A DNA stretch of 64,000 nucleotides. Source: Halobaculum gomorrense. GTDB taxonomy: Archaea > Halobacteriota > Halobacteria > Halobacteriales > Haloferacaceae. Made by a program: the position numbers and the translations under genes. The stretch lies in NCBI RefSeq assembly GCF_900129775.1, contig NZ_FQWV01000002.1, positions 310,001-374,000 on the forward strand. The letters are read 5' to 3'. Positions within the stretch are counted from its first letter, which is position 1, and every line of letters begins with the position of its first letter. Under the pieces are notes generated by a model. The model was not told the DNA's origin, ran no database searches, and saw nothing but the letters and a program-made list of their open reading frames with translations. Positions 1-64,000 of the stretch are shown here, one piece after another.

Positions 1-249
1 TTCCTCAACTGTGTCGTGTCCGAGTCCCCGGAGAACCTTGTCTATCCACTGGCTCAGGAGGGTGCTCTCGTTGTAACCACCCACCAGCGATTTCTCGTCT
101 TCCCACAGGGTTTGGAGTGCCTGGAACGCTGCTTCCGCTTCCTCGTCGCAGTCCCACGCGTCGCGGTCGGCGACACGCTCATCAAGATAGTAGCCGGAGA
201 AGAGGCTCGAATTCCGGTATGGCTCCGGGCCGAGCGTAGCTTGACTCAT
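1..249 (-). CDS. N-terminal part of a probable type II/IIG restriction-methylase (cut by window edge)
   Basis: The first 83 residues of a minus-strand gene are present; it starts with ATG at 249 and runs open through position 1. The protein begins MSQATLGPEPYRNSSLFSGY and continues YYLDERV, WDCDEEAE, then LLSQWIDKVLRGLGHD. From memory this is the typical start of the large haloarchaeal proteins annotated as Eco57I-type restriction-modification methylases; the catalytic part lies outside the window. The family call rests on the N-terminus alone. The gene reads away from the rest of the element and its upstream region (250-374) holds inverted repeats that may control it. Confidence 0.55.
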   Translation of the reverse strand, partial: MSQATLGPEPYRNSSLFSGYYLDERVADRDAWDCDEEAEAAFQALQTLWEDEKSLVGGYNESTLLSQWIDKVLRGLGHDTVEE

Positions 250-282
250 TTGTTACTCTGTACCCGTTATTCTACATTCATG

Positions 283-336
283 AATTGAGGGGGTTTACTC
301 AATTGTCACTGGACTGTTGACCACCAGTGGACAATT
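283..336. promoter_or_regulatory. Overlapping inverted repeats upstream of the restriction-methylase gene
   Basis: Two inverted repeats are visible. AATTGAG at 283-289 pairs with CTCAATT at 298-304. AATTGTCACTGG at 301-312 pairs with CCAGTGGACAATT at 324-336, with one bulged G. They share bases 301-304, so only one can form at a time. They lie 34-87 bases upstream of the minus-strand start at 249 and downstream of the gene ending at 375. An operator for the restriction gene or a terminator for the 119-residue gene are both possible. Confidence 0.4.
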
Positions 337-374
337 CCTACAACTGTTACACGTGAATGGGGGATATCTCTCTG

Positions 375-734
375 TTACTCCCCACGCCACTGATGCCGTG
401 GGTGAGCCCAATCCCACGATCCAAGATCAACCCCGTCGAAGTACTCACCCAGCCCCGCATAGCGGATCTCCTCGGGAGCCTCCCGACGGAGATCGCCGAC
501 GCCGTCCGTATCGAACCGGGCTGCGACGACGTGGTTCCAGAAGTAATCCCAGTAGAGCGCGACCTCGCAGTCGTTGACGAGTCCGAGTAGTTCGAAGCGG
601 CCTTCGTCGGCGTCGGTGAGGTGCCGGGTCATCGCGACCGCGTCGCTCGGTGACCGGCACTCGGCGAGCGTCCACGCCAGTTCGCCCTTGATGTGTGTGA
701 ATGCCCGGTTGTCTTCCGTCGTCGTCTTCGACAT
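375..734 (-). CDS. Hypothetical protein, 119 aa
   Basis: I do not recognise a family. The protein is acidic, without membrane segment or signal peptide, and rich in aromatic residues in its middle and C-terminal parts (ALYWDYFWNHVV, LGSWDWAHPRHQW). Codon use and acidity fit a real haloarchaeal gene, and no competing frame does better. The start is ATG at 734. An ATG 38 bases further upstream lies inside a sequence repeated before two other genes of this region, and its frame is not compatible. It is part of a minus-strand group of small genes with 833-1078 and the adenine methylase. Confidence 0.6.
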   Translation of the reverse strand: MSKTTTEDNRAFTHIKGELAWTLAECRSPSDAVAMTRHLTDADEGRFELLGLVNDCEVALYWDYFWNHVVAARFDTDGVGDLRREAPEEIRYAGLGEYFDGVDLGSWDWAHPRHQWRGE

Positions 735-763
735 CGAGTGATCGACGGGGCGGGGAGATGATA

Positions 764-793
764 GGGGCGAGCCATGGACGCGCGGTGGAAGTG
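764..793. repeat. Copy 1 of a short sequence repeated upstream of three minus-strand genes
   Basis: The plus strand reads GGGGCGAGCCATGGACG followed by CGCGGTGGAAGTGG. Similar blocks occur at 1111-1140 and 2061-2085. This copy lies 30-59 bases upstream of the start codon of the 119-residue gene. Its role is unknown; a shared promoter or operator element is the simplest reading. Confidence 0.45.
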
Positions 794-832
794 GTCGGTG
801 TGCAGTTCGTATATCGGCTGTTTCACTGCCCC

Positions 833-1078
833 CTACACCGGCTCTTCGCCGTGTACGTCGCGGTAGGGGCCGGCGGAAGTGATCAGCCGGACTTCGTCAC
901 GACTCAACAACTCGCGGTCCTTCGCGTCCCGAAGTTCGTGAAACACGCCGTCGACGCCCTTCTGGCGTGCGCACTCACAGCACCAGAAGTGGTTGTTCGT
1001 CGCTTCCCAGTTTCGGTGCCCTCGAGGACAGGTGTATCGCCACCGGTCGATCTGGTCGTCGAGGTTGATCTCGCGCAT
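833..1078 (-). CDS. Small zinc-finger protein, 81 aa
   Basis: The protein contains CPRGH (residues 17-21) and, after a 12-residue spacer, CCECA. This gives a likely C-x3-H and C-C-x-C zinc site of the kind common in small proteins of haloarchaeal viruses and plasmids. The rest is charged and soluble. It starts with ATG at 1078. A DNA- or RNA-binding or adaptor role is possible but is not shown by the sequence. It sits between the D12 methylase and the 119-residue gene on the same strand, so the three may be co-regulated. Confidence 0.6.
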   Translation of the reverse strand: MREINLDDQIDRWRYTCPRGHRNWEATNNHFWCCECARQKGVDGVFHELRDAKDRELLSRDEVRLITSAGPYRDVHGEEPV

Positions 1079-1110
1079 TCTACGTCGAGACGACGCACGA
1101 GTCCCACAAG

Positions 1111-1140
1111 AGGGCGAGCCATGGGCGGAGTGGAAGTGAA
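1111..1140. repeat. Copy 2 of the repeated upstream sequence
   Basis: The plus strand reads AGGGCGAGCCATGGGCG followed by GAGTGGAAGTGAA. It matches copy 1 with a 3-base length difference after GAGCCATGG. It lies 33-62 bases upstream of the zinc-finger gene start at 1078 and just after the end of the D12 methylase gene. Confidence 0.45.
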
Positions 1141-1155
1141 AGTGAAACCGACTCC

Positions 1156-1944
1156 CTACGCAGTCTCCGGGTCGAAGTTCATCAGCAGATTCTCACGCGC
1201 CACTTTCGTGCTTCCTGAAACGCCGTTTCCGAGGAATCGCTTCTCGTCGCGACCGACGAGGTGGAGTCCGTCGACGTTCTCCGGGAGTTCGTCATACGAG
1301 CAGATGCATCGACCGTCGAGCGTTTTGATCTGCTGGACGAGCTCCTCGTGGTCGATATCGGAAACTGGGTACGCGTCTTCTGACCCGACGTACGGCGGAT
1401 CGCAGTAGAACACCGTCTCCGGCTGGTCGTACTTGTCGAACACCTCGCTCCAGTCGAGCGACTCGACGACGACGTCCTCGAATCGCTCGGCGAACTCGTG
1501 GAGCCGGTCGACCTTGTTCGAGTAGCTGAGCGCCTGGTTGCTGACCTTGCTCGTTCCGAACCCACCCGGGTCGCTGCACTTCGCCCCGAACTGCGAGTAG
1601 CGGAGGTAGAAGAACCGTCCTGCTCGCTCGACGTCGTCGAGGGGGCGGTACCCGCGGAAGAACAGTTCTGCCCACCGACCGTGGATCTCACGCGAGTACG
1701 GGACTGCTTCGAGCCACTCGACCAGCTCCGCTCGCTGCTCGCGTAGGGTTTCGAAGAAGTGGACGAGGTCGCCGTCCTTGTCGTTGTAGACCTCGACGGT
1801 ACTCGTGCTCGGATCCTTGTTCACGAGGACGCCGGCGGCGCCGCCGAACACGGTAACGAAGCACTCGTGCTCTGGGACATGACTGAGGATCCACGAGGCG
1901 AATCGGGACTTTCCACCAGGGTACGGGAAAACCGCATCCGGCAT
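1156..1944 (-). CDS. D12-class adenine-N6 DNA methyltransferase
   Basis: This enzyme transfers a methyl group from S-adenosylmethionine to adenine N6 in DNA (Dam/DpnM type). The SAM-binding motif FPYPGGK is at residues 6-12, the VFGGAAGVL block at 32-40 and the catalytic DPPY at 182-185. The length, 262 residues, is normal for the family. I start at ATG 1944 because the conserved N-terminal motif begins six residues later; an upstream extension to 2223 is open but unlike any methylase. No endonuclease gene is next to it, so it looks like an orphan methylase that protects the element or marks its DNA. It is one of several methylases in the element. Confidence 0.88.
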   Translation of the reverse strand: MPDAVFPYPGGKSRFASWILSHVPEHECFVTVFGGAAGVLVNKDPSTSTVEVYNDKDGDLVHFFETLREQRAELVEWLEAVPYSREIHGRWAELFFRGYRPLDDVERAGRFFYLRYSQFGAKCSDPGGFGTSKVSNQALSYSNKVDRLHEFAERFEDVVVESLDWSEVFDKYDQPETVFYCDPPYVGSEDAYPVSDIDHEELVQQIKTLDGRCICSYDELPENVDGLHLVGRDEKRFLGNGVSGSTKVARENLLMNFDPETA

Positions 1945-2253
1945 CACGCGCACCTCGCTATCGAATCGGTAGCTGTGCTTGCGCTTTGGATTTCGTTGCC
2001 CCGTTGTCGTCGGCCACGTAGTGCCATACTCAGAGCCGCCCGACGCCCAAGGAAAGCAGTGAGCCTTGGGCGGAGTCAAAGTGAACGTGAGCGACTTCAA
2101 TGGTGTGTGGTGGGGAACACCTCCTTGGAGGGAACCTCGAGGATCGGGGTTCTGGTACGACCGCACCGCGATCGCCCCGGAGATCACCCGATCCTCGAAA
2201 CTGAACACTGACTCACCGCGCAAGCGACGCGCCGGTGTTCAGTTCGGCGTGAT
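1945..2253. other. Intergenic region with inverted repeat and repeat copy 3
   Basis: I see no convincing gene in these 309 bases. They hold copy 3 of the upstream repeat (2061-2085) and a perfect 9-bp inverted repeat: ACTGAACAC at 2200-2208 pairs with GTGTTCAGT at 2235-2243. The inverted repeat lies just after the stop of the winged-helix gene and could end the int-wHTH transcript. The remainder is upstream region for the methylase. Confidence 0.4.
2061..2085. repeat. Copy 3 of the repeated upstream sequence (diverged)
   Basis: The plus strand reads GAGCCTTGGGCG followed by GAGTCAAAGTGAA. It aligns with copies 1 and 2 with a few substitutions. It lies 117-141 bases upstream of the methylase start at 1944, further away than the other copies are from their genes. 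Confidence 0.35.
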
Positions 2254-2454
2254 CTACTCCTCAGCGAGGACGTACGCGCCGTCGATCCCGGGATGCTCCT
2301 CGACGACACCCTCGACGAGCAGATCGCCGAGAGCGTGCTTCACGTGGACCTCGTCGTACTCGTCGGCAAGCGCGTCGACGAGTCGCTCCTTCGTTCGCGA
2401 ACCCGGCTGTTCGAGGTTTTCGATGATCGCGTCGCGGACAGATCGGTCGGTCAT
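2254..2454 (-). CDS. Small winged-helix protein next to the integrase
   Basis: The protein has 66 residues and reads as a compact winged-helix fold: helices around RDAIIENLEQ and TKERLVDALADEY, then the likely recognition helix VKHALGDLLVEGVVEEH, ending in a short strand GAYVLAEE. I chose ATG 2454 over a TTG two codons upstream. It begins 9 bases after the integrase stop on the same strand, so the pair should be co-transcribed. By position it could be a recombination directionality factor or a repressor of the integrase. No enzymatic domain is present. Confidence 0.65.
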   Translation of the reverse strand: MTDRSVRDAIIENLEQPGSRTKERLVDALADEYDEVHVKHALGDLLVEGVVEEHPGIDGAYVLAEE

Positions 2455-2463
2455 GTTCAATTT

Positions 2464-3000
2464 TCACCAGAGTTCTTCGGCCTCGGCGTCGAGCTGTGTC
2501 CCCGCGTACTGCAGGTAGTCGTTCGCGCTCGACAGGTCGGCGTGGCCCATCGTCTGGCGGATGTACTGCGGCGTCGCCCCTCGTGCGGCGATGAGCGTCC
2601 CGTAGGTGTGCCGGAGGACGTGCGGCGTGACCTTCTTCCGGAGGTCGGTCTCGGCGGCGACACGTTTCACGCGGTTCGTCACGGTCTGGCGGGTCGCGTC
2701 GTACGCTTCGTGATACGAGAAGTAGTCGCGCAGCCGCCGCACTGTTCCGGGATGCTTCAGCGGGATCGTCCGCGCGGAGTGCTCGGTCTTGGGCGACCAG
2801 TCGCCTTCAGCGGGTGGCACGCGGAGGCGTTCGGCCTGCCAGTCGATCCAGTCGTCGCGGAGGTGCGCGAGTTCGTTCGCTCGGAGTCCGGTGTGAGCGA
2901 GCGTGTAGATCGTCACTTGGTGGTCGAGATCATGCTCGTCGGCGGTGTCGAGGAGGTCGTCGAGCTCGGGTTCGGTGAGTGGTTCTCTTGTCCACGCCAT
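2464..3000 (-). CDS. Tyrosine recombinase (integrase), short catalytic-domain form
   Basis: A site-specific recombinase of the XerC/D-phage integrase family, expected to cut and rejoin att sites through a tyrosine. Visible catalytic residues are R40 (HTGLRANEL), K71, H127-R130 (HVLRH), H153 (MGHADLSS) and the nucleophile Y165 in DYLQYAG. At 178 residues it consists almost only of the catalytic domain; the N-terminal core-binding domain of typical 300-residue enzymes is missing. Short enzymes like this are common in haloarchaeal elements. It lies inside the element, 26 kb from the tRNA-Pro, so its link to that site is inferred. The winged-helix gene follows on the same transcript. Confidence 0.85.
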   Translation of the reverse strand: MAWTREPLTEPELDDLLDTADEHDLDHQVTIYTLAHTGLRANELAHLRDDWIDWQAERLRVPPAEGDWSPKTEHSARTIPLKHPGTVRRLRDYFSYHEAYDATRQTVTNRVKRVAAETDLRKKVTPHVLRHTYGTLIAARGATPQYIRQTMGHADLSSANDYLQYAGTQLDAEAEELW

Positions 3001-3030
3001 GACTGACAGTAAAACGAGTTTCCAGCGAGA

Positions 3031-3049
3031 CGTAAATACGGCCCGTGCG
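3031..3049 (-). promoter_or_regulatory. Integrase promoter with 12-bp motif shared with the AbrB gene
   Basis: On the minus strand CGCACGGGCCGT (3049-3038) is followed directly by ATTTACG, a weak TATA box 30-40 bases before the integrase ATG. The same 12 bases stand immediately before the TATA box of the AbrB-like gene at 4352-4363. A common regulator of integrase and AbrB genes is the obvious hypothesis. Confidence 0.5.
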
Positions 3050-3154
3050 GAGGGGGTGAGTACAGTCGGATTTGACAGTCCCCCGTCTCTGTAAAACCGG
3101 AGTGATGCATTCTTTTTCGGCCAGATACATTAGACGGTAATTGATCCTAATTAT

Positions 3155-4018
3155 ATGAACCGCTCTGATGGACTTGGGCCAATACCGGTTATTACATTTG
3201 TGGGTGGTGTTTCCGCGTTGGTTGCTGTCGTTTTGGCAACGGAGTATGGAGAAATCGGACTCTCAGGTCTCGATATTGTCGTCGGGATTTCACTAACCAG
3301 CGCACTGGTACTCTTGTATAGGAGGCAATCTATTCTACAACAGAATCAGAACGATCTACAGCGGACTCAAACTGAGGTACTGAAATCTCAGCGAAAGATG
3401 GAAGATGCCAAAATCAGGCCAGAATTAGTAGTCGAGGATTATAGTTTTAAAAATAATGACTACGTGAGCATATTAGTATCGAACTATGGCGATGGAATTG
3501 CTACTAATCTCAATTTATGGACCTGTTTTGCGATACCTGAGATGGATCTGGACTTGTGCAAGCCAACAGGTGTTACATTCTCTCGACAATCCGGTCGCAA
3601 TTCTTCATTAGTCAGAGATGGTAGTGCAATTGAAAAGCAACAACCAACGGTTAAGTTCTCATCAGAGGCACGGCTACTCGACCCGTTTGATGACGACCGA
3701 GAAAAGAAACTTCGCCGAGTAGTTGAATCAGTTCTCAAAGATCAAAATACCGGTGACTCTACTAGGGTTTTCATAAAACTATTTCTCGAATATGAAGATA
3801 TTCTCGGGAGAAAATACCTCATTCCAATTTTTGACCAAGGTGCTGCTAAGTACAAAGATTGTGGAAAGAATCTGAGTTCTGTTTCCATGGTAAGCTTGGA
3901 CGGTACTGTTCGAGATTATGACTGGGGCGTCGAACAGGGATTCTTCCCTTCAATGAGAGAGATGGTAGAACAGGAAGTAAATACAGATCAAGGATGGGAA
4001 GACTGGTCAAAAATATGA
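3155..4018 (+). CDS. Membrane-anchored coiled-coil protein, AT-rich, possible cargo/defence gene
   Basis: I do not recognise the 287-residue protein. It has two N-terminal membrane segments (about residues 10-28 and 38-56), a Gln/Lys-rich coiled coil (about 58-88: QQNQNDLQRTQTEV) and a soluble C-terminal domain of about 190 residues with several hydrophobic strands. Its base composition is clearly AT-richer than everything around it and it is far less acidic than haloarchaeal norm, so recent transfer is likely. It stands alone, divergent from the integrase and convergent with the AbrB gene, as cargo genes often do. Function is unknown; a membrane-sensing or defence role is speculation. Confidence 0.75.
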   Translation: MNRSDGLGPIPVITFVGGVSALVAVVLATEYGEIGLSGLDIVVGISLTSALVLLYRRQSILQQNQNDLQRTQTEVLKSQRKMEDAKIRPELVVEDYSFKNNDYVSILVSNYGDGIATNLNLWTCFAIPEMDLDLCKPTGVTFSRQSGRNSSLVRDGSAIEKQQPTVKFSSEARLLDPFDDDREKKLRRVVESVLKDQNTGDSTRVFIKLFLEYEDILGRKYLIPIFDQGAAKYKDCGKNLSSVSMVSLDGTVRDYDWGVEQGFFPSMREMVEQEVNTDQGWEDWSKI

Positions 4019-4058
4019 TCCAGTAAAATAGGGTCCATCGTCAGAACGTCTAAAATAT

Positions 4059-4322
4059 TCAGTCCGCCGTCTGCGTCCGCCCGAACGCGTCCTGCTGCAT
4101 GAGCCGCTGCGCGGCGAGTCGCTCGACGACCTCCGTCTCTTCGGCGTCGGGAACGATCCCGTCGTCGACGAGTCGAATCAGGTAGACGCGCCGCCCGAGC
4201 CGGTCAACCACGAGGTTCTGCTGCTCGGGAATCTCACCGTCGTCGAGGACACCGTCGCGTTCGAGTCCATCTTTCGGGAGCGTCACGAGCCCGCTGCCAC
4301 TCCGTCGCTGCAGTGTTTGCAT
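4059..4322 (-). CDS. AbrB/SpoVT-like DNA-binding regulator
   Basis: An 87-residue protein whose first 50 residues (QRRSGSGLVTLPKDGLERDG, then VLDDGEIPE, VDRLGRRVYLIRLV) match the swapped-hairpin AbrB pattern: a strand ending in hTLPK, an acidic turn, and a second strand pair. Such proteins bind DNA as dimers. The C-terminal tail is charged. It is divergent from the large plus-strand operon that begins at about 4408-4462, so it is the natural candidate to control that operon and itself. Its promoter carries the same 12-bp block as the integrase promoter. Confidence 0.6.
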   Translation of the reverse strand: MQTLQRRSGSGLVTLPKDGLERDGVLDDGEIPEQQNLVVDRLGRRVYLIRLVDDGIVPDAEETEVVERLAAQRLMQQDAFGRTQTAD

Positions 4323-4344
4323 AGTCTATCCCACCTCACTATCG

Positions 4345-4363
4345 CATATAAACGGCCCGTGCG
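4345..4363. promoter_or_regulatory. Divergent promoter region between AbrB gene and the long operon
   Basis: CATATAAA at 4345-4352 can serve as TATA box in either direction. On the minus strand it is preceded by CGCACGGGCCGT (4363-4352), the block also found before the integrase TATA box. On the plus strand a start about 25 bases downstream would place the transcript start near 4375, ahead of the first operon gene. Whether the 12-bp block is an operator or part of the promoter proper cannot be told from two copies. Confidence 0.5.
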
Positions 4364-4461
4364 TACCCATAGCGACACCACGCGGTACCCGTTCTGCTGA
4401 GGTTCTAGTGCGGTGGTCAGGACAGCCGCAGTATCGGCCGCCCCTACCGGCCGAATCAAGA

Positions 4462-4620
4462 ATGGGATCGGAAACCCCGCCGCCCGTCCCGGGTGGCACT
4501 GACGACGGTTTCGAGGAGCATCGTATCAAGCGTCCCCGCGAGCCGGGGCTCGACCTCACGGTCGGCGACGTGGCACGCGTCGACGAGCACGTCGACGATC
4601 TCGTCGGGAGGCGAGCGTGA
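4462..4620 (+). CDS. Small acidic protein, first gene of the long operon
   Basis: A 52-residue soluble protein starting at ATG 4462; a GTG at 4408 would add 18 residues and is also possible. It is Pro-rich at the N-terminus (GSETPPPVPGG) and then charged, with no recognisable domain. Its stop overlaps the GTG start of the next gene (GTGA at 4617), the first link of the overlap chain that runs through the operon. Function is unknown. Confidence 0.55.
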   Translation: MGSETPPPVPGGTDDGFEEHRIKRPREPGLDLTVGDVARVDEHVDDLVGRRA

Positions 4621-4859
4621 GCGAGTGTCCGTGGCCCGGCTGCGACGAGCTGCCGACCGTGACCGTCGTCGAGCCGCCCGAAGGCGACGACGCGGTCGCG
4701 GCCGGTACGACCGGTGCGCCGGCCGGCCGCTACTGTCCCGAGCACGCCCAGCGCGTCCGCGACGGCGACGCGTGGGATCTCGACGAGACCGAGCGCAAGG
4801 TCGTCGAGACGGATGTCGAGTGGATCTCGGGCACTGAGACAGAGGTCGCCGATGACTGA
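4617..4859 (+). CDS. Small zinc-binding protein, 80 aa
   Basis: The protein carries CPWPGC near the N-terminus (residues 4-9) and CPEHAQR about 35 residues later, together a plausible C-x4-C/C-x2-H zinc site. The start is GTG 4617, overlapping the preceding stop. The rest is acidic and soluble. The next gene starts inside its last codons (ATG 4852). A nucleic-acid or protein adaptor role would fit, but nothing more specific can be seen. Confidence 0.65.
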   Translation: MSECPWPGCDELPTVTVVEPPEGDDAVAAGTTGAPAGRYCPEHAQRVRDGDAWDLDETERKVVETDVEWISGTETEVADD

Positions 4860-5271
4860 CGGCCAGGTCCGCGTCCGCGAGGGCGGCGAAGAAGCGGTCG
4901 TCGACGCGCCGTCGCTGAACGGTGCGATCGAGGTCGACCTCGATGCAGGGCCGACCGGCGGCTCGACGGTGTTCGTCCCGGCTGAGACGGCGACACTCCA
5001 CCGCGAGGAGATGGACGCCGATGACGAGCCGAGCGAGGCGCGCACCGACGGCGGGGCGTCCGCCGTTACGGACCGCGTCACCGTCCGCGGGACGGGTCTC
5101 TCCGAGGACCACGCCTTCGCCGCCCTGGTCGCGGGGGTGGTGTGCCTCCTCGCTGGCGTGAGCGGCTCAGGTGCGGCCGCAGCAGGCGCGATCGTCGGCG
5201 GTCTCGGACTGATGTACCTCGGTGGTCGGGCGTACTTCACGCTCCGAGCGACGGGAGGCGATGATGCGTAA
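4852..5271 (+). CDS. Small membrane protein, 139 aa, two C-terminal TM segments
   Basis: Residues 1-85 form an acidic soluble domain. Residues 87-104 and 108-127 are hydrophobic (FAALVAGVVCLLAGV and AIVGGLGLMYLGG), a helical hairpin in the membrane with both ends on the same side. The start is ATG 4852, eight bases inside the preceding gene. No family is recognised. It is the first of the series of small membrane proteins in this operon. Confidence 0.65.
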   Translation: MTDGQVRVREGGEEAVVDAPSLNGAIEVDLDAGPTGGSTVFVPAETATLHREEMDADDEPSEARTDGGASAVTDRVTVRGTGLSEDHAFAALVAGVVCLLAGVSGSGAAAAGAIVGGLGLMYLGGRAYFTLRATGGDDA

Positions 5272-5344
5272 CCGGCGCGACTCGTCACCGGCACAGACAG
5301 ACGGACAGGGCGTTCTCCGGCCCGAACACGGGGATACCAACTGA
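5264..5344 (+). CDS. 26-residue bridging ORF
   Basis: ATG 5264 lies inside the end of the preceding gene, and the TGA at 5342-5344 overlaps the ATG of the next gene. The peptide is polar (Arg, Gln, Asp). It fills an otherwise 70-base gap so that ribosomes could pass from one gene to the next without release. Similar bridges occur at 6390, 7723 and 15549. It may matter as a coupling device rather than as a protein. Confidence 0.4.
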   Translation: MRNRRDSSPAQTDGQGVLRPEHGDTN

Positions 5345-5907
5345 TGACTGACGACAACACAACCGGACTGCTGAGTCGAATCACACCCAACTCACTCAAG
5401 GGCGCCCTGCTGGCCGGGCTGCTCCTGCTGTCGGTCGCGGCGGGCGGCGTGGTCGCGGCGACCGAGCTGGCGGACAAGACCGTCTCGGTGAACGACGACA
5501 CCGAGCGGGTGTACCTCGAAGTGACGAACACGTCGAGTGAGAACCTGAACTACACGGTGTACGGGATCGCCGACGGTATCACCACCCAGGAGTACAGCGG
5601 GCAGATCTCGGCGGCGGCGAACGACACGACGCGCAAAGAGTTCGCAGTCAATGCGACCACCTACGACTCCTACCGCGTGGTCGTGACCGAGAACGCGAAC
5701 CTCTCGGGGAACGAGACTGCGGAGACCATCGAGATCGGCACGACCGTGAGCCAGTCGGCGACGAACGACAGTAGCGGCGGGGCGATCTTCGGCGGCGGTG
5801 GCGGCGGGCTGCTCACGCCACTGAACATCCTGCTGGGCGTGCTGGCGGTGGCGGCCGGGTGGCTGGTCGGCCTGTTCGACCCGATCAAAAAGCGGATCAC
5901 GGGGTGA
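5344..5907 (+). CDS. Membrane-anchored extracellular protein with N-glycosylation sites, 187 aa
   Basis: A hydrophobic segment at about residues 18-40 acts as signal peptide or anchor. Residues 45-145 form a Thr/Ser/Asn-rich outer domain with about seven Asn-X-Ser/Thr sites, suggesting a glycosylated beta-sandwich. A Gly-rich stretch (147-155) leads to a second membrane segment (about 158-176) and a basic tail (KKR). The layout resembles structural proteins of haloarchaeal enveloped particles and pilins, but no homologue is recognised. The ATG overlaps the stop of the bridging ORF. Confidence 0.65.
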   Translation: MTDDNTTGLLSRITPNSLKGALLAGLLLLSVAAGGVVAATELADKTVSVNDDTERVYLEVTNTSSENLNYTVYGIADGITTQEYSGQISAAANDTTRKEFAVNATTYDSYRVVVTENANLSGNETAETIEIGTTVSQSATNDSSGGAIFGGGGGGLLTPLNILLGVLAVAAGWLVGLFDPIKKRITG

Positions 5908-5913
5908 CGCCGG

Positions 5914-6393
5914 ATGGCAACCCTAAGTCTCGGTGACGGGTCGGGGACGGGCATCCTCTCGGGGATGGTCACGTACCTGAGCCAGCCAAACGCGAGCGCG
6001 GCCCGCGTGATCACGTCGGTGATCCTCGGAACGATCAGCGCGCCGTTTCTGGCGTTCGCGAACATCGTCCAGGCGATCGGGTCGTTCTTCGCGGCGCCGT
6101 TCCGCGGCGGCGGGGAGGCGATCTCGGCGCTCCTGTCGGCGTTGTTCACGGCGCCGGCTGACCTGGTCACCGCGAGCGCGACAGTGACACAGAACGCCCT
6201 TGAGACAGTGTTGGGCGAGTCGCTGGCTGGGTTCCTTGCGCTCCCGATCGCCGTCGGAGTGGTGATGCTGTCGCTGTACTTCGTCACGCTGTACCTGCGC
6301 GAGGACGAGACGGGTGACACGATCCCGGGCCTTCCGTTCGACGTGCCGACGGACTGGCTGGGCGCCGAGGAGGAGGCGACACCGGACGAATGA
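5914..6393 (+). CDS. Small membrane protein, 159 aa
   Basis: Several hydrophobic stretches (about residues 30-60, 65-85 and 112-130) alternate with Ser/Ala-rich loops; the C-terminus is acidic and soluble (EEEATPDE). No family is recognised. It starts 6 bases after the preceding stop. The next membrane protein begins after a 15-codon bridge. With its neighbours to 9092 it belongs to a set of similar, Gly/Ala/Leu-rich small membrane proteins that probably assemble together. Confidence 0.62.
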   Translation: MATLSLGDGSGTGILSGMVTYLSQPNASAARVITSVILGTISAPFLAFANIVQAIGSFFAAPFRGGGEAISALLSALFTAPADLVTASATVTQNALETVLGESLAGFLALPIAVGVVMLSLYFVTLYLREDETGDTIPGLPFDVPTDWLGAEEEATPDE

Positions 6394-6437
6394 CCGCACG
6401 ACCGACCCCTACAGATGCGGGGGTGGTCGGGCGGTGA
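6390..6437 (+). CDS. 15-residue bridging ORF
   Basis: ATG 6390 overlaps the TGA of the preceding gene and its own TGA (6435-6437) overlaps the GTG start at 6434. The peptide is short and polar, so a protein function is unlikely. It closes a 40-base gap in the overlap chain exactly. Confidence 0.3.
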   Translation: MTARPTPTDAGVVGR

Positions 6438-6916
6438 GCGACGGCTTTCTGAGTACGTTCCTGAACACGACCGACTCAGGCGGCAAGTACACGGTCGTGA
6501 ACGCGGCGAACCCGGTCAACTGGACGCGGACAGCCCAGGCGATCGTCCTGTCGATCGTCGGTGGTGTGTATGCGGGGGTAACCACCGTCATCGATTCGAT
6601 CGGGGATGCTGAGGTGCGCCTGATTGAGGCGGCGACCTCGTTCATCGGGTCGGTGTCGCTCGTCTCCGGTTCGGGGCCGATCGTCGAGGGGCCGGGCGGC
6701 GTCACAACCGATCTGGGCGCGACGGTCGCCAGCGAGGGCCTGCTGGGCGCGTTGTTCGGACCACTGCTGGAAGCGTTCACAGGCGCGTGGTCGTACAACG
6801 TCGCGCAGTTCGGCGTGTTCGCGCTCCCGATCAACGTCGGACTGACGCTCGTACTCGTGTACATCGTGGCCGTCGGCTCGAAGAAGGCAGGCGAGCGCCT
6901 GCTGGGGGGCTCGTGA
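6434..6916 (+). CDS. Small membrane protein, 160 aa
   Basis: I start at GTG 6434 (VSDGFLSTFLNTTDS), which overlaps the bridge stop. Hydrophobic segments lie at about residues 30-50, 60-75 and 130-150 (the last: LPINVGLTLVLVYIVAVG), ending in a basic KKAGERL tail. The middle is Gly/Ser-rich. It resembles the preceding and following proteins in composition and in its C-terminal membrane helix, which suggests a diverged family made by duplication. Function is unknown. Confidence 0.6.
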   Translation: MSDGFLSTFLNTTDSGGKYTVVNAANPVNWTRTAQAIVLSIVGGVYAGVTTVIDSIGDAEVRLIEAATSFIGSVSLVSGSGPIVEGPGGVTTDLGATVASEGLLGALFGPLLEAFTGAWSYNVAQFGVFALPINVGLTLVLVYIVAVGSKKAGERLLGGS

Positions 6917-6917
6917 C

Positions 6918-7439
6918 ATGGCGAGTTGGGAGCTCCCCGGCGGCGGGATCAGCTGGGGCGACGATTCTGACATGACCGACTCGACAACGGACTCGACGAC
7001 AACGAGCACGAGCCTCGACAGCGTGAAGGGCGTGCTGCTGACGTTCGGGCGGAACCCGCTGGGGTTCATCCTGGGCGCGGTGCTACAGCCGATATTCGCG
7101 GGCCTGGATGCGGGCGTGCTCGCGATCCTCGACCTGCTGTCGACAGTGTACGAGGGCTCGGGACCGGGGACGGAGGGCCTGCTCGGCATCGCCGACGTGC
7201 CGGTCGTGCTCGCGGACCTGCTGATCGACGCGGGCGATCTGATCGGCGGCGGGCTGCTCACGGCGGTGCGGACGGTCGTCGAGGCCGTCGTCGGCCCGGC
7301 CGCCGACGGTGGCCCAGTCGGGCTGATCCTGCTGGCGCTCGCGTTCGTGGTAGCGTTGAACCTCTACACGGGCACGATCCGGAAACTCGTCCTGATCGCG
7401 ATCGACGCGATCCCGGGCGGGGGAGGGCTGACGCGATGA
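6918..7439 (+). CDS. Small membrane protein, 173 aa
   Basis: The protein begins with a short polar, Asp/Ser/Thr-rich section (1-35), followed by amphipathic and hydrophobic helices and a strong C-terminal membrane segment at about 135-155 (VGLILLALAFVVALNLY) with a short tail. It starts 2 bases after the preceding stop and overlaps the next gene (ATGA at 7436). Its general build matches the 160-residue neighbour. No family is recognised. Confidence 0.6.
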   Translation: MASWELPGGGISWGDDSDMTDSTTDSTTTSTSLDSVKGVLLTFGRNPLGFILGAVLQPIFAGLDAGVLAILDLLSTVYEGSGPGTEGLLGIADVPVVLADLLIDAGDLIGGGLLTAVRTVVEAVVGPAADGGPVGLILLALAFVVALNLYTGTIRKLVLIAIDAIPGGGGLTR

Positions 7440-7726
7440 GCGTTCGCGAGTGGGTCGCGAACCCGATCCGCGCGGGCACCGCGGCGGCCAGCTCGGTGCT
7501 GGCGATCTTCCACGCGGAGATCGTCGTGACGGTGCTGGCGTTCGGCTGGGCGAACCTTCAGCAGTGGTTCTACATGGCGAGTTTGCTCGTCGCGAGCCAC
7601 CAGGCGTTCCCGGTTTCCCAGCAGCAGGCGAGTACGATCCTCGCCGTGTTGGGCGCTCTCCTCCTGCTGAAACTGCTCGTACGGGCGGCGAATCGCATCA
7701 AAACGAAACTGAACGACAACTCATGA
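7436..7726 (+). CDS. Small membrane protein, 96 aa
   Basis: Two hydrophobic regions, about residues 15-40 and 68-85 (TILAVLGALLLLKLLV), are joined by a loop with several Gln and aromatic residues; the tail is basic (RIKTKLN). The start ATG 7436 overlaps the preceding stop. No homologue is recognised. Confidence 0.58.
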   Translation: MSVREWVANPIRAGTAAASSVLAIFHAEIVVTVLAFGWANLQQWFYMASLLVASHQAFPVSQQQASTILAVLGALLLLKLLVRAANRIKTKLNDNS

Positions 7727-7812
7727 TCGACGACACGACAGGCGGACGGCGGACGGATCGCGCGCACAGTACTGCGGACGCACGCGGAGGTGAGGAGCCG
7801 TGCCGGGCGTGA
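7723..7812 (+). CDS. 29-residue bridging ORF
   Basis: ATG 7723 overlaps the TGA of the preceding gene; the TGA at 7810-7812 lies inside the next gene, which starts with GTG 7800. The peptide is hydrophilic (Arg, Asp, Thr). It links two membrane-protein genes in the same way as the bridges at 5264, 6390 and 15549. Confidence 0.4.
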   Translation: MIDDTTGGRRTDRAHSTADARGGEEPCRA

Positions 7813-8177
7813 CGCTCGAAGTCGTGCTCGGGTGGGTGATCCTCGCGCAGGTGGGGTACATCCTGGGCGAGTACACGTCGGTGTTCAATCGGCTGTGGGG
7901 GACGATGCGCCTCGCAGGCGGCGGCATGAAACGGGCGAAGGGCAAGCCCGCCCGAGAGGGCGTGCTAGCGCTCGGGAGCTTCGGCGCCGGTCTCTGGGCT
8001 GGCGGGTTCGTCTGGGCGTGGGTCGGGTCGCTGCTGGGCGGGATCGCGCTCGGGCTCGGCGGCGGCGCCCTGCTGGGGCTCTCGCTGCAGCAGGCGGCAG
8101 TCGTGGCGCTGGTGTTCGTCGTCGCGGCGCTGGCGGCGAGCTCGGCGGCGGCCGACGACATGGAGGACGACGACTGA
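7800..8177 (+). CDS. Small membrane protein, 125 aa
   Basis: Starts with GTG 7800. A first hydrophobic segment (about residues 5-22) is followed by a basic amphipathic loop (MKRAKGKPAR) and two or three tightly packed Gly/Ala/Leu-rich membrane helices (about 55-115); the C-terminus is acidic (ADDMEDDD). The basic loop is unusual for this acidic proteome and may lie against lipid or DNA on the inner side. No family is recognised. Confidence 0.58.
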   Translation: MPGVTLEVVLGWVILAQVGYILGEYTSVFNRLWGTMRLAGGGMKRAKGKPAREGVLALGSFGAGLWAGGFVWAWVGSLLGGIALGLGGGALLGLSLQQAAVVALVFVVAALAASSAAADDMEDDD

Positions 8178-8180
8178 GTC

Positions 8181-8312
8181 ATGCAGATCAACGTCTCGGA
8201 TCGGGGCGCGCTCCTCCTGACGCTGCTCGCGGTCGCGGTGGTCGCGATCGTGGTCTATCCGGAGGCGACGCGCTCGATGATCGACGCGGTGCTCGGGGTG
8301 ATCTCGGCGTGA
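8181..8312 (+). CDS. 43-residue single-span membrane protein
   Basis: Residues 9-26 (ALLLTLLAVAVVAIVVY) form one membrane helix, with short ends on both sides. The start is ATG 8181, 3 bases after the preceding stop; the stop overlaps the GTG of the next gene (GTGA at 8309). Small size and single helix are typical of minor structural components, but there is no recognisable family. Confidence 0.5.
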   Translation: MQINVSDRGALLLTLLAVAVVAIVVYPEATRSMIDAVLGVISA

Positions 8313-8515
8313 AGCTCCCGACGGGCGACCGGTCGAAGGGGGCACTCGGCGGCGCGATCGCGGTTGGTGTAACCGAGATCTCGGTCGGACTGGATAGCGC
8401 GGCGGCCGCCGCGGGCGACGTGCTCCAGCGAGTGCTCGGGGGCCTGCCGTGGCTCGGTGACGCGGTCGCGACGGTGACTCCGCTGGCAATGCGGACTGCG
8501 GAGGTGGCGGTGTGA
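8309..8515 (+). CDS. Small Ala-rich protein, 68 aa
   Basis: Starts with GTG 8309 and ends overlapping the next start (GTGA at 8512). It is moderately hydrophobic with Ala/Val-rich helices (VGLDSAAAAAGDVL) but has no strong membrane span. Its position within the chain of membrane proteins suggests that it belongs to the same assembly. Function is unknown. Confidence 0.5.
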   Translation: MKLPTGDRSKGALGGAIAVGVTEISVGLDSAAAAAGDVLQRVLGGLPWLGDAVATVTPLAMRTAEVAV

Positions 8516-8757
8516 GCGATGAGATCTCACTGCGCGTTGAGCAGTCGCGCTCAAAACTGCCAGCGGCAGTCACGATCCCGACACTCGGGGGAATCGCGTT
8601 GGTGTCCTTCGCGGTCTCGCTCCACGAGCTGGCGTACAGCGCGCCGGTGTACACGCCGCTCGAAGGCGCCGCAGTGGTAACGTCGCTGTTCGGTGCTCTC
8701 GCAGCCGGGGTACTGGCGTACGCTGAAGCGTGGCACGCGGACGTGGGGCGACGATGA
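8512..8757 (+). CDS. Small membrane protein, 81 aa
   Basis: Starts with GTG 8512. Two hydrophobic segments, at about residues 22-40 (IPTLGGIALVSFAVSL) and 52-70 (AAVVTSLFGALAAGVLAY), flank a short loop with Tyr and Pro. The stop overlaps ATG 8754 of the next gene. No family is recognised. Confidence 0.55.
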   Translation: MSDEISLRVEQSRSKLPAAVTIPTLGGIALVSFAVSLHELAYSAPVYTPLEGAAVVTSLFGALAAGVLAYAEAWHADVGRR

Positions 8758-9092
8758 GCCAGTCGGCGATCACGCTGCGCGAGCGCTACCAGCTGTATCG
8801 AGACGGGTATGAGTTCAGGGACGTGCCCGATGACGCCGACCTAAGTAGGGTCGACGAGCTGTGGGGCGGACTCGCTGCTGCGCTGGCGGGTGCTGCTATC
8901 ACGGCTGTTCCAGCCACGATCGCGCTGTTGCTCACAGCCTCGTTTAGCGATACGGTCCGAATGATCGTGATGACTCTCGCCGCAGGCGTTGTGCTGTTCA
9001 GCGACACGGCGGCGGCACCGGCACACGCGTTCGCCGATCACATCGCGGGCATCCCCGTCCGCACGGACACTCTGGATGAGGTGGACAGATGA
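8754..9092 (+). CDS. Small membrane protein, 112 aa
   Basis: I start at ATG 8754, which overlaps the preceding stop; an in-frame ATG at 8730 is possible but breaks the pattern. Residues 1-38 are charged and soluble (TLRERYQLYRDGYEFRDV), then two membrane helices follow at about 40-62 and 68-88, then a short acidic tail. The stop overlaps the next ATG at 9089. Function is unknown. Confidence 0.58.
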   Translation: MSQSAITLRERYQLYRDGYEFRDVPDDADLSRVDELWGGLAAALAGAAITAVPATIALLLTASFSDTVRMIVMTLAAGVVLFSDTAAAPAHAFADHIAGIPVRTDTLDEVDR

Positions 9093-10870
9093 AACGCGGT
9101 GTCGCGGTGGCTGTCACCGCGTTTCTCGTCGTGAGCGCAGTCGCGCCGGCCGTGGCGGCCGCCGTCGGTGCTCCGTCGGGCGGGTCGGCGACAGTCTCGA
9201 CGAGCCCGATCGTCGCGCAGCAGTCGGCGAACAACTCGACGACGCCAACTGAACCGACGTGGGAACCGCCGGGGCCGTTCTCGTATCGCGAGCTGACGAC
9301 GGGCGGCACCCACGACGCGGACGCGCCGCCCGCAGCGCGCTCGCTGGGGATGGGCGGCATCATCCTCCGGTACGTGCCGGTGAGCCCGCTGCAGACGAGC
9401 GCGCAGCCGCTCAAAAGCGGCCAGCGCCTCGAAACCGACTATATCCAGGCGTACACGGCGACGTACGGCGACGCAGTCGGCGAGTACCAGTTCGTCGTCG
9501 TGTTCTGGGAGAAACAGACGAAGCGCGTGAACGGCACGACCGTCTCGTACGCGGCGAACCAGTCGGTCCAGCGGATTTCTTTCCAGACCTCGGAAGGATA
9601 TGCCACGAGCCAACTCAAGTTGCGGTCGCACTTCGAAGACTCGGTGCGGGCGACCGCGTGGATCGAGCACAACGGCGAGCGCGTCCAAGGCGCCCGGTGG
9701 CTGTTCAGCCACCGCTCGAACCCGCTGACGGCGTCGCCGGCGTACCCGATCAACGGGAAGGGCGACATCTGGCGGTGGGCGTCGGTGAACCTGATCCTGC
9801 CGGCGCTGGCGGGGACGCTCGTCTCCGGGGCGACGGCTCGGCACGTGCTCGACCGCGTGGTCGTGAGCGCGCAGAAAAGCGAGATCTTCTGGGGCGTGTC
9901 GCTGGCGCTCGTGATCGCGGCGGCGGTCGGCGTTGCCACGTGGCAGACGGCGGTCGTGCTGGCGAACGCACCGTTCGTCGTGGGGATCCTGATGGGCGCG
10001 GTCGCGTTCCCGGTGATGCTGTCGCTGCGGGACGCGGACGTGACGCAAGCAGGGTTCTTCCGGCGCGAGGTGCACAACGACGCGGTTTCGCCGGGCGGCG
10101 AGGGGCGTCCGGGGACGCGCCGCGTGTCGAACACGCTCAAGGACGTGATCGAGCACGACGACACGCTGTACGCGCCGGCGAAGTCGATCCGGTCGATGCT
10201 GGCACGCTATTGGGCGGCTCCGGCCTCGGTGCCGGTCGAGGAGATGCGCTCGTACGACAGCGGCGACGGCGACCTCGGGCGGCTGTTCGAGGTGGACCCG
10301 GAGTCGGACAAGGTGCTCAAGCACACACCCGCCCGCCTGACGTTCGCGCCGACGGTCCTCCGAGAGGTCGACGACGACGAGCTGGCGGACGCGCCAGAGG
10401 GCGGGATCGCCGCGGTGCCGAAGGCGATCTCGGTGCAACTGTCGAACCTCGCCACGCGCATCAACTGGCGGTTCGTGACGATCGCACTGGGCGGCGGGGC
10501 GGTCGTGTACGGGGTCGGCATGGCGGTGTTCAACGCACCGCTGATCGCCGGGGGCGCGGCGCTGCTTCCGGCGCTCGTCGGAGGCACCGAGGCGCGCGAC
10601 GGGCGCCTCGACGTGGACTGGGGACCGACGCACTACGAGGACGTGCGGGCGATCGTCGCGACGGAGCGCGACGAGTACAAAGACCGGTCGACGTACGACG
10701 CGCTGCTGGAGGCGATCACGGAGATCGAGTTCGACCAGCACAAGCGCGCGCTGCAGTTCGCCGACAAACTGCGGTCGCAGGCGCAGGAACTGAGCGACGA
10801 GACACACGGCGGGCCGCCGGTCGCCGACGACGCGGCGTCGGAGCCGTCGACGGGGGTGGCCGATGACTGA
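9089..10870 (+). CDS. Multipass membrane protein with signal peptide and outer domain, 593 aa
   Basis: A signal peptide (residues 1-25) is followed by an outer domain (26-230) with Asn-X-Ser/Thr sites and many Tyr/Trp residues. Hydrophobic segments lie at about 231-250, 267-287 and 290-312. A cytoplasmic acidic region spans 315-450, two more membrane segments lie at about 455-492, and the C-terminal 100 residues are charged and helical. No family is recognised. The combination of outer domain, membrane core and large inner parts suggests a central piece of an envelope-spanning structure. It is flanked by the small membrane proteins upstream and by replication genes downstream, with overlaps at both ends. 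Confidence 0.65.
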   Translation: MKRGVAVAVTAFLVVSAVAPAVAAAVGAPSGGSATVSTSPIVAQQSANNSTTPTEPTWEPPGPFSYRELTTGGTHDADAPPAARSLGMGGIILRYVPVSPLQTSAQPLKSGQRLETDYIQAYTATYGDAVGEYQFVVVFWEKQTKRVNGTTVSYAANQSVQRISFQTSEGYATSQLKLRSHFEDSVRATAWIEHNGERVQGARWLFSHRSNPLTASPAYPINGKGDIWRWASVNLILPALAGTLVSGATARHVLDRVVVSAQKSEIFWGVSLALVIAAAVGVATWQTAVVLANAPFVVGILMGAVAFPVMLSLRDADVTQAGFFRREVHNDAVSPGGEGRPGTRRVSNTLKDVIEHDDTLYAPAKSIRSMLARYWAAPASVPVEEMRSYDSGDGDLGRLFEVDPESDKVLKHTPARLTFAPTVLREVDDDELADAPEGGIAAVPKAISVQLSNLATRINWRFVTIALGGGAVVYGVGMAVFNAPLIAGGAALLPALVGGTEARDGRLDVDWGPTHYEDVRAIVATERDEYKDRSTYDALLEAITEIEFDQHKRALQFADKLRSQAQELSDETHGGPPVADDAASEPSTGVADD

Positions 10871-11687
10871 GGCTGTCGGCGCGCTTGGCGACCCGGTGAG
10901 CGACGACGGGCACCACGCGCTGCAGTGGCTCGGCGACGGTGAGGAACAGTCACACCGGTCGTTCGCGGCGGCGCTGGACGGGCTGCGCGCCCAGCAGCGC
11001 CACCTGCAGCGCTCGCTGGAAGCCGGGTTCGCGAGTCGGCGCGAGGTGCTCGAATGGTCCCACGCGGTCGACGTGGTCGCGGCGGGCCAGACGCCAGACG
11101 AGTGGCACTTCGAGTTGCTGACCGACCGGTGGGAGGTGGCGTGCCTACTGGAAGACGACGACGCTCGCGCGGCGGTGTCGGCGGATGTGCCTGACGCCCG
11201 CGGGCGCCGGAGCGTCCGCCAGCGGGTCCGCAGTCGCGTGCTCACGCCGTCGTACCAACGTGCGCTGTCGACCCTCCGCGAGCGCGTGGGCGAGAACACG
11301 GACGAGGAGGGCGTTCAGAACGCGACGACGATGCGATGGGTCGGTGCCCGGCCGCGACTCCACCAGCGGGCGGTCGAGCAGCACCGGGCGCTGCGGACGG
11401 CACTGTCGGACGGCCGGATCACAGGGTACGCGGCGGTCGCGGACTGGGCGGAGGAGATCGTGCACGTGACCGAGGGCCACGTCGACGACGAGTTCGCGGC
11501 ACGTGCGACCGCGCGGTCGGGTGACTGGTATCATGCCCTGGTGAACGGGCCGTCGGTCCGGCTGGAGTGGTTGCTCGCCCAGGAGGTCCTGCCGGCGATG
11601 AACGACCTGCTCGCGACGGTCGCGACGGATGCGAACGAGCGGGCGATGGACACGGTCCGGGTGCGGGAGGAGCCCCCGAGCGGATGA
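10863..11687 (+). CDS. Helical soluble protein of unknown function, 274 aa
   Basis: ATG 10863 lies inside the preceding gene. The protein is predicted by eye to be mostly helical, with heptad-like stretches around residues 30-50 (FAAALDGLRAQQRHLQRSLE) and 125-140, and many Arg and Trp residues. There is no membrane segment, P-loop or zinc site. It stands directly before the GINS-like gene (ATGA overlap at 11684) and MCM, so a replication or DNA-handling role is a fair guess but no more. Confidence 0.6.
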   Translation: MTEAVGALGDPVSDDGHHALQWLGDGEEQSHRSFAAALDGLRAQQRHLQRSLEAGFASRREVLEWSHAVDVVAAGQTPDEWHFELLTDRWEVACLLEDDDARAAVSADVPDARGRRSVRQRVRSRVLTPSYQRALSTLRERVGENTDEEGVQNATTMRWVGARPRLHQRAVEQHRALRTALSDGRITGYAAVADWAEEIVHVTEGHVDDEFAARATARSGDWYHALVNGPSVRLEWLLAQEVLPAMNDLLATVATDANERAMDTVRVREEPPSG

Positions 11688-12058
11688 CCCGGAGTCTCGA
11701 TCTCGAGGAGCTGCGGTCGGCGCGTGCGAAAGAGCAGCAAAAGAGCACGCTCACCGACCTGCCGGAGGATCCGTCGCTGTTCGAGCGTGTCCAGGCGGCG
11801 GCTGTCGAGGACGATGTCGACGGCGAGGATCTTCAGAAACTGACGACCGAGTTCGTCGACGAGCGCCTGGGGAAGCTCACGAAGCTGGCATCGTTCGCGG
11901 CGGCAGACCTCCCGATATCGACGGACGGGATGACCGAGCGAGAGGAGGCCCTCGTTCGCGACCTCGAGGCGCTGCTGGTCGAGTACCGTGAGGAGGTCAT
12001 CCCGGTCGAAGAACCGGACGCGCAACTGTCGGACTTCAGCGAGGTGGCCGATGCGTAG
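11684..12058 (+). CDS. GINS-like replication protein (A-domain only)
   Basis: This 124-residue protein matches, from memory, haloarchaeal Gins51. It begins LDLEELRSARAKEQQKS and carries RLGKLTKLASFAAADLP (about residues 65-81) followed by MTEREEALVRDLEALL, the same order and spacing as the helical A domain of chromosomal GINS. The C-terminal B domain is absent. GINS binds MCM and activates its helicase. Here the gene overlaps the MCM gene by 8 bases, which strongly supports the call. I start at ATG 11684, overlapping the preceding stop. A coincidental helical resemblance cannot be ruled out without a profile search. Confidence 0.72.
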   Translation: MTRSLDLEELRSARAKEQQKSTLTDLPEDPSLFERVQAAAVEDDVDGEDLQKLTTEFVDERLGKLTKLASFAAADLPISTDGMTEREEALVRDLEALLVEYREEVIPVEEPDAQLSDFSEVADA

Positions 12059-14006
12059 CGAGGGCGACTTCGTGGAGCAGTTCAGCGAGTACTTCCGCTG
12101 GGAGATCGGCGGCGACGTGGCGCTGCTGGCCCAGCAGTACCCGGATCGGCAGTCGCTGACGGTCGACTGGACGGACTTCGCGCGGTGGAACCCGCATATG
12201 GCCGAGGACGTTCTCGACCGGCCGGGCGACTATCACGAGTCGGTCGAGGAGGGGCTGCGGACGACGCCGCTCCCCGTCGATAACGCGCTGGGCAAGGTCA
12301 CGGTCCGGTGGCAGAATCTCCCCGACTCGCACACGACATCGCCCGGTGAGTTCTCACCGACCGAGCGACAGGGCGACCTGCTCGCGCTCGAGGGCCAGGT
12401 CGCAAAGCGCACCCAAATGAAGCCGAGACTCGTCGAGGCGGCGTTCGAGTGCCAGCGCTGCGGGACGATGACGTACATCCTGCAGGAGATCGGCGGGTAC
12501 CGCGAGCCGTTCGAGTGTCAGGGTTGCGAGAAGCAGGGGCCGTTCCGGGTCCACAAGGACGAGTCGACGTACCGCGACTACCAGAAGCTCCTCCTCGAGA
12601 ACCCCGCCAGCGCCGCGTCGGGCGGCGATACGGCGGACATGGTGGTGCACCTACTGGGGGATCTCGCAGGCCACGCGTCGATCGAGGACTGCCAGGACAT
12701 CGTGATCGTCGGCGAACTGGAGTTCCGCGGAGGCGGGCCGACGCCCGACCCGCAGGTCGAGGCGAACTCGATCGAGGCGAGCGCGACCGACGTCCACGAC
12801 GTCGAGTTCTCCGAGGCCGAGCGCGACCTGTTCGAGCGGCTTCGCGAGCGTCCGGAGTCGTTCGACGTGGACGCGCCGAACCCGACGACTGCGGACGTGC
12901 TCATGGAAGCGGCGGCACCGAAGTTCGTCGCCGGGTCCCACCCACGCGACCGTCAGGTCGTCCGCGGGATCGTCATGCAGTTGGTCGGCGCGTCGACGTT
13001 CGACGCTTCCGACGGGAGCCACTACCGTGGCGACCTGCACGTCCTCCTCCCGGGCGACCCGGGGACGGGGAAATCGGTGCTGGCGAAGTGGGTCGCCGCG
13101 GTGGCGCCGCGGTCGGCGTTCGCCAGCGGCGAGCGCGTCAGCGGTCCGGGGCTCACGGCCGCTGCGGTGAAGGACGACTTCAGCGACGGTGGGTTCTCGA
13201 TCGAGCCGGGCACGCTAGTGCGGGCGCACGGGGGGATCGCGGTCGTCGACGAGCTGGACAAGGCCGGCGAGGGCGCGATCTCGAAGATGCACTCGGCGCT
13301 GGCCGACCAGATCGTCCCGATCTCGCTGGCGGGCCAGTCGATGACGCTTCCCGCTGAGTGCGGGCTGCTGGGCGTCGCGAACCCGACGGGCGGCCACTTC
13401 ACGGGCGGCGAGTCGCTCGTCGATGCGCTCCCGCTCGAGTCGCCGCTGCTGTCGCGGTTCGACCTGATCTTCCAGATGCGGTCGAAACAGGACCGCGACC
13501 ACGTTCGGGAGCTGTCGGAGTCGATGATGCGGACGTGGGCGGCGGCGCTGAAAGACGAGCGCGGGGACGCCCTGGACGACGACGAACGCCAGGAGATCGA
13601 GGGCATCCTCTCGCTCGAGGAGTACCACGCGGTGCTCCTGCGCGCCCGGCAACTCGACCCGGTGCCGACCGAGGAGGCGATCGAGGCGCTGTCGGAGTGG
13701 TTCGCCGAGCAGAAGCTGGCGCTCCCGGACCGGTACGGAGATGCGCTGGCGAACGCGGACGGTGACTATGCCGGACCGCCGATGCCGGTCACGGCGCGGA
13801 AGCTGGGCGCTGCGCGGCGTGTCGCCCAGGCGAGCGCGCGGGCGAACCTGCGCGAGACGATGACGCTCGAAGACGTAGAGCACGCGAAAGAACTGGTGAG
13901 TCGGTCGCTCGGCGACCTCGATATCCCGATCGTGTACAACGGCGGGGTCGGGGGCGGAGCGGTGACGGCTCGCGACGAAACTGAACTCACAGGAGTTACA
14001 TCATAA
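12051..14006 (+). CDS. mcm: Element-encoded MCM replicative helicase
   Basis: A 651-residue MCM ATPase that unwinds DNA as a hexamer. The N-terminal region has a C4 zinc site (C134, C137, C156, C159). The AAA+ core has Walker A GDPGTGKS (335-342), Walker B GIAVVDELDK (395-404) and the arginine-finger block LLSRFDLIF (466-474). After it comes an MCM lid and a C-terminal helical region. The length is near that of chromosomal archaeal MCM (about 690), and the sequence is clearly divergent. ATG 12051 overlaps the GINS-like gene; the TAA overlaps the ATG of the ATPase. An own MCM with a GINS partner points to self-directed replication. Confidence 0.93.
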   Translation: MRSEGDFVEQFSEYFRWEIGGDVALLAQQYPDRQSLTVDWTDFARWNPHMAEDVLDRPGDYHESVEEGLRTTPLPVDNALGKVTVRWQNLPDSHTTSPGEFSPTERQGDLLALEGQVAKRTQMKPRLVEAAFECQRCGTMTYILQEIGGYREPFECQGCEKQGPFRVHKDESTYRDYQKLLLENPASAASGGDTADMVVHLLGDLAGHASIEDCQDIVIVGELEFRGGGPTPDPQVEANSIEASATDVHDVEFSEAERDLFERLRERPESFDVDAPNPTTADVLMEAAAPKFVAGSHPRDRQVVRGIVMQLVGASTFDASDGSHYRGDLHVLLPGDPGTGKSVLAKWVAAVAPRSAFASGERVSGPGLTAAAVKDDFSDGGFSIEPGTLVRAHGGIAVVDELDKAGEGAISKMHSALADQIVPISLAGQSMTLPAECGLLGVANPTGGHFTGGESLVDALPLESPLLSRFDLIFQMRSKQDRDHVRELSESMMRTWAAALKDERGDALDDDERQEIEGILSLEEYHAVLLRARQLDPVPTEEAIEALSEWFAEQKLALPDRYGDALANADGDYAGPPMPVTARKLGAARRVAQASARANLRETMTLEDVEHAKELVSRSLGDLDIPIVYNGGVGGGAVTARDETELTGVTS

Positions 14007-15556
14007 TGTCACGAGGAGACGAAGATCCGGACGGAACAGGCTACGTGGAGGAGACGCTGCAGGGCGTCCCGATCGTGCGGGGATACCGCGCGCCACAGTA
14101 CTACACGAGCGACGCGGAGGAGATGCGCACGCGGTTCAACGTGCCGACGTTCGACGCGGAAGCGTTCGGTCAGCGCGAGGGCGCGGCCGTGTCGGGCGTG
14201 TACCCGGACATGCTACTCCACGTCGAGGACCCGGCCGCCGAGGGTGTCCCGTCGACGGTGAACTCGCCGAAGGCGAGCCTCACGATGGTCGAGGCCCCGA
14301 AGGGGTCCGGAAAATCGACGCTGATCGACCAGTGGGCGGCCTACCAGATGGAAGAAAACGACGAGCGGATCGTCAGGAACGGGCGACAGCAGTCGTCAGA
14401 CTGGCGGCGCGTCGCCGACTGGGCGACGATCTGGCTTCCCGAGGGCGTCGAGGTGAACGGCCGGTGGCTCGAGGCGACCGACGCGGCGCCACCCGACCCC
14501 GAGGAGATCGCGCGGGCGGTGCGCTACTACGAGGATGTCGGCGATCTCGTCGAGCAGCTGCAGGACTATCCACGTGGTACGTACAACGTCGTGTACCCGG
14601 ATCCGTTCTTCCGCGGCTGCGAGCAGGCGCTCGCGCGCGCGGACACGACGGTGAAGCAGCCGGAGTTCGTGCCGAAATCGGAGCCGGACCCGACGCCGGC
14701 GACGCATTGGTGGTTCGGGTTCCTCGCCGAGCGCGTGCTGAACGGCCTGCGCGTGGACGCCGACGGCCAGCGCAACTGGATGACGGTTCACCTCGACGAG
14801 TTCGGGATGTTCGCCCCGGAGTCGGCGCCCGGCGGCGCGGAGGGCCATTACACGTACGAGTGCGTGAAGATCATGGCCGACATCGCGAAGGAATCCCGCA
14901 GCGCGGGCTGCTCGCTGATCGGCTACACGCACAACGAGGAGGACGTCCACAACCACTGGCTGAAAGAGTTCGACTACTGGGCGGAGCTGGCGAACGGCGA
15001 GCGGTCGAACCGGACGGTGAAATCGGAGGCGCCCAAGCCGTTCCGCGACATCCCGATGAACCACGACCTGCTGTCGTCGCGTCCCCGCGGGTACGGGCTC
15101 GTGTACAACGGCTCGCGGTTCTCGGAATTCCGCTGGACGGATCTCGGCTACCCGCTGGGGCTGCCGGAGTTTCAGTTCCGCCTGGGCGTCCCCGAGAGCG
15201 TCACGGTCTCCTCGGAAGCGAACGGAACGATGCTGACCGAGCAGATCTCGGTGGCGACCGACGAGAGCGGGTCGCCGACGCTGCTGCAGGAGTACCGCGC
15301 GGCCGGCGGCGCGGTCCACGAACTCCGGGTGCTCGCACCGGGCTCGGGCGTGATCGACGTGAGCGGCGAGCGGCCGGAGGTGATCGAGGCGCTCGCAAGT
15401 CCCTACGAGGGCGCGTTCCCGGAGCAGCCGGTCGACGAGACGGAGTCGGCGTTCCACATCGTGTACGAGCGCTCCGACGGCGTGTCGCTGGTGGCGGCGA
15501 AGATCCCGAAGGCTGCGGCGCTCGCGACGAACTCGGAGGTGCCGGCCGATGACTGA
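14006..15556 (+). CDS. P-loop ATPase, VirD4/HerA-like DNA-pump candidate
   Basis: A 516-residue protein with Walker A EAPKGSGKST (96-105) and a Walker B ending in DE (VHLDEFG, about 261-267). It also has a later polar strand LIGYTHNEEDVH (about 304-315) that would fit the sensor position of HerA/FtsK-type ATPases. There is no membrane segment, so it would have to dock on one of the membrane partners. Such ATPases package or move DNA in viruses and conjugation systems. It starts at ATG 14006, sharing one base with the MCM stop. The exact subfamily is open; a RecA-like or packaging ATPase are alternatives. Confidence 0.7.
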   Translation: MSRGDEDPDGTGYVEETLQGVPIVRGYRAPQYYTSDAEEMRTRFNVPTFDAEAFGQREGAAVSGVYPDMLLHVEDPAAEGVPSTVNSPKASLTMVEAPKGSGKSTLIDQWAAYQMEENDERIVRNGRQQSSDWRRVADWATIWLPEGVEVNGRWLEATDAAPPDPEEIARAVRYYEDVGDLVEQLQDYPRGTYNVVYPDPFFRGCEQALARADTTVKQPEFVPKSEPDPTPATHWWFGFLAERVLNGLRVDADGQRNWMTVHLDEFGMFAPESAPGGAEGHYTYECVKIMADIAKESRSAGCSLIGYTHNEEDVHNHWLKEFDYWAELANGERSNRTVKSEAPKPFRDIPMNHDLLSSRPRGYGLVYNGSRFSEFRWTDLGYPLGLPEFQFRLGVPESVTVSSEANGTMLTEQISVATDESGSPTLLQEYRAAGGAVHELRVLAPGSGVIDVSGERPEVIEALASPYEGAFPEQPVDETESAFHIVYERSDGVSLVAAKIPKAAALATNSEVPADD

Positions 15557-15740
15557 TCAAACCCGTGGACCAGCACGCTGGTTGCTTTTTATCCCGGTGG
15601 CGCGGTCCGGGGCCGCGGCGGCCGCGCGGCGGCCGATCGGCGATAACTGGCAGAAATCGGATGTCAGGCACACGCGCGTTTCAGGAGACGAGGGTACAAC
15701 CGGGGGGGAGGCTGAATCGGGTGTGGAGGTGGTCGCGTGA
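15549..15740 (+). CDS. 63-residue bridging ORF before the giant surface protein
   Basis: ATG 15549 lies inside the ATPase gene end, and the TGA at 15738-15740 overlaps the GTG start of the next gene. Residues 11-27 are moderately hydrophobic (ARWLLFIPVARSGAAAA), the rest polar. It may be a small protein or only a coupling bridge; without it there would be a 180-base gap in the overlap chain. Confidence 0.45.
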   Translation: MTDQTRGPARWLLFIPVARSGAAAAARRPIGDNWQKSDVRHTRVSGDEGTTGGEAESGVEVVA

Positions 15741-18700
15741 ACCGCGACGACGTGCCGCTCGACGAAGGCCAGGTGAAGATCGTCGGCCTGATCGCGGCGT
15801 TGGTGGTCTCGGCGGCGCTCGGGCCGATGCTGTTCATGCCGTCGCCGGACGCGCCGGATCGCGCAGCGAACGCCTCAAGCGGGACGGTCGTGACGCCGAC
15901 TCCCGCGCCTGCGGACACCGGCGACAGTGGCGGCCTCGAAGAACTGTCGACCGGTCGCTCACCGCCTGACGACCTCTCGCGGCTGGGCAACGTGCCGAAG
16001 TCGCACACGCAAGCCGGCGAGCAGGTGCCGACCCCGCCGGTCGCGGCGTCGGCAGGCGCTCAGACGCTGCGGGTCGAGGCGACGGTCGTCGACGGCGAAC
16101 CCGCGCTGAACCTCACCGACACGCGCAACCACGACGGCCGGTGGGTGTCGGTGCCGACCGCGTGGTTCGAGCAGGTGTACGGGACCGTTCCTGAGGTCGC
16201 GCGCATCGCGAACAGCGAGTCGGGCGCGGTGTACACGGAGCCGGTGACAATCCGCGGCGGACAGGCGGTGTTCTGGACGCGCGGGTACTCGACGAACACG
16301 GTCACGTTCGGCGGGGAACTGCTGATCAGCGACGATCCCGCCGTCGACGGAACGACCCACACGTACGACATCACGAACCTGGCGAGCGCGTCGGAGCCGA
16401 CAGGCACGCTGACAGGCGTGGTGAATACGGAGACGGAGTCGCACTCGGGCACCGGACTGGCGACGAACGATGTGCTCGGGCTGTCGGTGGCGGGGAACCT
16501 CGCCCCGTCGAACGCGGAAGTGACGTTTGAGGGCCGCGCGACGACGTTCGGCGAGGTGCGCGAGGGCTACGATGTGGCCTCGGGCTCGACGACGAGCGTG
16601 TCAGTCGCAGGCGACACGGCGCCGGTGAACGCGACGGTCACGTTCTACGGGAGCGGCTCATCGAGCAGCAACACGATCTCGGCGACGACGGTCGGCGACG
16701 GCCACCAGCAGTCGTTCGACGTGGAGGGGTCGCTGTCGCCGTCGGGCGAGTCGGTCGTGTTCCGCGGGGTGACGCAAACGGGCTCGACGTACACGCCCAG
16801 CGGGACGGGCGACGGCTCGATCACGGTTAACGGGAACGTAGCGCCGTACGGGCCGGCGAGCGGGTCGGAGCCGTCGATCCAGTTCACGGGTCGTGAGACG
16901 ACGACCGCGCGGACGGTGAGCGTGACAAGTGTAAGCGACGGATCGACCACGTCGTTCACAATCGACGGGAACCTCGCGCCGACCGGCGAGTCTGTGACGT
17001 TCTCGGGAGAGACAACAACCTCAAGCGGGGATCAATCGTGGTCGGGCGTCGGAGACGGGCAGATCCTCAGCGTCTCAAACCCCGGGAATATCGAACCGAC
17101 CGGTCCGGTGAGTTCCGAACCGGAGGTAGTGGTAACGGCACCTCAGAATAGACAGCCATTGTACGACCTCGGGGACGGAACGACCGAAGCGGATGGTTTC
17201 GTCTTCTATACGGGATACACCGAAGATTCTCAACACACTTTCGACGTGTCGACAACCGAGACGCTGTATTCGTTCACGGTTCCGGGGGTTGACAGCCTAT
17301 CGAGTAGCTGTTCGGCGACGGTGTGGGTCAATACCGGCGATCTCGCCGACTCAACACCGATGGAGGGGACGAAACAAGGAACGTGGAATGTCGGGACAAA
17401 CCCAACGTATGTGTTCCCGTCTCCGATCGACGTTTCCTCGGTGTCGACCGTCACGATCGAATTGGGGGAGTCGACGTGTAGCTATCGAGGTGCGCAAGAC
17501 GACAGCGCCTCGTCCGCGTATTTCGCAACTACGGGGACGAAAGTCAATTCCTACTCGAACGCGATAATCAATCCTTCCCCAAGTTCGGTGATTGTTACCG
17601 CAGATACAGGTCAGACGGCCGACTTTGGGGCCGTCTCCGCTGGCACTTCCGAGTCGGAAGGGATCGATCTATCCGCGTCGACATTATCCCTCACCGTGCA
17701 AACGTCGACCGGGGTGGACATCGTCTTAACAAAAACTGATCGGACCGCGACAGAGGATCCAAGCATCGACGTAGACGGCGACGGCACCGCCGAAGCGTCG
17801 GTATCGGGGATCCTCACGGAAGGACAGACGGTGACTGACTCGTCAGTCGACGTATCGACAGGGTCGCACACGGCGACGACAACCACGAACACCGGATCTA
17901 TCGTCTCGTGGGACTTCTCGTTCGACGAGCGCACGGCCACACAGAACCCGGCCGTCGACGTGACTGGCGACGGCACGACGGACGCGAGCTACTCGGGGAT
18001 CCTCACCGGCGGCGAGTCGGTCACGGTGCCGCTGTCTGCGCTGTCGAGCGGCTCGACGACACTCGACACGTCGACGGCGGTCGGGCCGCAACCGTCGTGG
18101 ACGGTCACCTACGACGCGCGGATCGCAACCGAAGATCCGTCACTCGCACTCGACGGCACGACGATCGCGAGCCATTCGGGCATCCTCGCGGACGGCGAGA
18201 CGGTGACGCTTACGAACTTCGACGTGTCGACGGGGTCACACACGCTGACGCTGTCGACGGCGGGCGGGTCGGTGACGAGCTACGACCTGTCGCTGACGAA
18301 CAACTCTGGCTCGAAGAACCCGCAGATCGACATCGGCGGCGACGGGTCGACGGACGCGATCTACGACGGGACGCTGCAGTCGGGTGAGACTGCGACTGTC
18401 TCCCTGCCGGGGCTCTCCGTCGGGTCGAACACGCTGGTGTTCGGCGGGAGTGGATCGGCGTACGACTACCGGATCGAGTTCGAGCGCGTCGAGCACGCCG
18501 AGACACCGTCGATCGACGTGACCGGCGACGGCACACCGGATGCACAGTACAACGGGACGCTGGCGCCGGGCGAGTCGGCGACCGTGTCGCTGGCGAATCT
18601 GTCCACGTCCTCAAGCGCGGCAGTCGTCTCGGTCGCGGACGGCGGCCGCGTCGACGCGACGCTCACGTTCACCGAGCGGACCGGTAGCGCGGGCGCCGGG

Positions 18701-20359
18701 CTGACGCTGAACGACGCGACGAACACAACCTCGGGTGTCCTCACGGCCGCCGAGACGCGGACGGTGACGTTCAACGTCTCGTCCGCGCTCGTGGAGGGGA
18801 CGAACTCGCTGACGGTCGAGCTGGCCGACGAGGCACTGTCGGCGGACGCGCCGCAGATGTCGGTGGACGTAGAGTACGGCCACGAGATGACCGAGCGGAA
18901 GTCGGTCTCGTATCAAGCGGAGGGTCTCTCCGAGCGGTACAACGTCTCGTTCACGACGAGCGCGTATCGCAACGAGACGACGCTGACGATCGACCACGCG
19001 GAGACGGTCGTGTCGATGCGCTCGCTCGATTATCGCATCAACGAGTCGGGCGGCTGGGCTGCCGTCCCAGACGGGAACTACACGCTGACCGGCACCGAGC
19101 TGACGATCGACGCGGACGCGCTCACGCCGACGAGCGGCGTGCCGGAGGACACGACCATCGAGATCCGGTCGGTCGCCTCGAAGGTGCGAGCGCACAACGC
19201 CGAGATCACGGTGACGCGCACGACCGACATCGGGAGCGACCTGAACTCTCGCGTCCGGTTCGACACGTGGGGCTCGTCGTCGTGGCTGGGCGTGTCCAAC
19301 ACGTCCGAGGGCCAACTGCTCCACTACGCGGTCAACGAGTCGTACTCGGACGAGTCCGAGTACGCTGAGATCGACGGCGGCGGTGCCCAACGGCTGTACT
19401 TCCCGTACGCGAGCACGGGGAGCGAGGTCACACTGCGGACGCTCCCGGTGGCGCTGGGCGTCGATCACAACACCGTCGAGGTGACAGTCCCCGAATCGAT
19501 CGCCAACGCGTCGAGCCCGCTGTTCTACCTACGCCCGGGGAGCGTAACGGGCGACCCGGTGACCGTCGAGTACGTCGGCGCCGACAGCGGCGTGTGGTAC
19601 GGCGTCTTCGACGAGTCCGAGTCAGCGCGCCTCGACCGCGCGGAAGGTGGAGCGACGATGACGATCCCACGCGACGACGTGGGGCTGGTCGCCGTTCGCG
19701 AGAGCGTTGCGCCGGCGAAGGACACGAGCGGCGTCGGCGGTGGGATCTTCGCGGCGGTCCGCGGCGGGAACCTGCTCTCGCTGCTCGTGCTGTTTGGCGG
19801 CGTCGCCGGGCTCGTGATCGCCGGCCGGGCACCGAGTCGGGCACGGGCGAGCGTCGACGGCCTTGCGGGCGCGCTTGGCGGCTTAGTCGGGCGCATCCCT
19901 CGCGTCGGTGACACACTCGGCGACCTCGTCGAGCGCGGCGTCGAGACGGCTGGCAACGCCTATGTGAGCGTCGGGTCGAACAACCTGTTGACGGCGGCCG
20001 TCGGCGGTGCCGTGCTCGTGTCGGCGCTGCAGGTCGGCCTGATCGACCTGGGCGCGGAGACGGCGGCGATGCTGGGCCTCGCGGGGATCGCGGTCGCGAC
20101 GCTGGTGCTACTCCGACAGTTCGACGCGTTCTCGCCGGGGCGGTGGATCGGCATCGTCGCGGTGTCGGCCGTGATCGCGCTGCAGGGCCTGGGCGAGGGC
20201 GACCTGCTGACGGCGCTGGTGAACTCGGATGCGTTCATCCTCGTGGTGTTGATCCTCGGGTACGCTGTGTACTCGCTGGTCCAAGAGTACCGCGCGAACA
20301 ACAACCCGAACGACGACCGGCCGCAGATCGTCATCGACGCGGGTGGTGACAACCAGTGA
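15737..20359 (+). CDS. Giant repeat-rich surface protein, 1540 aa
   Basis: An N-terminal anchor (residues 14-34) is followed by a Thr/Ser/Pro-rich linker (35-100) and a very large outer region rich in Asn-X-Ser/Thr sites. Two repeat arrays are visible. About six units of roughly 40 residues built on GNLAPSGESVTFxG span about 245-455. About six units of 60-70 residues built on DPSIDVDGDGT, SGILTxGET and VSTGSHT span about 670-1050. Between them (about 458-668) lies a non-repeat domain encoded by AT-richer DNA. Residues 1330-1520 form about six membrane helices. The start is GTG 15737. It is probably the main spike, adhesin or vesicle-surface component of the element. Confidence 0.78.
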   Translation: MNRDDVPLDEGQVKIVGLIAALVVSAALGPMLFMPSPDAPDRAANASSGTVVTPTPAPADTGDSGGLEELSTGRSPPDDLSRLGNVPKSHTQAGEQVPTPPVAASAGAQTLRVEATVVDGEPALNLTDTRNHDGRWVSVPTAWFEQVYGTVPEVARIANSESGAVYTEPVTIRGGQAVFWTRGYSTNTVTFGGELLISDDPAVDGTTHTYDITNLASASEPTGTLTGVVNTETESHSGTGLATNDVLGLSVAGNLAPSNAEVTFEGRATTFGEVREGYDVASGSTTSVSVAGDTAPVNATVTFYGSGSSSSNTISATTVGDGHQQSFDVEGSLSPSGESVVFRGVTQTGSTYTPSGTGDGSITVNGNVAPYGPASGSEPSIQFTGRETTTARTVSVTSVSDGSTTSFTIDGNLAPTGESVTFSGETTTSSGDQSWSGVGDGQILSVSNPGNIEPTGPVSSEPEVVVTAPQNRQPLYDLGDGTTEADGFVFYTGYTEDSQHTFDVSTTETLYSFTVPGVDSLSSSCSATVWVNTGDLADSTPMEGTKQGTWNVGTNPTYVFPSPIDVSSVSTVTIELGESTCSYRGAQDDSASSAYFATTGTKVNSYSNAIINPSPSSVIVTADTGQTADFGAVSAGTSESEGIDLSASTLSLTVQTSTGVDIVLTKTDRTATEDPSIDVDGDGTAEASVSGILTEGQTVTDSSVDVSTGSHTATTTTNTGSIVSWDFSFDERTATQNPAVDVTGDGTTDASYSGILTGGESVTVPLSALSSGSTTLDTSTAVGPQPSWTVTYDARIATEDPSLALDGTTIASHSGILADGETVTLTNFDVSTGSHTLTLSTAGGSVTSYDLSLTNNSGSKNPQIDIGGDGSTDAIYDGTLQSGETATVSLPGLSVGSNTLVFGGSGSAYDYRIEFERVEHAETPSIDVTGDGTPDAQYNGTLAPGESATVSLANLSTSSSAAVVSVADGGRVDATLTFTERTGSAGAGLTLNDATNTTSGVLTAAETRTVTFNVSSALVEGTNSLTVELADEALSADAPQMSVDVEYGHEMTERKSVSYQAEGLSERYNVSFTTSAYRNETTLTIDHAETVVSMRSLDYRINESGGWAAVPDGNYTLTGTELTIDADALTPTSGVPEDTTIEIRSVASKVRAHNAEITVTRTTDIGSDLNSRVRFDTWGSSSWLGVSNTSEGQLLHYAVNESYSDESEYAEIDGGGAQRLYFPYASTGSEVTLRTLPVALGVDHNTVEVTVPESIANASSPLFYLRPGSVTGDPVTVEYVGADSGVWYGVFDESESARLDRAEGGATMTIPRDDVGLVAVRESVAPAKDTSGVGGGIFAAVRGGNLLSLLVLFGGVAGLVIAGRAPSRARASVDGLAGALGGLVGRIPRVGDTLGDLVERGVETAGNAYVSVGSNNLLTAAVGGAVLVSALQVGLIDLGAETAAMLGLAGIAVATLVLLRQFDAFSPGRWIGIVAVSAVIALQGLGEGDLLTALVNSDAFILVVLILGYAVYSLVQEYRANNNPNDDRPQIVIDAGGDNQ

Positions 20360-20658
20360 GCATCGTGTTCGGGACGCTGGGCCAGTACCTCGGCCCGGAG
20401 GCGCTGGCGCTCGCGGGGATCGCCTACGGCGTGTACAAGTTCCGCCGGCTGCGGTCGCTGCTGGGCGGCGCGGTCGCGATCGCGGGGACGGCCGGGTCGC
20501 TGGCGATCGGCTCGCTCGTGACGATCGGCGTAGGGATATTGCTGGGGTGGTGGGACCCAAACCTCGCGCAGATCGCCGGCGACGTGACCGGCGCGGGCGG
20601 GGCCGCGTGGGACGTGCTCACCGGGCCGGTGTGGTCGTTCGTTGAGGAGTACGTATGA
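20356..20658 (+). CDS. Small membrane protein, 100 aa, last gene of the long operon
   Basis: Starts with GTG 20356, overlapping the stop of the giant protein. Hydrophobic segments lie at about residues 14-27 and 36-65 (LLGGAVAIAGTAGSLAIGSL, VTIGVGILLGWW), separated by a basic loop (KFRRLRS). The tail is Gly/Ala-rich and ends EEYV. No family is recognised. After its stop the plus strand has no further convincing gene of this operon. Confidence 0.6.
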   Translation: MSIVFGTLGQYLGPEALALAGIAYGVYKFRRLRSLLGGAVAIAGTAGSLAIGSLVTIGVGILLGWWDPNLAQIAGDVTGAGGAAWDVLTGPVWSFVEEYV

Positions 20659-20702
20659 ACGAGGTCGAACTGTGGCACTCTTGTCGCTGCTTGCTTCGGC
20701 GG

Positions 20703-20935
20703 CTATATATCGATCGAGACCGCGGCCGGCTCTCGACGCGGATCCGGGTCGCCCTCGGCGACCTCCATCTCGACGGCCCGTGGACGACCGAGGAAGTCGT
20801 TTTCGGCGAGAACGGAGGAAATCTGGCGAACAGTCCGTTCGCCAACTCCGATTTCGTCGACAACCACCTCGACAGTGAGTGACTCCGAGCGTCAGAACGC
20901 GACACTTCAGATCCGAACGGGTGCATCCTCTCAGC
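20703..20935 (-). pseudogene. Broken copy of the HTH regulator found intact at 22121-22351
   Basis: On the minus strand one frame reads SVAF-stop-RSESLTVEVVVDEIG and then GERTVRQISSVLAENDFLG. It aligns with VALRRSEPFTVEEIVEETG and GERTVRQHLTVIAENGFLD of the intact gene. Two in-frame stops (TGA at the positions of Trp and Arg) and loss of a clear start make it a pseudogene. The DNA around 20835-20910 is recognisably similar to 22240-22330. The C-terminal part after the helix-turn-helix differs and ends at the TAG at 20703-20705. Confidence 0.65.
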
Positions 20936-20941
20936 AGAAAT

Positions 20942-21757
20942 TCAGGGATACGTGTAGCGGTCGACGACATCGCCGTCGGCATCGACCAGCGTCGCCGTAT
21001 CGCCGCCGTTGTTCCAGATCGCGGTTTCGGAGCCCCAGTACAACTCGGTTGCCGTGTCCTCCCCGGAACCGGTGTAGATGTACAGTTGCTCGCCGTCCGA
21101 GAGTGTTACGCCGTCGGGGATCGTGTAGGTGTGGCCTGCCTCGTCGGAGAGTTGCCATCCTGAGAGGTCAACCGTCGGCCCTTCGTGTTCGATGACGACG
21201 TACTCGCCGTTCGGGTTCTCGTTGTCGTTCCCGTCGGCGTCGGCGTGGATGAACGCGATCTTCGTCTCCGGTTCCGGAGTCGGTGTTGCGGTTGGCGTCG
21301 CTGTTGGCGTTGGTGTTGCCGTCGGCGTTGGCACAGCGGTCGGTGGCGGCGTCGGAGATTCAGTAGGGGTCACCGTCGACCGGAGCGGTTCCGCCGTCTC
21401 AGGAATTGGTGTTGCCGTAGCCACCGGGACGTCGGATGTGTCCTCTGATCCAGCGTCCGAAGGTGCTGGTGGGAGTAGGTAGGACCCAGAGAGAAACAGC
21501 AGGAGGAAAACGATCGCCATCACCGGACCGCGCAGTTTCTCTTCGTCAGCACGGGGATTTCTGTCGAGCGACCAGATGTACTTGCGGACTGGGTTGAGGA
21601 GGACTCCTCCGGCGGCGACGAACAAGAGGCCGCCGACGATACCCCGCAATCCATCACCGAAGCGAGCGACGCCCCCCAGAACGAGCACCACCGCAAACGC
21701 CCACCGTGCCAATCTAAGTTTCCGACCCATTGGGTTCAGATACCACCCAAATGTCAT
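20942..21757 (-). CDS. Membrane protein with surface-exposed lamin-tail domain, 271 aa
   Basis: Three N-terminal membrane segments (about residues 15-30, 35-55 and 78-96) precede a Pro/Thr-rich linker (about 110-165, made of TPTPTAT units). The C-terminal 105 residues read as a lamin-tail (LTD) domain: GEYVVIEHEG, VDLSGWQLSDEAGHTYTIPD and GDTATLVDADGDVVDRY. LTD domains are small beta-sandwiches, usually on secreted nucleases or surface proteins; here no nuclease is attached. An ATG at 21730 is an alternative start. The gene stands opposite to the long operon, between a dead and a live copy of one HTH gene. Confidence 0.75.
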   Translation of the reverse strand: MTFGWYLNPMGRKLRLARWAFAVVLVLGGVARFGDGLRGIVGGLLFVAAGGVLLNPVRKYIWSLDRNPRADEEKLRGPVMAIVFLLLFLSGSYLLPPAPSDAGSEDTSDVPVATATPIPETAEPLRSTVTPTESPTPPPTAVPTPTATPTPTATPTATPTPEPETKIAFIHADADGNDNENPNGEYVVIEHEGPTVDLSGWQLSDEAGHTYTIPDGVTLSDGEQLYIYTGSGEDTATELYWGSETAIWNNGGDTATLVDADGDVVDRYTYP

Positions 21758-21934
21758 TATTCTGCCTGTCCGGATATCGACGTTGCGGCGATTCTATTCT
21801 CCGGTGCCGTTGCGGAACAGTAAGGGAGTCGGGTCAGGTCGCCCCATGCGAGGCGGTCATTGGTGAGCAGTTGACGCCGGCGATCAAGGAGGAGGTCGCT
21901 CTCGGAAGGCGACGACTCACTTGGAGCACTCGAA

Positions 21935-22120
21935 GTGCTGGTAGCCGTGAAGGGATTCGAGAAGGAGACAGTGAAAAGCACTGCACGACTGATGGACCTT
22001 GATCCAGAAGCCCTCGAATCGGTGGCAGAACGGTTGATAGAGGCCAATTCGGGAGGTGAATTCGATGGAGAGTCAGTAGATACGATCGTATCTGGCGTCG
22101 AAGAGATGATCGGAGAGTAG
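21935..22120 (+). CDS. Small acidic helical protein, 61 aa
   Basis: Starts with GTG 21935. The protein is helical and acidic (FEKETVKSTARLMDLDPEAL, ESVAERLIEAN, VDTIVSGVEEMIGE), soluble, with no recognised family. It ends directly against the stop of the convergent HTH gene (22121). The start is uncertain because the bases upstream hold no clear promoter. It may be a regulator partner or a spurious frame. Confidence 0.45.
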   Translation: MLVAVKGFEKETVKSTARLMDLDPEALESVAERLIEANSGGEFDGESVDTIVSGVEEMIGE

Positions 22121-22351
22121 TCACACGACCGCTTCCATCGGTTCCACGGAGGAACTGCGGACATACCGGACCTTCTCAGCGCCCCGGCCGCCTCGTCGGT
22201 CGAGGAACCCGTTCTCGGCGATCACGGTGAGGTGTTGGCGAACTGTCCGCTCGCCCGCACCAGTCTCCTCGACGATCTCCTCGACGGTGAACGGTTCCGA
22301 CCGACGGAGTGCGACGATCCAGATCCGGTCGGTGATACTCGATTCGGGCAT
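22121..22351 (-). CDS. Winged-helix HTH regulator, 76 aa
   Basis: A compact helix-turn-helix protein. RIWIVALRRSEPFTVEEIVE forms helices 1-2, then GAGERTVRQHLTVIAENGFL is the turn and recognition helix, and the wing follows (RRGGRGAEKVRYV). MarR/ArsR-like small regulators of haloarchaea look like this. It starts at ATG 22351, just downstream of a perfect 7-bp inverted repeat that is a likely self-operator. A broken paralogue lies at 20703-20935. Confidence 0.75.
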   Translation of the reverse strand: MPESSITDRIWIVALRRSEPFTVEEIVEETGAGERTVRQHLTVIAENGFLDRRGGRGAEKVRYVRSSSVEPMEAVV

Positions 22352-22357
22352 GAGCCG

Positions 22358-22377
22358 AGTGACGAAGCCCCGTCACT
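22358..22377. promoter_or_regulatory. Palindromic operator candidate before the HTH gene
   Basis: AGTGACG at 22358-22364 pairs perfectly with CGTCACT at 22371-22377 around a 6-base spacer. It lies 7-26 bases upstream of the HTH start codon, where a bound dimer would block transcription. Autoregulation is inferred from position. Confidence 0.5.
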
Positions 22378-22420
22378 TAGTCGTGTCGCACATATCTGCA
22401 AAGCGTTGCGAAAATTCGCG

Positions 22421-22588
22421 CGCCGCCTGCGGCGGTGCGGGGGGTATTTTGTTGTCCCCCCGTAGGGGGGTGCCCTGAGGCACACTCCCTCAGGGGTGTT
22501 GCCCGCCCGCTGCGAATGCCGGCCCGCCACTCTTGTTGCGCTACTCGGAACTTATCTGCTACCGGACAGAAAACCAGCCGTTTCTGTC
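22421..22588. other. Cluster of four perfect hairpins in a non-coding region
   Basis: The intergenic region 22352-22643 contains, in order, CGCCGC-CT-GCGGCG (22421-22434), CCCCCC-GTA-GGGGGG (22456-22470), CCCTGAGG with CCTCAGGG (22473-22495) and GACAGAAA with TTTCTGTC (22565-22588). A T-rich patch (TATTTTGTTG) lies between the first two. The region follows the end of the eight-gene minus operon, so transcription termination is one reading. Four different strong hairpins in a row also recall plasmid replication origins. Confidence 0.5.
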
Positions 22589-22643
22589 GCGCGACGGCGG
22601 AAAAAGGGGGTACTGGGTAGTGATGCCTCTCACGAGGACCGCT

Positions 22644-24632
22644 TCAGCCGGGGATCTCGAACTCGGGGCGCGCGTGCTCCTCGATGTCGATGTCGAAGCC
22701 GGCGATCTCGACGGCGGTCTGGATCTGTTCGGCGGACCACGTCGAGCCAGCGCGGATCATCCTCCGCACGTCCTCGACGGTCTCGTACACGTCCTGTCCC
22801 TCGAAGGTGCGCGCGAGGCGCTCGACGGCCTCCGAGCGGGCCTGCTGGGCGTCGTGCTGTAGCAGCGTGTTCGCCTCGGCGACGCGCTCGTTGCCGTAGT
22901 CGTCGTCCCAGCGGACGCGACCGGGGAAGTGACCGGGCGCGTTCCCCGAGTCCTTCCAGGCGCGGAACCCGTCCTGCACGACCTCGGCGGCGTTGACGGC
23001 GCTGGCGACACCTTCGTCGGGATGCGGGAGACACGAACCGAGCTGCAGTTCGGCACCGTCGTCAGCGACGCGGGCGCCCCACTTCTCGCGCCAGGACTCG
23101 AACACGTCGCCGGAGGGTCGCTCGTACGCGTCTGCTTCGAGGATCGACTCGGTGTGACGGAGACTGTGCTCGACGCTCGTTTTCACGTCGGTGACGGTAC
23201 GCCCGATGATCTCCTCGAACTTCTCGCGGAGGTGCTGAGAGGCGAACGTGATCGTCCCCTGCTGGGACTCGACGGCGTCGCCCATCCGCTTGAGCCACCG
23301 GTACACGGTGGTCTCACTCGTTTCGCTCTCCTCGGCGAGGTCGTCGTAGTGAGCGCGGCCGCCGTCGGAGACGAGCTGCTCGGTGAGCGACTCGTCGGCG
23401 GGCGTCATGCGAGAGAACGCCCGCACGAGCATCGACTCCTGCGAGCGCTCGATCTGCGGCGTCGGGTCGTCGTGTAGGTCGAGATCGCGCGGCGTCTCCG
23501 CTGGCGAGAAGTGCCAGTCCTCGACGAACGTCGACGCGCTGTCGTTCGAAGATCCGAGTGAACTCGGCGCGATCGGGACGCCGGCCCAGGTGAGGATGTT
23601 GACGAGGCGTTCTTCGAGCTCCTCGACGAGCGCGTGCCGACGGTCCCATGCGACGGTCTCGCGGTTGATGCGGATGTCGGACATTTTCCGCTGAAACAGT
23701 AGCCCGAACTTTGGGTGGTACAGCGGGTCGTCGGGGTCGGAGTGCTTGTGCTCGGGGTCGTAGCACTTCGCCTGCGTGCCGAGTCCGTGACTGGGGATCA
23801 TCGACGACGCGGCGTCGGCGTGAGAGACGAGGCGGAACATGGCGCCGCCGTTCTCACCGTTGTCCCAGAAGTACGCACCCTTCGAGGTGTCCTGCGTCGA
23901 CAGCAGCATCGCGAGCTGGTGGAGGGCACCACCCATCCGCGTGAGCTTCTCACCGAGCGACCGCGAGAGCCGCACGTATCGCTCGTGGACGGAGACGTTA
24001 CTCGTCGACAGCGGGCGCGTGAAGTACTCGCTCGACCAGTCGTCATCGAGCGCGTTCGCGAGCGCCTGGCAGGCGCACCGGAGCCAGTGCGGGTACTCGT
24101 CGAGTTCGAGATTTGAGCCCTGAATATTGACGTTGAATCCGGTGTCGGGCTGGTCCGCGTGGTCGAACGGCGACGAGATCGCGGCCCCGGTCTCGACGTG
24201 TGTCATGCCGGCGAAGCGTGGCCGGACGTGGAAGTGCGCCGACCGCTCGCCGGCACCCTCGACCTGAATCCGGGGCTGCCACATGGGCTTGTCCTGCGGG
24301 AGATCGAACTCTGCCCGGGGCGCGATCTTCCCCGCGTGGTTGCCGTCGTCGTCGGTGCCGTAGTACAGCGAGACCTCGACGGACTCGCGCGAGTCGTCGT
24401 CGGCCGGGTCGGCCTCGGAAACCGGGTGCGGCTCGACGCCGTCGAGCCACGGGAACCGCGCGTCGAAGGACGTGCCGCCGTCGAACGCGCGGATGAACCG
24501 ACAGAGTGCCCAGTACGGCGCCATGTTGTCGGCGAGTGAGCCCTGCGTCGCGTAGTTCAGGTTGATGCGAGCCTCGTGAGGGCACGTCCGGATGATCCCC
24601 GCGTCGGGGTTCTGGCGCGTCGCCACGCTCAC
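22644..24632 (-). CDS. Large haloarchaeal DUF7845-like protein with winged helix
   Basis: A 662-residue soluble protein starting with GTG 24632, which overlaps the stop of the upstream zinc-ribbon gene. The N-terminal half begins CPHEARINLNYATQGSL and continues APYWALCRFIRAFDGG, a beginning I associate with the haloarchaeal DUF7845 proteins found in viruses and integrated elements. A winged-helix region lies at about 430-500 (HYDDLAEESETSETTVYRWL). The rest is helical. Proteins like this are often annotated as MarR-type regulators, but a role in replication or DNA handling is equally possible. It is the last gene of the minus operon and is followed by the hairpin cluster. Confidence 0.6.
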   Translation of the reverse strand: MSVATRQNPDAGIIRTCPHEARINLNYATQGSLADNMAPYWALCRFIRAFDGGTSFDARFPWLDGVEPHPVSEADPADDDSRESVEVSLYYGTDDDGNHAGKIAPRAEFDLPQDKPMWQPRIQVEGAGERSAHFHVRPRFAGMTHVETGAAISSPFDHADQPDTGFNVNIQGSNLELDEYPHWLRCACQALANALDDDWSSEYFTRPLSTSNVSVHERYVRLSRSLGEKLTRMGGALHQLAMLLSTQDTSKGAYFWDNGENGGAMFRLVSHADAASSMIPSHGLGTQAKCYDPEHKHSDPDDPLYHPKFGLLFQRKMSDIRINRETVAWDRRHALVEELEERLVNILTWAGVPIAPSSLGSSNDSASTFVEDWHFSPAETPRDLDLHDDPTPQIERSQESMLVRAFSRMTPADESLTEQLVSDGGRAHYDDLAEESETSETTVYRWLKRMGDAVESQQGTITFASQHLREKFEEIIGRTVTDVKTSVEHSLRHTESILEADAYERPSGDVFESWREKWGARVADDGAELQLGSCLPHPDEGVASAVNAAEVVQDGFRAWKDSGNAPGHFPGRVRWDDDYGNERVAEANTLLQHDAQQARSEAVERLARTFEGQDVYETVEDVRRMIRAGSTWSAEQIQTAVEIAGFDIDIEEHARPEFEIPG

Positions 24633-24754
24633 ACACCTCCGTCGTCGCCGAGGAGCCGCCGACAGGACGGACACGCGTCGACGCCGGCAGCAGTACGTTC
24701 GACGCCGTCGACGGCACCACAGCCGCGACAGACGCCTTCACGGTCGCTCACCAT
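24629..24754 (-). CDS. 41-residue zinc-ribbon protein
   Basis: Starts at ATG 24754 inside the end of the upstream gene and ends overlapping the GTG of the next. It carries CRGCG (residues 8-12) and CPSC (28-31), a C-x2-C pair on each side of a short loop, so it should bind one zinc ion. Such mini-ribbons are common in haloarchaeal operons of viruses and plasmids. Function is unknown. Confidence 0.6.
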   Translation of the reverse strand: MVSDREGVCRGCGAVDGVERTAAGVDACPSCRRLLGDDGGV

Positions 24755-24990
24755 TGGGCCACCCCGTCAACGCGTGCGAGCCCGTGCGGACGGGCCTCGA
24801 CGACCTCGGCCTCCGTCCACGTCGACGGGACGCGGTCGACATCGCCGGAGCGGACCTCGTGGCGTACGTCGGTCCCAACGTCCTCGATCGCGGCGACGAC
24901 GACGCGGTGCTCGACGACGGCGCCGCGCAGGTCGTAGCTCGTGTACGGCGACTCGGACCACTCGGCGATCACGAGTTCGTCGGGGCTCAC
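24748..24990 (-). CDS. Small beta-rich protein, 80 aa
   Basis: Starts with GTG 24990, overlapping the stop of the methylase fusion, and overlaps the mini zinc-ribbon at its end. It is acidic and strand-rich (ELVIAEWSE, YDLRGAVVEHRVVVAAIEDV), without membrane segment or known motif. Its place between methylase and zinc-ribbon genes in a fully overlapping operon is the only clue to its job. Confidence 0.55.
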   Translation of the reverse strand: MSPDELVIAEWSESPYTSYDLRGAVVEHRVVVAAIEDVGTDVRHEVRSGDVDRVPSTWTEAEVVEARPHGLARVDGVAQW

Positions 24991-26666
24991 CGCTGCTCAC
25001 CTCCGCTGGCGGCCAGCCGCTGCTGCTCGGTCTCGCGGTGGATGTGGTCGGCCCGGAAGACGGTCGCGCGGCGCGAGAGCACGTCGAGGACCGACCCGGG
25101 AACGTCGCCGAAGACGAAGACGTGGGAGGCGAACGGTGCGCTCTCGTCACCGTCTCCGAACGCGAGTCGCGAGTCGAGCATCGCGACGGCGTCGGCGTGC
25201 TCAACGGCTAACTGCCACCAGTCGGTACTGCTGTCACCCTTCACGAGATAGCAGATCGACTCGACCGCGGGACGCTGTAGCTCGGAGACGACCTTCGGCG
25301 TCCACTCGTCCATCGCGGAGTACGGCGGGTTCAGCCACACGTCGCCGTGCCACGGCTGGGCGAGTCCGTCGTCCTCCTCGGTGAACGCCTCGTCGGCGAT
25401 CGGAGAGCGCTCGGCGCCGGCAGCGGCGTCGAGGTCGAATCCGTCGACAGCCTCGGCCAGCGGACGGACGAACTCGGGCGGCGTCGACCACTCGTCGGTC
25501 TCCGAGCTGGTGAACGGATCGAGGACGTGGCGATCGTCGCCGTCGCCGTCGTCTCCGTCCGTGGGAACATCGACGAGCGTCGGATCGAACTCCGTTCCTC
25601 CGTCGGTGACGAGCCGGTGCTGTGTCTTCCGGTCGACGACGAGAACCACGTCGGGCTTTTGAACTCGCTGGAACAGGTGAACCGACTCGCGCTCAAAAGC
25701 GTCGTTCGCTTGGAGCCCTACGCTATTCCATCCGATGGACAGCACCCGACCCCCCGGCGCCGTGAGCTCGGCGAGAGTGGCGCGCGCCTTCCAGATACCG
25801 CCGGAGGGTCCGCGTCCGATCGTGTTTCCGTTGTAGTGCTCTTCCGCCTGTTCGGAGTCGAACGGCGGATCGAAGACGATCGTGTCGAACGACTCAGCCG
25901 ACAGGTGTTCTTCGAGTTCCCGAACGTCGTGATGAGAATCCGCGTCGCGGCCGACGTCGAGGTCGTTACGGTGGACCTCGCCGTCGTGGTTGAGCTTCGT
26001 CTTCCCGGCGCACGCATTGAGAACGCGGCCCGAGAGCATCGACTCGACGACACGGCGAACCTGCGGCGCCTGGAACGTCCACGGGCCGAGCGCGATCGGC
26101 GTGCCGTCCGGGTGCTTCCCGCCGATCGTGTGGAGCGCGAACGGATACTGTCGGCCGTGCCGAAGACCCAGCTCGTCTTTACCACCGTCGGTGATCAGCG
26201 TTGACTGCTCGGTGTTCGCGGAGTCGACGCGATCGCCGAGCCACGACATCTGCTCGCCGATCCCCCCCAGATCCAACTCCTGGAAGGGGAAGGTGACGAC
26301 GGGGTCGATCCCAGCGTGGAACGTCTCGCGGCCCCGGAGCGGGTCGACGTATGAGCGCCCTGCGAGCACGACGATCTCGTCGCCGGCCTCGGTGACGCCG
26401 AGCCACTCGATCAGTTCCATCCCGATGCGGTGCGCCAGCTCGTCGAGCGCGTCGCCGTCGAGGTCGTCGATGTGGGTCTCGTAGGGATCGAGTTCGGCGT
26501 CGGGCTCGACGAGGCCGTGCTCGGCCGAGAGGATCGCCCACTCGTCGCCGACGGTCTCGGCGTACTCGCGCTTCTTCGCGAAGTACGTCGACGTGTACAG
26601 ATCGCGGGCCTCGGAGCGCTCGTCGCGCTTCGCGGCGCCGCAGCCGACAAGGACGTACTTAGTCAT
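24987..26666 (-). CDS. DUF6884-like / methyltransferase / Dam-type triple fusion, 559 aa
   Basis: Three parts are visible. Residues 1-125 (YVLVGCGAAKRD, ARDLYTSTYFAKKREYAE, WAILSAEHGLVEPD) match DUF6884-type proteins. Residues 195-355 form a Rossmann methyltransferase-like domain with RVLNACAGKTKL (motif I position) and IVFDPPF (264-269). Residues 390-559 match phage-type DNA adenine methylases (Dam family): EWSTPPEF and catalytic NPPY (446-449). I start at ATG 26666, which overlaps the C5-methylase stop. The protein should modify DNA, probably adenine, and the first domain may act on the same or another base. Two methylase centres in one chain are unusual. Confidence 0.75.
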   Translation of the reverse strand: MTKYVLVGCGAAKRDERSEARDLYTSTYFAKKREYAETVGDEWAILSAEHGLVEPDAELDPYETHIDDLDGDALDELAHRIGMELIEWLGVTEAGDEIVVLAGRSYVDPLRGRETFHAGIDPVVTFPFQELDLGGIGEQMSWLGDRVDSANTEQSTLITDGGKDELGLRHGRQYPFALHTIGGKHPDGTPIALGPWTFQAPQVRRVVESMLSGRVLNACAGKTKLNHDGEVHRNDLDVGRDADSHHDVRELEEHLSAESFDTIVFDPPFDSEQAEEHYNGNTIGRGPSGGIWKARATLAELTAPGGRVLSIGWNSVGLQANDAFERESVHLFQRVQKPDVVLVVDRKTQHRLVTDGGTEFDPTLVDVPTDGDDGDGDDRHVLDPFTSSETDEWSTPPEFVRPLAEAVDGFDLDAAAGAERSPIADEAFTEEDDGLAQPWHGDVWLNPPYSAMDEWTPKVVSELQRPAVESICYLVKGDSSTDWWQLAVEHADAVAMLDSRLAFGDGDESAPFASHVFVFGDVPGSVLDVLSRRATVFRADHIHRETEQQRLAASGGEQR

Positions 26667-28140
26667 CCGACGGCACCTCCTGCTCGCCGAACGTCGCCAG
26701 CGACGGAGCATCGCCGGTGAGCGCTTCGTTGACGAGTGCCCGTGCGAGATTCACCGGGACGGCGTTCCCGATCTGAGCCGTCCGCGACGCCTTCGTGTCG
26801 CCGACGAACTCGTAGTCCGCGGGGAATCCCTGTGATGCGGCGAGTTCCCGCGGCTGCAGCATCCGGTAGCGGAGCCCGAGCCCGAGTGGCGAGAGGTCGG
26901 GAACGCACAGGGCGTGCCGGTCCTTCGTCGTGACCGTTGGGAGTGGCTCGTCGACGGGCGCGGAGTCGCTGTTGCCGTAGTACTCGACGAGGAACGGCGA
27001 GATGAGGTGGCCGTCGTGGTTGCTCGCCGTCACCGTGTGCAGCGGCCGGTCGTTGGCGACGTACGTCGCGTTCGTGTGTAGGCCACCGCGCGGCAGGTTT
27101 CGCGGCTTCACGAACGGCTGCGCCTCGATGAAGTGGACGGCGCCCCGCGTCGCGATCGTCGGCACCGGCTCGCGGTCGGCGTCGAGCGCCCGCGCATTCG
27201 ACTGCTGACCCATCACCATGCGCGTGCCGCCGTCGACGGCGGCGGTCCCGGTCGATGAAACGAGGAACGGTTCGTCGCGATCGGCGAGCGCGTCTTCAAG
27301 ATCGTCGACCGGAACGATATCGTCCTGCAGCCGCTCGATGTCGGCCGGCACGAGGTCGGCGACGACATCAGCGTACGCCGCCACCTCCTCGCTGCAGTGG
27401 TCGCGGAGTCCCTGCGCGATCCGCTGCATGGTATTGTTCGAGAGCGGCCGCGAACGCGTCCAGATCGAGGAACCGCGATCGGTCCAGTCGATGATCTCCG
27501 CGGCGGGCCGCCACGGAGCACGGTCGTCGTCGGGAGCCGGAGCGCGAGCGTGCGTCGGCTCGGGATGCGTGGCGCGGTGACCGCGGCGCGCGACGACGAA
27601 CAACCGCCGGCGAGAAGTCGCGTCACCGTAGTCGGCCGCGTTCAGCACGTCGTGGCTGACCGAGTAGCCGAGCGAGTGGATCACGTCGACCCACGCCTCG
27701 AACGTCTCGCCGTTGCGGGTCGGTCGGCCGTCGTCGTCGATCGGTCCCCAACTACGGAGTTCGGGGACGTTCTCGACGAGGACAGCGTCGGGCTGCGTCT
27801 TCTGGATCCAGTCGACGACGTGCCACGGACTCGCCCGGCGCTGCTCGGAGACGGGTTTCCCGCCGCGCGCCGAGGAGAAGTGCGTACACTCGGGGCCGGC
27901 GACGAGCAGGTCCACGTCGTCGCCGCCGACGACGGCCGGCGGGTGCAGCTCCTCAACCTTCGCGTTGTGATGCTCGGCCCAGGGGTGGTTCCGCTTGTGT
28001 GTCGCGATCGCGTCGTCGTCGTGGTTGACCGCGATCAGACGCACGTCGTAACCGAGATCCTCGCACTCCAGCGCGAGGCCGTGGCTGAATCCACCCGCGC
28101 CACAGAACAGGTCGATCGCGGTGAGAGGTGCGTCGCTCAC
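26659..28140 (-). CDS. C5-cytosine DNA methyltransferase with atypical motif IV
   Basis: A 493-residue Dcm-type enzyme. Motif I is DLFCGAGGFS (10-19), motif VI VLVENVPE (120-127), and motif X QIGNAVPVNLAR is near the C-terminus. Motif IV, normally GxPCQxFS, reads AGPECTHFSSARGG (81-94), so the catalytic Cys (C85) is kept but preceded by Glu and followed by Thr-His. Related versions occur in phage and haloarchaeal element enzymes. It starts with GTG 28140, overlapping the gene before, and its end overlaps the triple fusion. No restriction nuclease accompanies it, so protection against host restriction is the likely use. Confidence 0.88.
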   Translation of the reverse strand: MSDAPLTAIDLFCGAGGFSHGLALECEDLGYDVRLIAVNHDDDAIATHKRNHPWAEHHNAKVEELHPPAVVGGDDVDLLVAGPECTHFSSARGGKPVSEQRRASPWHVVDWIQKTQPDAVLVENVPELRSWGPIDDDGRPTRNGETFEAWVDVIHSLGYSVSHDVLNAADYGDATSRRRLFVVARRGHRATHPEPTHARAPAPDDDRAPWRPAAEIIDWTDRGSSIWTRSRPLSNNTMQRIAQGLRDHCSEEVAAYADVVADLVPADIERLQDDIVPVDDLEDALADRDEPFLVSSTGTAAVDGGTRMVMGQQSNARALDADREPVPTIATRGAVHFIEAQPFVKPRNLPRGGLHTNATYVANDRPLHTVTASNHDGHLISPFLVEYYGNSDSAPVDEPLPTVTTKDRHALCVPDLSPLGLGLRYRMLQPRELAASQGFPADYEFVGDTKASRTAQIGNAVPVNLARALVNEALTGDAPSLATFGEQEVPSDD

Positions 28141-28514
28141 CGCGACTCACCTCCCTCGAAGTCAGCGGTCCAGGCGAGTTCGGCGACGGCGTACTCAACG
28201 GCACCGGGTTCGATCCCAACGAGCCGCCGTTCGAGCGCGGTCTCGAAGGACTCACGCCCGCCGACACGCCGCACGAGTTCAGCGTAGTACGGGCCCTCGA
28301 TCGTAGCAAGCGGGGCGACACTGGTGATCTCGATGAACCACTCAAACTCGGCGTCGCGAAGCCCGACTTCGGTGCGGGTGTCGTCGCACATCGGCTCGTT
28401 GCGCTCGAAGCCGTCGGGGATCTCGAACGAGGGAATCGGGTGGCTGTCCTCGCGAGCAGCCTCACGAAGTTCACGACCGACGCCGACCGGCATGATCTCG
28501 GCGCTGCCACTCAC
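28137..28514 (-). CDS. Hypothetical protein, 125 aa
   Basis: Starts with GTG 28514, overlapping the zinc-ribbon gene before it, and ends overlapping the C5 methylase. The protein is acidic and soluble with alternating strands and helices (FEWFIEITSVAPLATI, GPYYAELVRRVGGRE). No motif or family is recognised. Operon context with methylases is the only functional hint. Confidence 0.58.
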   Translation of the reverse strand: MSGSAEIMPVGVGRELREAAREDSHPIPSFEIPDGFERNEPMCDDTRTEVGLRDAEFEWFIEITSVAPLATIEGPYYAELVRRVGGRESFETALERRLVGIEPGAVEYAVAELAWTADFEGGESR

Positions 28515-28834
28515 CGTTGCTCACCCCCGTCGGTCTCGACGCGATCAGCGCCGTCGAAGACCTCGTGCCACCCTTCGACTTCGTCTGCAGGGTCGTATAC
28601 GCGAGCGACGACTGTAGTCTCGATTGACCCGTCGTCGGCCACATCGATTCGTTCGAGCCTGTTCTCGCCGGTGTGGTCGTAGGTGTGGGAGAACTGCGTG
28701 CCGCACCCCCGACACACGAGCACGTCGTCGCGCTCGTAGTACAGGTCTCCGTGACAGTCGGGATCAGTGCATCCCTGAAACGCACCGTCGGAGTAGTCGT
28801 CCGCATCGGAAACGGTGACGAGCGGGATACTCAC
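28511..28834 (-). CDS. Zinc-ribbon protein, 107 aa
   Basis: Two cysteine pairs, CTDPDC (residues 22-27) and CRGCG (42-46), form a likely zinc ribbon, followed by a beta-rich acidic domain (ETTVVARVYDPADEVEGWHE). It starts with GTG 28834, overlapping the gene before, and its stop overlaps the next start. Ribbons of this sort often bind nucleic acid; no closer assignment is possible. Confidence 0.6.
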   Translation of the reverse strand: MSIPLVTVSDADDYSDGAFQGCTDPDCHGDLYYERDDVLVCRGCGTQFSHTYDHTGENRLERIDVADDGSIETTVVARVYDPADEVEGWHEVFDGADRVETDGGEQR

Positions 28835-29103
28835 TGTCCGTCACCTCCGTCAGTCCGCGCTGCTCCGACGCGCGCGCCAGTGTTCCGGGCGGGCTGGTCA
28901 ACAGGGTCGACGCGCGAGGTAACGGTCTTCCCGGCGGCGCTGCCGCGACTGATTCGCGGCATCGAATCGCAGGCGGGACAGCGGTGAACGTCGCCGTCTC
29001 CGTCGCCGAAGACGGCGGCGAAGCGCTCGGTGACGTGCGCGCCGCAGTTGCGGCAACCAGTATCGGCCCGGTCGGTGTCGAGTCGGGCCGTCACAGCCCC
29101 CAC
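28831..29103 (-). CDS. Zinc-ribbon protein, 90 aa, first gene of the minus operon
   Basis: CRNCG (residues 17-21) and CPACD (42-46) form a zinc ribbon; the C-terminal half is basic and Arg-rich, fitting nucleic-acid contact. The start is GTG 29103; a second GTG four codons later is possible. It is the gene nearest the tRNA end of the element (58 bases away) and heads an eight-gene operon in which every gene overlaps the next. Confidence 0.6.
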   Translation of the reverse strand: MGAVTARLDTDRADTGCRNCGAHVTERFAAVFGDGDGDVHRCPACDSMPRISRGSAAGKTVTSRVDPVDQPARNTGARVGAARTDGGDGQ

Positions 29104-29160
29104 CCCGACGCCGTCTGGTGGCAGTTACACTGTGCCGGATGGTTTGTATCAGAAAGGTGA

Positions 29161-29231
29161 TGGGACCGCCGAGATTCGAACTCAGGTCCTACGGACCCCA
29201 TCCGCAGAGGATACCACTACCCTACGGTCCC
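29161..29231 (-). tRNA. tRNA-Pro (anticodon GGG)
   Basis: The minus strand folds as a 71-base tRNA without intron. Acceptor stem GGGACCG pairs with CGGTCCC and the discriminator base is A. The anticodon stem TGCGG/CCGTA closes the loop ATGGGGT, giving anticodon GGG (Pro, codon CCC). T stem CTGAG/CTCGG carries the loop TTCGAAT, and the D loop contains AGTGG. CCA is not encoded. The 3' end borders the accessory element, so this is the presumed integration site, with the gene kept intact. Upstream (about 29250-29256) CGTTTTTACC on the minus strand is a plausible TATA region. Confidence 0.95.
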
Positions 29232-29307
29232 GCACTCGGGTAAAAACGAGCGTCGGGGTTAAGCGCTTCGTTTCGGCGACCCGATTCAGTCATGCGATCG
29301 TGGCCCA

Positions 29308-29646
29308 TCACGTCCCTCGACGGGGCGGTAGCCACGTGGTTTCGCGCTCGCCCTCGTGGTCGTCGCCACCGAGCTTGGGCGCCGCGCGCGCGACCCGAAC
29401 AACGACGAGGAGCCACCCGACGGAGACGGCGACGACCGCCGCGGTGAGGCCGACGATCGACGCGATCCCGACGAGGTAGTGCTCGAACTCGTGGAGCGCC
29501 GGGCCGGCGGACGCGACGTACCACGCGAACGCCGCCGGCGGCCCGAGGGCAAACAGCGTGCCGAAGAGGCGTCTTGTCCAGCGGGCGAGCGGCGACAGCA
29601 GGGCAGCCGCGCGACCGGCGAGTTCGCGGAGGGCGCTCGTGCTCAC
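29308..29646 (-). CDS. Small membrane protein, 112 aa
   Basis: First chromosomal gene after the tRNA. Hydrophobic stretches lie at about residues 29-48 (LFALGPPAAFAWYVASA) and 60-86 (ASIVGLTAAVVAVSVGWLLVVV), with a basic start and a charged C-terminal tail. No family is recognised. It stands alone on the minus strand, upstream of the tRNA, with its own promoter presumably around 29650-29700. Confidence 0.6.
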   Translation of the reverse strand: MSTSALRELAGRAAALLSPLARWTRRLFGTLFALGPPAAFAWYVASAGPALHEFEHYLVGIASIVGLTAAVVAVSVGWLLVVVRVARAAPKLGGDDHEGERETTWLPPRRGT

Positions 29647-29733
29647 AGCGGGGTCACCGTTCTCGTGGTTATCGACGACGTCGCGTAGGCGTTGCGGCGC
29701 CGTCGGCCGTCGACCGTGGCCCGTTCGATCGCC

Positions 29734-30849
29734 TCACTTGTCCAGCTCCCGTGGGACCACGAGGTCGCCGTCGTCGCGGACGGCCATACTCGCGACCGGC
29801 TTCCCCTCGTAGCCGGCCAGCCCCTCGGCGCGGCCGATGACGTAGCCGTCGTGTTCGCTCTCGACGGTCTCGACCACGTCGCCGTGGGGGGTCACCACGT
29901 CGGCGACGGCGTCGCCGGCCTCGACCGTCTCCCCGACGCCGACGCGGTGCCGGATCAGGCCCGCCCCCTCCAAGCGTGGGCCGACGAAGCGGCGCACGGG
30001 GTACTCGACCGGCGCGTCCGGCACGTCACCGCCCGCGCTCGCGTCCGCCTCGATCACGCCCGCAGGCGCCGACGCGAGCAGTCCGAACTCGACCGCGGCG
30101 GCGATGACGCCGGCGACGCCCGCCGCACGGGCGTCCTCCTCGACGACGCTGTGCCCGCCCAACTCGACGGTGACGGCGGGGACCCCAGCAGTGTTGAGCG
30201 CGGCGCCGGCGGTCGAGCGCTGGAGCGACTGTTCGACGTACTCCTCGGCGGGGTACTCGGTGAGAACGGGGAGCCCGAGCGTCGCCGCGAGCCGATCCAG
30301 ATCCTCGGCCAGCGCCTCGGCCTCCGCTTCGGTGCGCTGCTTGCCGTACAGCACCCGGTCGCGGATAGTGAACGGCATCGATCCCACCTGCGCGGTGTGG
30401 CAGTCGACGAACAGGTCCGCGGAGTCCGACAGCACTTCGAACAGCCGGGTGTCGATCAGCTCCTGGGTCTCGGGTGGGCGAGATCCCTCGCGCTCGGTGT
30501 CCGGGAAGTAGCGGTTCGGGTCCTCGCCGCCGTAGTAGGAGGTCCGCTCGTTGCGGCGGAGGCCGGCCGGATTGACGACGGGGACGACGACGACGGCGCC
30601 CGCGAGGGCGCCGTCTCGGTTCGCGTTGGCGAACGCCGCGGCGGCGTCCTGTGCGACCGCGACGCCGGTCGCCTCGTCACCGTGGACGCCGCCGGTGACC
30701 CAGAAGACTGGGCCGCCGGTGGCGCCGTTGATCACGGCGACGGGGAGTCGCTCGCTCCCACCGGTCGGGAGGTTGGTCGCGTGGATCCAGCCGTCGGCAC
30801 GCTCGCCGGGGGCGGCCCTCGCGGAGCCGACCTTGAGTGCATCGTCCAT
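29734..30849 (-). CDS. Succinylglutamate desuccinylase/aspartoacylase-family hydrolase (M14-like)
   Basis: A zinc-dependent amide hydrolase of the AstE/aspartoacylase group, 371 residues. The first zinc motif reads GGVHGDEATG (about residues 52-61), a second conserved block is FVDCHTAQVG, and the C-terminal part (GVGETVEAGDAVADVVTPHG) resembles a small barrel-sandwich domain usual in these proteins. I start at ATG 30849; the frame is open further upstream but with unlikely, Arg-rich sequence. The true substrate is unknown; haloarchaea have several paralogues. Confidence 0.85.
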   Translation of the reverse strand: MDDALKVGSARAAPGERADGWIHATNLPTGGSERLPVAVINGATGGPVFWVTGGVHGDEATGVAVAQDAAAAFANANRDGALAGAVVVVPVVNPAGLRRNERTSYYGGEDPNRYFPDTEREGSRPPETQELIDTRLFEVLSDSADLFVDCHTAQVGSMPFTIRDRVLYGKQRTEAEAEALAEDLDRLAATLGLPVLTEYPAEEYVEQSLQRSTAGAALNTAGVPAVTVELGGHSVVEEDARAAGVAGVIAAAVEFGLLASAPAGVIEADASAGGDVPDAPVEYPVRRFVGPRLEGAGLIRHRVGVGETVEAGDAVADVVTPHGDVVETVESEHDGYVIGRAEGLAGYEGKPVASMAVRDDGDLVVPRELDK

Positions 30850-30947
30850 GCGCCTGGCTGGCGCCGCGGGTCGAAAAAGGTCCGAGCACCGGCAGGCGGT
30901 GCGGACGCTGGTCGGCCGCCGGACGCGAGACCCGGGCGCGCTCGTAT

Positions 30948-31847
30948 TCAGACCAGTACGCGCTCCAACTCGACGACCTCGCCGGATCCCGCGTCGGGGT
31001 CGCCGACGAGGGTCCCGAGACACACCGCGGAGCCGTTTGGCGTGTAACACGCGAGCAGGTCGCCCTCGACGGGCGCGCGGGCGCCGACCTCGCCGCTCGC
31101 GAGTACGCCGGGCGCGTACACTGGCGCCCCGTTCGCGACCTGACGGGCGGCCGACTCGGCGATCGTGAGCGACGGGAGCCCGGTCAGCGCCTCCTCGGCC
31201 GGGCGCAGCACCGTCCGGATCAGCGATTCGTCCGGCTCGCCGTCTGCGGTGTCTTCACCGTCGGCGAAGGCGACGCCGTCGACGAGGTCGTGCAGGGTGT
31301 GGAGGTCGCGGTCGTCGAAGGGGTCGGTGGCGGTGCGCCGGAGGTGACCCATGTGGCCGCCGGTGCCGAGTGCGAGCCCCACGTCGTGACACAACTTCCG
31401 GACGTACGTCCCCGACTCACAGCGGATCTGCAAGAGCACCTGCCGCTCCGTGCGGTCGAGCACGTCGAGGTCGTACACCTCGCGGGTGCGCAGCTCCCGC
31501 TTGACGGCGGATTTTCGTGGCGGCTTCTGGTACACCTCGCCCTCGAACTCGCGCACGACGCGGTCGAGGTCGGTCGGGGCCGTGCCGTGGAGTTCCAGCA
31601 CGGCGACGTACCCCTTTTCGCCCTTGAGGAACACCTGCGCCATCCGAGTCGCGTCGCCCGTCAGGGTGGGGAGACAGCCCGTGACCTTCGGGTCGAGCGT
31701 GCCCGAGTGGGCTGCGCGGTCGACGCCGAGGGCGTCGCGGACCCAGCCGGCGACCTGGTGGGCCGACGGCCCCGCGGGCTTGTCGAGGTTGACGACGCCG
31801 AACGCGCGGAGGTCGTCGACCGAACGCTGTTCGGGCGCCGGGCGCAT
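30948..31847 (-). CDS. cbf5: Pseudouridine synthase Cbf5/TruB type
   Basis: Archaeal Cbf5 makes pseudouridine 55 in tRNA and, with Nop10, Gar1 and L7Ae, guide-directed pseudouridine in rRNA. The catalytic aspartate lies in HSGTLDPKVTG (about residues 42-52), preceded by NLDKPAGPSAHQV. The C-terminal 80 residues (from about ESAARQVANGAPVYAPGV) form a PUA RNA-binding domain. The length of 299 is normal. The gene is directly downstream of cmk (2-base gap), the conserved archaeal pair, and the two should be co-transcribed. Confidence 0.92.
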   Translation of the reverse strand: MRPAPEQRSVDDLRAFGVVNLDKPAGPSAHQVAGWVRDALGVDRAAHSGTLDPKVTGCLPTLTGDATRMAQVFLKGEKGYVAVLELHGTAPTDLDRVVREFEGEVYQKPPRKSAVKRELRTREVYDLDVLDRTERQVLLQIRCESGTYVRKLCHDVGLALGTGGHMGHLRRTATDPFDDRDLHTLHDLVDGVAFADGEDTADGEPDESLIRTVLRPAEEALTGLPSLTIAESAARQVANGAPVYAPGVLASGEVGARAPVEGDLLACYTPNGSAVCLGTLVGDPDAGSGEVVELERVLV

Positions 31848-31849
31848 GG

Positions 31850-32428
31850 TCAGAAGTCGTAGTCGACGCCCTCGACGGGGATCTTCCCCTCGTCGGTGTC
31901 GGGATCGTACGAGTCGATGGCGGTGGTGAGCATCCCGAGCATGCCCTCAGGCGACCAGCGGGCCGTGTTGTACACCAGGTCGTAGATGCTCAGGTTGTCG
32001 ATGTGGATGTTGTAGTACTCGCGGTAGCGCTTCGCCTCGCTGCTCTCCCGGCGGCGCGTCTCCTCGATCACCTGATCGAGGGGCTTCTCCTCGCGGTCGG
32101 TGATCCGTTCGCAGCGGACATCGAGCGGCGCGTCGAGCCAGATGCGGAGATCCGCGTGGTCGCCCGCGAGCCACCCGGCCAGGCGTGACTCCAGCAGCAC
32201 GTCGTCGCGCTCGACGGCGACATCGCGCAGGCGGCGGTCAAGGTCGCGGTCGATCTGGTCATCCTCCTCGGCGAGTTCGTTGAACTCGACGGGCGTCATG
32301 TCGCGCTCGGCGGCGAGTTCGCGGAAGATGTCGCCGCCGGAGACGTGTTCGAGGTCGAACGCCTCCGCGAGCGCGGCGGCGGTGGTGCTCTTCCCGCTTC
32401 CCGGCGGGCCGGAGACCGTTAGCAACAT
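31850..32428 (-). CDS. cmk: Archaeal cytidylate kinase
   Basis: Transfers phosphate from ATP to CMP/dCMP in pyrimidine salvage and nucleotide supply. The P-loop is GPPGSGKST (residues 7-15), followed by HVSGGDIFRELA and a lid with Arg-rich helices (ETRRRESSEAKRYREYYN). The 192-residue length fits the archaeal family, which differs from bacterial Cmk. The start ATG is at 32428. It precedes cbf5 with almost no gap, a common arrangement in haloarchaea. Confidence 0.92.
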   Translation of the reverse strand: MLLTVSGPPGSGKSTTAAALAEAFDLEHVSGGDIFRELAAERDMTPVEFNELAEEDDQIDRDLDRRLRDVAVERDDVLLESRLAGWLAGDHADLRIWLDAPLDVRCERITDREEKPLDQVIEETRRRESSEAKRYREYYNIHIDNLSIYDLVYNTARWSPEGMLGMLTTAIDSYDPDTDEGKIPVEGVDYDF

Positions 32429-32545
32429 AGCGATACTCGGCCCGACGCGGTCAAAAAGGCGTCCATGTCTCTCGCGGTGTGTGGCGCGCTCGCGTGGGTC
32501 GCGACCGCCGCGAGTGGACGAACCGACGAACGACTCGTCGTCACC

Positions 32546-33421
32546 TCACCGCACGTCGCCCGCGTCGGGCGCGTCGCCGACCGAATCGGTGACCGCCGAC
32601 TCGTCCTCGCTGCTCGACGCGCCCCGGCGCTCGCAAACCGCCTCCGGCGTGATCCGCTCGGCGTCCTCGCGGGCGCGCTCGAACCGCTCGCGGGCCCACG
32701 CGACGGCCTCGGCCGCATCGTTGACCGCGACGCCGCCGACGCCGGTGTCGGTGTAGACGACGATCCCGGCCTCGTCGTCGCCGTCGTCGTGCGCGGCGAC
32801 CCAGAGCCCGAACGTGATCTCCAGCGGGGCACAGAAGAACTCGAAGGCGCCCTCGCGGAGGTCGGCCGCGAGTCGCTCCCCGCGGCGGTCGATCAGATGA
32901 TCCAACACGGCGGGCGTGACGACCATCCGCGGCACCGCGCCGCCGGCGGTCGCCTCGTCGTCGAAGGTGTCGAGGTGGCCCGTCAGCGCCGCGGGCGCGA
33001 CGCCGTACACCGCCTCCGCGTTTCGGACCGACTCGAAGAGCCGATCGACGACGCCGTCGGGAACGTTCGGGTCCGGCTCGCTGATCGACGCGCCGGCGAG
33101 GAACCGTCCGTCAAGCGGCGTCTCCTCCGGCAACGCGTCGAACAGTGGCTCGCCCCGCGCGAGGCCGTCGAGTCGGGCCCGGTAGCGGTCGTGCGCGTCG
33201 AGCGCGTTCCTCCCCAGGGTGGTCGCCCGGACGCCGCCGTCGGCCCGCTCGGCGAGCCCGGCGTCGGACAGTTCCCGGACGCTGCGATCGAGCGTCGTCC
33301 GCGGCACGCCGAGCTCGTCGACGAGCGTCCGTTTCCGGACGGGGCCGTCACGCAGCGCCGCGAGGATGTCGCGCCGCTTCGCGATCACCCCCGCGATCTC
33401 CGTCGCGTCGCCGGTCGTCAT
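32546..33421 (-). CDS. Winged-helix transcription regulator (haloarchaeal TrmB/MarR-like), 291 aa
   Basis: Residues 10-75 form a winged HTH (RRDILAALRDGPVRKRTLVD, PRTTLDRSVRELSDAGLAER). The remaining 215 residues form an acidic alpha/beta domain (MVVTPAVLDHLI, FCAPLEITFGLWVA) typical of a large haloarchaeal regulator family that may sense a ligand. The last 30 residues are Ser/Glu/Asp-rich and disordered. It has no operon partner: cmk lies downstream on the same strand after 117 bases. The regulated genes are unknown. Confidence 0.8.
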   Translation of the reverse strand: MTTGDATEIAGVIAKRRDILAALRDGPVRKRTLVDELGVPRTTLDRSVRELSDAGLAERADGGVRATTLGRNALDAHDRYRARLDGLARGEPLFDALPEETPLDGRFLAGASISEPDPNVPDGVVDRLFESVRNAEAVYGVAPAALTGHLDTFDDEATAGGAVPRMVVTPAVLDHLIDRRGERLAADLREGAFEFFCAPLEITFGLWVAAHDDGDDEAGIVVYTDTGVGGVAVNDAAEAVAWARERFERAREDAERITPEAVCERRGASSSEDESAVTDSVGDAPDAGDVR

Positions 33422-33674
33422 TCGTCGGCGAAACGGACGGCCGGCTGATGTGTGTTCCGCTTACCGGACCGTCCACCTGACGGTGGGAACGTCCCCGGAC
33501 GGTGGAGTAATTACGGGGGGTCCAGTAGGGTCGATCGCCTCGGGGATCGGTCCCCGACTGCTCGGCCCTCCACGCAGCGGCGCCGGATCGCCTCCCCCTC
33601 AAGCACCCGACCCGCTGTCGCCGACGACCGCTCCGCCGTTCTCGCCGAGGCGCTCGTTCGCTCCCTGCGGTCGC

Positions 33675-34337
33675 TCACTCGCGCCTCGCTAGCCCCGCGA
33701 GGTGTCCCGCCTCCTCGACGACGATCTCCTCGCTCCCGAGGCGCGCGGCGTTCTCGCTCCCGGGGAGACAGAAGACGGGCACGCCGCCGGCGACGCCGGC
33801 GGTCGCGCGCGTCCCGACGACCATCGTCCCGATCTCCTCGCGGCTCATCGACCGGAACAGCTCCCCGAACCCCGGAAGCTCCTTGTCGAACAGCGGCGCC
33901 ACCGCCTCGACGGTCACGTCGTCGGGGGTGACGCCCGTCCCGCCGGTCGTCACCACGCAGTCCACGTCGTCGCGGTCGACCAGCCGATCGACGGTTCCCT
34001 GCACCCCGTCGAACTCGTCGCCGATGACCTCGCGGACGACCACCTCGTCGCCGGCCGCCTCGACGGCCGCCCGGATCGCGTCGCCGGCGGGGTCGTCCTC
34101 GTGGCCCCGCGACGAGGAGACCGTCACCACCGCGTAGCCAAGGTGGTCGACATCGTGCGCGTGGTGCTCGTGGTCGTCGTGGGCGTGGGCGCCGCCGTCG
34201 TGGCCGCCGCTGTGGTCGTGGTGGTCGTGTTCGTGGCCGTCGCTGTGGTCGTGGTGGTCGTGTTCGTGGCCGCCGCTGTGGTCGTGACCGCCGTCGTTGC
34301 CGTGATCGCCGCCCCCGTGGTCGTGACGCTCGCTCAT
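33675..34337 (-). CDS. moaB: MoaB/MogA-type molybdopterin protein with long His-rich N-terminus
   Basis: The C-terminal 160 residues are a MoaB/MogA domain, which adenylylates molybdopterin. Motifs are [11 protein letters not shown], the core [13 protein letters not shown] and [20 protein letters not shown]. Before it lie about 60 residues made almost only of His, Asp and Gly (units such as HEHDHHDHS), which should bind metal ions. The start is ATG 34337; an upstream in-frame ATG at 34367 exists. Total length 220. Its pathway partners, two moeA genes, are about 7 kb away in the window. The His tract may store or hand over Ni, Zn or another metal. Confidence 0.9.
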
Positions 34338-34382
34338 GCCGGCGTCTACCGCCCGCGATCGCTTCAACCCCGGGCACGCCGG

Positions 34383-34844
34383 TCAGGCGCTCGTGACGCC
34401 GTCGGCGACGAGCCGGACGCCGACGACGAGCCCGCCGAGCGCGAGGGCGACGAGGCCGCCGACGAGGAACCCGACGCCGGCGACCCACACGGCCACGGAG
34501 CCCATCCCCGAGGTGAGGAACGCGAGCCCGAACGCCAGCGCGACGCCAAACAACGAGGCGGCCGCGCCGCCGGCGACGAGCCGGTGCGTGCTCGACCGGT
34601 CCGCGAGGGGACCCACGCGGAGCCGGCCCTCGCCCGCGGGAAGCCCGTAGCCGACGACGCTGACGGTGCCGGCGACGGCGGTCCCGAGCAGGGCGAACGC
34701 GAACGCGAACCCCGAGGGGACGCCGTCTCCCGTCGCGGGGGGCGCCTGGAGCCCGAGCACGAACGCGGCGACGGCCACGTGCCCCGCGAGTCCGGCGGCG
34801 ACGACGGCGACGCGGAGGGCGGCGAGGAAGGCAGGCCAGTTCAC
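34383..34844 (-). CDS. Four-helix membrane protein, 153 aa
   Basis: Four hydrophobic segments at about residues 8-30, 44-66, 89-112 and 116-140, with short loops, Gly/Ala/Val-rich. No signal peptide or known motif is present. It lies just upstream of moaB on the same strand with a 45-base gap; co-transcription is possible, but there is no sign of a shared job. Confidence 0.6.
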   Translation of the reverse strand: MNWPAFLAALRVAVVAAGLAGHVAVAAFVLGLQAPPATGDGVPSGFAFAFALLGTAVAGTVSVVGYGLPAGEGRLRVGPLADRSSTHRLVAGGAAASLFGVALAFGLAFLTSGMGSVAVWVAGVGFLVGGLVALALGGLVVGVRLVADGVTSA

Positions 34845-34889
34845 TGCCGACGCCCGTTCGCGACCGACGATGGGCTTTGTGGTGGCCGC

Positions 34890-35096
34890 CTACTCCGCCT
34901 CGTCGCCGTCCGGGTCGAACAGGTCCTCGATCCGGCACTCGAAGAACGCCGCGAGCGCGAACGCGAGTTCAAGCGACGGGTCGTATCGCCCCCGCTCGAT
35001 GCTGTTGATCGTCTGGCGGGTGACGCCGACCTCCTCGGCCAGCCCCGCCTGGCTCAGCCCCCGCTCCTCGCGGCGGGCGCGCACGTCGTTGTTCAT
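34890..35096 (-). CDS. XRE-family (Cro/C1-type) HTH regulator, 68 aa
   Basis: A minimal XRE protein: VRARREERGLSQAGLAEEVG then VTRQTINSIERGRYDPSLEL is the classical HTH, and FALAAFFECRIEDLF ends the domain. Such 65-70-residue regulators are regularly paired with a small membrane protein. Here the partner gene upstream overlaps it by 4 bases (ATGA). The operon promoter carries a doubled palindrome (35623-35655), which is the likely binding site, so autoregulation is expected. Confidence 0.9.
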   Translation of the reverse strand: MNNDVRARREERGLSQAGLAEEVGVTRQTINSIERGRYDPSLELAFALAAFFECRIEDLFDPDGDEAE

Positions 35097-35527
35097 CGCG
35101 TCCAGCTGACCCACCCGTACGCGACCGCGAACACGACGAACAGCCCGACGTAGCCGTACAGCACGCCCTCGACGAACGGCGGCGCGTCGTAGACCCCGAG
35201 CGCGCCCAGCGTTCGCGCGCCGGAGGCGCCGAGGACGAGGACGACCGCGGCCGCGACGAGCGTCAGGGTGCTCGCACGACGCTCCAGTTCGGCGTCGCGC
35301 TCGTCGAACAGCTGCACGGGGCTGAACTGCCACACCGCGAGGAACCCGACGATTCCGACCCAGTAGGCCGCCTCGGCGGCGACGGGGTACGAGAGGAGCC
35401 TGAGCGCGACGTTCGCGGCCACGCCGAGGCCGACGGAGCCGAACAGCAGCCGCCGGTAGCGCCGACGCGTGGAGACGGTCGACGTCCCGCCGGGCCCGCC
35501 ACCGGAACCGACGCCGATCCCGGTCAT
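35093..35527 (-). CDS. Four-TM membrane partner of the XRE regulator (DUF2178-like)
   Basis: A 144-residue protein with hydrophobic segments at about 30-48, 52-70, 87-107 and 118-140 and a conserved-looking loop QLFDERDAELERRA between helices 2 and 3. The loop and gene pairing recall DUF2178 membrane proteins that accompany YozG-like XRE regulators. I start at ATG 35527 (MTGIGVGSGG); ATG 35581 would add 18 polar residues. Its stop overlaps the regulator start. The pair may form a membrane-signal responsive switch; the signal is unknown. Confidence 0.75.
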   Translation of the reverse strand: MTGIGVGSGGGPGGTSTVSTRRRYRRLLFGSVGLGVAANVALRLLSYPVAAEAAYWVGIVGFLAVWQFSPVQLFDERDAELERRASTLTLVAAAVVLVLGASGARTLGALGVYDAPPFVEGVLYGYVGLFVVFAVAYGWVSWTR

Positions 35528-35622
35528 CGGCGTCCACCCGTCGGTGCCGAGTCGTCTCGCGCTCCTGTGCTTCCTGTCCATCGAGCTGCGGTCGTGTCGA
35601 CCGTCATGTCTCACACCGAGCT

Positions 35623-35655
35623 GTAAAGCTCGCTTTACAGTAAAGGAAACTTTAC
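35623..35655. promoter_or_regulatory. Two tandem GTAAAG-N4-CTTTAC palindromes (operator)
   Basis: GTAAAG-CTCG-CTTTAC occupies 35623-35638 and GTAAAG-GAAA-CTTTAC occupies 35640-35655. The centres are 17 bases apart, close to one and a half helical turns. On the minus strand a TATA-like CTATAAGTA (about 35669-35661) lies just upstream, so the palindromes cover the expected transcription start of the membrane-protein/XRE operon. They are the best candidate site for the XRE protein. The divergent alcohol dehydrogenase gene could be affected too. Confidence 0.75.
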
Positions 35656-35746
35656 ACAACTACTTATAGCTGTCGCCACCGGCGCCGCCCGACGGATCGC
35701 CGTGAGGCAAGAGTTTACTCCCCACGCGTGGCAGGTGGGAACACGC

Positions 35747-36787
35747 ATGCAGGCAGTCCAGTTCTCGGAGCACGGCGACCGCGACGTGATCGAGTACGGC
35801 GACTTCCCGGACCCCGACCCGGACCGCGGTGAGGTGCTCGTCGAGGTGAAGGCGGGGGCGCTCAACCACCTCGACATCTGGACCCGAAAGGGCCTCCCGG
35901 GGGTCGACTTGGAGATGCCGCACATCCCCGGCTCCGACGCCGCGGGCGTCGTCGTCGGGACGGGCGAGGGCGTCACCCGGTTCGAGGAGGGCGACCACGT
36001 CGCGGTCACCGCGGGCGTCTCCTGTGGCGACTGCGAGTTCTGTCGCCACGGCGAGGAGTCCCAGTGTGTCCGCTTCTCGATCATCGGCGAGCACCAGCGC
36101 GGCGTCCACTCCGAACTCGCGGCGGTGCCCGAGGGCAACCTCGTGGCGGTCCCGGACCACGTCGACTGGGAGGTCGCCGGCTCCGCGTCGCTGGTGTTCC
36201 AGACCGCCTGGCGGATGCTGCTCTCGCAGGGGGAGCTCGGTCCCAGCGAGTCGGTGCTCGTGCTCGGCGCCTCCGGCGGCGTCGGCCACGCGGCCGTCCA
36301 GATCGCCGACTACGTCGGGGCGGAGGTGTACGCGACCGCCTCGACCGAGGAGAAACTCAGCTACGCCGAGGACTGCGGCGCCGACCACGTCATCAACTAC
36401 GAGGAGGACAACTTCGCTGGCGAGATCCGCGACATGACGGGGCGGCGCGGCGTCGACATGGTCGTCGACCACATCGGGGCAGCGACCTGGCACGATTCGC
36501 TCAAGTCGCTCGCGAAGGGCGGCCGGGTCGTCACCTGCGGAGCCACCACCGGGGGGCGCCCCGAGACGGACATCAACCGCATCTTCTGGAACCAGCTCAA
36601 GGTGATCGGCTCGACGATGGCGACCCCCGGCGAGGTCGACGACGTGCTCGAACTCGTCTGGGACGGCACCTTCGAGCCGCGGGTCCGCGAGACGCTTCCG
36701 ATGAGCGAGGCCGCGCGTGCCCACGAGATGATCGAGAATCGAGAAGGCTTTGGCAAGGTGGTGGTACGTCCGGACAGTGAGCTCTGA
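35747..36787 (+). CDS. Zinc-dependent medium-chain alcohol dehydrogenase
   Basis: A 346-residue MDR enzyme. Conserved parts are the GALNHLDIW block, HIPGSDAAGVV, and the structural zinc cysteines in CGDCEFCRHGEESQC (about residues 92-106). The NAD(P)-binding VLGASGGVGHAAVQ lies at about 170-185. The catalytic zinc ligands are less clear, and the sequence is close to quinone-oxidoreductase-like members, so the exact substrate is unknown. I start at ATG 35747. A small membrane-protein gene begins inside its end (GTG 36777). Confidence 0.88.
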   Translation: MQAVQFSEHGDRDVIEYGDFPDPDPDRGEVLVEVKAGALNHLDIWTRKGLPGVDLEMPHIPGSDAAGVVVGTGEGVTRFEEGDHVAVTAGVSCGDCEFCRHGEESQCVRFSIIGEHQRGVHSELAAVPEGNLVAVPDHVDWEVAGSASLVFQTAWRMLLSQGELGPSESVLVLGASGGVGHAAVQIADYVGAEVYATASTEEKLSYAEDCGADHVINYEEDNFAGEIRDMTGRRGVDMVVDHIGAATWHDSLKSLAKGGRVVTCGATTGGRPETDINRIFWNQLKVIGSTMATPGEVDDVLELVWDGTFEPRVRETLPMSEAARAHEMIENREGFGKVVVRPDSEL

Positions 36788-37145
36788 GGAGTCGAACACA
36801 GGGGAAAGCCGCGTGGTCAACACCGGCGGCGGCTACGAGCGCGTTGACGCCGACGGGTCAAACGCGAACGCGGGTGCCGGCGACCCCGGGAACGCCGACG
36901 CCTCAGCCGGCGACCCCGAGCCCGGCGGGACCGCGGACGACGACCTCGGCCGCGCGGGCTGGGTCCTCGTCGCGGTCGTCGTGGTCGCGTTCCTTGTCGT
37001 TCCGGGGGCTATCTACCTCCGGCCGACGGCGCCGGGCGAACTCGGCTTCGGCTTCCTCGCGTCGATGCTCGTCCTGCCGTTCGTCCCGGCGCTGCTGTTG
37101 GGCGTGACGGCGGTGTGGAGCCTCGTCGCCGGCGGCAACCGATGA
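36777..37145 (+). CDS. Small membrane protein, 122 aa
   Basis: Starts with GTG 36777, overlapping the dehydrogenase end. The first 60 residues are acidic, Gly/Asn/Asp-rich and probably disordered. Two membrane segments follow at about 61-80 (GWVLVAVVVVAFLVVPGAIYL) and 91-115, with a short tail. No family is recognised. Overlap suggests co-expression with the dehydrogenase. Confidence 0.65.
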   Translation: MSSEESNTGESRVVNTGGGYERVDADGSNANAGAGDPGNADASAGDPEPGGTADDDLGRAGWVLVAVVVVAFLVVPGAIYLRPTAPGELGFGFLASMLVLPFVPALLLGVTAVWSLVAGGNR

Positions 37146-37200
37146 CCGGCTCTGCGGCGTCCGCGCTCGACCGCGTCTCAGCGTGTCGGTATCCGTTTGA

Positions 37201-37566
37201 TTCCCGTGTGCCCGTCTCGAACTGATTGACGACTCTCTCGCGAGCGACCTCCGAAGCGGGTGCGGCGACGCCCTTCGCGCCGTCGGCACCTGCGACGGCG
37301 ACGGCTCCCGGGTCCACTCCCTCCGCGACGATGTCGACGCCCGACTCGACGCCGCCGACCTCGACGAGATTCGCGAGGTGCCGACGGACGCCGGTACGGG
37401 CGTTCTCGTGAGCGTCGACCGCGGCCTGGAGGGATCGGTCGACGCGGTCGTCGACCGGTGTCGGGCCGCGCTGGAGCAGCCGTCGCGGACGACCCCCGGT
37501 CCCGACGGCGGGCTGACACGGCCGGTACGCTTTGGCCCGCCGAGCGCGTACGACCGTGCGAGATGA
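37201..37566 (+). pseudogene. Open frame resembling a small haloarchaeal protein but without a start codon
   Basis: From the TGA at 37198-37200 to the TGA at 37564-37566 one frame stays open and reads LIDDSLASDLRSGCGDALRA, then DDVDARLDAADLDEIREV and VLVSVDRGLEGSVDAVVDRC. The beginning resembles a widespread haloarchaeal family (I believe DUF7522). No ATG, GTG or TTG occurs before the conserved part; a GTG eight bases downstream of the TGA is in another frame. A single-base deletion near 37205-37230, or an unusual start codon, would explain it. A GTG at 37378 could give a shortened protein. Confidence 0.4.
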
Positions 37567-38465
37567 CCACTTCGCTCAGCGCGGCGACCGACCCCGACAC
37601 GCTCCCGCGGGACGTTCCGGGCGAGGCCACGTTCGTCGAGGCGAACGGACGGACGTTCCACGTCGTCGAGGCCGGCCCCGAGGGCGGCGACCTCGTTCTC
37701 CTGCTCCACGGCTTCCCCGAGTTCTGGTACGGCTGGCACGATCAGATCCGACCGCTTGTCAACGAGGGCTACCGCGTCGTCGTCCCGGACCAGCGCGGCT
37801 ACAACCGCAGCGAGCGTCCCGGTCGGGTCCGCGACTACCGGATCGAGGCGCTCTCGGCGGACGTGACCGGGCTAATCGACGCGTACGACCGCGAGACCGC
37901 GGCGGTCGTCGGTCACGACTGGGGCGGCGTCGTCGGCTGGTGGACGGCGCTGCACTCCCCCGGGCGGCTGTCGTCGTTCGTCGCCGTCAACGCCCCGCAC
38001 CCGACGGTGATCCGGCAGACGCTGACGAGCGACCCGGCCCAACTGCTCCGCTCGGGGTACGCCGCGTTCTTCCAACTGCCGAAGGTGCCCGAGGCGCTGA
38101 CGCGGGCGGCCAACTGGCGGCTCCCGGTGGCGATGATGCGCGAGTCGTCGATGCCGGGGACGTTCTCGACGCAGGATTTCGACCGGTACCGCGCCGCCTG
38201 GCGAAAGGAGGGCGCGTTCACTGCGATGCTGAACTGGTACCGCGCGGCCGCGCGCCGGCGACCCGAGCCGGAGGCCGACGAGGTCGCGGTTCCCACGCGG
38301 CTGATCTGGGGCGTCCACGACCAGTTCCTCAAACACCGGATGGCGTACGACTCGGTCGACCACTGTGCGGACGGCCGGATCACGAACATCCAGGAGGCGA
38401 CCCACTGGGTCCACCACGAACAGCCGGTGAAGGTCGCGGACGTGATCTGTGACGAGCTGGCCTGA
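37563..38465 (+). CDS. Alpha/beta-hydrolase, epoxide-hydrolase-like
   Basis: A 300-residue hydrolase. The oxyanion-hole motif is LLLHGFPEFWYGWHDQ (about residues 44-59), DQRGYNRSERP follows, and the nucleophile elbow is GHDWGG (about 117-122). An Asp nucleophile in this place is typical of epoxide hydrolases and haloalkane dehalogenases. The catalytic His is in EATHWVHHEQP near the C-terminus, and the Asp of the triad probably lies in GVHDQFLKH. The start is ATG 37563, overlapping the frame before it. The substrate is unknown. Confidence 0.87.
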   Translation: MTTSLSAATDPDTLPRDVPGEATFVEANGRTFHVVEAGPEGGDLVLLLHGFPEFWYGWHDQIRPLVNEGYRVVVPDQRGYNRSERPGRVRDYRIEALSADVTGLIDAYDRETAAVVGHDWGGVVGWWTALHSPGRLSSFVAVNAPHPTVIRQTLTSDPAQLLRSGYAAFFQLPKVPEALTRAANWRLPVAMMRESSMPGTFSTQDFDRYRAAWRKEGAFTAMLNWYRAAARRRPEPEADEVAVPTRLIWGVHDQFLKHRMAYDSVDHCADGRITNIQEATHWVHHEQPVKVADVICDELA

Positions 38466-38475
38466 TCGACGGCGA

Positions 38476-40335
38476 CTACGAGTCGCCGTCTCGCTCGTCG
38501 CTGACACCGATCGCGACGCCGCCGCCGTCGTCCCAGCCCCGGCGTTCGCGGTCGCCGCGGCGGGACCCGTCGCCGCTCGCGTCGCCGCCGGTCTGGGTCA
38601 CCGCGCCCGGCATCATCGCGCCGGCGGATCCGGATTCGTCGGCGCCCGGATCCGCGGCCTGACGCTCTTTCATGCTCTGGCGGGTGAACTGCGGCTGCGC
38701 GCGGATCCCGCGCTTGTTCTTCGTGAACGAGCGGTACAAGAAGAACACCATCGGCAGCGTGGCGACGATGATGACGACGGAGACGTACACGTCGACGAGC
38801 TCGCTGCCGAACGAGTAGATGATCGCCGCCGAGAGACCGCCCACGGCCGTCAGGATGGAGTAGGCGATGCGCTTGGCGAGTCGATCGAGCACGTCGTTGT
38901 CGTCTTCTAGCGTGACGTTGACGGCGAGGTCCTCGCGCTGAACGGTGTCGAGCACGTCGTCGAGCTTCGGCGGGACGGTGAACAGGGCCCGGGCGGTGTC
39001 GCGGGTCTGGTCTGCGGCGTCGCCGGCGAGCCGGCGGGCCGTGTCCTCCAGGTACCCCTCCTCGGAGAGGTATTCGGTGGCGACCTCGATGAAGTCGAAG
39101 TTCGGGTCGAGCGTCACGCAGACGCCCTCGACGACGGTGGCGACGCGGAGCACGAGCGCCATGTTCTGCGGGAGCCGAAGCGGGAAGTCGTAGATGGTCG
39201 ACTCCACCTGCTCGATCACCTGCTGGACGCGGTACTGCTCGATGTCTTCCCCGCGCACGTCGGCGATGGCTAGTTCCATCACGTCGGCCATCACCTTCCG
39301 GTCGGCCTCCGGCGACAGCGTCCCCATCTCGACGAGCGCGTCGAGGATGGCGTCGATGTCCTGGTTGGCGACGGCGATGTAGAAGTCGATGATCTTCTCT
39401 TGGATGAACGGGTCGACCCGGCCGGACATCCCGAAGTCGTAGAAGATGATCTTTCCCTCCGGGGTGACCGAGAGGTTCCCCGGATGGGGGTCGGCGTGGA
39501 AGACGCCGTCCTCGGCGATCATCTGGAGGTACGCCCGCTGGAGCGTCGTCGCCAGTTCGGTGCGGTCGATCCCCATCGCGTCGAGGGCGGCCGTGTCGGA
39601 GATCTTCGTTCCCGGGATGTACTCCATCGTGAGCACGCGCGGGCCGGAGGCGGCCGCGACGGGCTCGGGGATCACGATCCGGTCGCTGTCCTCGAAGTTC
39701 GCCCGGATCTCCCGGAGCACGCGCTGCTCGCGCGAGTAGTCCATCTCCTGGTGGATCGTCTTGTCGAACTCCTCCGCGAGGTTGTCCAGCGAGAACGCCT
39801 GCCCCTGGCCGACGAACCGCGACAGCAGCGGCAGCGACCACTTGATGATCCGGAGGTCGGCCTCGACGAGCTCCTCGATCCCGGGGCGGCGGACCTTCAC
39901 CGCGACCTCCTGTCCCTCGTAGGTGGCCACGTACACCTGCCCGAGGCTTGCCCCCGAGATGGGGTCGGTGTCGAACTCGTCGAACACCTCCTCGATGGGA
40001 CCGAGTTCGTCTTCGATCACGTGCCTGGACTCCGCCCACGGTGCCGGCGGCACGTCGTCCTGCAGCGACGACAGCACCTCGATGTAGGAGGCCGGAAGCA
40101 CGTCCGGCCGGGTCGAGAGGATCTGGCCGAGCTTGATGAACGTCGGGCCGAGCGTGAGCAGCGTATCGAGCAGCACCTCCGCCCGCTTGAGGCGCATCTC
40201 GTGGGTCACCTCGCGGGAGCCGCCGAGGACGACGAACCGCTTTCGATCGCGGAGGTACGCCCAGATCAGCGGCAGGAACCGGTAGACGACGAGGGGGAAC
40301 CGTCGGTACGCGCGCAGTGAGACCAGCGTCACCAC
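38476..40335 (-). CDS. UbiB/ABC1/AarF-family atypical kinase
   Basis: A 619-residue protein of the ABC1 (ADCK) family, which supports quinone biosynthesis or lipid homeostasis at the membrane. Hallmarks are the KxGQ helix FIKLGQILSTRPDVLP (about residues 66-81), VKVRRPGIEELV, the catalytic VFHADPHPGNL and YDFGMSGR (DFG). Two membrane helices near 490-545 precede a charged, disordered tail of about 75 residues. ATG 40335 follows the Hsp20 gene closely (5 bases) on the same strand. The tail is longer than usual. Confidence 0.9.
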   Translation of the reverse strand: MVTLVSLRAYRRFPLVVYRFLPLIWAYLRDRKRFVVLGGSREVTHEMRLKRAEVLLDTLLTLGPTFIKLGQILSTRPDVLPASYIEVLSSLQDDVPPAPWAESRHVIEDELGPIEEVFDEFDTDPISGASLGQVYVATYEGQEVAVKVRRPGIEELVEADLRIIKWSLPLLSRFVGQGQAFSLDNLAEEFDKTIHQEMDYSREQRVLREIRANFEDSDRIVIPEPVAAASGPRVLTMEYIPGTKISDTAALDAMGIDRTELATTLQRAYLQMIAEDGVFHADPHPGNLSVTPEGKIIFYDFGMSGRVDPFIQEKIIDFYIAVANQDIDAILDALVEMGTLSPEADRKVMADVMELAIADVRGEDIEQYRVQQVIEQVESTIYDFPLRLPQNMALVLRVATVVEGVCVTLDPNFDFIEVATEYLSEEGYLEDTARRLAGDAADQTRDTARALFTVPPKLDDVLDTVQREDLAVNVTLEDDNDVLDRLAKRIAYSILTAVGGLSAAIIYSFGSELVDVYVSVVIIVATLPMVFFLYRSFTKNKRGIRAQPQFTRQSMKERQAADPGADESGSAGAMMPGAVTQTGGDASGDGSRRGDRERRGWDDGGGVAIGVSDERDGDS

Positions 40336-40340
40336 CCGGA

Positions 40341-40697
40341 TTACGCGTCCGTGACGGTGATCTCGTGTTCGGGTGCGGCCGCGCGCTTGGGGAGACGCAC
40401 CGAGAGCACGCCCCCGTCCATCTCCGCGTCGCTCCCCTCGTGGGTCGCGTCCGGCGGCAGGGGGACCTCCGCGTCGAGGAACAGGGGGCGGTCCTCCTCG
40501 ATGTAGCTGAACTCGGACTCGGGCGCCTTCTCGCGGCGTGCCTCGATGTGGAGGCGTCCGCGTTCGAGGCTCACGTCGGTCGTCTCGGCGCTGGCGCCGG
40601 GCAGGTCGACGACGAGCATGTACGCGTCGTCGCTCTCCAGCAGGTCGGCGAACACCGGCTCGGGGAGATCTCTGAGCGCCTCGCGTAGCTTCGACAT
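40341..40697 (-). CDS. Hsp20/alpha-crystallin small heat-shock protein
   Basis: A 118-residue ATP-independent chaperone. The alpha-crystallin domain covers most of the protein (DAYMLVVDLPGASAETTDVS, LHIEARRE, PLPPDATHEGSDAEMDGGVL, LSVRLPKRA). The N-terminal arm is short (MSKLREALRDLPEPVF). I start at ATG 40697; an open upstream extension is unlike the family. It precedes the UbiB-type gene with 5 bases between them, so a common transcript is likely. Confidence 0.9.
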   Translation of the reverse strand: MSKLREALRDLPEPVFADLLESDDAYMLVVDLPGASAETTDVSLERGRLHIEARREKAPESEFSYIEEDRPLFLDAEVPLPPDATHEGSDAEMDGGVLSVRLPKRAAAPEHEITVTDA

Positions 40698-40803
40698 AAA
40701 CGGTGTAAGGGACGGCGCGTCGAAAAAGGCCGCGGTGGCGGCGGCGGTCGTGCGTGTGTGTCTCTCCCGTGGATTTTTATGCGCGCGGCCGCTCCACCCG
40801 GGT

Positions 40804-41058
40804 ATGACAGACGGGAGCACGGAGTCGGAGCCGGCGGACGCGGGCGACCCCGCGCTCGCGGCGATGGGCGCGACCGGGACGCCGGTGCGGGTCGAACCTG
40901 ACGCGGCGGTCGTCTCTGTCCGGACCCCGGTGCCGCCGGACCTCCACGACGAGGCGACGCCGACGTTCCGCCCGGTCGCGGCGGCCCGAGCGGTCGGCGG
41001 CCGCCTCCGGCGGCTGGTCGGCCACGACGACCGATCGGACGCCGGTCGGAGCGACTAA
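40804..41058 (+). CDS. Hypothetical protein, 84 aa
   Basis: A short acidic-to-basic protein: residues 1-40 acidic (DGSTESEPADAGDPA), residues 50-84 Arg-rich (RAVGGRLRRLVGHDDRS). No family is recognised. An AT-rich GATTTTTATG about 30 bases upstream is a good TATA candidate for ATG 40804, which supports expression. It is divergent from the Hsp20 gene and precedes moeA. Confidence 0.5.
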   Translation: MTDGSTESEPADAGDPALAAMGATGTPVRVEPDAAVVSVRTPVPPDLHDEATPTFRPVAAARAVGGRLRRLVGHDDRSDAGRSD

Positions 41059-41145
41059 ACCGGCGTTTTGACCGGACCCGTCACGCCTCCGGGACCGGGA
41101 CGAACGACTGGCGGCCTTTTTACTCCGGACGCGCAAGGACTGCGT

Positions 41146-42417
41146 ATGAGCCACGACCGCACGCGCGCCGGATTCAAAGACCGGACCCGGGTCGCCGATG
41201 CACGCGAGCGACTGCTCTCGGTCGCCGACCCGCACGGCCGCACCGAGACGGTCCCGCTGACGGCCGCCGACGGGCGCGCCGTCGCCGAGGCGACGACGGC
41301 GCCGACGCCGGTGCCAGGGTACGACCGCGCCGCGATGGACGGCTGGGCCGTCCGCGCCGAGGACACGTTCGGCGCCTCCACCCGCTCGCCAGCCGTCCTG
41401 TTCGCCGAGGACGAGGAGGCCGGCCCCGAGGGCGCCGTCCGCGTCCACACCGGGAGTGAGCTCCCGCCGGGGGCGAACGCGGTGGTCAAAATCGAACGCG
41501 CCGACGAGGTGGGCGACGAGGTGGAGGTGTTCGACGCCGTCGCCGAGGGGGAGAACGTCGGCCCGACCGGCGAGGACGTGGCCGAGGGGCAGACGCTGTA
41601 CGAGCCGCCGCACCGCCTCCGCCCCTCGGACCTGGGACTGCTGAAGTCGGTCGGCACGGACGAGGTCGCGGTCGCCGAGCGTCCCGGCGTCTCGGTGATC
41701 CCGACCGGTGAGGAGCTGGTGCAGGCCGACCCCGACCCCGGCGAGGTCATCGAGACCAACGGCCTCACGGTCTCTCGACTCGCCGAGCGCTGGGGCGCCG
41801 ACGCCACCTACCGCGACATCGTCACCGACGACGAGGACGCCCTCCGCGAGGCCGTCGAGCGCGACCTCGACCACGACGCGATCGTCACCACCGGGGGATC
41901 CTCCGTCGGCGAGCGGGACCTGATCCCCGAGGTGATCGACGAGATCGGCGAGGTGCTGGTCCACGGCGTCGCCCTCAAGCCGGGCCACCCCGTCGCGCTG
42001 GGCGTCGTCGAGGAGACGCCCGTGATCATGCTGCCGGGCTATCCCGTCGCGTGCATCGTCAATGCCGTCCAGTTCCTCCGTCCCGTGGTCCGGGAACTCG
42101 GCTCGCTCCCGCACGACCCGCACCCGACGCGGCGGGCGACGCTGACGCGGAAGGTGTCCTCCGAGCCGGGTGTGCGGACGTTCGCCCGGGTGAAACTGGA
42201 CCCGACCGACGGCCGCGGCGCCGACACGGACGGGGCGAGCGATATCGCCCGCGACGGCGACGGGCCCGCATTCGAGGCCACCCCGACGCGCGCCTCCGGG
42301 TCGGGGATGCTCTCGTCAGTCGCGCTGGCGGACGGCTGGGTCGTCGTCCCCGAGTCCCGGGAGGGACTCGACGCCGGCGAGGCCGTCGACGTGGAGCTGT
42401 GGGAGGTGACCGAATGA
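41146..42417 (+). CDS. moeA: Molybdopterin molybdenumtransferase MoeA (first copy)
   Basis: MoeA inserts molybdate (or tungstate) into adenylylated molybdopterin. This 423-residue protein shows the usual domains: the N-terminal linker, YDRAAMDGWAVRAEDT (about residues 65-80), the MoaB-like domain with VIPTGEEL and TTGGSSVGERD, then LKPGHPVALG and LPGYPVACIV, and the C-terminal barrel. The start is ATG 41146. It overlaps the second moeA by 4 bases (ATGA at 42414). Two MoeA proteins in archaea are thought to divide work between Mo and W or between insertion steps. Confidence 0.93.
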   Translation: MSHDRTRAGFKDRTRVADARERLLSVADPHGRTETVPLTAADGRAVAEATTAPTPVPGYDRAAMDGWAVRAEDTFGASTRSPAVLFAEDEEAGPEGAVRVHTGSELPPGANAVVKIERADEVGDEVEVFDAVAEGENVGPTGEDVAEGQTLYEPPHRLRPSDLGLLKSVGTDEVAVAERPGVSVIPTGEELVQADPDPGEVIETNGLTVSRLAERWGADATYRDIVTDDEDALREAVERDLDHDAIVTTGGSSVGERDLIPEVIDEIGEVLVHGVALKPGHPVALGVVEETPVIMLPGYPVACIVNAVQFLRPVVRELGSLPHDPHPTRRATLTRKVSSEPGVRTFARVKLDPTDGRGADTDGASDIARDGDGPAFEATPTRASGSGMLSSVALADGWVVVPESREGLDAGEAVDVELWEVTE

Positions 42418-44363
42418 GCGACCGCCGGGAGTTCCGCGACCTCGCGGAGCCCGAGGAGGCCCGCGAGGCGATCGCCTCGCTCGATCTGGCGCCCGACCCG
42501 GAGACGGTCCCCCTGGAGGAGGCTCGCGGCCGCGTGCTCGCCGAGCGCGTCGACGCCGACTTGGACGTGCCCGGCTTCGACCGCGCGTCGATGGACGGCT
42601 ACGCGGTGCGTGCGCGCGACACCTTCGGCGCTGACGAGGCCGACCCCGCGACGCTGGAGCTGGTCGGTGCGGTCCACGCCGGCGCCGAACCCGACGTGAC
42701 CGTCGAGCGGGGCACCTGCGCCGAGATCTCTACTGGAGCGGTCATGCCCGACGGCGCGGATGCGGTCGTGATGGTTGAGCGGACCAGCGAGGTGGTCGCC
42801 GACGGCGAGGAGGACGCGGCCGCAGACGCGATCGCGATCCGTACCTCTGTCGCGCCCGGTGATCACGTCATGTTCGCGGGCGCCGACATCGCCGCCGGCG
42901 GCCGCGCGCTCGGGCCGGGCACGGAGGTCACGCCCCGCGAGATCGGCCTGCTGTCGGCGCTCGGCGTCGACGAGGTGCCGGTCCGCGGGAAGCCGACGGT
43001 CGGCATCGTCTCTACGGGCGACGAGCTCGTCCGGCCCGGGGAGGACCTCCACAGCGAGCGCGGACAGATCTACGACGTGAACAGCTACACCATCGCCGCG
43101 GGCGTCGAGGAGGCCGGCGGCGAGGCCGTCCTCTATCCACACGCCGGCGACGACTACGACGAGATGGAGCGCCTGCTCGTCGAGGCCAGCGAGGAGTGCG
43201 ATCTGGTGCTCTCCTCGGGGTCGACCTCCGCCTCCGCCGTCGACGTGATCTACCGCGTCATCGAGGACAGGGGGGAGCTCCTGCTCCACGGCGTCTCGGT
43301 CAAGCCGGGGAAGCCGATGCTCGTCGGCGGAGTTGGCGACTCGGCGTACGTCGGCCTCCCGGGGTACCCCGTCTCGGCGCTGACTATTTTCCGCACGTTC
43401 GTCGCGCCCGCGATACGCCGGGCTGCGGGCAAGCCGGAGCCGCGCACCGCGACGGTGAGCGGTCGGATGGCCCAGCAGGAGCGCTACTCGGAGGGACGCA
43501 TGCGACTGATGCCCGCGGGGCTGACGGAGGACGGTTCGGAGGACACGCTCGTGTACCCCGTCGACAAGGGGTCGGGCGCGACGACGAGCCTCGTCGAAGC
43601 CGACGGCGTCGTCGTCGTCCACCCGGACACCGAATACCTCGCCGCGGGCGAGGAGGTGGAGGTGCAGTTGTTCTCCCCGGAGGTGCGCGCGCCGACGCTG
43701 TTCGCCGTCGGTGAGGACGACCCCGCGCTCTCGCGCCTGCTCGACCGCGTCGACCGACCGCGCTATCTCGCGATCGGGTCCCGGGAGGGGCTGCGACGCC
43801 TGCGCGACGGCGTCCCCGACGCGGCCGTCGTCGCGGGCGATCCGGACCGCGACCCGGTCGCGTCGCTCGACCCCACCGGCGACGAGGAGGCGGTCCCCGC
43901 CGAGCCGATCGGCGAGTGGACGCGCGAGTGGGGGCTGATCGTCCCCGCCGGCAACCCTGAGGACGTGACCGGGCTCGCGGACTTGATCGACCGCGACCTC
44001 CGGTTCGTGAACCGCGACGGCAACGCGGGACTGCGGACCACGCTCGCGAACGCGCTGGCGGACGTGGCCGGAGAGCGCGGGACGACGCGCCGGGCGGTGA
44101 CCGAGGCGATCGACGGGTTCGAGCGCGCGGTGCGCGCCCACGAGTCGCCGGCGCGGCGCGTGCTCGCCGGCGACGCGGACGCGGGGCTCGGCCTCCGGGC
44201 AACGGCCGAGCGACTTGACACCGGGTTCGTCCCGCTGGGCACCCAGCCGGTCCGCACGTACGCGAACCCCGACCGCGGCGACAAGCCCGGCGTCGTCGCG
44301 CTGCGCGAGGCGATCGACGAGGGAGACGACGTGTTCGACGCGCTCGCGGGCTACGGGCGCTGA
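42414..44363 (+). CDS. moeA: MoeA fused to a periplasmic-binding-like domain (second copy)
   Basis: A 649-residue protein. Residues 1-410 are a complete MoeA (FDRASMDGYAVRARDT, VSTGDELVRPGE, LSSGSTSASAVDV, VKPGKPMLVGGV, GLPGYPVSALTIF). Residues 425-649 form a PBP-II/LysR-substrate-like domain (YLAIGSREGLRRLRDGVPDA, WGLIVPAGNPEDV, RFVNRDGNAGLRT). This fusion is known in archaea and bacteria and is thought to bind the molybdate- or cofactor-related ligand. The ATG overlaps the end of the first moeA, so the two are co-translated. Confidence 0.92.
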   Translation: MSDRREFRDLAEPEEAREAIASLDLAPDPETVPLEEARGRVLAERVDADLDVPGFDRASMDGYAVRARDTFGADEADPATLELVGAVHAGAEPDVTVERGTCAEISTGAVMPDGADAVVMVERTSEVVADGEEDAAADAIAIRTSVAPGDHVMFAGADIAAGGRALGPGTEVTPREIGLLSALGVDEVPVRGKPTVGIVSTGDELVRPGEDLHSERGQIYDVNSYTIAAGVEEAGGEAVLYPHAGDDYDEMERLLVEASEECDLVLSSGSTSASAVDVIYRVIEDRGELLLHGVSVKPGKPMLVGGVGDSAYVGLPGYPVSALTIFRTFVAPAIRRAAGKPEPRTATVSGRMAQQERYSEGRMRLMPAGLTEDGSEDTLVYPVDKGSGATTSLVEADGVVVVHPDTEYLAAGEEVEVQLFSPEVRAPTLFAVGEDDPALSRLLDRVDRPRYLAIGSREGLRRLRDGVPDAAVVAGDPDRDPVASLDPTGDEEAVPAEPIGEWTREWGLIVPAGNPEDVTGLADLIDRDLRFVNRDGNAGLRTTLANALADVAGERGTTRRAVTEAIDGFERAVRAHESPARRVLAGDADAGLGLRATAERLDTGFVPLGTQPVRTYANPDRGDKPGVVALREAIDEGDDVFDALAGYGR

Positions 44364-44433
44364 GTCGGTCGAACGAAAAGCGACGAGCCGCGGTCGATCG
44401 GTGGCGATGCAGTCGGACGGCGGCCCTGCGGCG

Positions 44434-45495
44434 TTACGGCGTCGGCGCGGCCTTCTGGAGGGCGGTCTCGGCGATGTTTCCGCCGTAGTCGGCCGAGCGA
44501 GAGACGGAGTCGACGATGAGCCCGAGCAGTTGCGCGCGGGCGGGGTCGAGATCGCGCAGCTGTTCGTCTATCTCGCGGGCGCGCTGATCGACACCCAGCA
44601 CCGCGCCGCGGGCGTCGTTCGCCTGCGTCGTCGCCTCGGCGCTGTCCTCGGCGAACAGCGCCTCCATCGCCAGGTCGACGACCTCGCGGGCGTCCTCGCC
44701 GAGCGCCTGCAGCGCCTCGATGAACTCCGCCGGGAGCACCTCCTGCACGCCTTCCTCCGGCGCCGGGACCGCTCCGCCCACCGCGTCGGCTTCCTCGCTC
44801 CCCAACAGTTCCAAGGAGAGGTGGGCGATCTTCGTCGCGTGGTCGGCGACCCGTTCGAGCTGTCGCGCGCTGGAGTGGTAGTCGAAGCACACCTCTCGCG
44901 AGAGGCCGATGTCCTCGGCGGCCTTCGGCGTGCGCAGCGTCGCGCGGAAGATGCGCGAGACGACCATGTACAGGCGATCGACGTCGTCGTCGCGCTGGAT
45001 CACGTCCAGCGCCATGTCCTCGTCGCCCTCGGTGAGCGCGTCGACGGCGTCCTCGAGCATCGAGACGGCGATGAGCCGCATCCGGGTGACGGCGTTGTGG
45101 ATCGACAGCTCCGAGGAGTCGAGCAGGTCGCGGATGACGACGCGGTCGCGCGTCTCCTCGAGCACCTCCAGCCCGACGAGGCTCTGGACAGAGTCGCGGA
45201 TGGTGCGGCGCTGGTCGTTCGTGATCCGGGGGGCCTCCAGCGCGATGATGTCGAAGCCGGAGACGTACATCGTCATCACCGCGCGAGTGAGCTGATCGCC
45301 GGAGAGGTCGGCGATCTCGAGGGTTCCCTCCGTGCGCTCCTCCTCGCTCACCGGCGTGAGAAACAGGGAGTCGCCCTCGGGGTAGAACTCGACCTCGGTC
45401 CCCGCGCTGACGCCGTTATCCGTCGCCCACTCTTTGGGGATCGATACCGTGTACGTCGATCCGCCGGTCACCTGCACTTTCCGTGTCTCGACCAT
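44434..45495 (-). CDS. AbrB-PhoU fusion regulator
   Basis: A 353-residue protein joining a SpoVT/AbrB DNA-binding domain (residues 1-50: KVQVTGGSTYTVSIPKEWAT, SAGTEVEFYPEGDSLFL) to two PhoU-type helical bundles (about 80-345, with HATKIAHLSLELL). Haloarchaea use such proteins as phosphate-uptake regulators. I start at ATG 45495; a TATA-like AAGTATATAG lies about 45 bases upstream on the minus strand. A plain PhoU gene lies 5 kb further right, but the phosphate transporter is not in this window. Confidence 0.88.
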   Translation of the reverse strand: MVETRKVQVTGGSTYTVSIPKEWATDNGVSAGTEVEFYPEGDSLFLTPVSEEERTEGTLEIADLSGDQLTRAVMTMYVSGFDIIALEAPRITNDQRRTIRDSVQSLVGLEVLEETRDRVVIRDLLDSSELSIHNAVTRMRLIAVSMLEDAVDALTEGDEDMALDVIQRDDDVDRLYMVVSRIFRATLRTPKAAEDIGLSREVCFDYHSSARQLERVADHATKIAHLSLELLGSEEADAVGGAVPAPEEGVQEVLPAEFIEALQALGEDAREVVDLAMEALFAEDSAEATTQANDARGAVLGVDQRAREIDEQLRDLDPARAQLLGLIVDSVSRSADYGGNIAETALQKAAPTP

Positions 45496-45752
45496 CGTCT
45501 CCGGATCGGCGCGTACGGATGTTAAATCTGCTGATGATCTATATACTTGAATTAAGAGAGCGCGATAGCGACCGCTCACTGCGCGTGCGCGGCCGACAGA
45601 TAACCCTTTAGAGTCGACGAATACAGGCACCTGCCTGGGAGGAACACGGATAGCTCCCGGTTACCGCTCGTCCAATGGTGGTAAATAGGACTATATACTT
45701 ATATTTTCTAAACCGATCGGACGCCGCGCGACCCGCCGGCGTGCGGTGGCGG

Positions 45753-45914
45753 CTACGGTTCTCCGTGATCCCGCTGGGTCGCCGCGTCGGAATCGTCGTC
45801 GACGAAGCCCTCGAGTTTGCCCGCGGCGGCGACGAGTCGCCCGAGGAGCGCGTCGATCAGCCACAGGACGATCGCTCCGCCGAGCGAGATCGCGAGCAGA
45901 GTGGGGAGATCCAC
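45753..45914 (-). CDS. 53-residue single-span membrane protein
   Basis: A short frame missed by length limits: GTG 45914 to TAG 45753. It encodes DLPTLLAISLGGAIVLWLID, one membrane helix, followed by LLGRLVAAAGKLEGFVDDDS and an acidic tail. Codon use is typical of the chromosome. The neighbouring plus-strand frame is Arg-rich and unlikely. The surrounding region 45496-46150 otherwise holds AT-rich promoter-like patches (for example TATATACTTATATTTT at about 45701). Confidence 0.5.
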   Translation of the reverse strand: MDLPTLLAISLGGAIVLWLIDALLGRLVAAAGKLEGFVDDDSDAATQRDHGEP

Positions 45915-46151
45915 GATCGAGCGCGTGTACCACGGGGACCGAGGTGAACGTTGATATGTGCCCTCTGGACCGCTCGGTAGCGGTGTTCGGTTCCGCGCGT
46001 CAGCGCGTGCGGGCGTCTCCCACGCGAGTGGTTAATATCGGTACATATCGATATAAAGCTGACAGTTCGCTATTGCTCGCCGCGTACCGATCGTACACGA
46101 ACATACCGCTCATAGCAACGTCCTTTGAACAACCCTCCGTGAAACCACGTG

Positions 46152-46745
46152 ATGTCAGGTGCAAGCACTCGGGCGGAGACTGGATTCAGGAGCGATTTCG
46201 ACTTCACCACGTTGATCACCCTCGCGGGGATGACCGCGGTCATCTTCCTCGGCGGGCTGTTCATCACCGAGGCGGTCGGGGAGATCCCCCCGGACATCGA
46301 TTTCAAGCCGTTCTTCATCGTGTACGCCATCATGTTCTTCGTCCCGTGGGGCACGCCGACCATCTCGGTCGCGGTCGGCGGCGGCCTCGGCGAAGCCATC
46401 GGTGACGTGATCGAGGGGTACGAGGTCGACGACCCCTTCGGGCTGGCCGGCTACGTCGTCGGCTTCACCGTCGCCGGCTACCTGATGAAGGACGCCGAGG
46501 GCGATGACTACGTCACGCTCTCGATCGCGGCGGTCGTGGGCGCGCTTGTTCAGATCCTCATCGAGGGGCTCGGCATCCTCGTCATCTCGGGCGAGTCACT
46601 CTCGGTGTACGCGACCGTCGTCGCCGGCAACACCGTCACCCACGGCATCGTCCTCGGGCTCATCCCGCTCATCCCGACGGTCGCGGCCCTCGAGGGACGC
46701 GTCGAGCGGTTCATGGGCGAGGCGGCGAAGTCGACCGCCGACTGA
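46152..46745 (+). CDS. ECF-transporter substrate-binding (S) component, 197 aa
   Basis: A membrane protein with six likely helices (for example ITLAGMTAVIFLGGLFI, FIVYAIMFFVPWGT, VVGALVQILIEGLGILVI, GNTVTHGIVLGLIPLIPTV). It stands directly before genes for a fused ECF ATPase and an EcfT protein, so it should be the substrate-specific part of a group-I ECF importer for a vitamin, cobalt/nickel or similar solute. The substrate cannot be read from the sequence. ATG 46152 or the GTG just before it may be the start. A 12-bp hairpin separates it from the ATPase gene. Confidence 0.75.
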   Translation: MSGASTRAETGFRSDFDFTTLITLAGMTAVIFLGGLFITEAVGEIPPDIDFKPFFIVYAIMFFVPWGTPTISVAVGGGLGEAIGDVIEGYEVDDPFGLAGYVVGFTVAGYLMKDAEGDDYVTLSIAAVVGALVQILIEGLGILVISGESLSVYATVVAGNTVTHGIVLGLIPLIPTVAALEGRVERFMGEAAKSTAD

Positions 46746-46816
46746 TCTGACTGTCGGACCCGGACGACCGACCACCCTCCATCACCGAGCCATCACACGA
46801 AATCACCACCCGCCGT

Positions 46817-46843
46817 CCGCGTGGCGCGGAACGCGCCACGCGG
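46817..46843. terminator. Perfect 12-bp hairpin with GAA loop between S-component and ATPase genes
   Basis: CCGCGTGGCGCG (46817-46828) pairs fully with CGCGCCACGCGG (46832-46843) around a 3-base GAA loop. It lies 71 bases after the S-component stop and 28 bases before the ATPase gene. It could lower transcription into the ATPase/T genes so that S is made in excess, or protect the upstream mRNA end. Similar 3-base-loop hairpins occur at 51007-51547. Confidence 0.5.
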
Positions 46844-46870
46844 CTGCCCTCTCGTTCATACGACCCACCC

Positions 46871-48688
46871 ATGATCCACGCTGCGGACCTCAGATTACAG
46901 TACCCGACGAGAAGCGATCCGACCCTACAGGGCGTCTCGTTCACCGTCGACGACGGCGAGACGCTCGGCGTCGTCGGCGCCGTGGAGTCGGGCAAGACCT
47001 CGCTCTCGATGGCGCTCGCCGGCTTCGCGCCCACCGTGACCGGCGGAACCCTCGATGGCGAGTTGCAGGTCGCGGGAGCCGACCCGCGCGAGGACGACGA
47101 CGACACCCGCCTCGGCATGGTGTTCGAAGACTACAGCTCTCAGCTGACACAGGTCCACGTCGTCGACGAGGTGATGGTCCCGCTGCTCTCGCGGGGGCTC
47201 GGCCGTGAGGCCGCCCGCGAGCGCGCGAGCGAGGTCCTCGATCGGGTTCGCCTGTCCGGCTACGAGGACCGCCGCACCTGGGAGCTGTCGGGCGGCGAAC
47301 AGCAGCGCGTCGCCATCGCGGCCGCCCTCGCGATGGACGCCGAGGCGCTCGTGTTCGACACGGCCACGCGCGCGCTTGACCCCGCGGGGCGCGAGGAGGT
47401 GTCGAACATCGTCTCATCGCTGCGCGGGGAGAAGCCGCTGGTGTTGACGGTGACGGACCCGGCGGAACTGGTCGGCCTGTGCGACCGCGTGCTCGTGTTG
47501 AACGACGGCGAGCGCGAGGCGTTCGGCCCGGCCGAGGAGATCCTCAGAGACGCGGACCTCCTCGACCGCGTCGGCGTGCGGCCGCCGACGCCGCTGCGGG
47601 CGGCGCGCCGGCTCGGCATGGACGCCTCGCCGATCACCGTCGGCGAGTTCTCGAACGCCGTCGCCGACGGCGCGCGGATGAGCCGGGGACTGACGGACAC
47701 GGGAACGAGCGAGCTGTCGGTGGAGGGAGCGTCCGGGAGCGACACCGACCTGATCGACGGTCCGGAGGCGAACGAAGCGGAGCCGACGAAACCCGCGGTC
47801 GACGGCGGCGCGACGGCAGACGGGGGCGAGAAGCCGCTGTTGTCAGTCGAGGACCTCCGGTTCAGCTACCGCGAGGAGCCCGCGATCGACGGGATCGACC
47901 TCTCGGTGGAGGCCGGCGAGGTCCACGCGCTGGTGGGCGGCAACGGCGCCGGCAAGAGCACGCTCGTGGAACTGATCGTCGGCCTGCTTGACCCCGACGA
48001 GGGGGAGATCCGGATCGACGGCGAGCCGACCGCGGGGCGGACGGCGGCGGCGGTCGGCGAGACGGTCGCGCTGTCGTTCCAGAACCCCGACGAACAGCTG
48101 AGCAAGCGGACCGTCGAGGAGGAGATCCGGTTCCCGCTGGAGGAGCGGCAGTACGACCGCGGCTGGCTCCCGTTCGGCGGCGAGCAGCGCTACGACGACT
48201 CCTACATCGACGAGCGCGTCGAGGCAGCCCGCGAGCGGACCGGTCTCGGCGAGGACCTCCTCGACGAGGACCCGACGTTCCTCCCGCAGGGGTACCGCCG
48301 GCTCGCGGCGATCGCCTCGGCGATCGCGCCGGACCCGGACGTGGTGATCCTCGACGAACCGGCCGCCGGGCTCGACGCCGAGGGGTACGACCTGATGGAG
48401 GAGGCGATCGCCCACCTCGCGGACGACGGGAAGGCGGTCTTGGTGATCGAACACGACATGGACTTCGTCAGCGAGGTCTCTGACCGGGTGACGCTGCTGA
48501 GCGACGGGACCGTGGCCGCCCGCGGACCCCCGTCGACGGTGTTCGACGCCTCCCGGTGGGACGAGCTCCGTGCCGAGCACATCAGACCACCCCGGGCCGC
48601 CGAGCTCGCCGAGTGTCTCGACGTCCGCGCGCTCACGCTCGACTCGCTCGTCGACCGGGCCGGCGGCGCGATGGAGGTGCACGAATGA
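46871..48688 (+). CDS. Fused EcfA-EcfA' ATPase of an ECF transporter
   Basis: A 605-residue chain with two ABC domains that power the importer. Domain 1 has Walker A GAVESGKTS (36-44) and a good signature LSGGEQQR (139-146), but its Walker B reads LVFDTATRALD, so the catalytic Glu is replaced by Thr. Domain 2 has Walker A VGGNGAGKST (about 357-366) and Walker B VILDEPAAGLD (about 491-501), but its signature is LPQGYRR instead of LSGGQ. An acidic linker (about 270-320) joins them. The working site would combine domain 2 Walker motifs with the domain 1 signature. It overlaps the EcfT gene (ATGA at 48685). Confidence 0.9.
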   Translation: MIHAADLRLQYPTRSDPTLQGVSFTVDDGETLGVVGAVESGKTSLSMALAGFAPTVTGGTLDGELQVAGADPREDDDDTRLGMVFEDYSSQLTQVHVVDEVMVPLLSRGLGREAARERASEVLDRVRLSGYEDRRTWELSGGEQQRVAIAAALAMDAEALVFDTATRALDPAGREEVSNIVSSLRGEKPLVLTVTDPAELVGLCDRVLVLNDGEREAFGPAEEILRDADLLDRVGVRPPTPLRAARRLGMDASPITVGEFSNAVADGARMSRGLTDTGTSELSVEGASGSDTDLIDGPEANEAEPTKPAVDGGATADGGEKPLLSVEDLRFSYREEPAIDGIDLSVEAGEVHALVGGNGAGKSTLVELIVGLLDPDEGEIRIDGEPTAGRTAAAVGETVALSFQNPDEQLSKRTVEEEIRFPLEERQYDRGWLPFGGEQRYDDSYIDERVEAARERTGLGEDLLDEDPTFLPQGYRRLAAIASAIAPDPDVVILDEPAAGLDAEGYDLMEEAIAHLADDGKAVLVIEHDMDFVSEVSDRVTLLSDGTVAARGPPSTVFDASRWDELRAEHIRPPRAAELAECLDVRALTLDSLVDRAGGAMEVHE

Positions 48689-49464
48689 GATCCGTCCCCG
48701 TCGTCTACAACGACTACGACACGTTCCTCCACCGCCGCGACCCGCGGGTGAAGCTGCTCGCGTTCGCGGCGCTGGTGCTTTTCCTGTACGTCGCGCCGAC
48801 GTGGCACTGGATGATCGCCATGTTCGGCATCGGCGTCGGGCTCGCGATCGTCGCGCGTGTCAACCCCAAGTGGCTGCTCGCGCTCGCCGCCCTCCAGATC
48901 CCGAACATCCTGGGGTTCGTCGCCTTCCCGGCAATCGAGCGCGTGCTCGCGGGGAGGGGCGCCTTCGCGGGCGACTTCGGCTTCGGGCTGAAGCTGGCGT
49001 TCTCGTTCCCCGCCGCGCTGTTCGTCAGCGCGAGCCTGTTCACGACGATGCGCGAGACGGAGATCACCGACGGCCTCCGGGGACTGGGCGTCCCGGAGTT
49101 CGTCTGCTTCACCTTCGAGTACGCGTTCCTGCTGCTGTACACGGTCTTCGCCGATATCCTCCGGATCGCCGACGGGCTCAAACTCAAGGGCGTCGCCATC
49201 GAGACCCGCAACCCGCTGAGGATGGCCCGGAACCTGCCGAAGCTGGGGGTTCCGGCAATCATCACGGTGTTCCGTCGCTCGACCACGATGATGGCGGTGC
49301 TCCGGATGCGGGGGTACCCGCTCGACGACCTCCAGGAGTCGCGCACGCCGTTCAAGTTCGACTTCGGCGACGCCGCGCTGCTGGCGTTCGCGGTCGGCGT
49401 GCTCGCGGTCACGGCGGGCGTCAACTTCGGTCTCTGGCGGGTCCCCGTGCTCCCTGCCTCCTGA
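48685..49464 (+). CDS. EcfT transmembrane coupling protein
   Basis: A 259-residue membrane protein that joins the ATPases to the S component. It has the family start HRRDPRVKLLAFAALVLFLY, several further hydrophobic helices, and the coupling region with GLKLKGVAIETRNPLRMARN and RRSTTMMAVLRMRGYP; the Ala-Arg-Gly-type motifs of EcfT appear here as MRGYP. The start is ATG 48685, overlapping the ATPase gene. After its stop a pyrimidine-rich stretch (49480-49530) probably ends the operon. Confidence 0.9.
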   Translation: MRSVPVVYNDYDTFLHRRDPRVKLLAFAALVLFLYVAPTWHWMIAMFGIGVGLAIVARVNPKWLLALAALQIPNILGFVAFPAIERVLAGRGAFAGDFGFGLKLAFSFPAALFVSASLFTTMRETEITDGLRGLGVPEFVCFTFEYAFLLLYTVFADILRIADGLKLKGVAIETRNPLRMARNLPKLGVPAIITVFRRSTTMMAVLRMRGYPLDDLQESRTPFKFDFGDAALLAFAVGVLAVTAGVNFGLWRVPVLPAS

Positions 49465-49545
49465 TTCCCCCCGACACGTCTTCTCGCCTCATTTTCCTCT
49501 CTTCGCCTCGCCTCCTCTCGCCCTGAAACCGCGTCGACGCCGACG

Positions 49546-50004
49546 CTACGAAGAGTCGGTGTCCGCGACGACCGCCTCGTCGTCTTCCGTCCCGTCGACG
49601 GCTCCCGCCTCCGCGTCCGCGACGAGCGACCAGTCGTCCGGGAGGTACGCCGCGTGAAACAGTCGGTAGGCGATCAACAGCCCGCCCGTCGCGACCGCCA
49701 GCGCCCAGAACAGCCGGCCTTCTCCCGGGACCACCGATCCGGGGACGGCGACGACGAGAAACGTCGACAGCAGGAGCACGAACAGGGTCCAACTCGCGGC
49801 GAGGCGCGTCCGCGCCGTCGGCGTCAGCCGCGTCTCTCTGAGGCGGTCGATCCGAGCGACAGTGATGACGAGCATCGCGGCGACGACGAGTCCGATGCCG
49901 ACCCACGTGACCGGAGTCAGCGAGGCGAACAGTCCGATCGCGACGATCACCAACCCGACCGTCCGTGCCGTCGACACTCGGCGCAACAGCCGCTCGCGTT
50001 CCAT
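49546..50004 (-). CDS. Four-TM membrane protein, 152 aa
   Basis: Hydrophobic segments at about residues 13-30, 36-53, 74-95 and 102-120; the first arm is basic (RERLLRRVSTAR) and the C-terminal tail acidic (DAEAGAVDGTEDDEAVV). I start at ATG 50004. No family is recognised. It is convergent with ecfT and divergent from the small gene at 50123. Confidence 0.65.
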   Translation of the reverse strand: MERERLLRRVSTARTVGLVIVAIGLFASLTPVTWVGIGLVVAAMLVITVARIDRLRETRLTPTARTRLAASWTLFVLLLSTFLVVAVPGSVVPGEGRLFWALAVATGGLLIAYRLFHAAYLPDDWSLVADAEAGAVDGTEDDEAVVADTDSS

Positions 50005-50122
50005 TGTGGATTGCTCGCCCGACTGCACGGATAAGTGCTCCGGGAATCCGACGCTCACGGTCGTTCTCGCGCCCGATACTCGCCCCGTCAGACTCATACG
50101 TCTATGTACGCGAATTGATCAC

Positions 50123-50278
50123 ATGCTCGGATCCACACCCTCACCGATGCTCGACGCCGCAGCCCCCGTGATGGTCGCCTTCCTCGTGTTCGCCGGTCTC
50201 GCATTCGGCGATCGAGTCGCGGCCGTCGTCTCGTCCATCGACACCGACGAGTCGCTCACCGACTGGGAGTCACAGTAG
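50123..50278 (+). CDS. 51-residue single-span membrane protein
   Basis: One membrane helix (about residues 14-30: APVMVAFLVFAGLAFGDRVA) and a polar tail ending DTDESLTDWESQ. ATG 50123 follows an AT-richer stretch (ATACGTCTATGTACG) that may contain the promoter. It precedes phoU by 40 bases on the same strand. Function unknown. Confidence 0.5.
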   Translation: MLGSTPSPMLDAAAPVMVAFLVFAGLAFGDRVAAVVSSIDTDESLTDWESQ

Positions 50279-50319
50279 CAACGCAAACCCTTACCTCCCG
50301 GGACGCGGGAGTCGTGGGT

Positions 50320-50991
50320 ATGCCACGGAAACAGTATCAAGAACGTCTCGAAGGCCTCCGCGAGGACGTGCTCTACATGAGCGAGATCGTCGCCGAACGG
50401 CTCCGCATGGGCATGAACGCCCTCGGTGACAAGGACGATGAGCTCGCCCGCCGCGTCATCGAGGAGGACGCAGAGGTGAACCAGCTGTATCTCGACCTCG
50501 AACAAGACTGCATCGACCTGCTCGCCCTCCAACAGCCGGTCGCCGGCGATCTCCGATTCATCGCGGCGTCGTTCAAGATCATCACCGACCTCGAGCGCAT
50601 CGGCGACCTCGCGACGAATCTCGGCGAGTACACGCTTCAGGCCGAACGCGACGTGTTCCCGGACGTCGACGTGCAGCGAATCGGCGACGCGACCCTAGAG
50701 ATGCTCGACGACGCGATGACCGCGTACGCGGAGGAGGACGTTGACGCCTGCTATGCGGTCGCCGACGCCGACGACGAGGTCGATAGGCTGTGCGAGGACG
50801 CCAGCGCCGCGGTGATGCGGGAACTACTCGAACGCGAGGGGGTCGACGCCGAGGATGTCGACGACATGATGGCGGATGTCTCCCGGCTCCTGCTCACCAT
50901 CCGCGACCTCGAACGGGTGGGTGACCACGCGGTCAACATCGCCGCGCGGACGGTGTACATGGTCGAGAACGACGACGAGCTTATTTACTAA
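50320..50991 (+). CDS. phoU: PhoU phosphate-signalling protein
   Basis: A 223-residue helical protein with the two PhoU repeats: VLYMSEIVAERLRMGMNALG, IDLLALQQPVAGDLRFIAAS and ITDLERIGDLATNLGEY in the first; LLTIRDLERVGDHAVNIAAR in the second. PhoU represses high-affinity phosphate uptake and binds metal clusters through its E/D-rich helices. ATG 50320 is preceded by a GTG two codons upstream. No pst genes are next to it here. A strong hairpin (51007-51038) follows the stop and is a likely terminator. Confidence 0.92.
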   Translation: MPRKQYQERLEGLREDVLYMSEIVAERLRMGMNALGDKDDELARRVIEEDAEVNQLYLDLEQDCIDLLALQQPVAGDLRFIAASFKIITDLERIGDLATNLGEYTLQAERDVFPDVDVQRIGDATLEMLDDAMTAYAEEDVDACYAVADADDEVDRLCEDASAAVMRELLEREGVDAEDVDDMMADVSRLLLTIRDLERVGDHAVNIAARTVYMVENDDELIY

Positions 50992-51575
50992 CCGACCACT
51001 TTTCACGGGGGCCTCGCGCCCTCCGGGCGCTCGACCCCCGCCAAAACCCGTCGATGATCAAAAGGCCGCTCGCTCGGGCCTGCCGGCCCTCGCTCGCGGA
51101 ACAATCGCTAGTGCGAACCGCAACCGCAGGCGACCAACTAATTGTGTCTCCCGAGAATGTTGTCAGAACTCTATTTCGGGTAGTTCCGGATGAAACAACT
51201 GCTCAATAAGGGCTGCCCACCCACCTTTTGCTGCGCTCGGAGCCTCCGGCTCCTCGCTTGCAAAATGTGGATCAAAAGCACTGCATCACCCCCTCAGCGC
51301 GGCGAAGCCGCGCTTCGAGGGTTCCTTGGCCCGCTCGCTCGCGGTGGGTGAACGACCTGTATCTATCGCTGACCGTCTCTCCTCCCAGAGCGATCCCAAG
51401 TAGAACAAATCGGAGGTCCGGACTGGGGGAAAGCATCCGCGAGCGGAGCGAGCGGTTCACCGGACCCGACCGAAGGGAGGGTCCGGCCTTTTGACATGAA
51501 CGGGTTTTCGCCGAGCGGTTCCCGCAGCGCTCGCCGGAGGCGAGCGCGAGGATACCCGAGGCGAAAAGAGGTTCG
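50992..51575. other. Gene-free region with several 3-base-loop hairpins
   Basis: I see no gene in these 584 bases between phoU and the Cdc48-type gene. They hold a series of perfect inverted repeats with 3-base loops: GCGCCC-TCC-GGGCGC (51016-51030, inside a longer GGGGG/CCCCC pair), GGAGCC-TCC-GGCTCC (51239-51253), AGCGCGGC-GAA-GCCGCGCT (51296-51314) and GCGCTCGCC-GGA-GGCGAGCGC (51527-51547). The rest is lower in GC and looks like decayed sequence. The first and last hairpins are placed to end the phoU and cdc48 transcripts. Confidence 0.6.
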
Positions 51576-53801
51576 TTATTGGAAACCGACTCGCCCGCCG
51601 CGGTCGGTGCGGAGGCTGTCGGTGCCGCCGCCCTTGAACTGCTCTTCGATGTCCGCGTAGTAGCTCATGATCTCGTCGGTGATGGTCGGCCGGACCGCCT
51701 CCATCGCCTGCTCGAAGTGGCGCATGTTCACGTCCTCGGCGTCGTCGTCTTCCCGAAGCGCCTGGATGGCGGCCTCCCGGGCGATCGACTCCAGATCCGA
51801 GCCGACGTAGCCCTCGGTTCGCTCGGCGAGTTCGCGGAGGCTCACGTCCGCCGACAGCGGCGTGTCGCCGGTGTGGATCTTGAGGATCTGCTCGCGCCCC
51901 TCCACGTCGGGCTGGCCGATCATCACGAGCCGGTCGAACCGGCCCGAGCGGATGAGCGCGGGGTCGATCATGTCCGGACGGTTCGTCGCGCCGATCACCA
52001 TGACGTTCTCCATCTCCTCCAGCCCGTCGAGTTCGGTGAGGAGCTGGTTCACCACGCGCTCGGAGACGTTGTTCCCCATCTCCTGGCCGCGGCTCGGCGC
52101 CAGCGAGTCCAGCTCGTCGAAGAAGATGACCGTCGGAGCCACCTGCCGAGCCTTCCGGAACGTCTGGCGGATCGCCTTCTCGGACTCGCCGACCCACTTA
52201 CTGAGCAGCTGCGGGCCGCGCACGGAGATGAAGTTTGCGTTCGTCTCGTTGGCGACGGCCTTCGCCATCAGCGTCTTCCCGGTGCCGGGCGGGCCGTACA
52301 GGAGCACGCCCTTCGGCGCCTCGACCCCCATCCGCTCGAACTTCTCCGGCGTCGTCAGCGGCCACTCGACGGCCTCCTTCACCTGCTGTTGGGCGTCGTC
52401 GAGCCCCCCCACGTCCTCCCAGGTGATCTTCGGCAGCTCGACGAGCACCTCCCGCATCGCCGAGGGCTCCACCTCGGCGAGCGCGCCCTGGAAGTCGTTG
52501 CGCTTGACGATCATCCGGTCGATGAGGCTCGGTGGGATGTCCTCCTCGTCCAGATCGATCTCCGGGAGGTACCGCCGCAGCGCCTTCATCGCGGCCTCTT
52601 TGGTCAGGCTCTCGATGTCGGCGCCGACGAAGCCGTGCGTCTCGTCGGCCAGGCGGTCGAGGTTCACGTCGTCCGACAGGGGCATTCCGCGGGTGTGGAT
52701 CTGGAGGATCTCCTTGCGGCCGACCTCGTCGGGGACGCCGATCTCGATCTCGCGGTCGAATCGGCCCGGGCGCCGGAGGGCCGGGTCGACAGAGTCGACG
52801 CGGTTCGTTGCGGCGATGACGATCACCTGCCCGCGCGTCTCTAGGCCGTCCATCATCGTCAGCAACTGGGCGACGACGCGCCGTTCGACTTCGCCGGTCA
52901 CGTCCTCGCGCTTGGGCGCGATCGAGTCCAGTTCGTCGATAAAGATGATCGACGGGGAGTCGTCTTTCGCGTCCTCGAAAATCTCACGGAGCTGTTGTTC
53001 GGACTCGCCGTAGTACTTCGAGATGATCTCTGGACCGGCGATGGAGAAGAACGACGCGCTGGTCTCGTTGGCGACGGCCTTCGCCAGAAGGGTCTTTCCG
53101 GTGCCGGGCGGGCCGTGGAGGAGGACGCCCTGGGGCGGCTCGATCCCCAGCTTCTTGAAGATCTGGGGGTGTTTCATCGGCAGTTCGACCATCTCGCGGA
53201 CGCGCTGGATCTCCGACTGGAGGCCGCCGATATCTTCGTAGGTGATGCCGCCGCCGGTCTTCTCGAACCCGGAGATGGGCTCCTCGCGGAGTTCGACCTC
53301 GGTGTCCTCGGTGATGAGACAGACGCCCTCGGGGTCGGTGTCGACGGCGATGAGCGGGATCGCCTGCCCCGGCGAGCGCATGAACGGGTGGTTCGTGGAG
53401 GACATCACGGGGACGATGTCGCGCTCGACGACCGGCCGCTTGAGGATCTGACGCTTCACCATGCCGGCGGCGTCGGAGCCGAACTGCACCGACGCCTCCT
53501 CGGGCGGCGCGAGCGTCAGCGACTCGGCCTTCTTCGCTTCCGCCTTCCGGATAGTGACGCGCTCGCCGATGCCGACGTCGGCGTTCTGGCGCGTGAAGCC
53601 GTCGATGCGGACCGTGTCGGTGTTCCAGTCCTGCCGGTCGGCGCGCCAGACCTTCGCGGCGGTGGTCTCGGCGCCCTCGATCTCGATGATGTCGCCCGGG
53701 GAGAGCTTCAGGTGCAGCAGGGTGTCCGGGTCGAGGCGAGCGATTCCTCGGCCGGAGTCGTTCGGGTACGCCTTCGCGACTTCGAGTTGGACTTCATTCA
53801 T
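51576..53801 (-). CDS. Cdc48/VCP-type AAA+ ATPase
   Basis: A 741-residue protein that unfolds proteins, probably feeding the proteasome. Residues 1-185 form the Cdc48 N domain ([27 protein letters not shown]). Two AAA domains follow: D1 with [18 protein letters not shown] and [13 protein letters not shown]2 with [18 protein letters not shown] and [13 protein letters not shown]. Both Walker motifs and arginine-finger regions look intact. The length and order match archaeal VAT/CdcH proteins. It stands alone on the minus strand; a 21-base perfect hairpin (51527-51547) lies just after its stop. Confidence 0.95.
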
Positions 53802-54064
53802 GATGGGGTTGACTGGTGTTCGTTCGAAATACGTCCGTTCGGACGGCTGTTAAGCCCTCCGTTGCGCGCCGTGACGCCGGAACGTGAGAACTCCGGATCC
53901 GCGGCGCGGACGCAAGACGTGCTAATCACTTGCACGATACGGGGGCCGGCCTGAAAACACCACCGCCGACGGCGATCGATCCGGTCGGCCCACGGGTCGG
54001 GCGATCCCAGCGCTCCCGGGACCGTGGCGGTAGCCACTTCACCGCCCGCCGCGATCGGTCGACC

Positions 54065-55426
54065 ATGCGAACGATCGCCTTCGACGGCCGGATGGGTGCC
54101 GCCGGCGACATGATTCTCGGCGCGCTCGTCGCCGCCGGCGCCGACCCCGACGTGCTCGCGCCCGTAGAGGACGCGCTCCCGGTGCGCTACGAGTTCGAGT
54201 CGACCGAGCGGAACGGCATCGCGAGCACACGCGCTCGGGTCAGACACCTCGGTGGAGACGGCGACGCTGGAGGCAACGCCGACGCCGGTGACCACGGTCA
54301 CGGGGGACACAGCCACGGCGAGGGACACGGCCACAGCCACGATGACGGCCACAGCCACAACCACGGTGAGGACCATGATCACGAGCACACCGCCGAAGGA
54401 CACGGCCCGCAGCGCACCTACGCGGAGGTCGTGGCGGTCGTCGAGGGGCTGGATCTCTCCGAGTCGGTCAGGGCGGATGCGCTCGCGACGTTCGAGATCC
54501 TCGGCGAGGCGGAGTCGTCGGTCCACGGCACCGACCTCGACGACACCCACTTCCACGAGGTCGGCGCCGACGACGCCATCGCGGACGTGGTCGGGGCGTG
54601 CCTGCTGTTCGAGGACCTCGACCCCGACCGCGTGGTGACGACGCCGCTCGCGACCGGGGGCGGCGAGGTCGACTTCAGCCACGGCGTCTACCCGGTTCCC
54701 GTCCCCGCCGTCGTCGAGATCGCCGAGCGCGCCGACTGGTCGCTGCGCGGCGGCCCCGTCGACGCGGAACTGCTCACGCCGACGGGCGCGGCGATCCTCG
54801 CACACCGCGCCGAGGGCGTCGAGCGACTCCCCTCGCTCCGCGTCGAGGGCTCTGGCTACGGCGCCGGCGGGTGGACGTTCCCCGACCGCCCGAACGTCCT
54901 GCGGGTCGTCGTCGGCGAGGACGAGCGATCGGGGCTCGCCCGCGACGACGTGGCCGTGTTGGAGACGAACCTCGACGACGCCGCGCCGGAGGTGCTCGGG
55001 GGTCTGCAGGAGACGCTCGCCGACGCGGGCGCACGCGACGTGTCGATCCTCCCGGCGACGATGAAGAAGTCGCGTCCCGGCCACCTCGTGAAAGTGATCT
55101 GCAAGCCCGAGGACGCCGACCGCGTCGCCCGACGCCTCGCCGAGGAGACCGGCACGCTCGGGATCCGCGAGGGGGGCGCGAGCCACCGCTGGACCGCCGA
55201 CCGTTGCTTCGAGACGGTCGAACTGACACTGGGCGAGGCCGGCGACACACACGAGATCCCCGTGAAGATCGCCAGCGACGCTGACGGTGCCGTCTACGAC
55301 GTGAGCGCCGAGTACGACGATGCGGCGGCCGCCGCACGCGAGGCCGGCCTCCCGGTTCGCGAGGTGCTCGGACGTGCGGAAGCGGTCGCACGGGAACGGC
55401 TCGCGGCGGAGACCGCCGACGGATGA
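54065..55426 (+). CDS. larC: LarC-type nickel insertion protein with His-rich insert
   Basis: LarC inserts nickel into the pyridinium cofactor (NPN) of lactate racemase. The 453-residue protein starts FDGRMGAAGDMILGALVAAG, has HFHEVGADDAIADVVGAC, ELLTPTGAAIL and the C-terminal ferredoxin-like part (ETNLDDAAPEVLG, PATMKKSRPGHLVKVI). Between residues about 75 and 115 there is a run rich in His, Gly and Asp (units like GHSHGEGHGHSH), a nickel-binding tract. ATG 54065 is chosen from the conserved start. larB and larE are not in the window. It overlaps the next small gene (ATGA). Confidence 0.92.
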   Translation: MRTIAFDGRMGAAGDMILGALVAAGADPDVLAPVEDALPVRYEFESTERNGIASTRARVRHLGGDGDAGGNADAGDHGHGGHSHGEGHGHSHDDGHSHNHGEDHDHEHTAEGHGPQRTYAEVVAVVEGLDLSESVRADALATFEILGEAESSVHGTDLDDTHFHEVGADDAIADVVGACLLFEDLDPDRVVTTPLATGGGEVDFSHGVYPVPVPAVVEIAERADWSLRGGPVDAELLTPTGAAILAHRAEGVERLPSLRVEGSGYGAGGWTFPDRPNVLRVVVGEDERSGLARDDVAVLETNLDDAAPEVLGGLQETLADAGARDVSILPATMKKSRPGHLVKVICKPEDADRVARRLAEETGTLGIREGGASHRWTADRCFETVELTLGEAGDTHEIPVKIASDADGAVYDVSAEYDDAAAAAREAGLPVREVLGRAEAVARERLAAETADG

Positions 55427-55623
55427 CTGTAGAGGTCGATGAGCGAGGCGCACGGATGAGCGACGCCGATCGCTACGCCTGCGACAACTGCGGGGCGGCC
55501 TTCGACGCGGACGAGGCGACGCGGACGACGACGGTGGGCGACCTCGACAGCGAGACGTGGCAGACGCTGTGCTGTCCGAACTACGGTGCGCGGGTGAAGA
55601 CGGTGTTCGTCGGTCGGGACTGA
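55423..55623 (+). CDS. Small zinc-ribbon protein, 66 aa
   Basis: CDNCG (residues 20-24) and CCPNYG (about 49-54) form a C-x2-C/C-C ribbon in which the last usual Cys is replaced by Tyr, so zinc binding may be weak. ATG 55423 overlaps the larC stop; an ATG 11 codons later is possible. Similar small proteins are widespread in haloarchaea without known function. Co-translation with larC is likely. Confidence 0.65.
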   Translation: MTVEVDERGARMSDADRYACDNCGAAFDADEATRTTTVGDLDSETWQTLCCPNYGARVKTVFVGRD

Positions 55624-55724
55624 GGCTGTTCGTCGGCCGAGACTGAGGCCCGCCGGATATTGGATTCTCCCTGTTGATAATCAGATGGCTACTGTTAACC
55701 GGCGGATCGGAAACGTCGACTTAT

Positions 55725-58106
55725 ATGACTGGCAGTGGAGGGCCCGGGGCGGGCGCCCGACTCGTCCCGGACGCGATCAGACGGGGGATCACGCGGAAGT
55801 TCGCGACCGTACTATTGCTCATCGTCGTCGCCATCGGAGCCGTCGGCGCGTACGCGGTGGTCGACACCACGGATCGGATGCACGAGAGCGTCGAGGGCGA
55901 GTTGTCGGCGGCGACATCGCTGGAGGCGGCGAAACTCTCAGAGTGGATCGGAAACCGAAAGACTGCGACCCGAATGATCTCGGAGTACCAGGATGTCCGC
56001 GAGGGGAACACTGCAAAGATCGACTCGGTGTTCATCGCCGAACTCCGGGCGCTTCCGACGGACATCCACGCGATACACTACGTCGACACGAGTGAGGGCC
56101 GCGTTCTCGCGTCGAGCGAACGGTCCCTGGAGGGCGCCTCGCTGGCTGCGGCTCGCGTCTCATGGGTGACAGACGCGTCGCCCGCCTCCGCCGACCGGAC
56201 CGCCGTCTCCTCGGTGTTCCAGACGGACGCCGGCACGATGATCGGCTTCGTCAGCCCCGTGCCGTCCGCGCCGGACCGCGCGGTCGTGCTCGTCGCCAAC
56301 GTCGCACAGATCGCCGACGGGTTCCGCGAACCGATCGAGGGCGGGTTCACGCAGGTCGTCGACAAGGACGGAATCATCCTAATGGCCGAGACTCCCGGCG
56401 CGATCGGCCGCCCGTATCTCGGGGCGACCAGCGACTCGTTCCAGCGGGCGCTCGACAGCAACGAGGTCGTCACCGACGACGCGGCCGTCGAGGATTCGAT
56501 GGACACCCAGCTGGTCGTCTCGTACGCCCGAGTCCCCGGGACGACGTGGGTGATTGCGTCGCACGCTCCCGCGGACAACGCCTTCGCGCTCGCGTCGTCG
56601 GTCCGATCGAACATCCTCCTGTTGATCGCGACCGCCCTCGTCGGATTCCTCACGGCCGGCGTGCTCATCGCCAAGCCGACCGGGGACGCCCTCGACGACC
56701 TGAGCGACCGCGCCCGGGCGCTCGGCTCGGGCGATCTGGACGTGTCGGTGTCGACGGACCGGATCGACGAGATCGGCACCCTGTACGGCGCCTTCGGCGA
56801 GATGCGCGACGACCTCGCCAACCGGATCGACGAGGCGAACGCCGAGCGCGAGCGGGCCGCGAACGCGCGTGCCGAGGCGGAGGCGCTCGCGGACTCGCTG
56901 GAGCGGCGCGCCGACGACTACGGTACTGCGATGGAGCGCGCCGCAGACGGCGACCTCACGGTCAGACTCGACGAGGCCGCCGACAACGAGGCGCTCGAAG
57001 AGATCGCCCGCTCGTTCAACCGAATGGTCGACGACCTCGAGAGGACCGTCGGAACCGTCCGCGCGTTCGCCGACGAGGCCGACGAGCGCGCCGTGGCCGT
57101 CGCCGCCGGCGCCGACCAAATCGAGGACGCGAGCGCGTCGGTCAGCAGCGCGATGACAGACGTGGCCGGCGCCAGCGACGAGCAGGCCGAGCGGCTGGAC
57201 GAGGTCAGCGGCGAGATGAGCGGGCTCTCGGCCACCGTCGAGGAGATCGCCGCGACCGCCGCGGACGTGTCCGCGCTCTCCGCTGAGGCCGCCGAGGGCG
57301 CCGGCGACGCCGGCGACGCCGCCCAAGACGCCCTCGATGCGTTCGCCACGGTCGCCGAGCACACCGACCGGACCGCCGAGGAGGTCGACCGCGTCGCCGA
57401 GGAGATGGCCGAGATCACCGAGGTCGTCGACCTGATCGACGGCATCGCCGAGCAGACGAACCTGCTGGCGCTCAATGCCTCCATCGAGGCCGCCCGGGCG
57501 GGCAGCGAGGGCGACGGCTTCGCCGTCGTCGCCGAGGAAGTGAAGAGCCTCGCCGAGGAGGCGAGCGAGGCGACCGACGAGATCGGCGCGCGGATCGAGA
57601 CGCTCCGCGAGACGTCGATCGCGGCGGCCGACGACATGGCGACGACCGAAGCGGTCGTGGAGGATGGCGTCGAGGTCGTCGAGGAGGCGCTCGACGAGGT
57701 CGAGACGGTGGGCGAGCGGATCGAGGACGCCAACGACGGCGTCGAGTCGATCGACGCGGCCACCGACGACCAGGCGGCCACCACCGAGGAGGTCGTGACG
57801 ATGGCCGAGGAGGTCGCCGAGATCGGCGAGCGAACCAGCGCCGATGTCGACAGCGCCGCCGCGTCCGCCCAAGAGCAGACCGCCGCAGTCACCGAGGTGA
57901 GCGCGTCCGCCGAGACGCTCTCCGAGCGCGTCGAGGAACTCCGCGCGCTCGTCGACCGGTTCGACGTGTCGCCGACCGCGGGCGCAGCCGCGGACGCCGC
58001 CGCCGGCGCCGCACCCGGCGGCGACACTTCCGGCGTCGCGATGACCGACGGCGACGGCTTCGTGTTCGGCGACGACCCCGACAGTTCCGTCGGCGGCGAC
58101 GACTGA
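55725..58106 (+). CDS. Halobacterial transducer (methyl-accepting chemotaxis protein)
   Basis: A 793-residue sensor. The first membrane helix lies at about residues 24-46, an outer dCache-like sensing domain at about 47-275 and the second helix at about 294-316 ([20 protein letters not shown]). HAMP regions follow to about 480, then the signalling coiled coil with the hairpin [20 protein letters not shown] at the tip. Glu/Gln sites for methylation are plentiful. The signal it senses is unknown. I start at ATG 55725; a TTG far upstream is unlikely. No che genes are adjacent. Confidence 0.92.
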
Positions 58107-58180
58107 CCGCCGTTCGGTCGCGGCGGGCGCTGCCGCCCGCACTCGGGAGGTTTTTGCGTGGTGACGACCCACCACTGCCC

Positions 58181-58873
58181 GTGTCCGAGTTCCTGACGAC
58201 CGGCAGTGACGCCCTGGACGACCTGCTCGGCGGCGGCATCGAGCGGGGCGTCGTCACCCAACTGTACGGCCCGCCGGCGTCGGGCAAGACGAACCTCGCG
58301 CTGACGGCGGCCGCAGAGGTCGCGGGCGACGGCGGCTCCGTCCTCTACATCGACACCGAGGACCTCTCGATGACGCGGTTTCGCGACATCGCGGAGGCCC
58401 GCTCCGACGAGCCGATCGAACAGGTCGCCGGGCGTCTCGTCGTCAGCGAGGCGATGAGCTTCGCCGAGCAGGGCGAGGCGGTGAAAGACGCCTCGGAGCT
58501 GTCCGACGGCGTCGATCTGATCGTCCTCGACTCAGCGACCGGCTTCTACCGCCTCGAGCGCACCGAGGACTCCCGCGGCGGCGAATCGGTCCGCGAGGTC
58601 GCCAGGCACGTCACCCACCTGCTGTCGCTGGCGCGCAAACACGACCTCGCGGTCGTGATCACGAACCAGGTGTTCACCGACCCCGACACCGACCGCGACC
58701 GGCCGCTCGGCGGCAACACTCTGGAGCACTGGACGGGCGTGATCCTGCGGCTGGAGCGCTTCCGCGGCGGCAACCGACGGGCGACGCTGGAGAAGCACCG
58801 CTCGCAGCCGGCCGGGGAGTCCGCGCGCTTCCGGATCACCGGCGCCGGCGTCGAGGACGCCGAAGACCGGTGA
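58181..58873 (+). CDS. radB: RadB, RecA-family recombination mediator
   Basis: Archaeal RadB is a short RadA paralogue that helps RadA in homologous recombination. The 230-residue protein begins FLTTGSDALDDLLGGGIERG, with Walker A YGPPASGKTN (about residues 29-38), Walker B LIVLDSATGFYR and VVITNQVF. The N-terminal HhH domain of RadA is absent, as expected. The start is GTG 58181, placed by the conserved beginning. It precedes the S8e gene on the same strand with 128 bases between. Confidence 0.9.
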   Translation: MSEFLTTGSDALDDLLGGGIERGVVTQLYGPPASGKTNLALTAAAEVAGDGGSVLYIDTEDLSMTRFRDIAEARSDEPIEQVAGRLVVSEAMSFAEQGEAVKDASELSDGVDLIVLDSATGFYRLERTEDSRGGESVREVARHVTHLLSLARKHDLAVVITNQVFTDPDTDRDRPLGGNTLEHWTGVILRLERFRGGNRRATLEKHRSQPAGESARFRITGAGVEDAEDR

Positions 58874-59001
58874 CGACGGGTGTCCCTCCGCCCTCGGCGT
58901 TGACGCGGTGCGTCCCGACCGCGTTGTCCCCGCGGACGGCCGCGAGGGGGCGTGAGGTTCGATTCGAGCGATTCAAGTAGCCGCACGGGGTTTTACCCGC
59001 T

Positions 59002-59379
59002 ATGAAAGACCAGAGCGGACGCAGGAAGCGCAAGCGGACCGGCGGCCTCCGACGACCCTCCAGCAACAAGAAGCGACACGAACTGGGTCGCGAGCCAGCC
59101 GAGACGACCGTCGGCGAGCCCCGGTTCCGCGTCATCGACTCGCGCGGCACCAACGAGAAGACCCGCGCGCTCTCGACGAACGTCGCGCAGGTCGCCACCG
59201 GCGAGGAGACCGTCGAGGCCGACATCGAGGGCGTCGAGGAGAACCCCTCGAACGTGAACTACGTCCGCCGGAACATCATCACGAAGGGCGCCGTCATCGC
59301 CACCAGCGAGGGCGAGGCGCGCGTCACCTCGCGACCCGGCCAGACCGGTCAGGTCAACGCCGTTCTCGTCGACGAGTAA
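59002..59379 (+). CDS. rps8e: Ribosomal protein S8e
   Basis: A small-subunit ribosomal protein found in archaea and eukaryotes. The 125-residue protein begins with the basic RNA-binding tail DQSGRRKRKRTGGLRRPSSN and continues KKRHELGREPAETTVGEPR, then NPSNVNYVRRNIITKGAVI and the C-terminal beta part. Size and sequence are typical. ATG 59002 is preceded by TTTTACCCG, a possible TATA region about 12-20 bases upstream. Confidence 0.96.
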   Translation: MKDQSGRRKRKRTGGLRRPSSNKKRHELGREPAETTVGEPRFRVIDSRGTNEKTRALSTNVAQVATGEETVEADIEGVEENPSNVNYVRRNIITKGAVIATSEGEARVTSRPGQTGQVNAVLVDE

Positions 59380-59434
59380 CGACGCGCTCGCGCTCATCGC
59401 CGTTTTTTCCCGGTTCGTGGGTGCCGTCTCTCCG

Positions 59435-59980
59435 TCACAGCGGCGCGATCCGTCGCCGGCCGACGGCGACCGGCACCCGCCTCGTGTGCTCGCGTCCCGC
59501 CAGCGAGACGGTCGAACGCATGGAGCGGGGCGCGACCGCGACGAGGTCGGCGAACCGGACCGTCGGCTCACGCCGTGCGGTCCCGTCGGGGTCGGCGACC
59601 ACGGTGTGATCGACGGTGATCACGGTGCCGAATGCGAGGTGTCGAACCCCTCGACCGACGCCGTCGAGGGAGTCTCCGGCACCGTCGATCCGACGGTCGA
59701 TCGCCGGGAGGACGGCCTTCGCGCCGACCGCGGCGCACGCGCGCTCGGCCCACCGCTCGAACGGCTCGACCGTGTCGCTGTACCGGACGGTGTCCGACTC
59801 CGGGCGATACTCGACCGACTCGCGGGACACCGCTTGTTCGGTCGTGATCGGGGCTCCCCTAGCGCGGCGGAGCTCGGGGTCGGCGGCGATGTCCGCCCTC
59901 GTCGCGTCTGCGACGGCGACGCCGCCGCCAAGCAGCGCGCCACCGCCCGCGACGGCGCCGAGGAACGTCCGTCGGTTCAT
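59435..59980 (-). CDS. Secreted protein with Tat signal, 181 aa
   Basis: The N-terminus MNRRTFLGAVAGGGALLGGG is a clear twin-arginine signal; an ATG nine codons upstream is possible. The mature part has about 155 residues with alternating strands and a conserved-looking centre (YSDTVEPFERWAERACAAVG, GVRHLAFGTVITVDHTVV). I do not recognise a family. The Tat route is the main export route of haloarchaea for folded proteins, so it probably acts outside the cell or at the outer membrane face. Confidence 0.75.
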   Translation of the reverse strand: MNRRTFLGAVAGGGALLGGGVAVADATRADIAADPELRRARGAPITTEQAVSRESVEYRPESDTVRYSDTVEPFERWAERACAAVGAKAVLPAIDRRIDGAGDSLDGVGRGVRHLAFGTVITVDHTVVADPDGTARREPTVRFADLVAVAPRSMRSTVSLAGREHTRRVPVAVGRRRIAPL

Positions 59981-60062
59981 GCGCGTCAGATCGGCCGGGA
60001 ACGCCATAACCGCCGCGGAGACGCAAACGCCCGTTTGAGCGACTGTCCGTCCGTTCGGGGGC

Positions 60063-60398
60063 TCACCCGCTCCCGGGGAGCGGACAGAGGCTCGCGGTGA
60101 ACGCCACCACGTCGTCGGTCTCGTTTCGCGCGCCGTGCACGTCGCCGCGCTCGTGGAGGACGACTCCCGGCGCGGCGACCGCCCCCGCCTCGCCGTCGCG
60201 GACGACGGTCACCTCGCCGTCGAGCACGTGGAAGACGTTCGTGCTGTCGGCGTGCTCGTGCGGGTCGAGTTCAGCGCCGGGGCCGAGCGCGAACAGTTTC
60301 ACGAGCACGTCGTCGGTGACGACGAGCTCGGCGGTCTCGACCGCGCCCTCGTCGGGGTCGAGGCCGTCGAGCGCGTCCGCGAGGAGTTCGAGTGCCAT
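60063..60398 (-). CDS. Single-domain cupin protein, 111 aa
   Basis: A small beta-barrel. Cupin motif 1 reads DPHEHADSTNVFHVLDGEV (about residues 45-63) with likely metal ligands H47, H49 and E62-region, and motif 2 APGVVLHERGDVHGARNE keeps a His (H88). Such proteins bind a metal and sense or convert small molecules; the ligand is unknown. ATG 60398 is clear. It is not in an operon. Confidence 0.82.
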   Translation of the reverse strand: MALELLADALDGLDPDEGAVETAELVVTDDVLVKLFALGPGAELDPHEHADSTNVFHVLDGEVTVVRDGEAGAVAAPGVVLHERGDVHGARNETDDVVAFTASLCPLPGSG

Positions 60399-60816
60399 GG
60401 AGCCTCCTCGCCGTCGGGGGGTAAAAAGCGATCTGGCGCTCGTCGTCCCCGTCGGAATCTCACCACGGCGACGCCGCGCTCGCGAGAAGCCGTCCCGTTT
60501 GAGTGGATCGCGGCGCGGCGCCGCCGCGTCTCGACGATCCGACCGCGGCCGACCCAGTGCGGTCGGCCCGGTCGTCGACCGTCCCGTCGCGCCTCTCTCA
60601 CCCTCCGTCCGGGGGTACGGGGGCCCCCGGTCGCGTGTGTCAGGCTGCCGGCGTGCGTGCCGGTGTCGTATCGCACTGCACCGCCGAGTCGATCGGTCCC
60701 CGAAGGAACCGTCCGTCGGCGCGGTCGCGGTCCGTCGACGCGCTCGGTGCCGAACGCGTCAGATCGTGCCGCGTCCGTTCGTGCGTCGATCGCAACTGCG
60801 GTCGGCTGATTGCGGC
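60399..60816. other. Gene-free region between cupin and secreted protein genes
   Basis: I see no convincing gene in these 418 bases. Directly upstream of the cupin start the minus strand has CGCTTTTTACCC (about 60430-60419), a likely TATA region about 25 bases before the ATG. The remaining frames are Arg/Ser-rich and look like shadows of GC-rich non-coding DNA. Confidence 0.5.
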
Positions 60817-61668
60817 TTACCGACCGTCGTTGCCGCGGGCGCCCTCGTCGTCATCCTCGTCGTCTTCCGCTTCCTCTTCGTCATCGTCATCGTCGTCATC
60901 GTCGTCATCGTCGCTGTTCGGACCGACGTCCTCGGGAGGACCGCGACGGTCGTCGTCGGTCTCGTTCCCGTCGTCACTGTCGTCGCTCGGACCGACATCC
61001 TCGGGCGGGCCACGGCGGTCGTCGTCGGTCTCGTTCCCGTCGTCACCGTCGGGACCGACGCCGGCGGGCGGACCGCGCTCGCCGTCGGAGGCGTTCCCGG
61101 CGACTGAGCTGACCGCCTCGCCGAGCGTGCTGGCGTTCGTCTCGCCGCTCAGGAACGCGTTGATCGCGGCGACGACGGCCTTCGCGTTCTCAGAGGCGTC
61201 GGAGGGCAGGGCGATCGCGGGCCCGCGACGGTCGGTCTCGTTTTCGTCAGTCTCGTTCTCCTCCGCCTCCTCGACATCGGCCTCGAACTCGGCCTCCACG
61301 ACGGTCACCGAGCCGTTCTCGAACGCGAGTTCGACCTCGCCGGAGACGTTCTCCCCGGTCACGTCGAGTTCGACCTCGTCGGTCTCGGAGTCGTTCACGT
61401 CGAACGTGACCGCGCCCTCGGCGTCAGTGGTGCCGACGAGCGCGTCGTCCCGGGCGACCGACAGCCCCTCGACGCCGCTTCCGTTCGCGGTCACGGTGAA
61501 CGTCACCGTCCCGTTGTCGTAGGACGCGTCGGCCTCGTACTCGTCGACGGAGGCGTCGGTCGCGGCGGTCGTCGTCCCTGTTCCGGTACTCGTCGCGGCC
61601 GCGCCCACGCCGGCGCTCACGAGGAGCGTGGCAAGGGCGACCGCGAGCAGCTTTTTCGCGCTCATCAC
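60817..61668 (-). CDS. Secreted acidic protein with DDDRRGPPEDVGP repeats, 283 aa
   Basis: A Sec-type signal peptide (residues 1-25) is followed by an Ig-like beta domain (about 35-130: ASYDNGTVTFTVTANGSGVE) with Asn-X-Ser/Thr sites, an acidic linker, and a short helical part (about 155-190). The repeat tail contains DDDRRGPPEDVGP twice plus a shorter unit, ending in a run of Asp and Glu. No cell-wall anchor motif is visible. It may be a surface or released protein; the tail could bind cations. The start at 61668 or the next ATG (61665) are equivalent. Confidence 0.72.
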   Translation of the reverse strand: MMSAKKLLAVALATLLVSAGVGAAATSTGTGTTTAATDASVDEYEADASYDNGTVTFTVTANGSGVEGLSVARDDALVGTTDAEGAVTFDVNDSETDEVELDVTGENVSGEVELAFENGSVTVVEAEFEADVEEAEENETDENETDRRGPAIALPSDASENAKAVVAAINAFLSGETNASTLGEAVSSVAGNASDGERGPPAGVGPDGDDGNETDDDRRGPPEDVGPSDDSDDGNETDDDRRGPPEDVGPNSDDDDDDDDDDDEEEAEDDEDDDEGARGNDGR

Positions 61669-61857
61669 GTCCCCACCCTGTTACCCCGAGATAATGAAGG
61701 GGGTCAACGACGAACTCGATTTCCGGGATTTGAAGCCCTGTAAAGCCCAATTAAACCCGATTAAGACCGCTCGACGACCGTTTGTTTTGCATTGGGACGT
61801 GTGTGACCATTCGGCGCCCGGGCACGGATCACCTGCTGTCTCTCGTCGCGTCGCGGC

Positions 61858-62193
61858 TCACGCGTCGGCGACAAGCTCGTCGGCGACGACCGCCGCCGAG
61901 AGCAGGTCGGGATCGACCGCCAGATCGGTCTGTCCCTTCGCGAACTCCGGCAGCGTCTCGGTCGCATAGACGATCGCGCGCACGTCGGGATTGCGCTCCT
62001 TCGCGACGGCGATGCCCGTTGCCTCGGTCAGGTCGGTGAGGACGAACAGGGCCGCGTCGTCGATCCCGGCGTCGTCGAGCGTGCCGCCGGTGACGGCGCC
62101 GTCGATGTGGGAGACGGCAACGTCGTGGGATTCGAGTTCGCCGGCGAGGTCTTCGGCGTCGGGTCCGGCGACGATGGCGGAGATGTCGGCCAT
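61858..62193 (-). CDS. DUF7126-like Rossmann-type protein, 111 aa
   Basis: A small alpha/beta protein: ISAIVAGPDAEDLAGELESH, AALFVLTDLTEATGIAVAKE, VRAIVYATETLPEFAKGQTD and AAVVADELVADA form a half-Rossmann pattern similar to TrkA-N/receiver folds. From memory, haloarchaea keep this family (DUF7126) next to guaAb and pyrG, as here. No nucleotide-binding Gly-rich loop is evident. A regulatory role in nucleotide metabolism is an inference from the neighbourhood. Confidence 0.75.
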   Translation of the reverse strand: MADISAIVAGPDAEDLAGELESHDVAVSHIDGAVTGGTLDDAGIDDAALFVLTDLTEATGIAVAKERNPDVRAIVYATETLPEFAKGQTDLAVDPDLLSAAVVADELVADA

Positions 62194-62308
62194 GACCGAA
62201 GGAAGTCCGGTAGCGGGGATAAGCTTCGTGTCTCGGCGTCGACGGAGGGAGATCCCGGCGGGCCCGCCCGATCGGAGCGCCGAGCCGCGTCCCTCGCCGA
62301 CCGGAGCC

Positions 62309-63226
62309 TCACTCGTATTCGATCGTCGCGGGCGGCTTGTGCGTCACGTCGTACACCACCCGAGCCACGTCGTCGTTCTCGCCGGTGATCCGCGACTGGA
62401 TGCGCTGGAGCGTCTCCCAGGGGAGGTTCTGCGCCCGCGCGGTCATCCCGTCGCGGCTCTCGACCGAGCGGACGGAGACGACCCAGCCGTGGACGCGGTT
62501 GTCGCCCTTCACGCCGGTCGCTTTCCCGATGACGGCGGCGAACGCCTGCCACGGCTCGTGTTCCGCGACCTCCTCCTCGACGATGTGGCACGACTCGCGG
62601 GCCACCTTCAGCTTCTCCTCGGTGATCTCGCCGATGATGCGGACGGCGAGTCCGGGACCGGGGAACGGCATGCGCTCGGAGATCACGGCCTCCAGGTCGA
62701 GCGCGCGGGCGACCTCGCGAACCTCGTCCTTGTAGAGGTCGCGAACCGGCTCGACGATTCCCTCGAAGTCGACCACGTCGGGCAGGCCGCCGACGTTGTG
62801 GTGGGATTTGATGTTCCCCTCGCTTTCGATACGGTCGGGGTAGATCGTCCCCTGCACGAGGTACTCCGCGTCCGTCTCGTTCGCCTCGCGCTCGAACTCC
62901 CGGATGAACTGCTCGCCGATGACGTGGCGCTTCTCCTCGGGGTCGGTGACGCCCGCGAGCGCGTCGAGGAAGCGGTCCTGCGCCTCGACGACCTCCAGCG
63001 ACTCCATGAAGGAGAACGTCTCGCGGATCTGGTCGGTCTCGCCTTTGCGCATCAGGCCGGTGTCGACGTACACAGGGGTGAGCTGCTCGCCGATGGCGCG
63101 GTAGGTGATCGCCGCCGCGACCGACGAGTCGACGCCCCCCGAGAGGGCGATGATCGCGTTCGCGTCGCCCACGGCCTCCTTGATCTCCGTCGTCGCTTCG
63201 TCGATGAACTCGTCGACGTTCACCAT
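62309..63226 (-). CDS. guaAb: GMP synthase, ATP-pyrophosphatase subunit
   Basis: In archaea GMP synthase is split; this subunit activates XMP with ATP and accepts ammonia from the separate amidotransferase GuaAa, which is not in the window. The 305-residue protein has the PP-loop [13 protein letters not shown] (about residues 26-38), then [25 protein letters not shown] and the C-terminal dimerisation part with [12 protein letters not shown] and the final [12 protein letters not shown] 63226 overlaps the stop of pyrG (TGATG), so the genes are co-translated. Confidence 0.96.
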
Positions 63227-64000
63227 CAGGCGGTCACCTCCTCGTCGGCGACGGCGTCGCGTTCGTCCGTCGACTCCGCCACGTCCGAATCCGTCTCATC
63301 GAGAACCGCATCAAGGAGGCCGACGAACGGCGGCGAGGCGCGATCAGGGCGCGAACGGAACTCGGGGTGGAACTGTGTGCCGACGAAGTACGGGTGGTCG
63401 TCGCGTTCGAGGATCTCCATACGCGGTCCTGCGCGCCCCGAGAAGACGAGTCCGTCGGTCTCCAGCTCGTCGATGTAGTTCGGGTTCACCTCGTAGCGGT
63501 GGCGGTGACGCTCCGTACAGGAGTCGGCACCGTAGATTCGCTCGGCGAGCGTGCCGGGCTCGATCTCCGTCTCGTGGGCGCCCAGGCGCATCGTGCCGCC
63601 CATGTCCTCCTCGTCGTGCTGGTCGGGCAGCAGGTCGATGACGGGGTACGGGGTCTCCGGCTCGAACTCTGCGGAGTCGGCGTCCGTCCAGCCGAGGACG
63701 TTGCGGGCGTGTTCGACGACGGCCATCTGAAAGCCTAGGCAGAGGCCGAGGAACGGAACGTCGTGCTCGCGGGCGTAGCGCACCGCCTCGACTTTCCCCT
63801 CGGTGCCGCGGGAGCCGAAGCCGCCGGGGACAACGATGCCGCCGGCCGATTCGAGGCGGTTCGCGTGGGCGCCGTCGGCCTCGTCGGCGTCGACCCAGAC
63901 GACGTTCACGTCGACGCCGTGTTCGAGCCCGGCGTGTTTGAGCGCCTCATGGACGCTCATGTACGCGTCCTCCAAGTCGTACTTGCCGACGAGGGCGATG
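63226..64000 (-). CDS. pyrG: CTP synthase, C-terminal part (5' end outside window)
   Basis: CTP synthase makes CTP from UTP, ATP and glutamine. The window holds the last 257 residues or so: the end of the linker ([20 protein letters not shown]) and the class-I glutaminase domain with [13 protein letters not shown], the nucleophile in [16 protein letters not shown], and the His-Glu pair in [13 protein letters not shown] tail of about 30 acidic residues follows. The reading frame continues beyond position 64000. It overlaps guaAb by the TGATG junction. Confidence 0.95.

Follow-up and report, generated by a model that had tools for sequence, protein, structure and literature searches.

The open reading frame described here is probably the product of a recent fusion, within a provirus-like element, of three operon genes into one gene for a three-domain DNA-modification protein whose domains act separately. 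The fusion is real, young and so far single, and it joins three known viral modules: the parts are known, the joining alone is unusual, and the combination is new. From sequence comparisons we have high confidence in the fusion history and good confidence that the two predicted methyltransferase modules methylate; our confidence is low for the exact targets of these two modules and for the role of the third.

Architecture of the fused open reading frame

The frame lies in the window, the whole 64,000-nucleotide stretch of Halobaculum gomorrense DNA that was analysed. It runs uninterrupted from an ATG start on the minus strand (26666..24987), encodes 559 amino acids and holds three complete modules head to tail: a DUF6884 domain, a small SAM methyltransferase (the middle module, MID) and a Dam domain. 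A sequence-only reading of this DNA had reported a 559-residue frame at 24987-26666; the frame is real, but its strand needs correcting to minus. Its modules and joints are as follows.

26181..26666, minus strand: module 1, DUF6884 (PF21818), residues 1-162; CxxxK at C9 and K13, LSAxxG at 46-51
26181..26192, minus strand: joint 1, TDGG, residues 159-162 (ACCGACGGTGGT); the DUF6884 of same-genus genome G340 stops here
25596..26180, minus strand: module 2, MID, small class I SAM methyltransferase, residues 163-357; PHROG 11619
25596..25607, minus strand: joint 2, TDGG, residues 354-357 (ACCGACGGAGGA); free-standing MID proteins end nearby
24987..25514, minus strand: module 3, phage Dam-type N6-adenine methyltransferase (PF05869, Pfam) with NPPY, residues ~385-559

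Pfam DUF6884 matched residues 5-143 above its cut-off (110.8 bits versus 30; E 7.4e-32), bearing out the DUF6884-like start that had been proposed for the chain. The CxxxK (C9, K13) and LSAxxG (LSAEHG) motifs were intact and varied little or not at all across 15 relatives, in which C9, K13, Y24, S26, Y28, S47, Y62, G103 and Y106 were invariant. In a full-length structural model this module reached a pLDDT of ~90.

MID matched no Pfam family above its cut-off; residues 176-353 matched PHROG 11619, labelled 'DNA methyltransferase', over profile positions 3-180 of 186 (E 1.5e-67). Its motif I (LNACAGKT), motif II (RND) and motif IV (DPPF) recurred in 18 haloarchaeal or haloviral relatives as motif I, RND and DPPF/Y, with the N, C, A, G, T, RND and DPP columns invariant or nearly so. 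An AlphaFold2 model of MID (17 sequences) had a mean pLDDT of 77 and a pTM of 0.76 and matched 112 PDB chains at Foldseek E <= 0.001; the best fold matches listed were SAM methyltransferases at Z 12-13. The model supports a class I Rossmann, SAM-binding fold, as had been predicted for the middle domain, so the lack of such a fold that the sequence-only reading named as counter-evidence was not found.

The Dam family (PF05869) matched residues 388-509 (76.5 bits versus a cut-off of 28.1; E 2.5e-21). The module scored below the equivalog cut-off of TIGR01712 phage_N6A_met (61.9 versus 97.05 bits) and matched the PADLOC orphan MTase profile (E 7.8e-15). It probably makes N6-methyladenine. Owing to a shallow alignment, it was modelled poorly in the full-length model, whose informative parts are modules 1 and 2 and the linkers. 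The DPPF of the middle domain and the NPPY of the Dam domain were both present, with DPP and NPP cores invariant in their families, and the claim of two separate SAM-methyltransferase centres in one chain held up.

Free-standing homologues exist for every module at 67-90% protein identity. Aligned against the three sets of separate homologues, the fusion was collinear with them, and the modules were matched over essentially their whole length. Between fusion and free-standing homologues, dN/dS was 0.11-0.31 for all three modules, a ratio that mixes time before and after the fusion; each module was therefore under constraint, and by this measure purifying selection acts on each. With the homologues, these ratios argue that the frame is no chance ORF. 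Sequence profiles of the whole chain, MID, DUF6884 and Dam found no significant PDB relatives; matches to alpha-lytic protease and Tse15 were taken as chance.

Joints between the modules

Both joints carry the residues TDGG; after joint 2 comes an acidic linker that reaches about residue 385. The linkers (residues 159-170 and 351-398) had pLDDT <50 in the full-length model, as expected of flexible connectors. Many genes of these operons end in ...DGGEQR* or ...DGGDGR*, and the DNA of such ends (GAC GGA GGT GA..) also contains the GGAGGTGA ribosome-binding site of the next, overlapping gene. Of 190 genes abutting their downstream neighbour, 19 had DGG within the last 8 residues, where 0.8% would be expected (P 5e-15, a value that is only indicative because gene calls were simple and related loci were counted separately). 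The simplest reading of these sequences is that the joints are relics of a gene end and ribosome-binding site. Fusions would then arise by stop loss at overlapping junctions, with the old ribosome-binding site turned into a linker.

Near either joint there was no in-frame ATG, GTG or TTG; the only candidate was ATG210, inside MID. Re-initiation into separate products is therefore unlikely, and we rejected separate products from internal starts.

Similar tags were seen in other composites. A TDGG-type tag lies inside a zinc-ribbon/Dam protein in genome G094, and a 601-aa protein of G295, with MID between zinc-ribbon-like stretches, has the same DGG tag inside. Mosaic proteins of haloarchaeal elements carry TDGG or RADGG tags at apparent module boundaries (L042:7234-9039, 601 aa; L041:9479-10351; L038:8554-9510; L032:9047-9721), as if former gene ends with their ribosome-binding sites had become linkers.

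The surrounding element

The fusion sits in an operon-like minus-strand run of zinc-ribbon proteins, a 125-aa ORF, a C5 methyltransferase, the fusion, an 80-aa ORF and a DUF7845/HTH regulator. The C5 methyltransferase gene overlaps the fusion start by 8 nt, and the 80-aa ORF downstream has a 4-nt overlap with the fusion. Profile scans gave no match at all for the 125-aa ORF (28137-28514), and no endonuclease family was matched among the neighbours scanned with Pfam, PHROG and other profiles. The principal features of the region are listed here.

26659..28140, minus strand: C5-cytosine DNA methyltransferase, 493 aa, upstream of the fusion (PF00145, E 1.7e-43)
22644..24674, minus strand: DUF7845/HTH transcriptional regulator, downstream of the fusion (PF25227, E 1.6e-84; PHROG 3288, E 2.5e-99)
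1156-2223, minus strand: D12-class N6-adenine methyltransferase
15737-20359, plus strand: 1540-aa protein, unmatched in Pfam and PHROG
20942-21757, minus strand: 271-aa protein, matching a PHROG tail protein and carrying a lamin tail domain (PF00932) at its C-terminus
29161-29231, minus strand: tRNA-Pro(ggg), between the element and chromosomal truB/kinase-like genes

An integrase domain and an MCM-type helicase are encoded in the wider region along with the 1540-aa surface-type protein, and on these grounds the region resembles a provirus or an integrated haloarchaeal element. The tRNA-Pro(ggg) gene is its likely integration site; a search of the window and of the 40 kb to its left gave no direct repeat of the tRNA 3' end. 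Homologues of the 1540-aa protein in two same-genus loci (L033 and L034) are 1045 and 1322 aa long, which suggests that the element encodes here a structural or surface protein of variable form. The 271-aa lamin tail domain protein adjoins structural-type genes of the element.

Within about 27 kb lie four distinct methyltransferase domains: D12, C5, MID and Dam. Self-methylation against host restriction has been proposed for haloviruses generally (PMC8651126), and four such domains in one region fit protection of this kind. The element showed no depletion of GATC: its 9.6 per kb falls within the 6.5-11.0 per kb reported for Dam-bearing haloviruses (PMC8651126). GATC is a reasonable guess for the target of the Dam module, given the haloviral precedent and an element without GATC avoidance; the inference is weak because the host stretch shows no GATC depletion either.

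Separate genes in relatives

No second copy of the full-length fusion was found in phages or plasmids by tblastn, in IMG/VR or GTDB contigs by single-query pattern scans (which are weak for distant relatives), or in 391 genomes of the class and 170 of the family. The fusion was found in one genome only; it is not the conserved feature that the sequence-only reading had thought worth looking for, and a conserved fusion family was rejected. With no second member to compare, the dN/dS values speak for the modules and not for the fused state as such.

The modules were found as separate genes in relatives. In the same-genus genome G145, a DUF6884 gene (224 aa, 83% identical) is followed by a Dam gene (183 aa, 90% identical) with a 4-nt overlap, and the same DUF7845/HTH regulator (91% identical) lies downstream of the split genes. 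In the G145 DUF6884, the TDGG is followed by a cysteine-rich tail that resembles a zinc ribbon. In G340, a 95% identical C5 enzyme is followed by a 163-aa DUF6884 gene whose stop lies at joint 1. In G043, from another family of the same order, a DUF6884 gene overlaps the MID gene that comes next, an arrangement that matches the fusion. MID is free-standing in G075 and G039 (about 70-74% identity) and was absent from G145, G138 and G340. Since all three parts are free-standing there and occur without one another, neither methyltransferase depends on DUF6884 in these relatives.

The DUF6884 module and alternative explanations

To our knowledge, DpdC is the only base-modifying relative of DUF6884. 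The substrate of DpdC is a 7-deazaguanine that DpdA inserts into DNA. A preprint assigns DUF6884 to DpdC (PMC11888242) and cites work in which, by its account, DpdC was needed for 7-amido-7-deazaguanine in DNA. The CxxxK and LSAxxG motifs have been named for the DUF6884 family, with YaaA and YfjM as relatives and possible DNA binding (PMC11701544); the tie to the YaaA superfamily (alpha/beta 'cantaloupe' fold) rests on that paper. In our profile search with DUF6884, YaaA 5caj reached E 0.79 only. A VIA fold search of the full model listed no YaaA, its effective comparison being of residues 183-351, with the methyltransferase domain filling the results. Among PADLOC profiles, the module matched PDC-M57A (E 1.2e-23); the match to DpdC was weak and short (residues 13-75 against positions 48-110 of 312; E 7.8e-5) and did not extend along the full DpdC length. 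C5 or D12 methyltransferases made up 4 of the 72 neighbours of 21 DUF6884 genes in relatives; the Dam gene of G145 and the MID gene of G043 are further such neighbours. DUF6884 sits beside methyltransferases only sometimes, which gives no evidence for an obligate joint reaction.

These data bear on whether the chain is a composite hypermodification enzyme, in which DUF6884 would take further a base already marked by a methyltransferase, or several domains would work in turn on a single base. The intact CxxxK/LSAxxG site, the weak DpdC match (E 8e-5), the preprint's placement of DUF6884 in DpdC with the requirement for 7-amido-7-deazaguanine that it cites (PMC11888242), and a DUF6884 gene adjoining DpdA in virus HRTV-29 would suit such chemistry. 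However, DUF6884 occurs without either methyltransferase and they without it, the C5 or D12 neighbours are just those 4 of 72, the fusion is not conserved, and the genome showed no DpdA. Its only TGT-family matches were two proteins, encoded by frames of 541 and 600 aa with 0.8 kb between them, that look like the tRNA enzymes arcTGT and ArcS, and an HRTV-29 DpdA query, in a search run without a positive control, found nothing. With no DpdA found, a DpdC-like role is unsupported in this genome, and we rejected a 7-deazaguanine pathway with DUF6884 as DpdC. We consider composite hypermodification very unlikely. The earlier suggestion of a step beyond plain methylation lacks support from a fusion confined to one genome, with parts separate in relatives and no DpdA found. 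That DUF6884 modifies the product of a linked methyltransferase, or a base positioned by the methyltransferases, to give a DNA modification undescribed in archaeal viruses has a slighter chance still. In G340, two extra TGT-family proteins (G340:C1:1283450-1286481), possibly DpdA-like, were seen beyond the two found in all genomes searched.

The target of MID admits another reading. Its best fold matches included tRNA or rRNA enzymes (Trm11, TrmN, Trm14, MnmM, RsmH; Z about 12-13) together with small-molecule enzymes at tied Z, and its roughly 195 residues hold no evident target-recognition domain. On the model, an RNA target is possible, and MID might methylate amino groups of tRNA or rRNA while being tethered to domains directed at DNA. 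But unrelated class I methyltransferases tie in Z, so the fold cannot decide between DNA and RNA; the family is present in haloviruses, and its PHROGs label is DNA methyltransferase. We regard this reading as rather unlikely. Occurrence in one genome only would also fit an accidental, non-functional fusion with neutral joints and at least one decaying domain; against this, all motifs are intact, there is no frameshift or stop, and the dN/dS values speak for constraint, although they mix periods before and after the fusion and so leave recent decay a small chance. A non-functional fusion is distinctly unlikely.

Proposed function

Under the favoured reading of a recent fusion with separately acting domains, the 559-aa frame would yield one polypeptide. 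Its Dam module would methylate adenine N6, probably in GATC, and so shield element DNA from host restriction. MID would be another SAM-dependent enzyme that methylates amino groups (N6-adenine or N4-cytosine), with a target of its own. DUF6884, as a member of the YaaA/DpdC superfamily, would bind or process DNA separately and would have joined the chain because its gene already stood in that operon. The domains are probably like beads on a string, tied for co-expression and not for one multistep reaction.

The fusion is a Rosetta-stone hint that haloviral DUF6884 belongs to DNA modification or restriction avoidance. The joints hint at a possible origin of composites, in which adjacent virus genes fuse where a gene tail overlaps the next ribosome-binding site and leave 'TDGG' behind. 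Neither hint makes the fusion a new kind of system.

Comparison with known systems

With the DUF6884/YaaA superfamily and DpdC, the chain shares the DUF6884 domain, CxxxK/LSAxxG and a weak DpdC profile match; it differs from the dpd 7-deazaguanine system in that no DpdA partner was found in the genome and DUF6884 is fused to two methyltransferases. The G145 element has the same module order and the same downstream regulator, with modules 83% and 90% identical, but is without MID, and its genes overlap by 4 nt instead of fusing. MID belongs to the same family as gp13 of Halorubrum pleomorphic virus 12, an AdoMet-MTase of PHROG 11619 type, at 42% identity; gp13 is a free-standing 189-aa gene, whereas MID is part of a fusion. 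M.phiCh1-I is a haloviral Dam-type methyltransferase of GATC (Baranyi et al. 2000, as cited in PMC8651126). Likened by enzyme type, it and the present module are both Dam-type N6-adenine methyltransferases of a haloarchaeal virus or virus-like element; unlike M.phiCh1-I, Dam here forms the C-terminal third of a three-domain chain.
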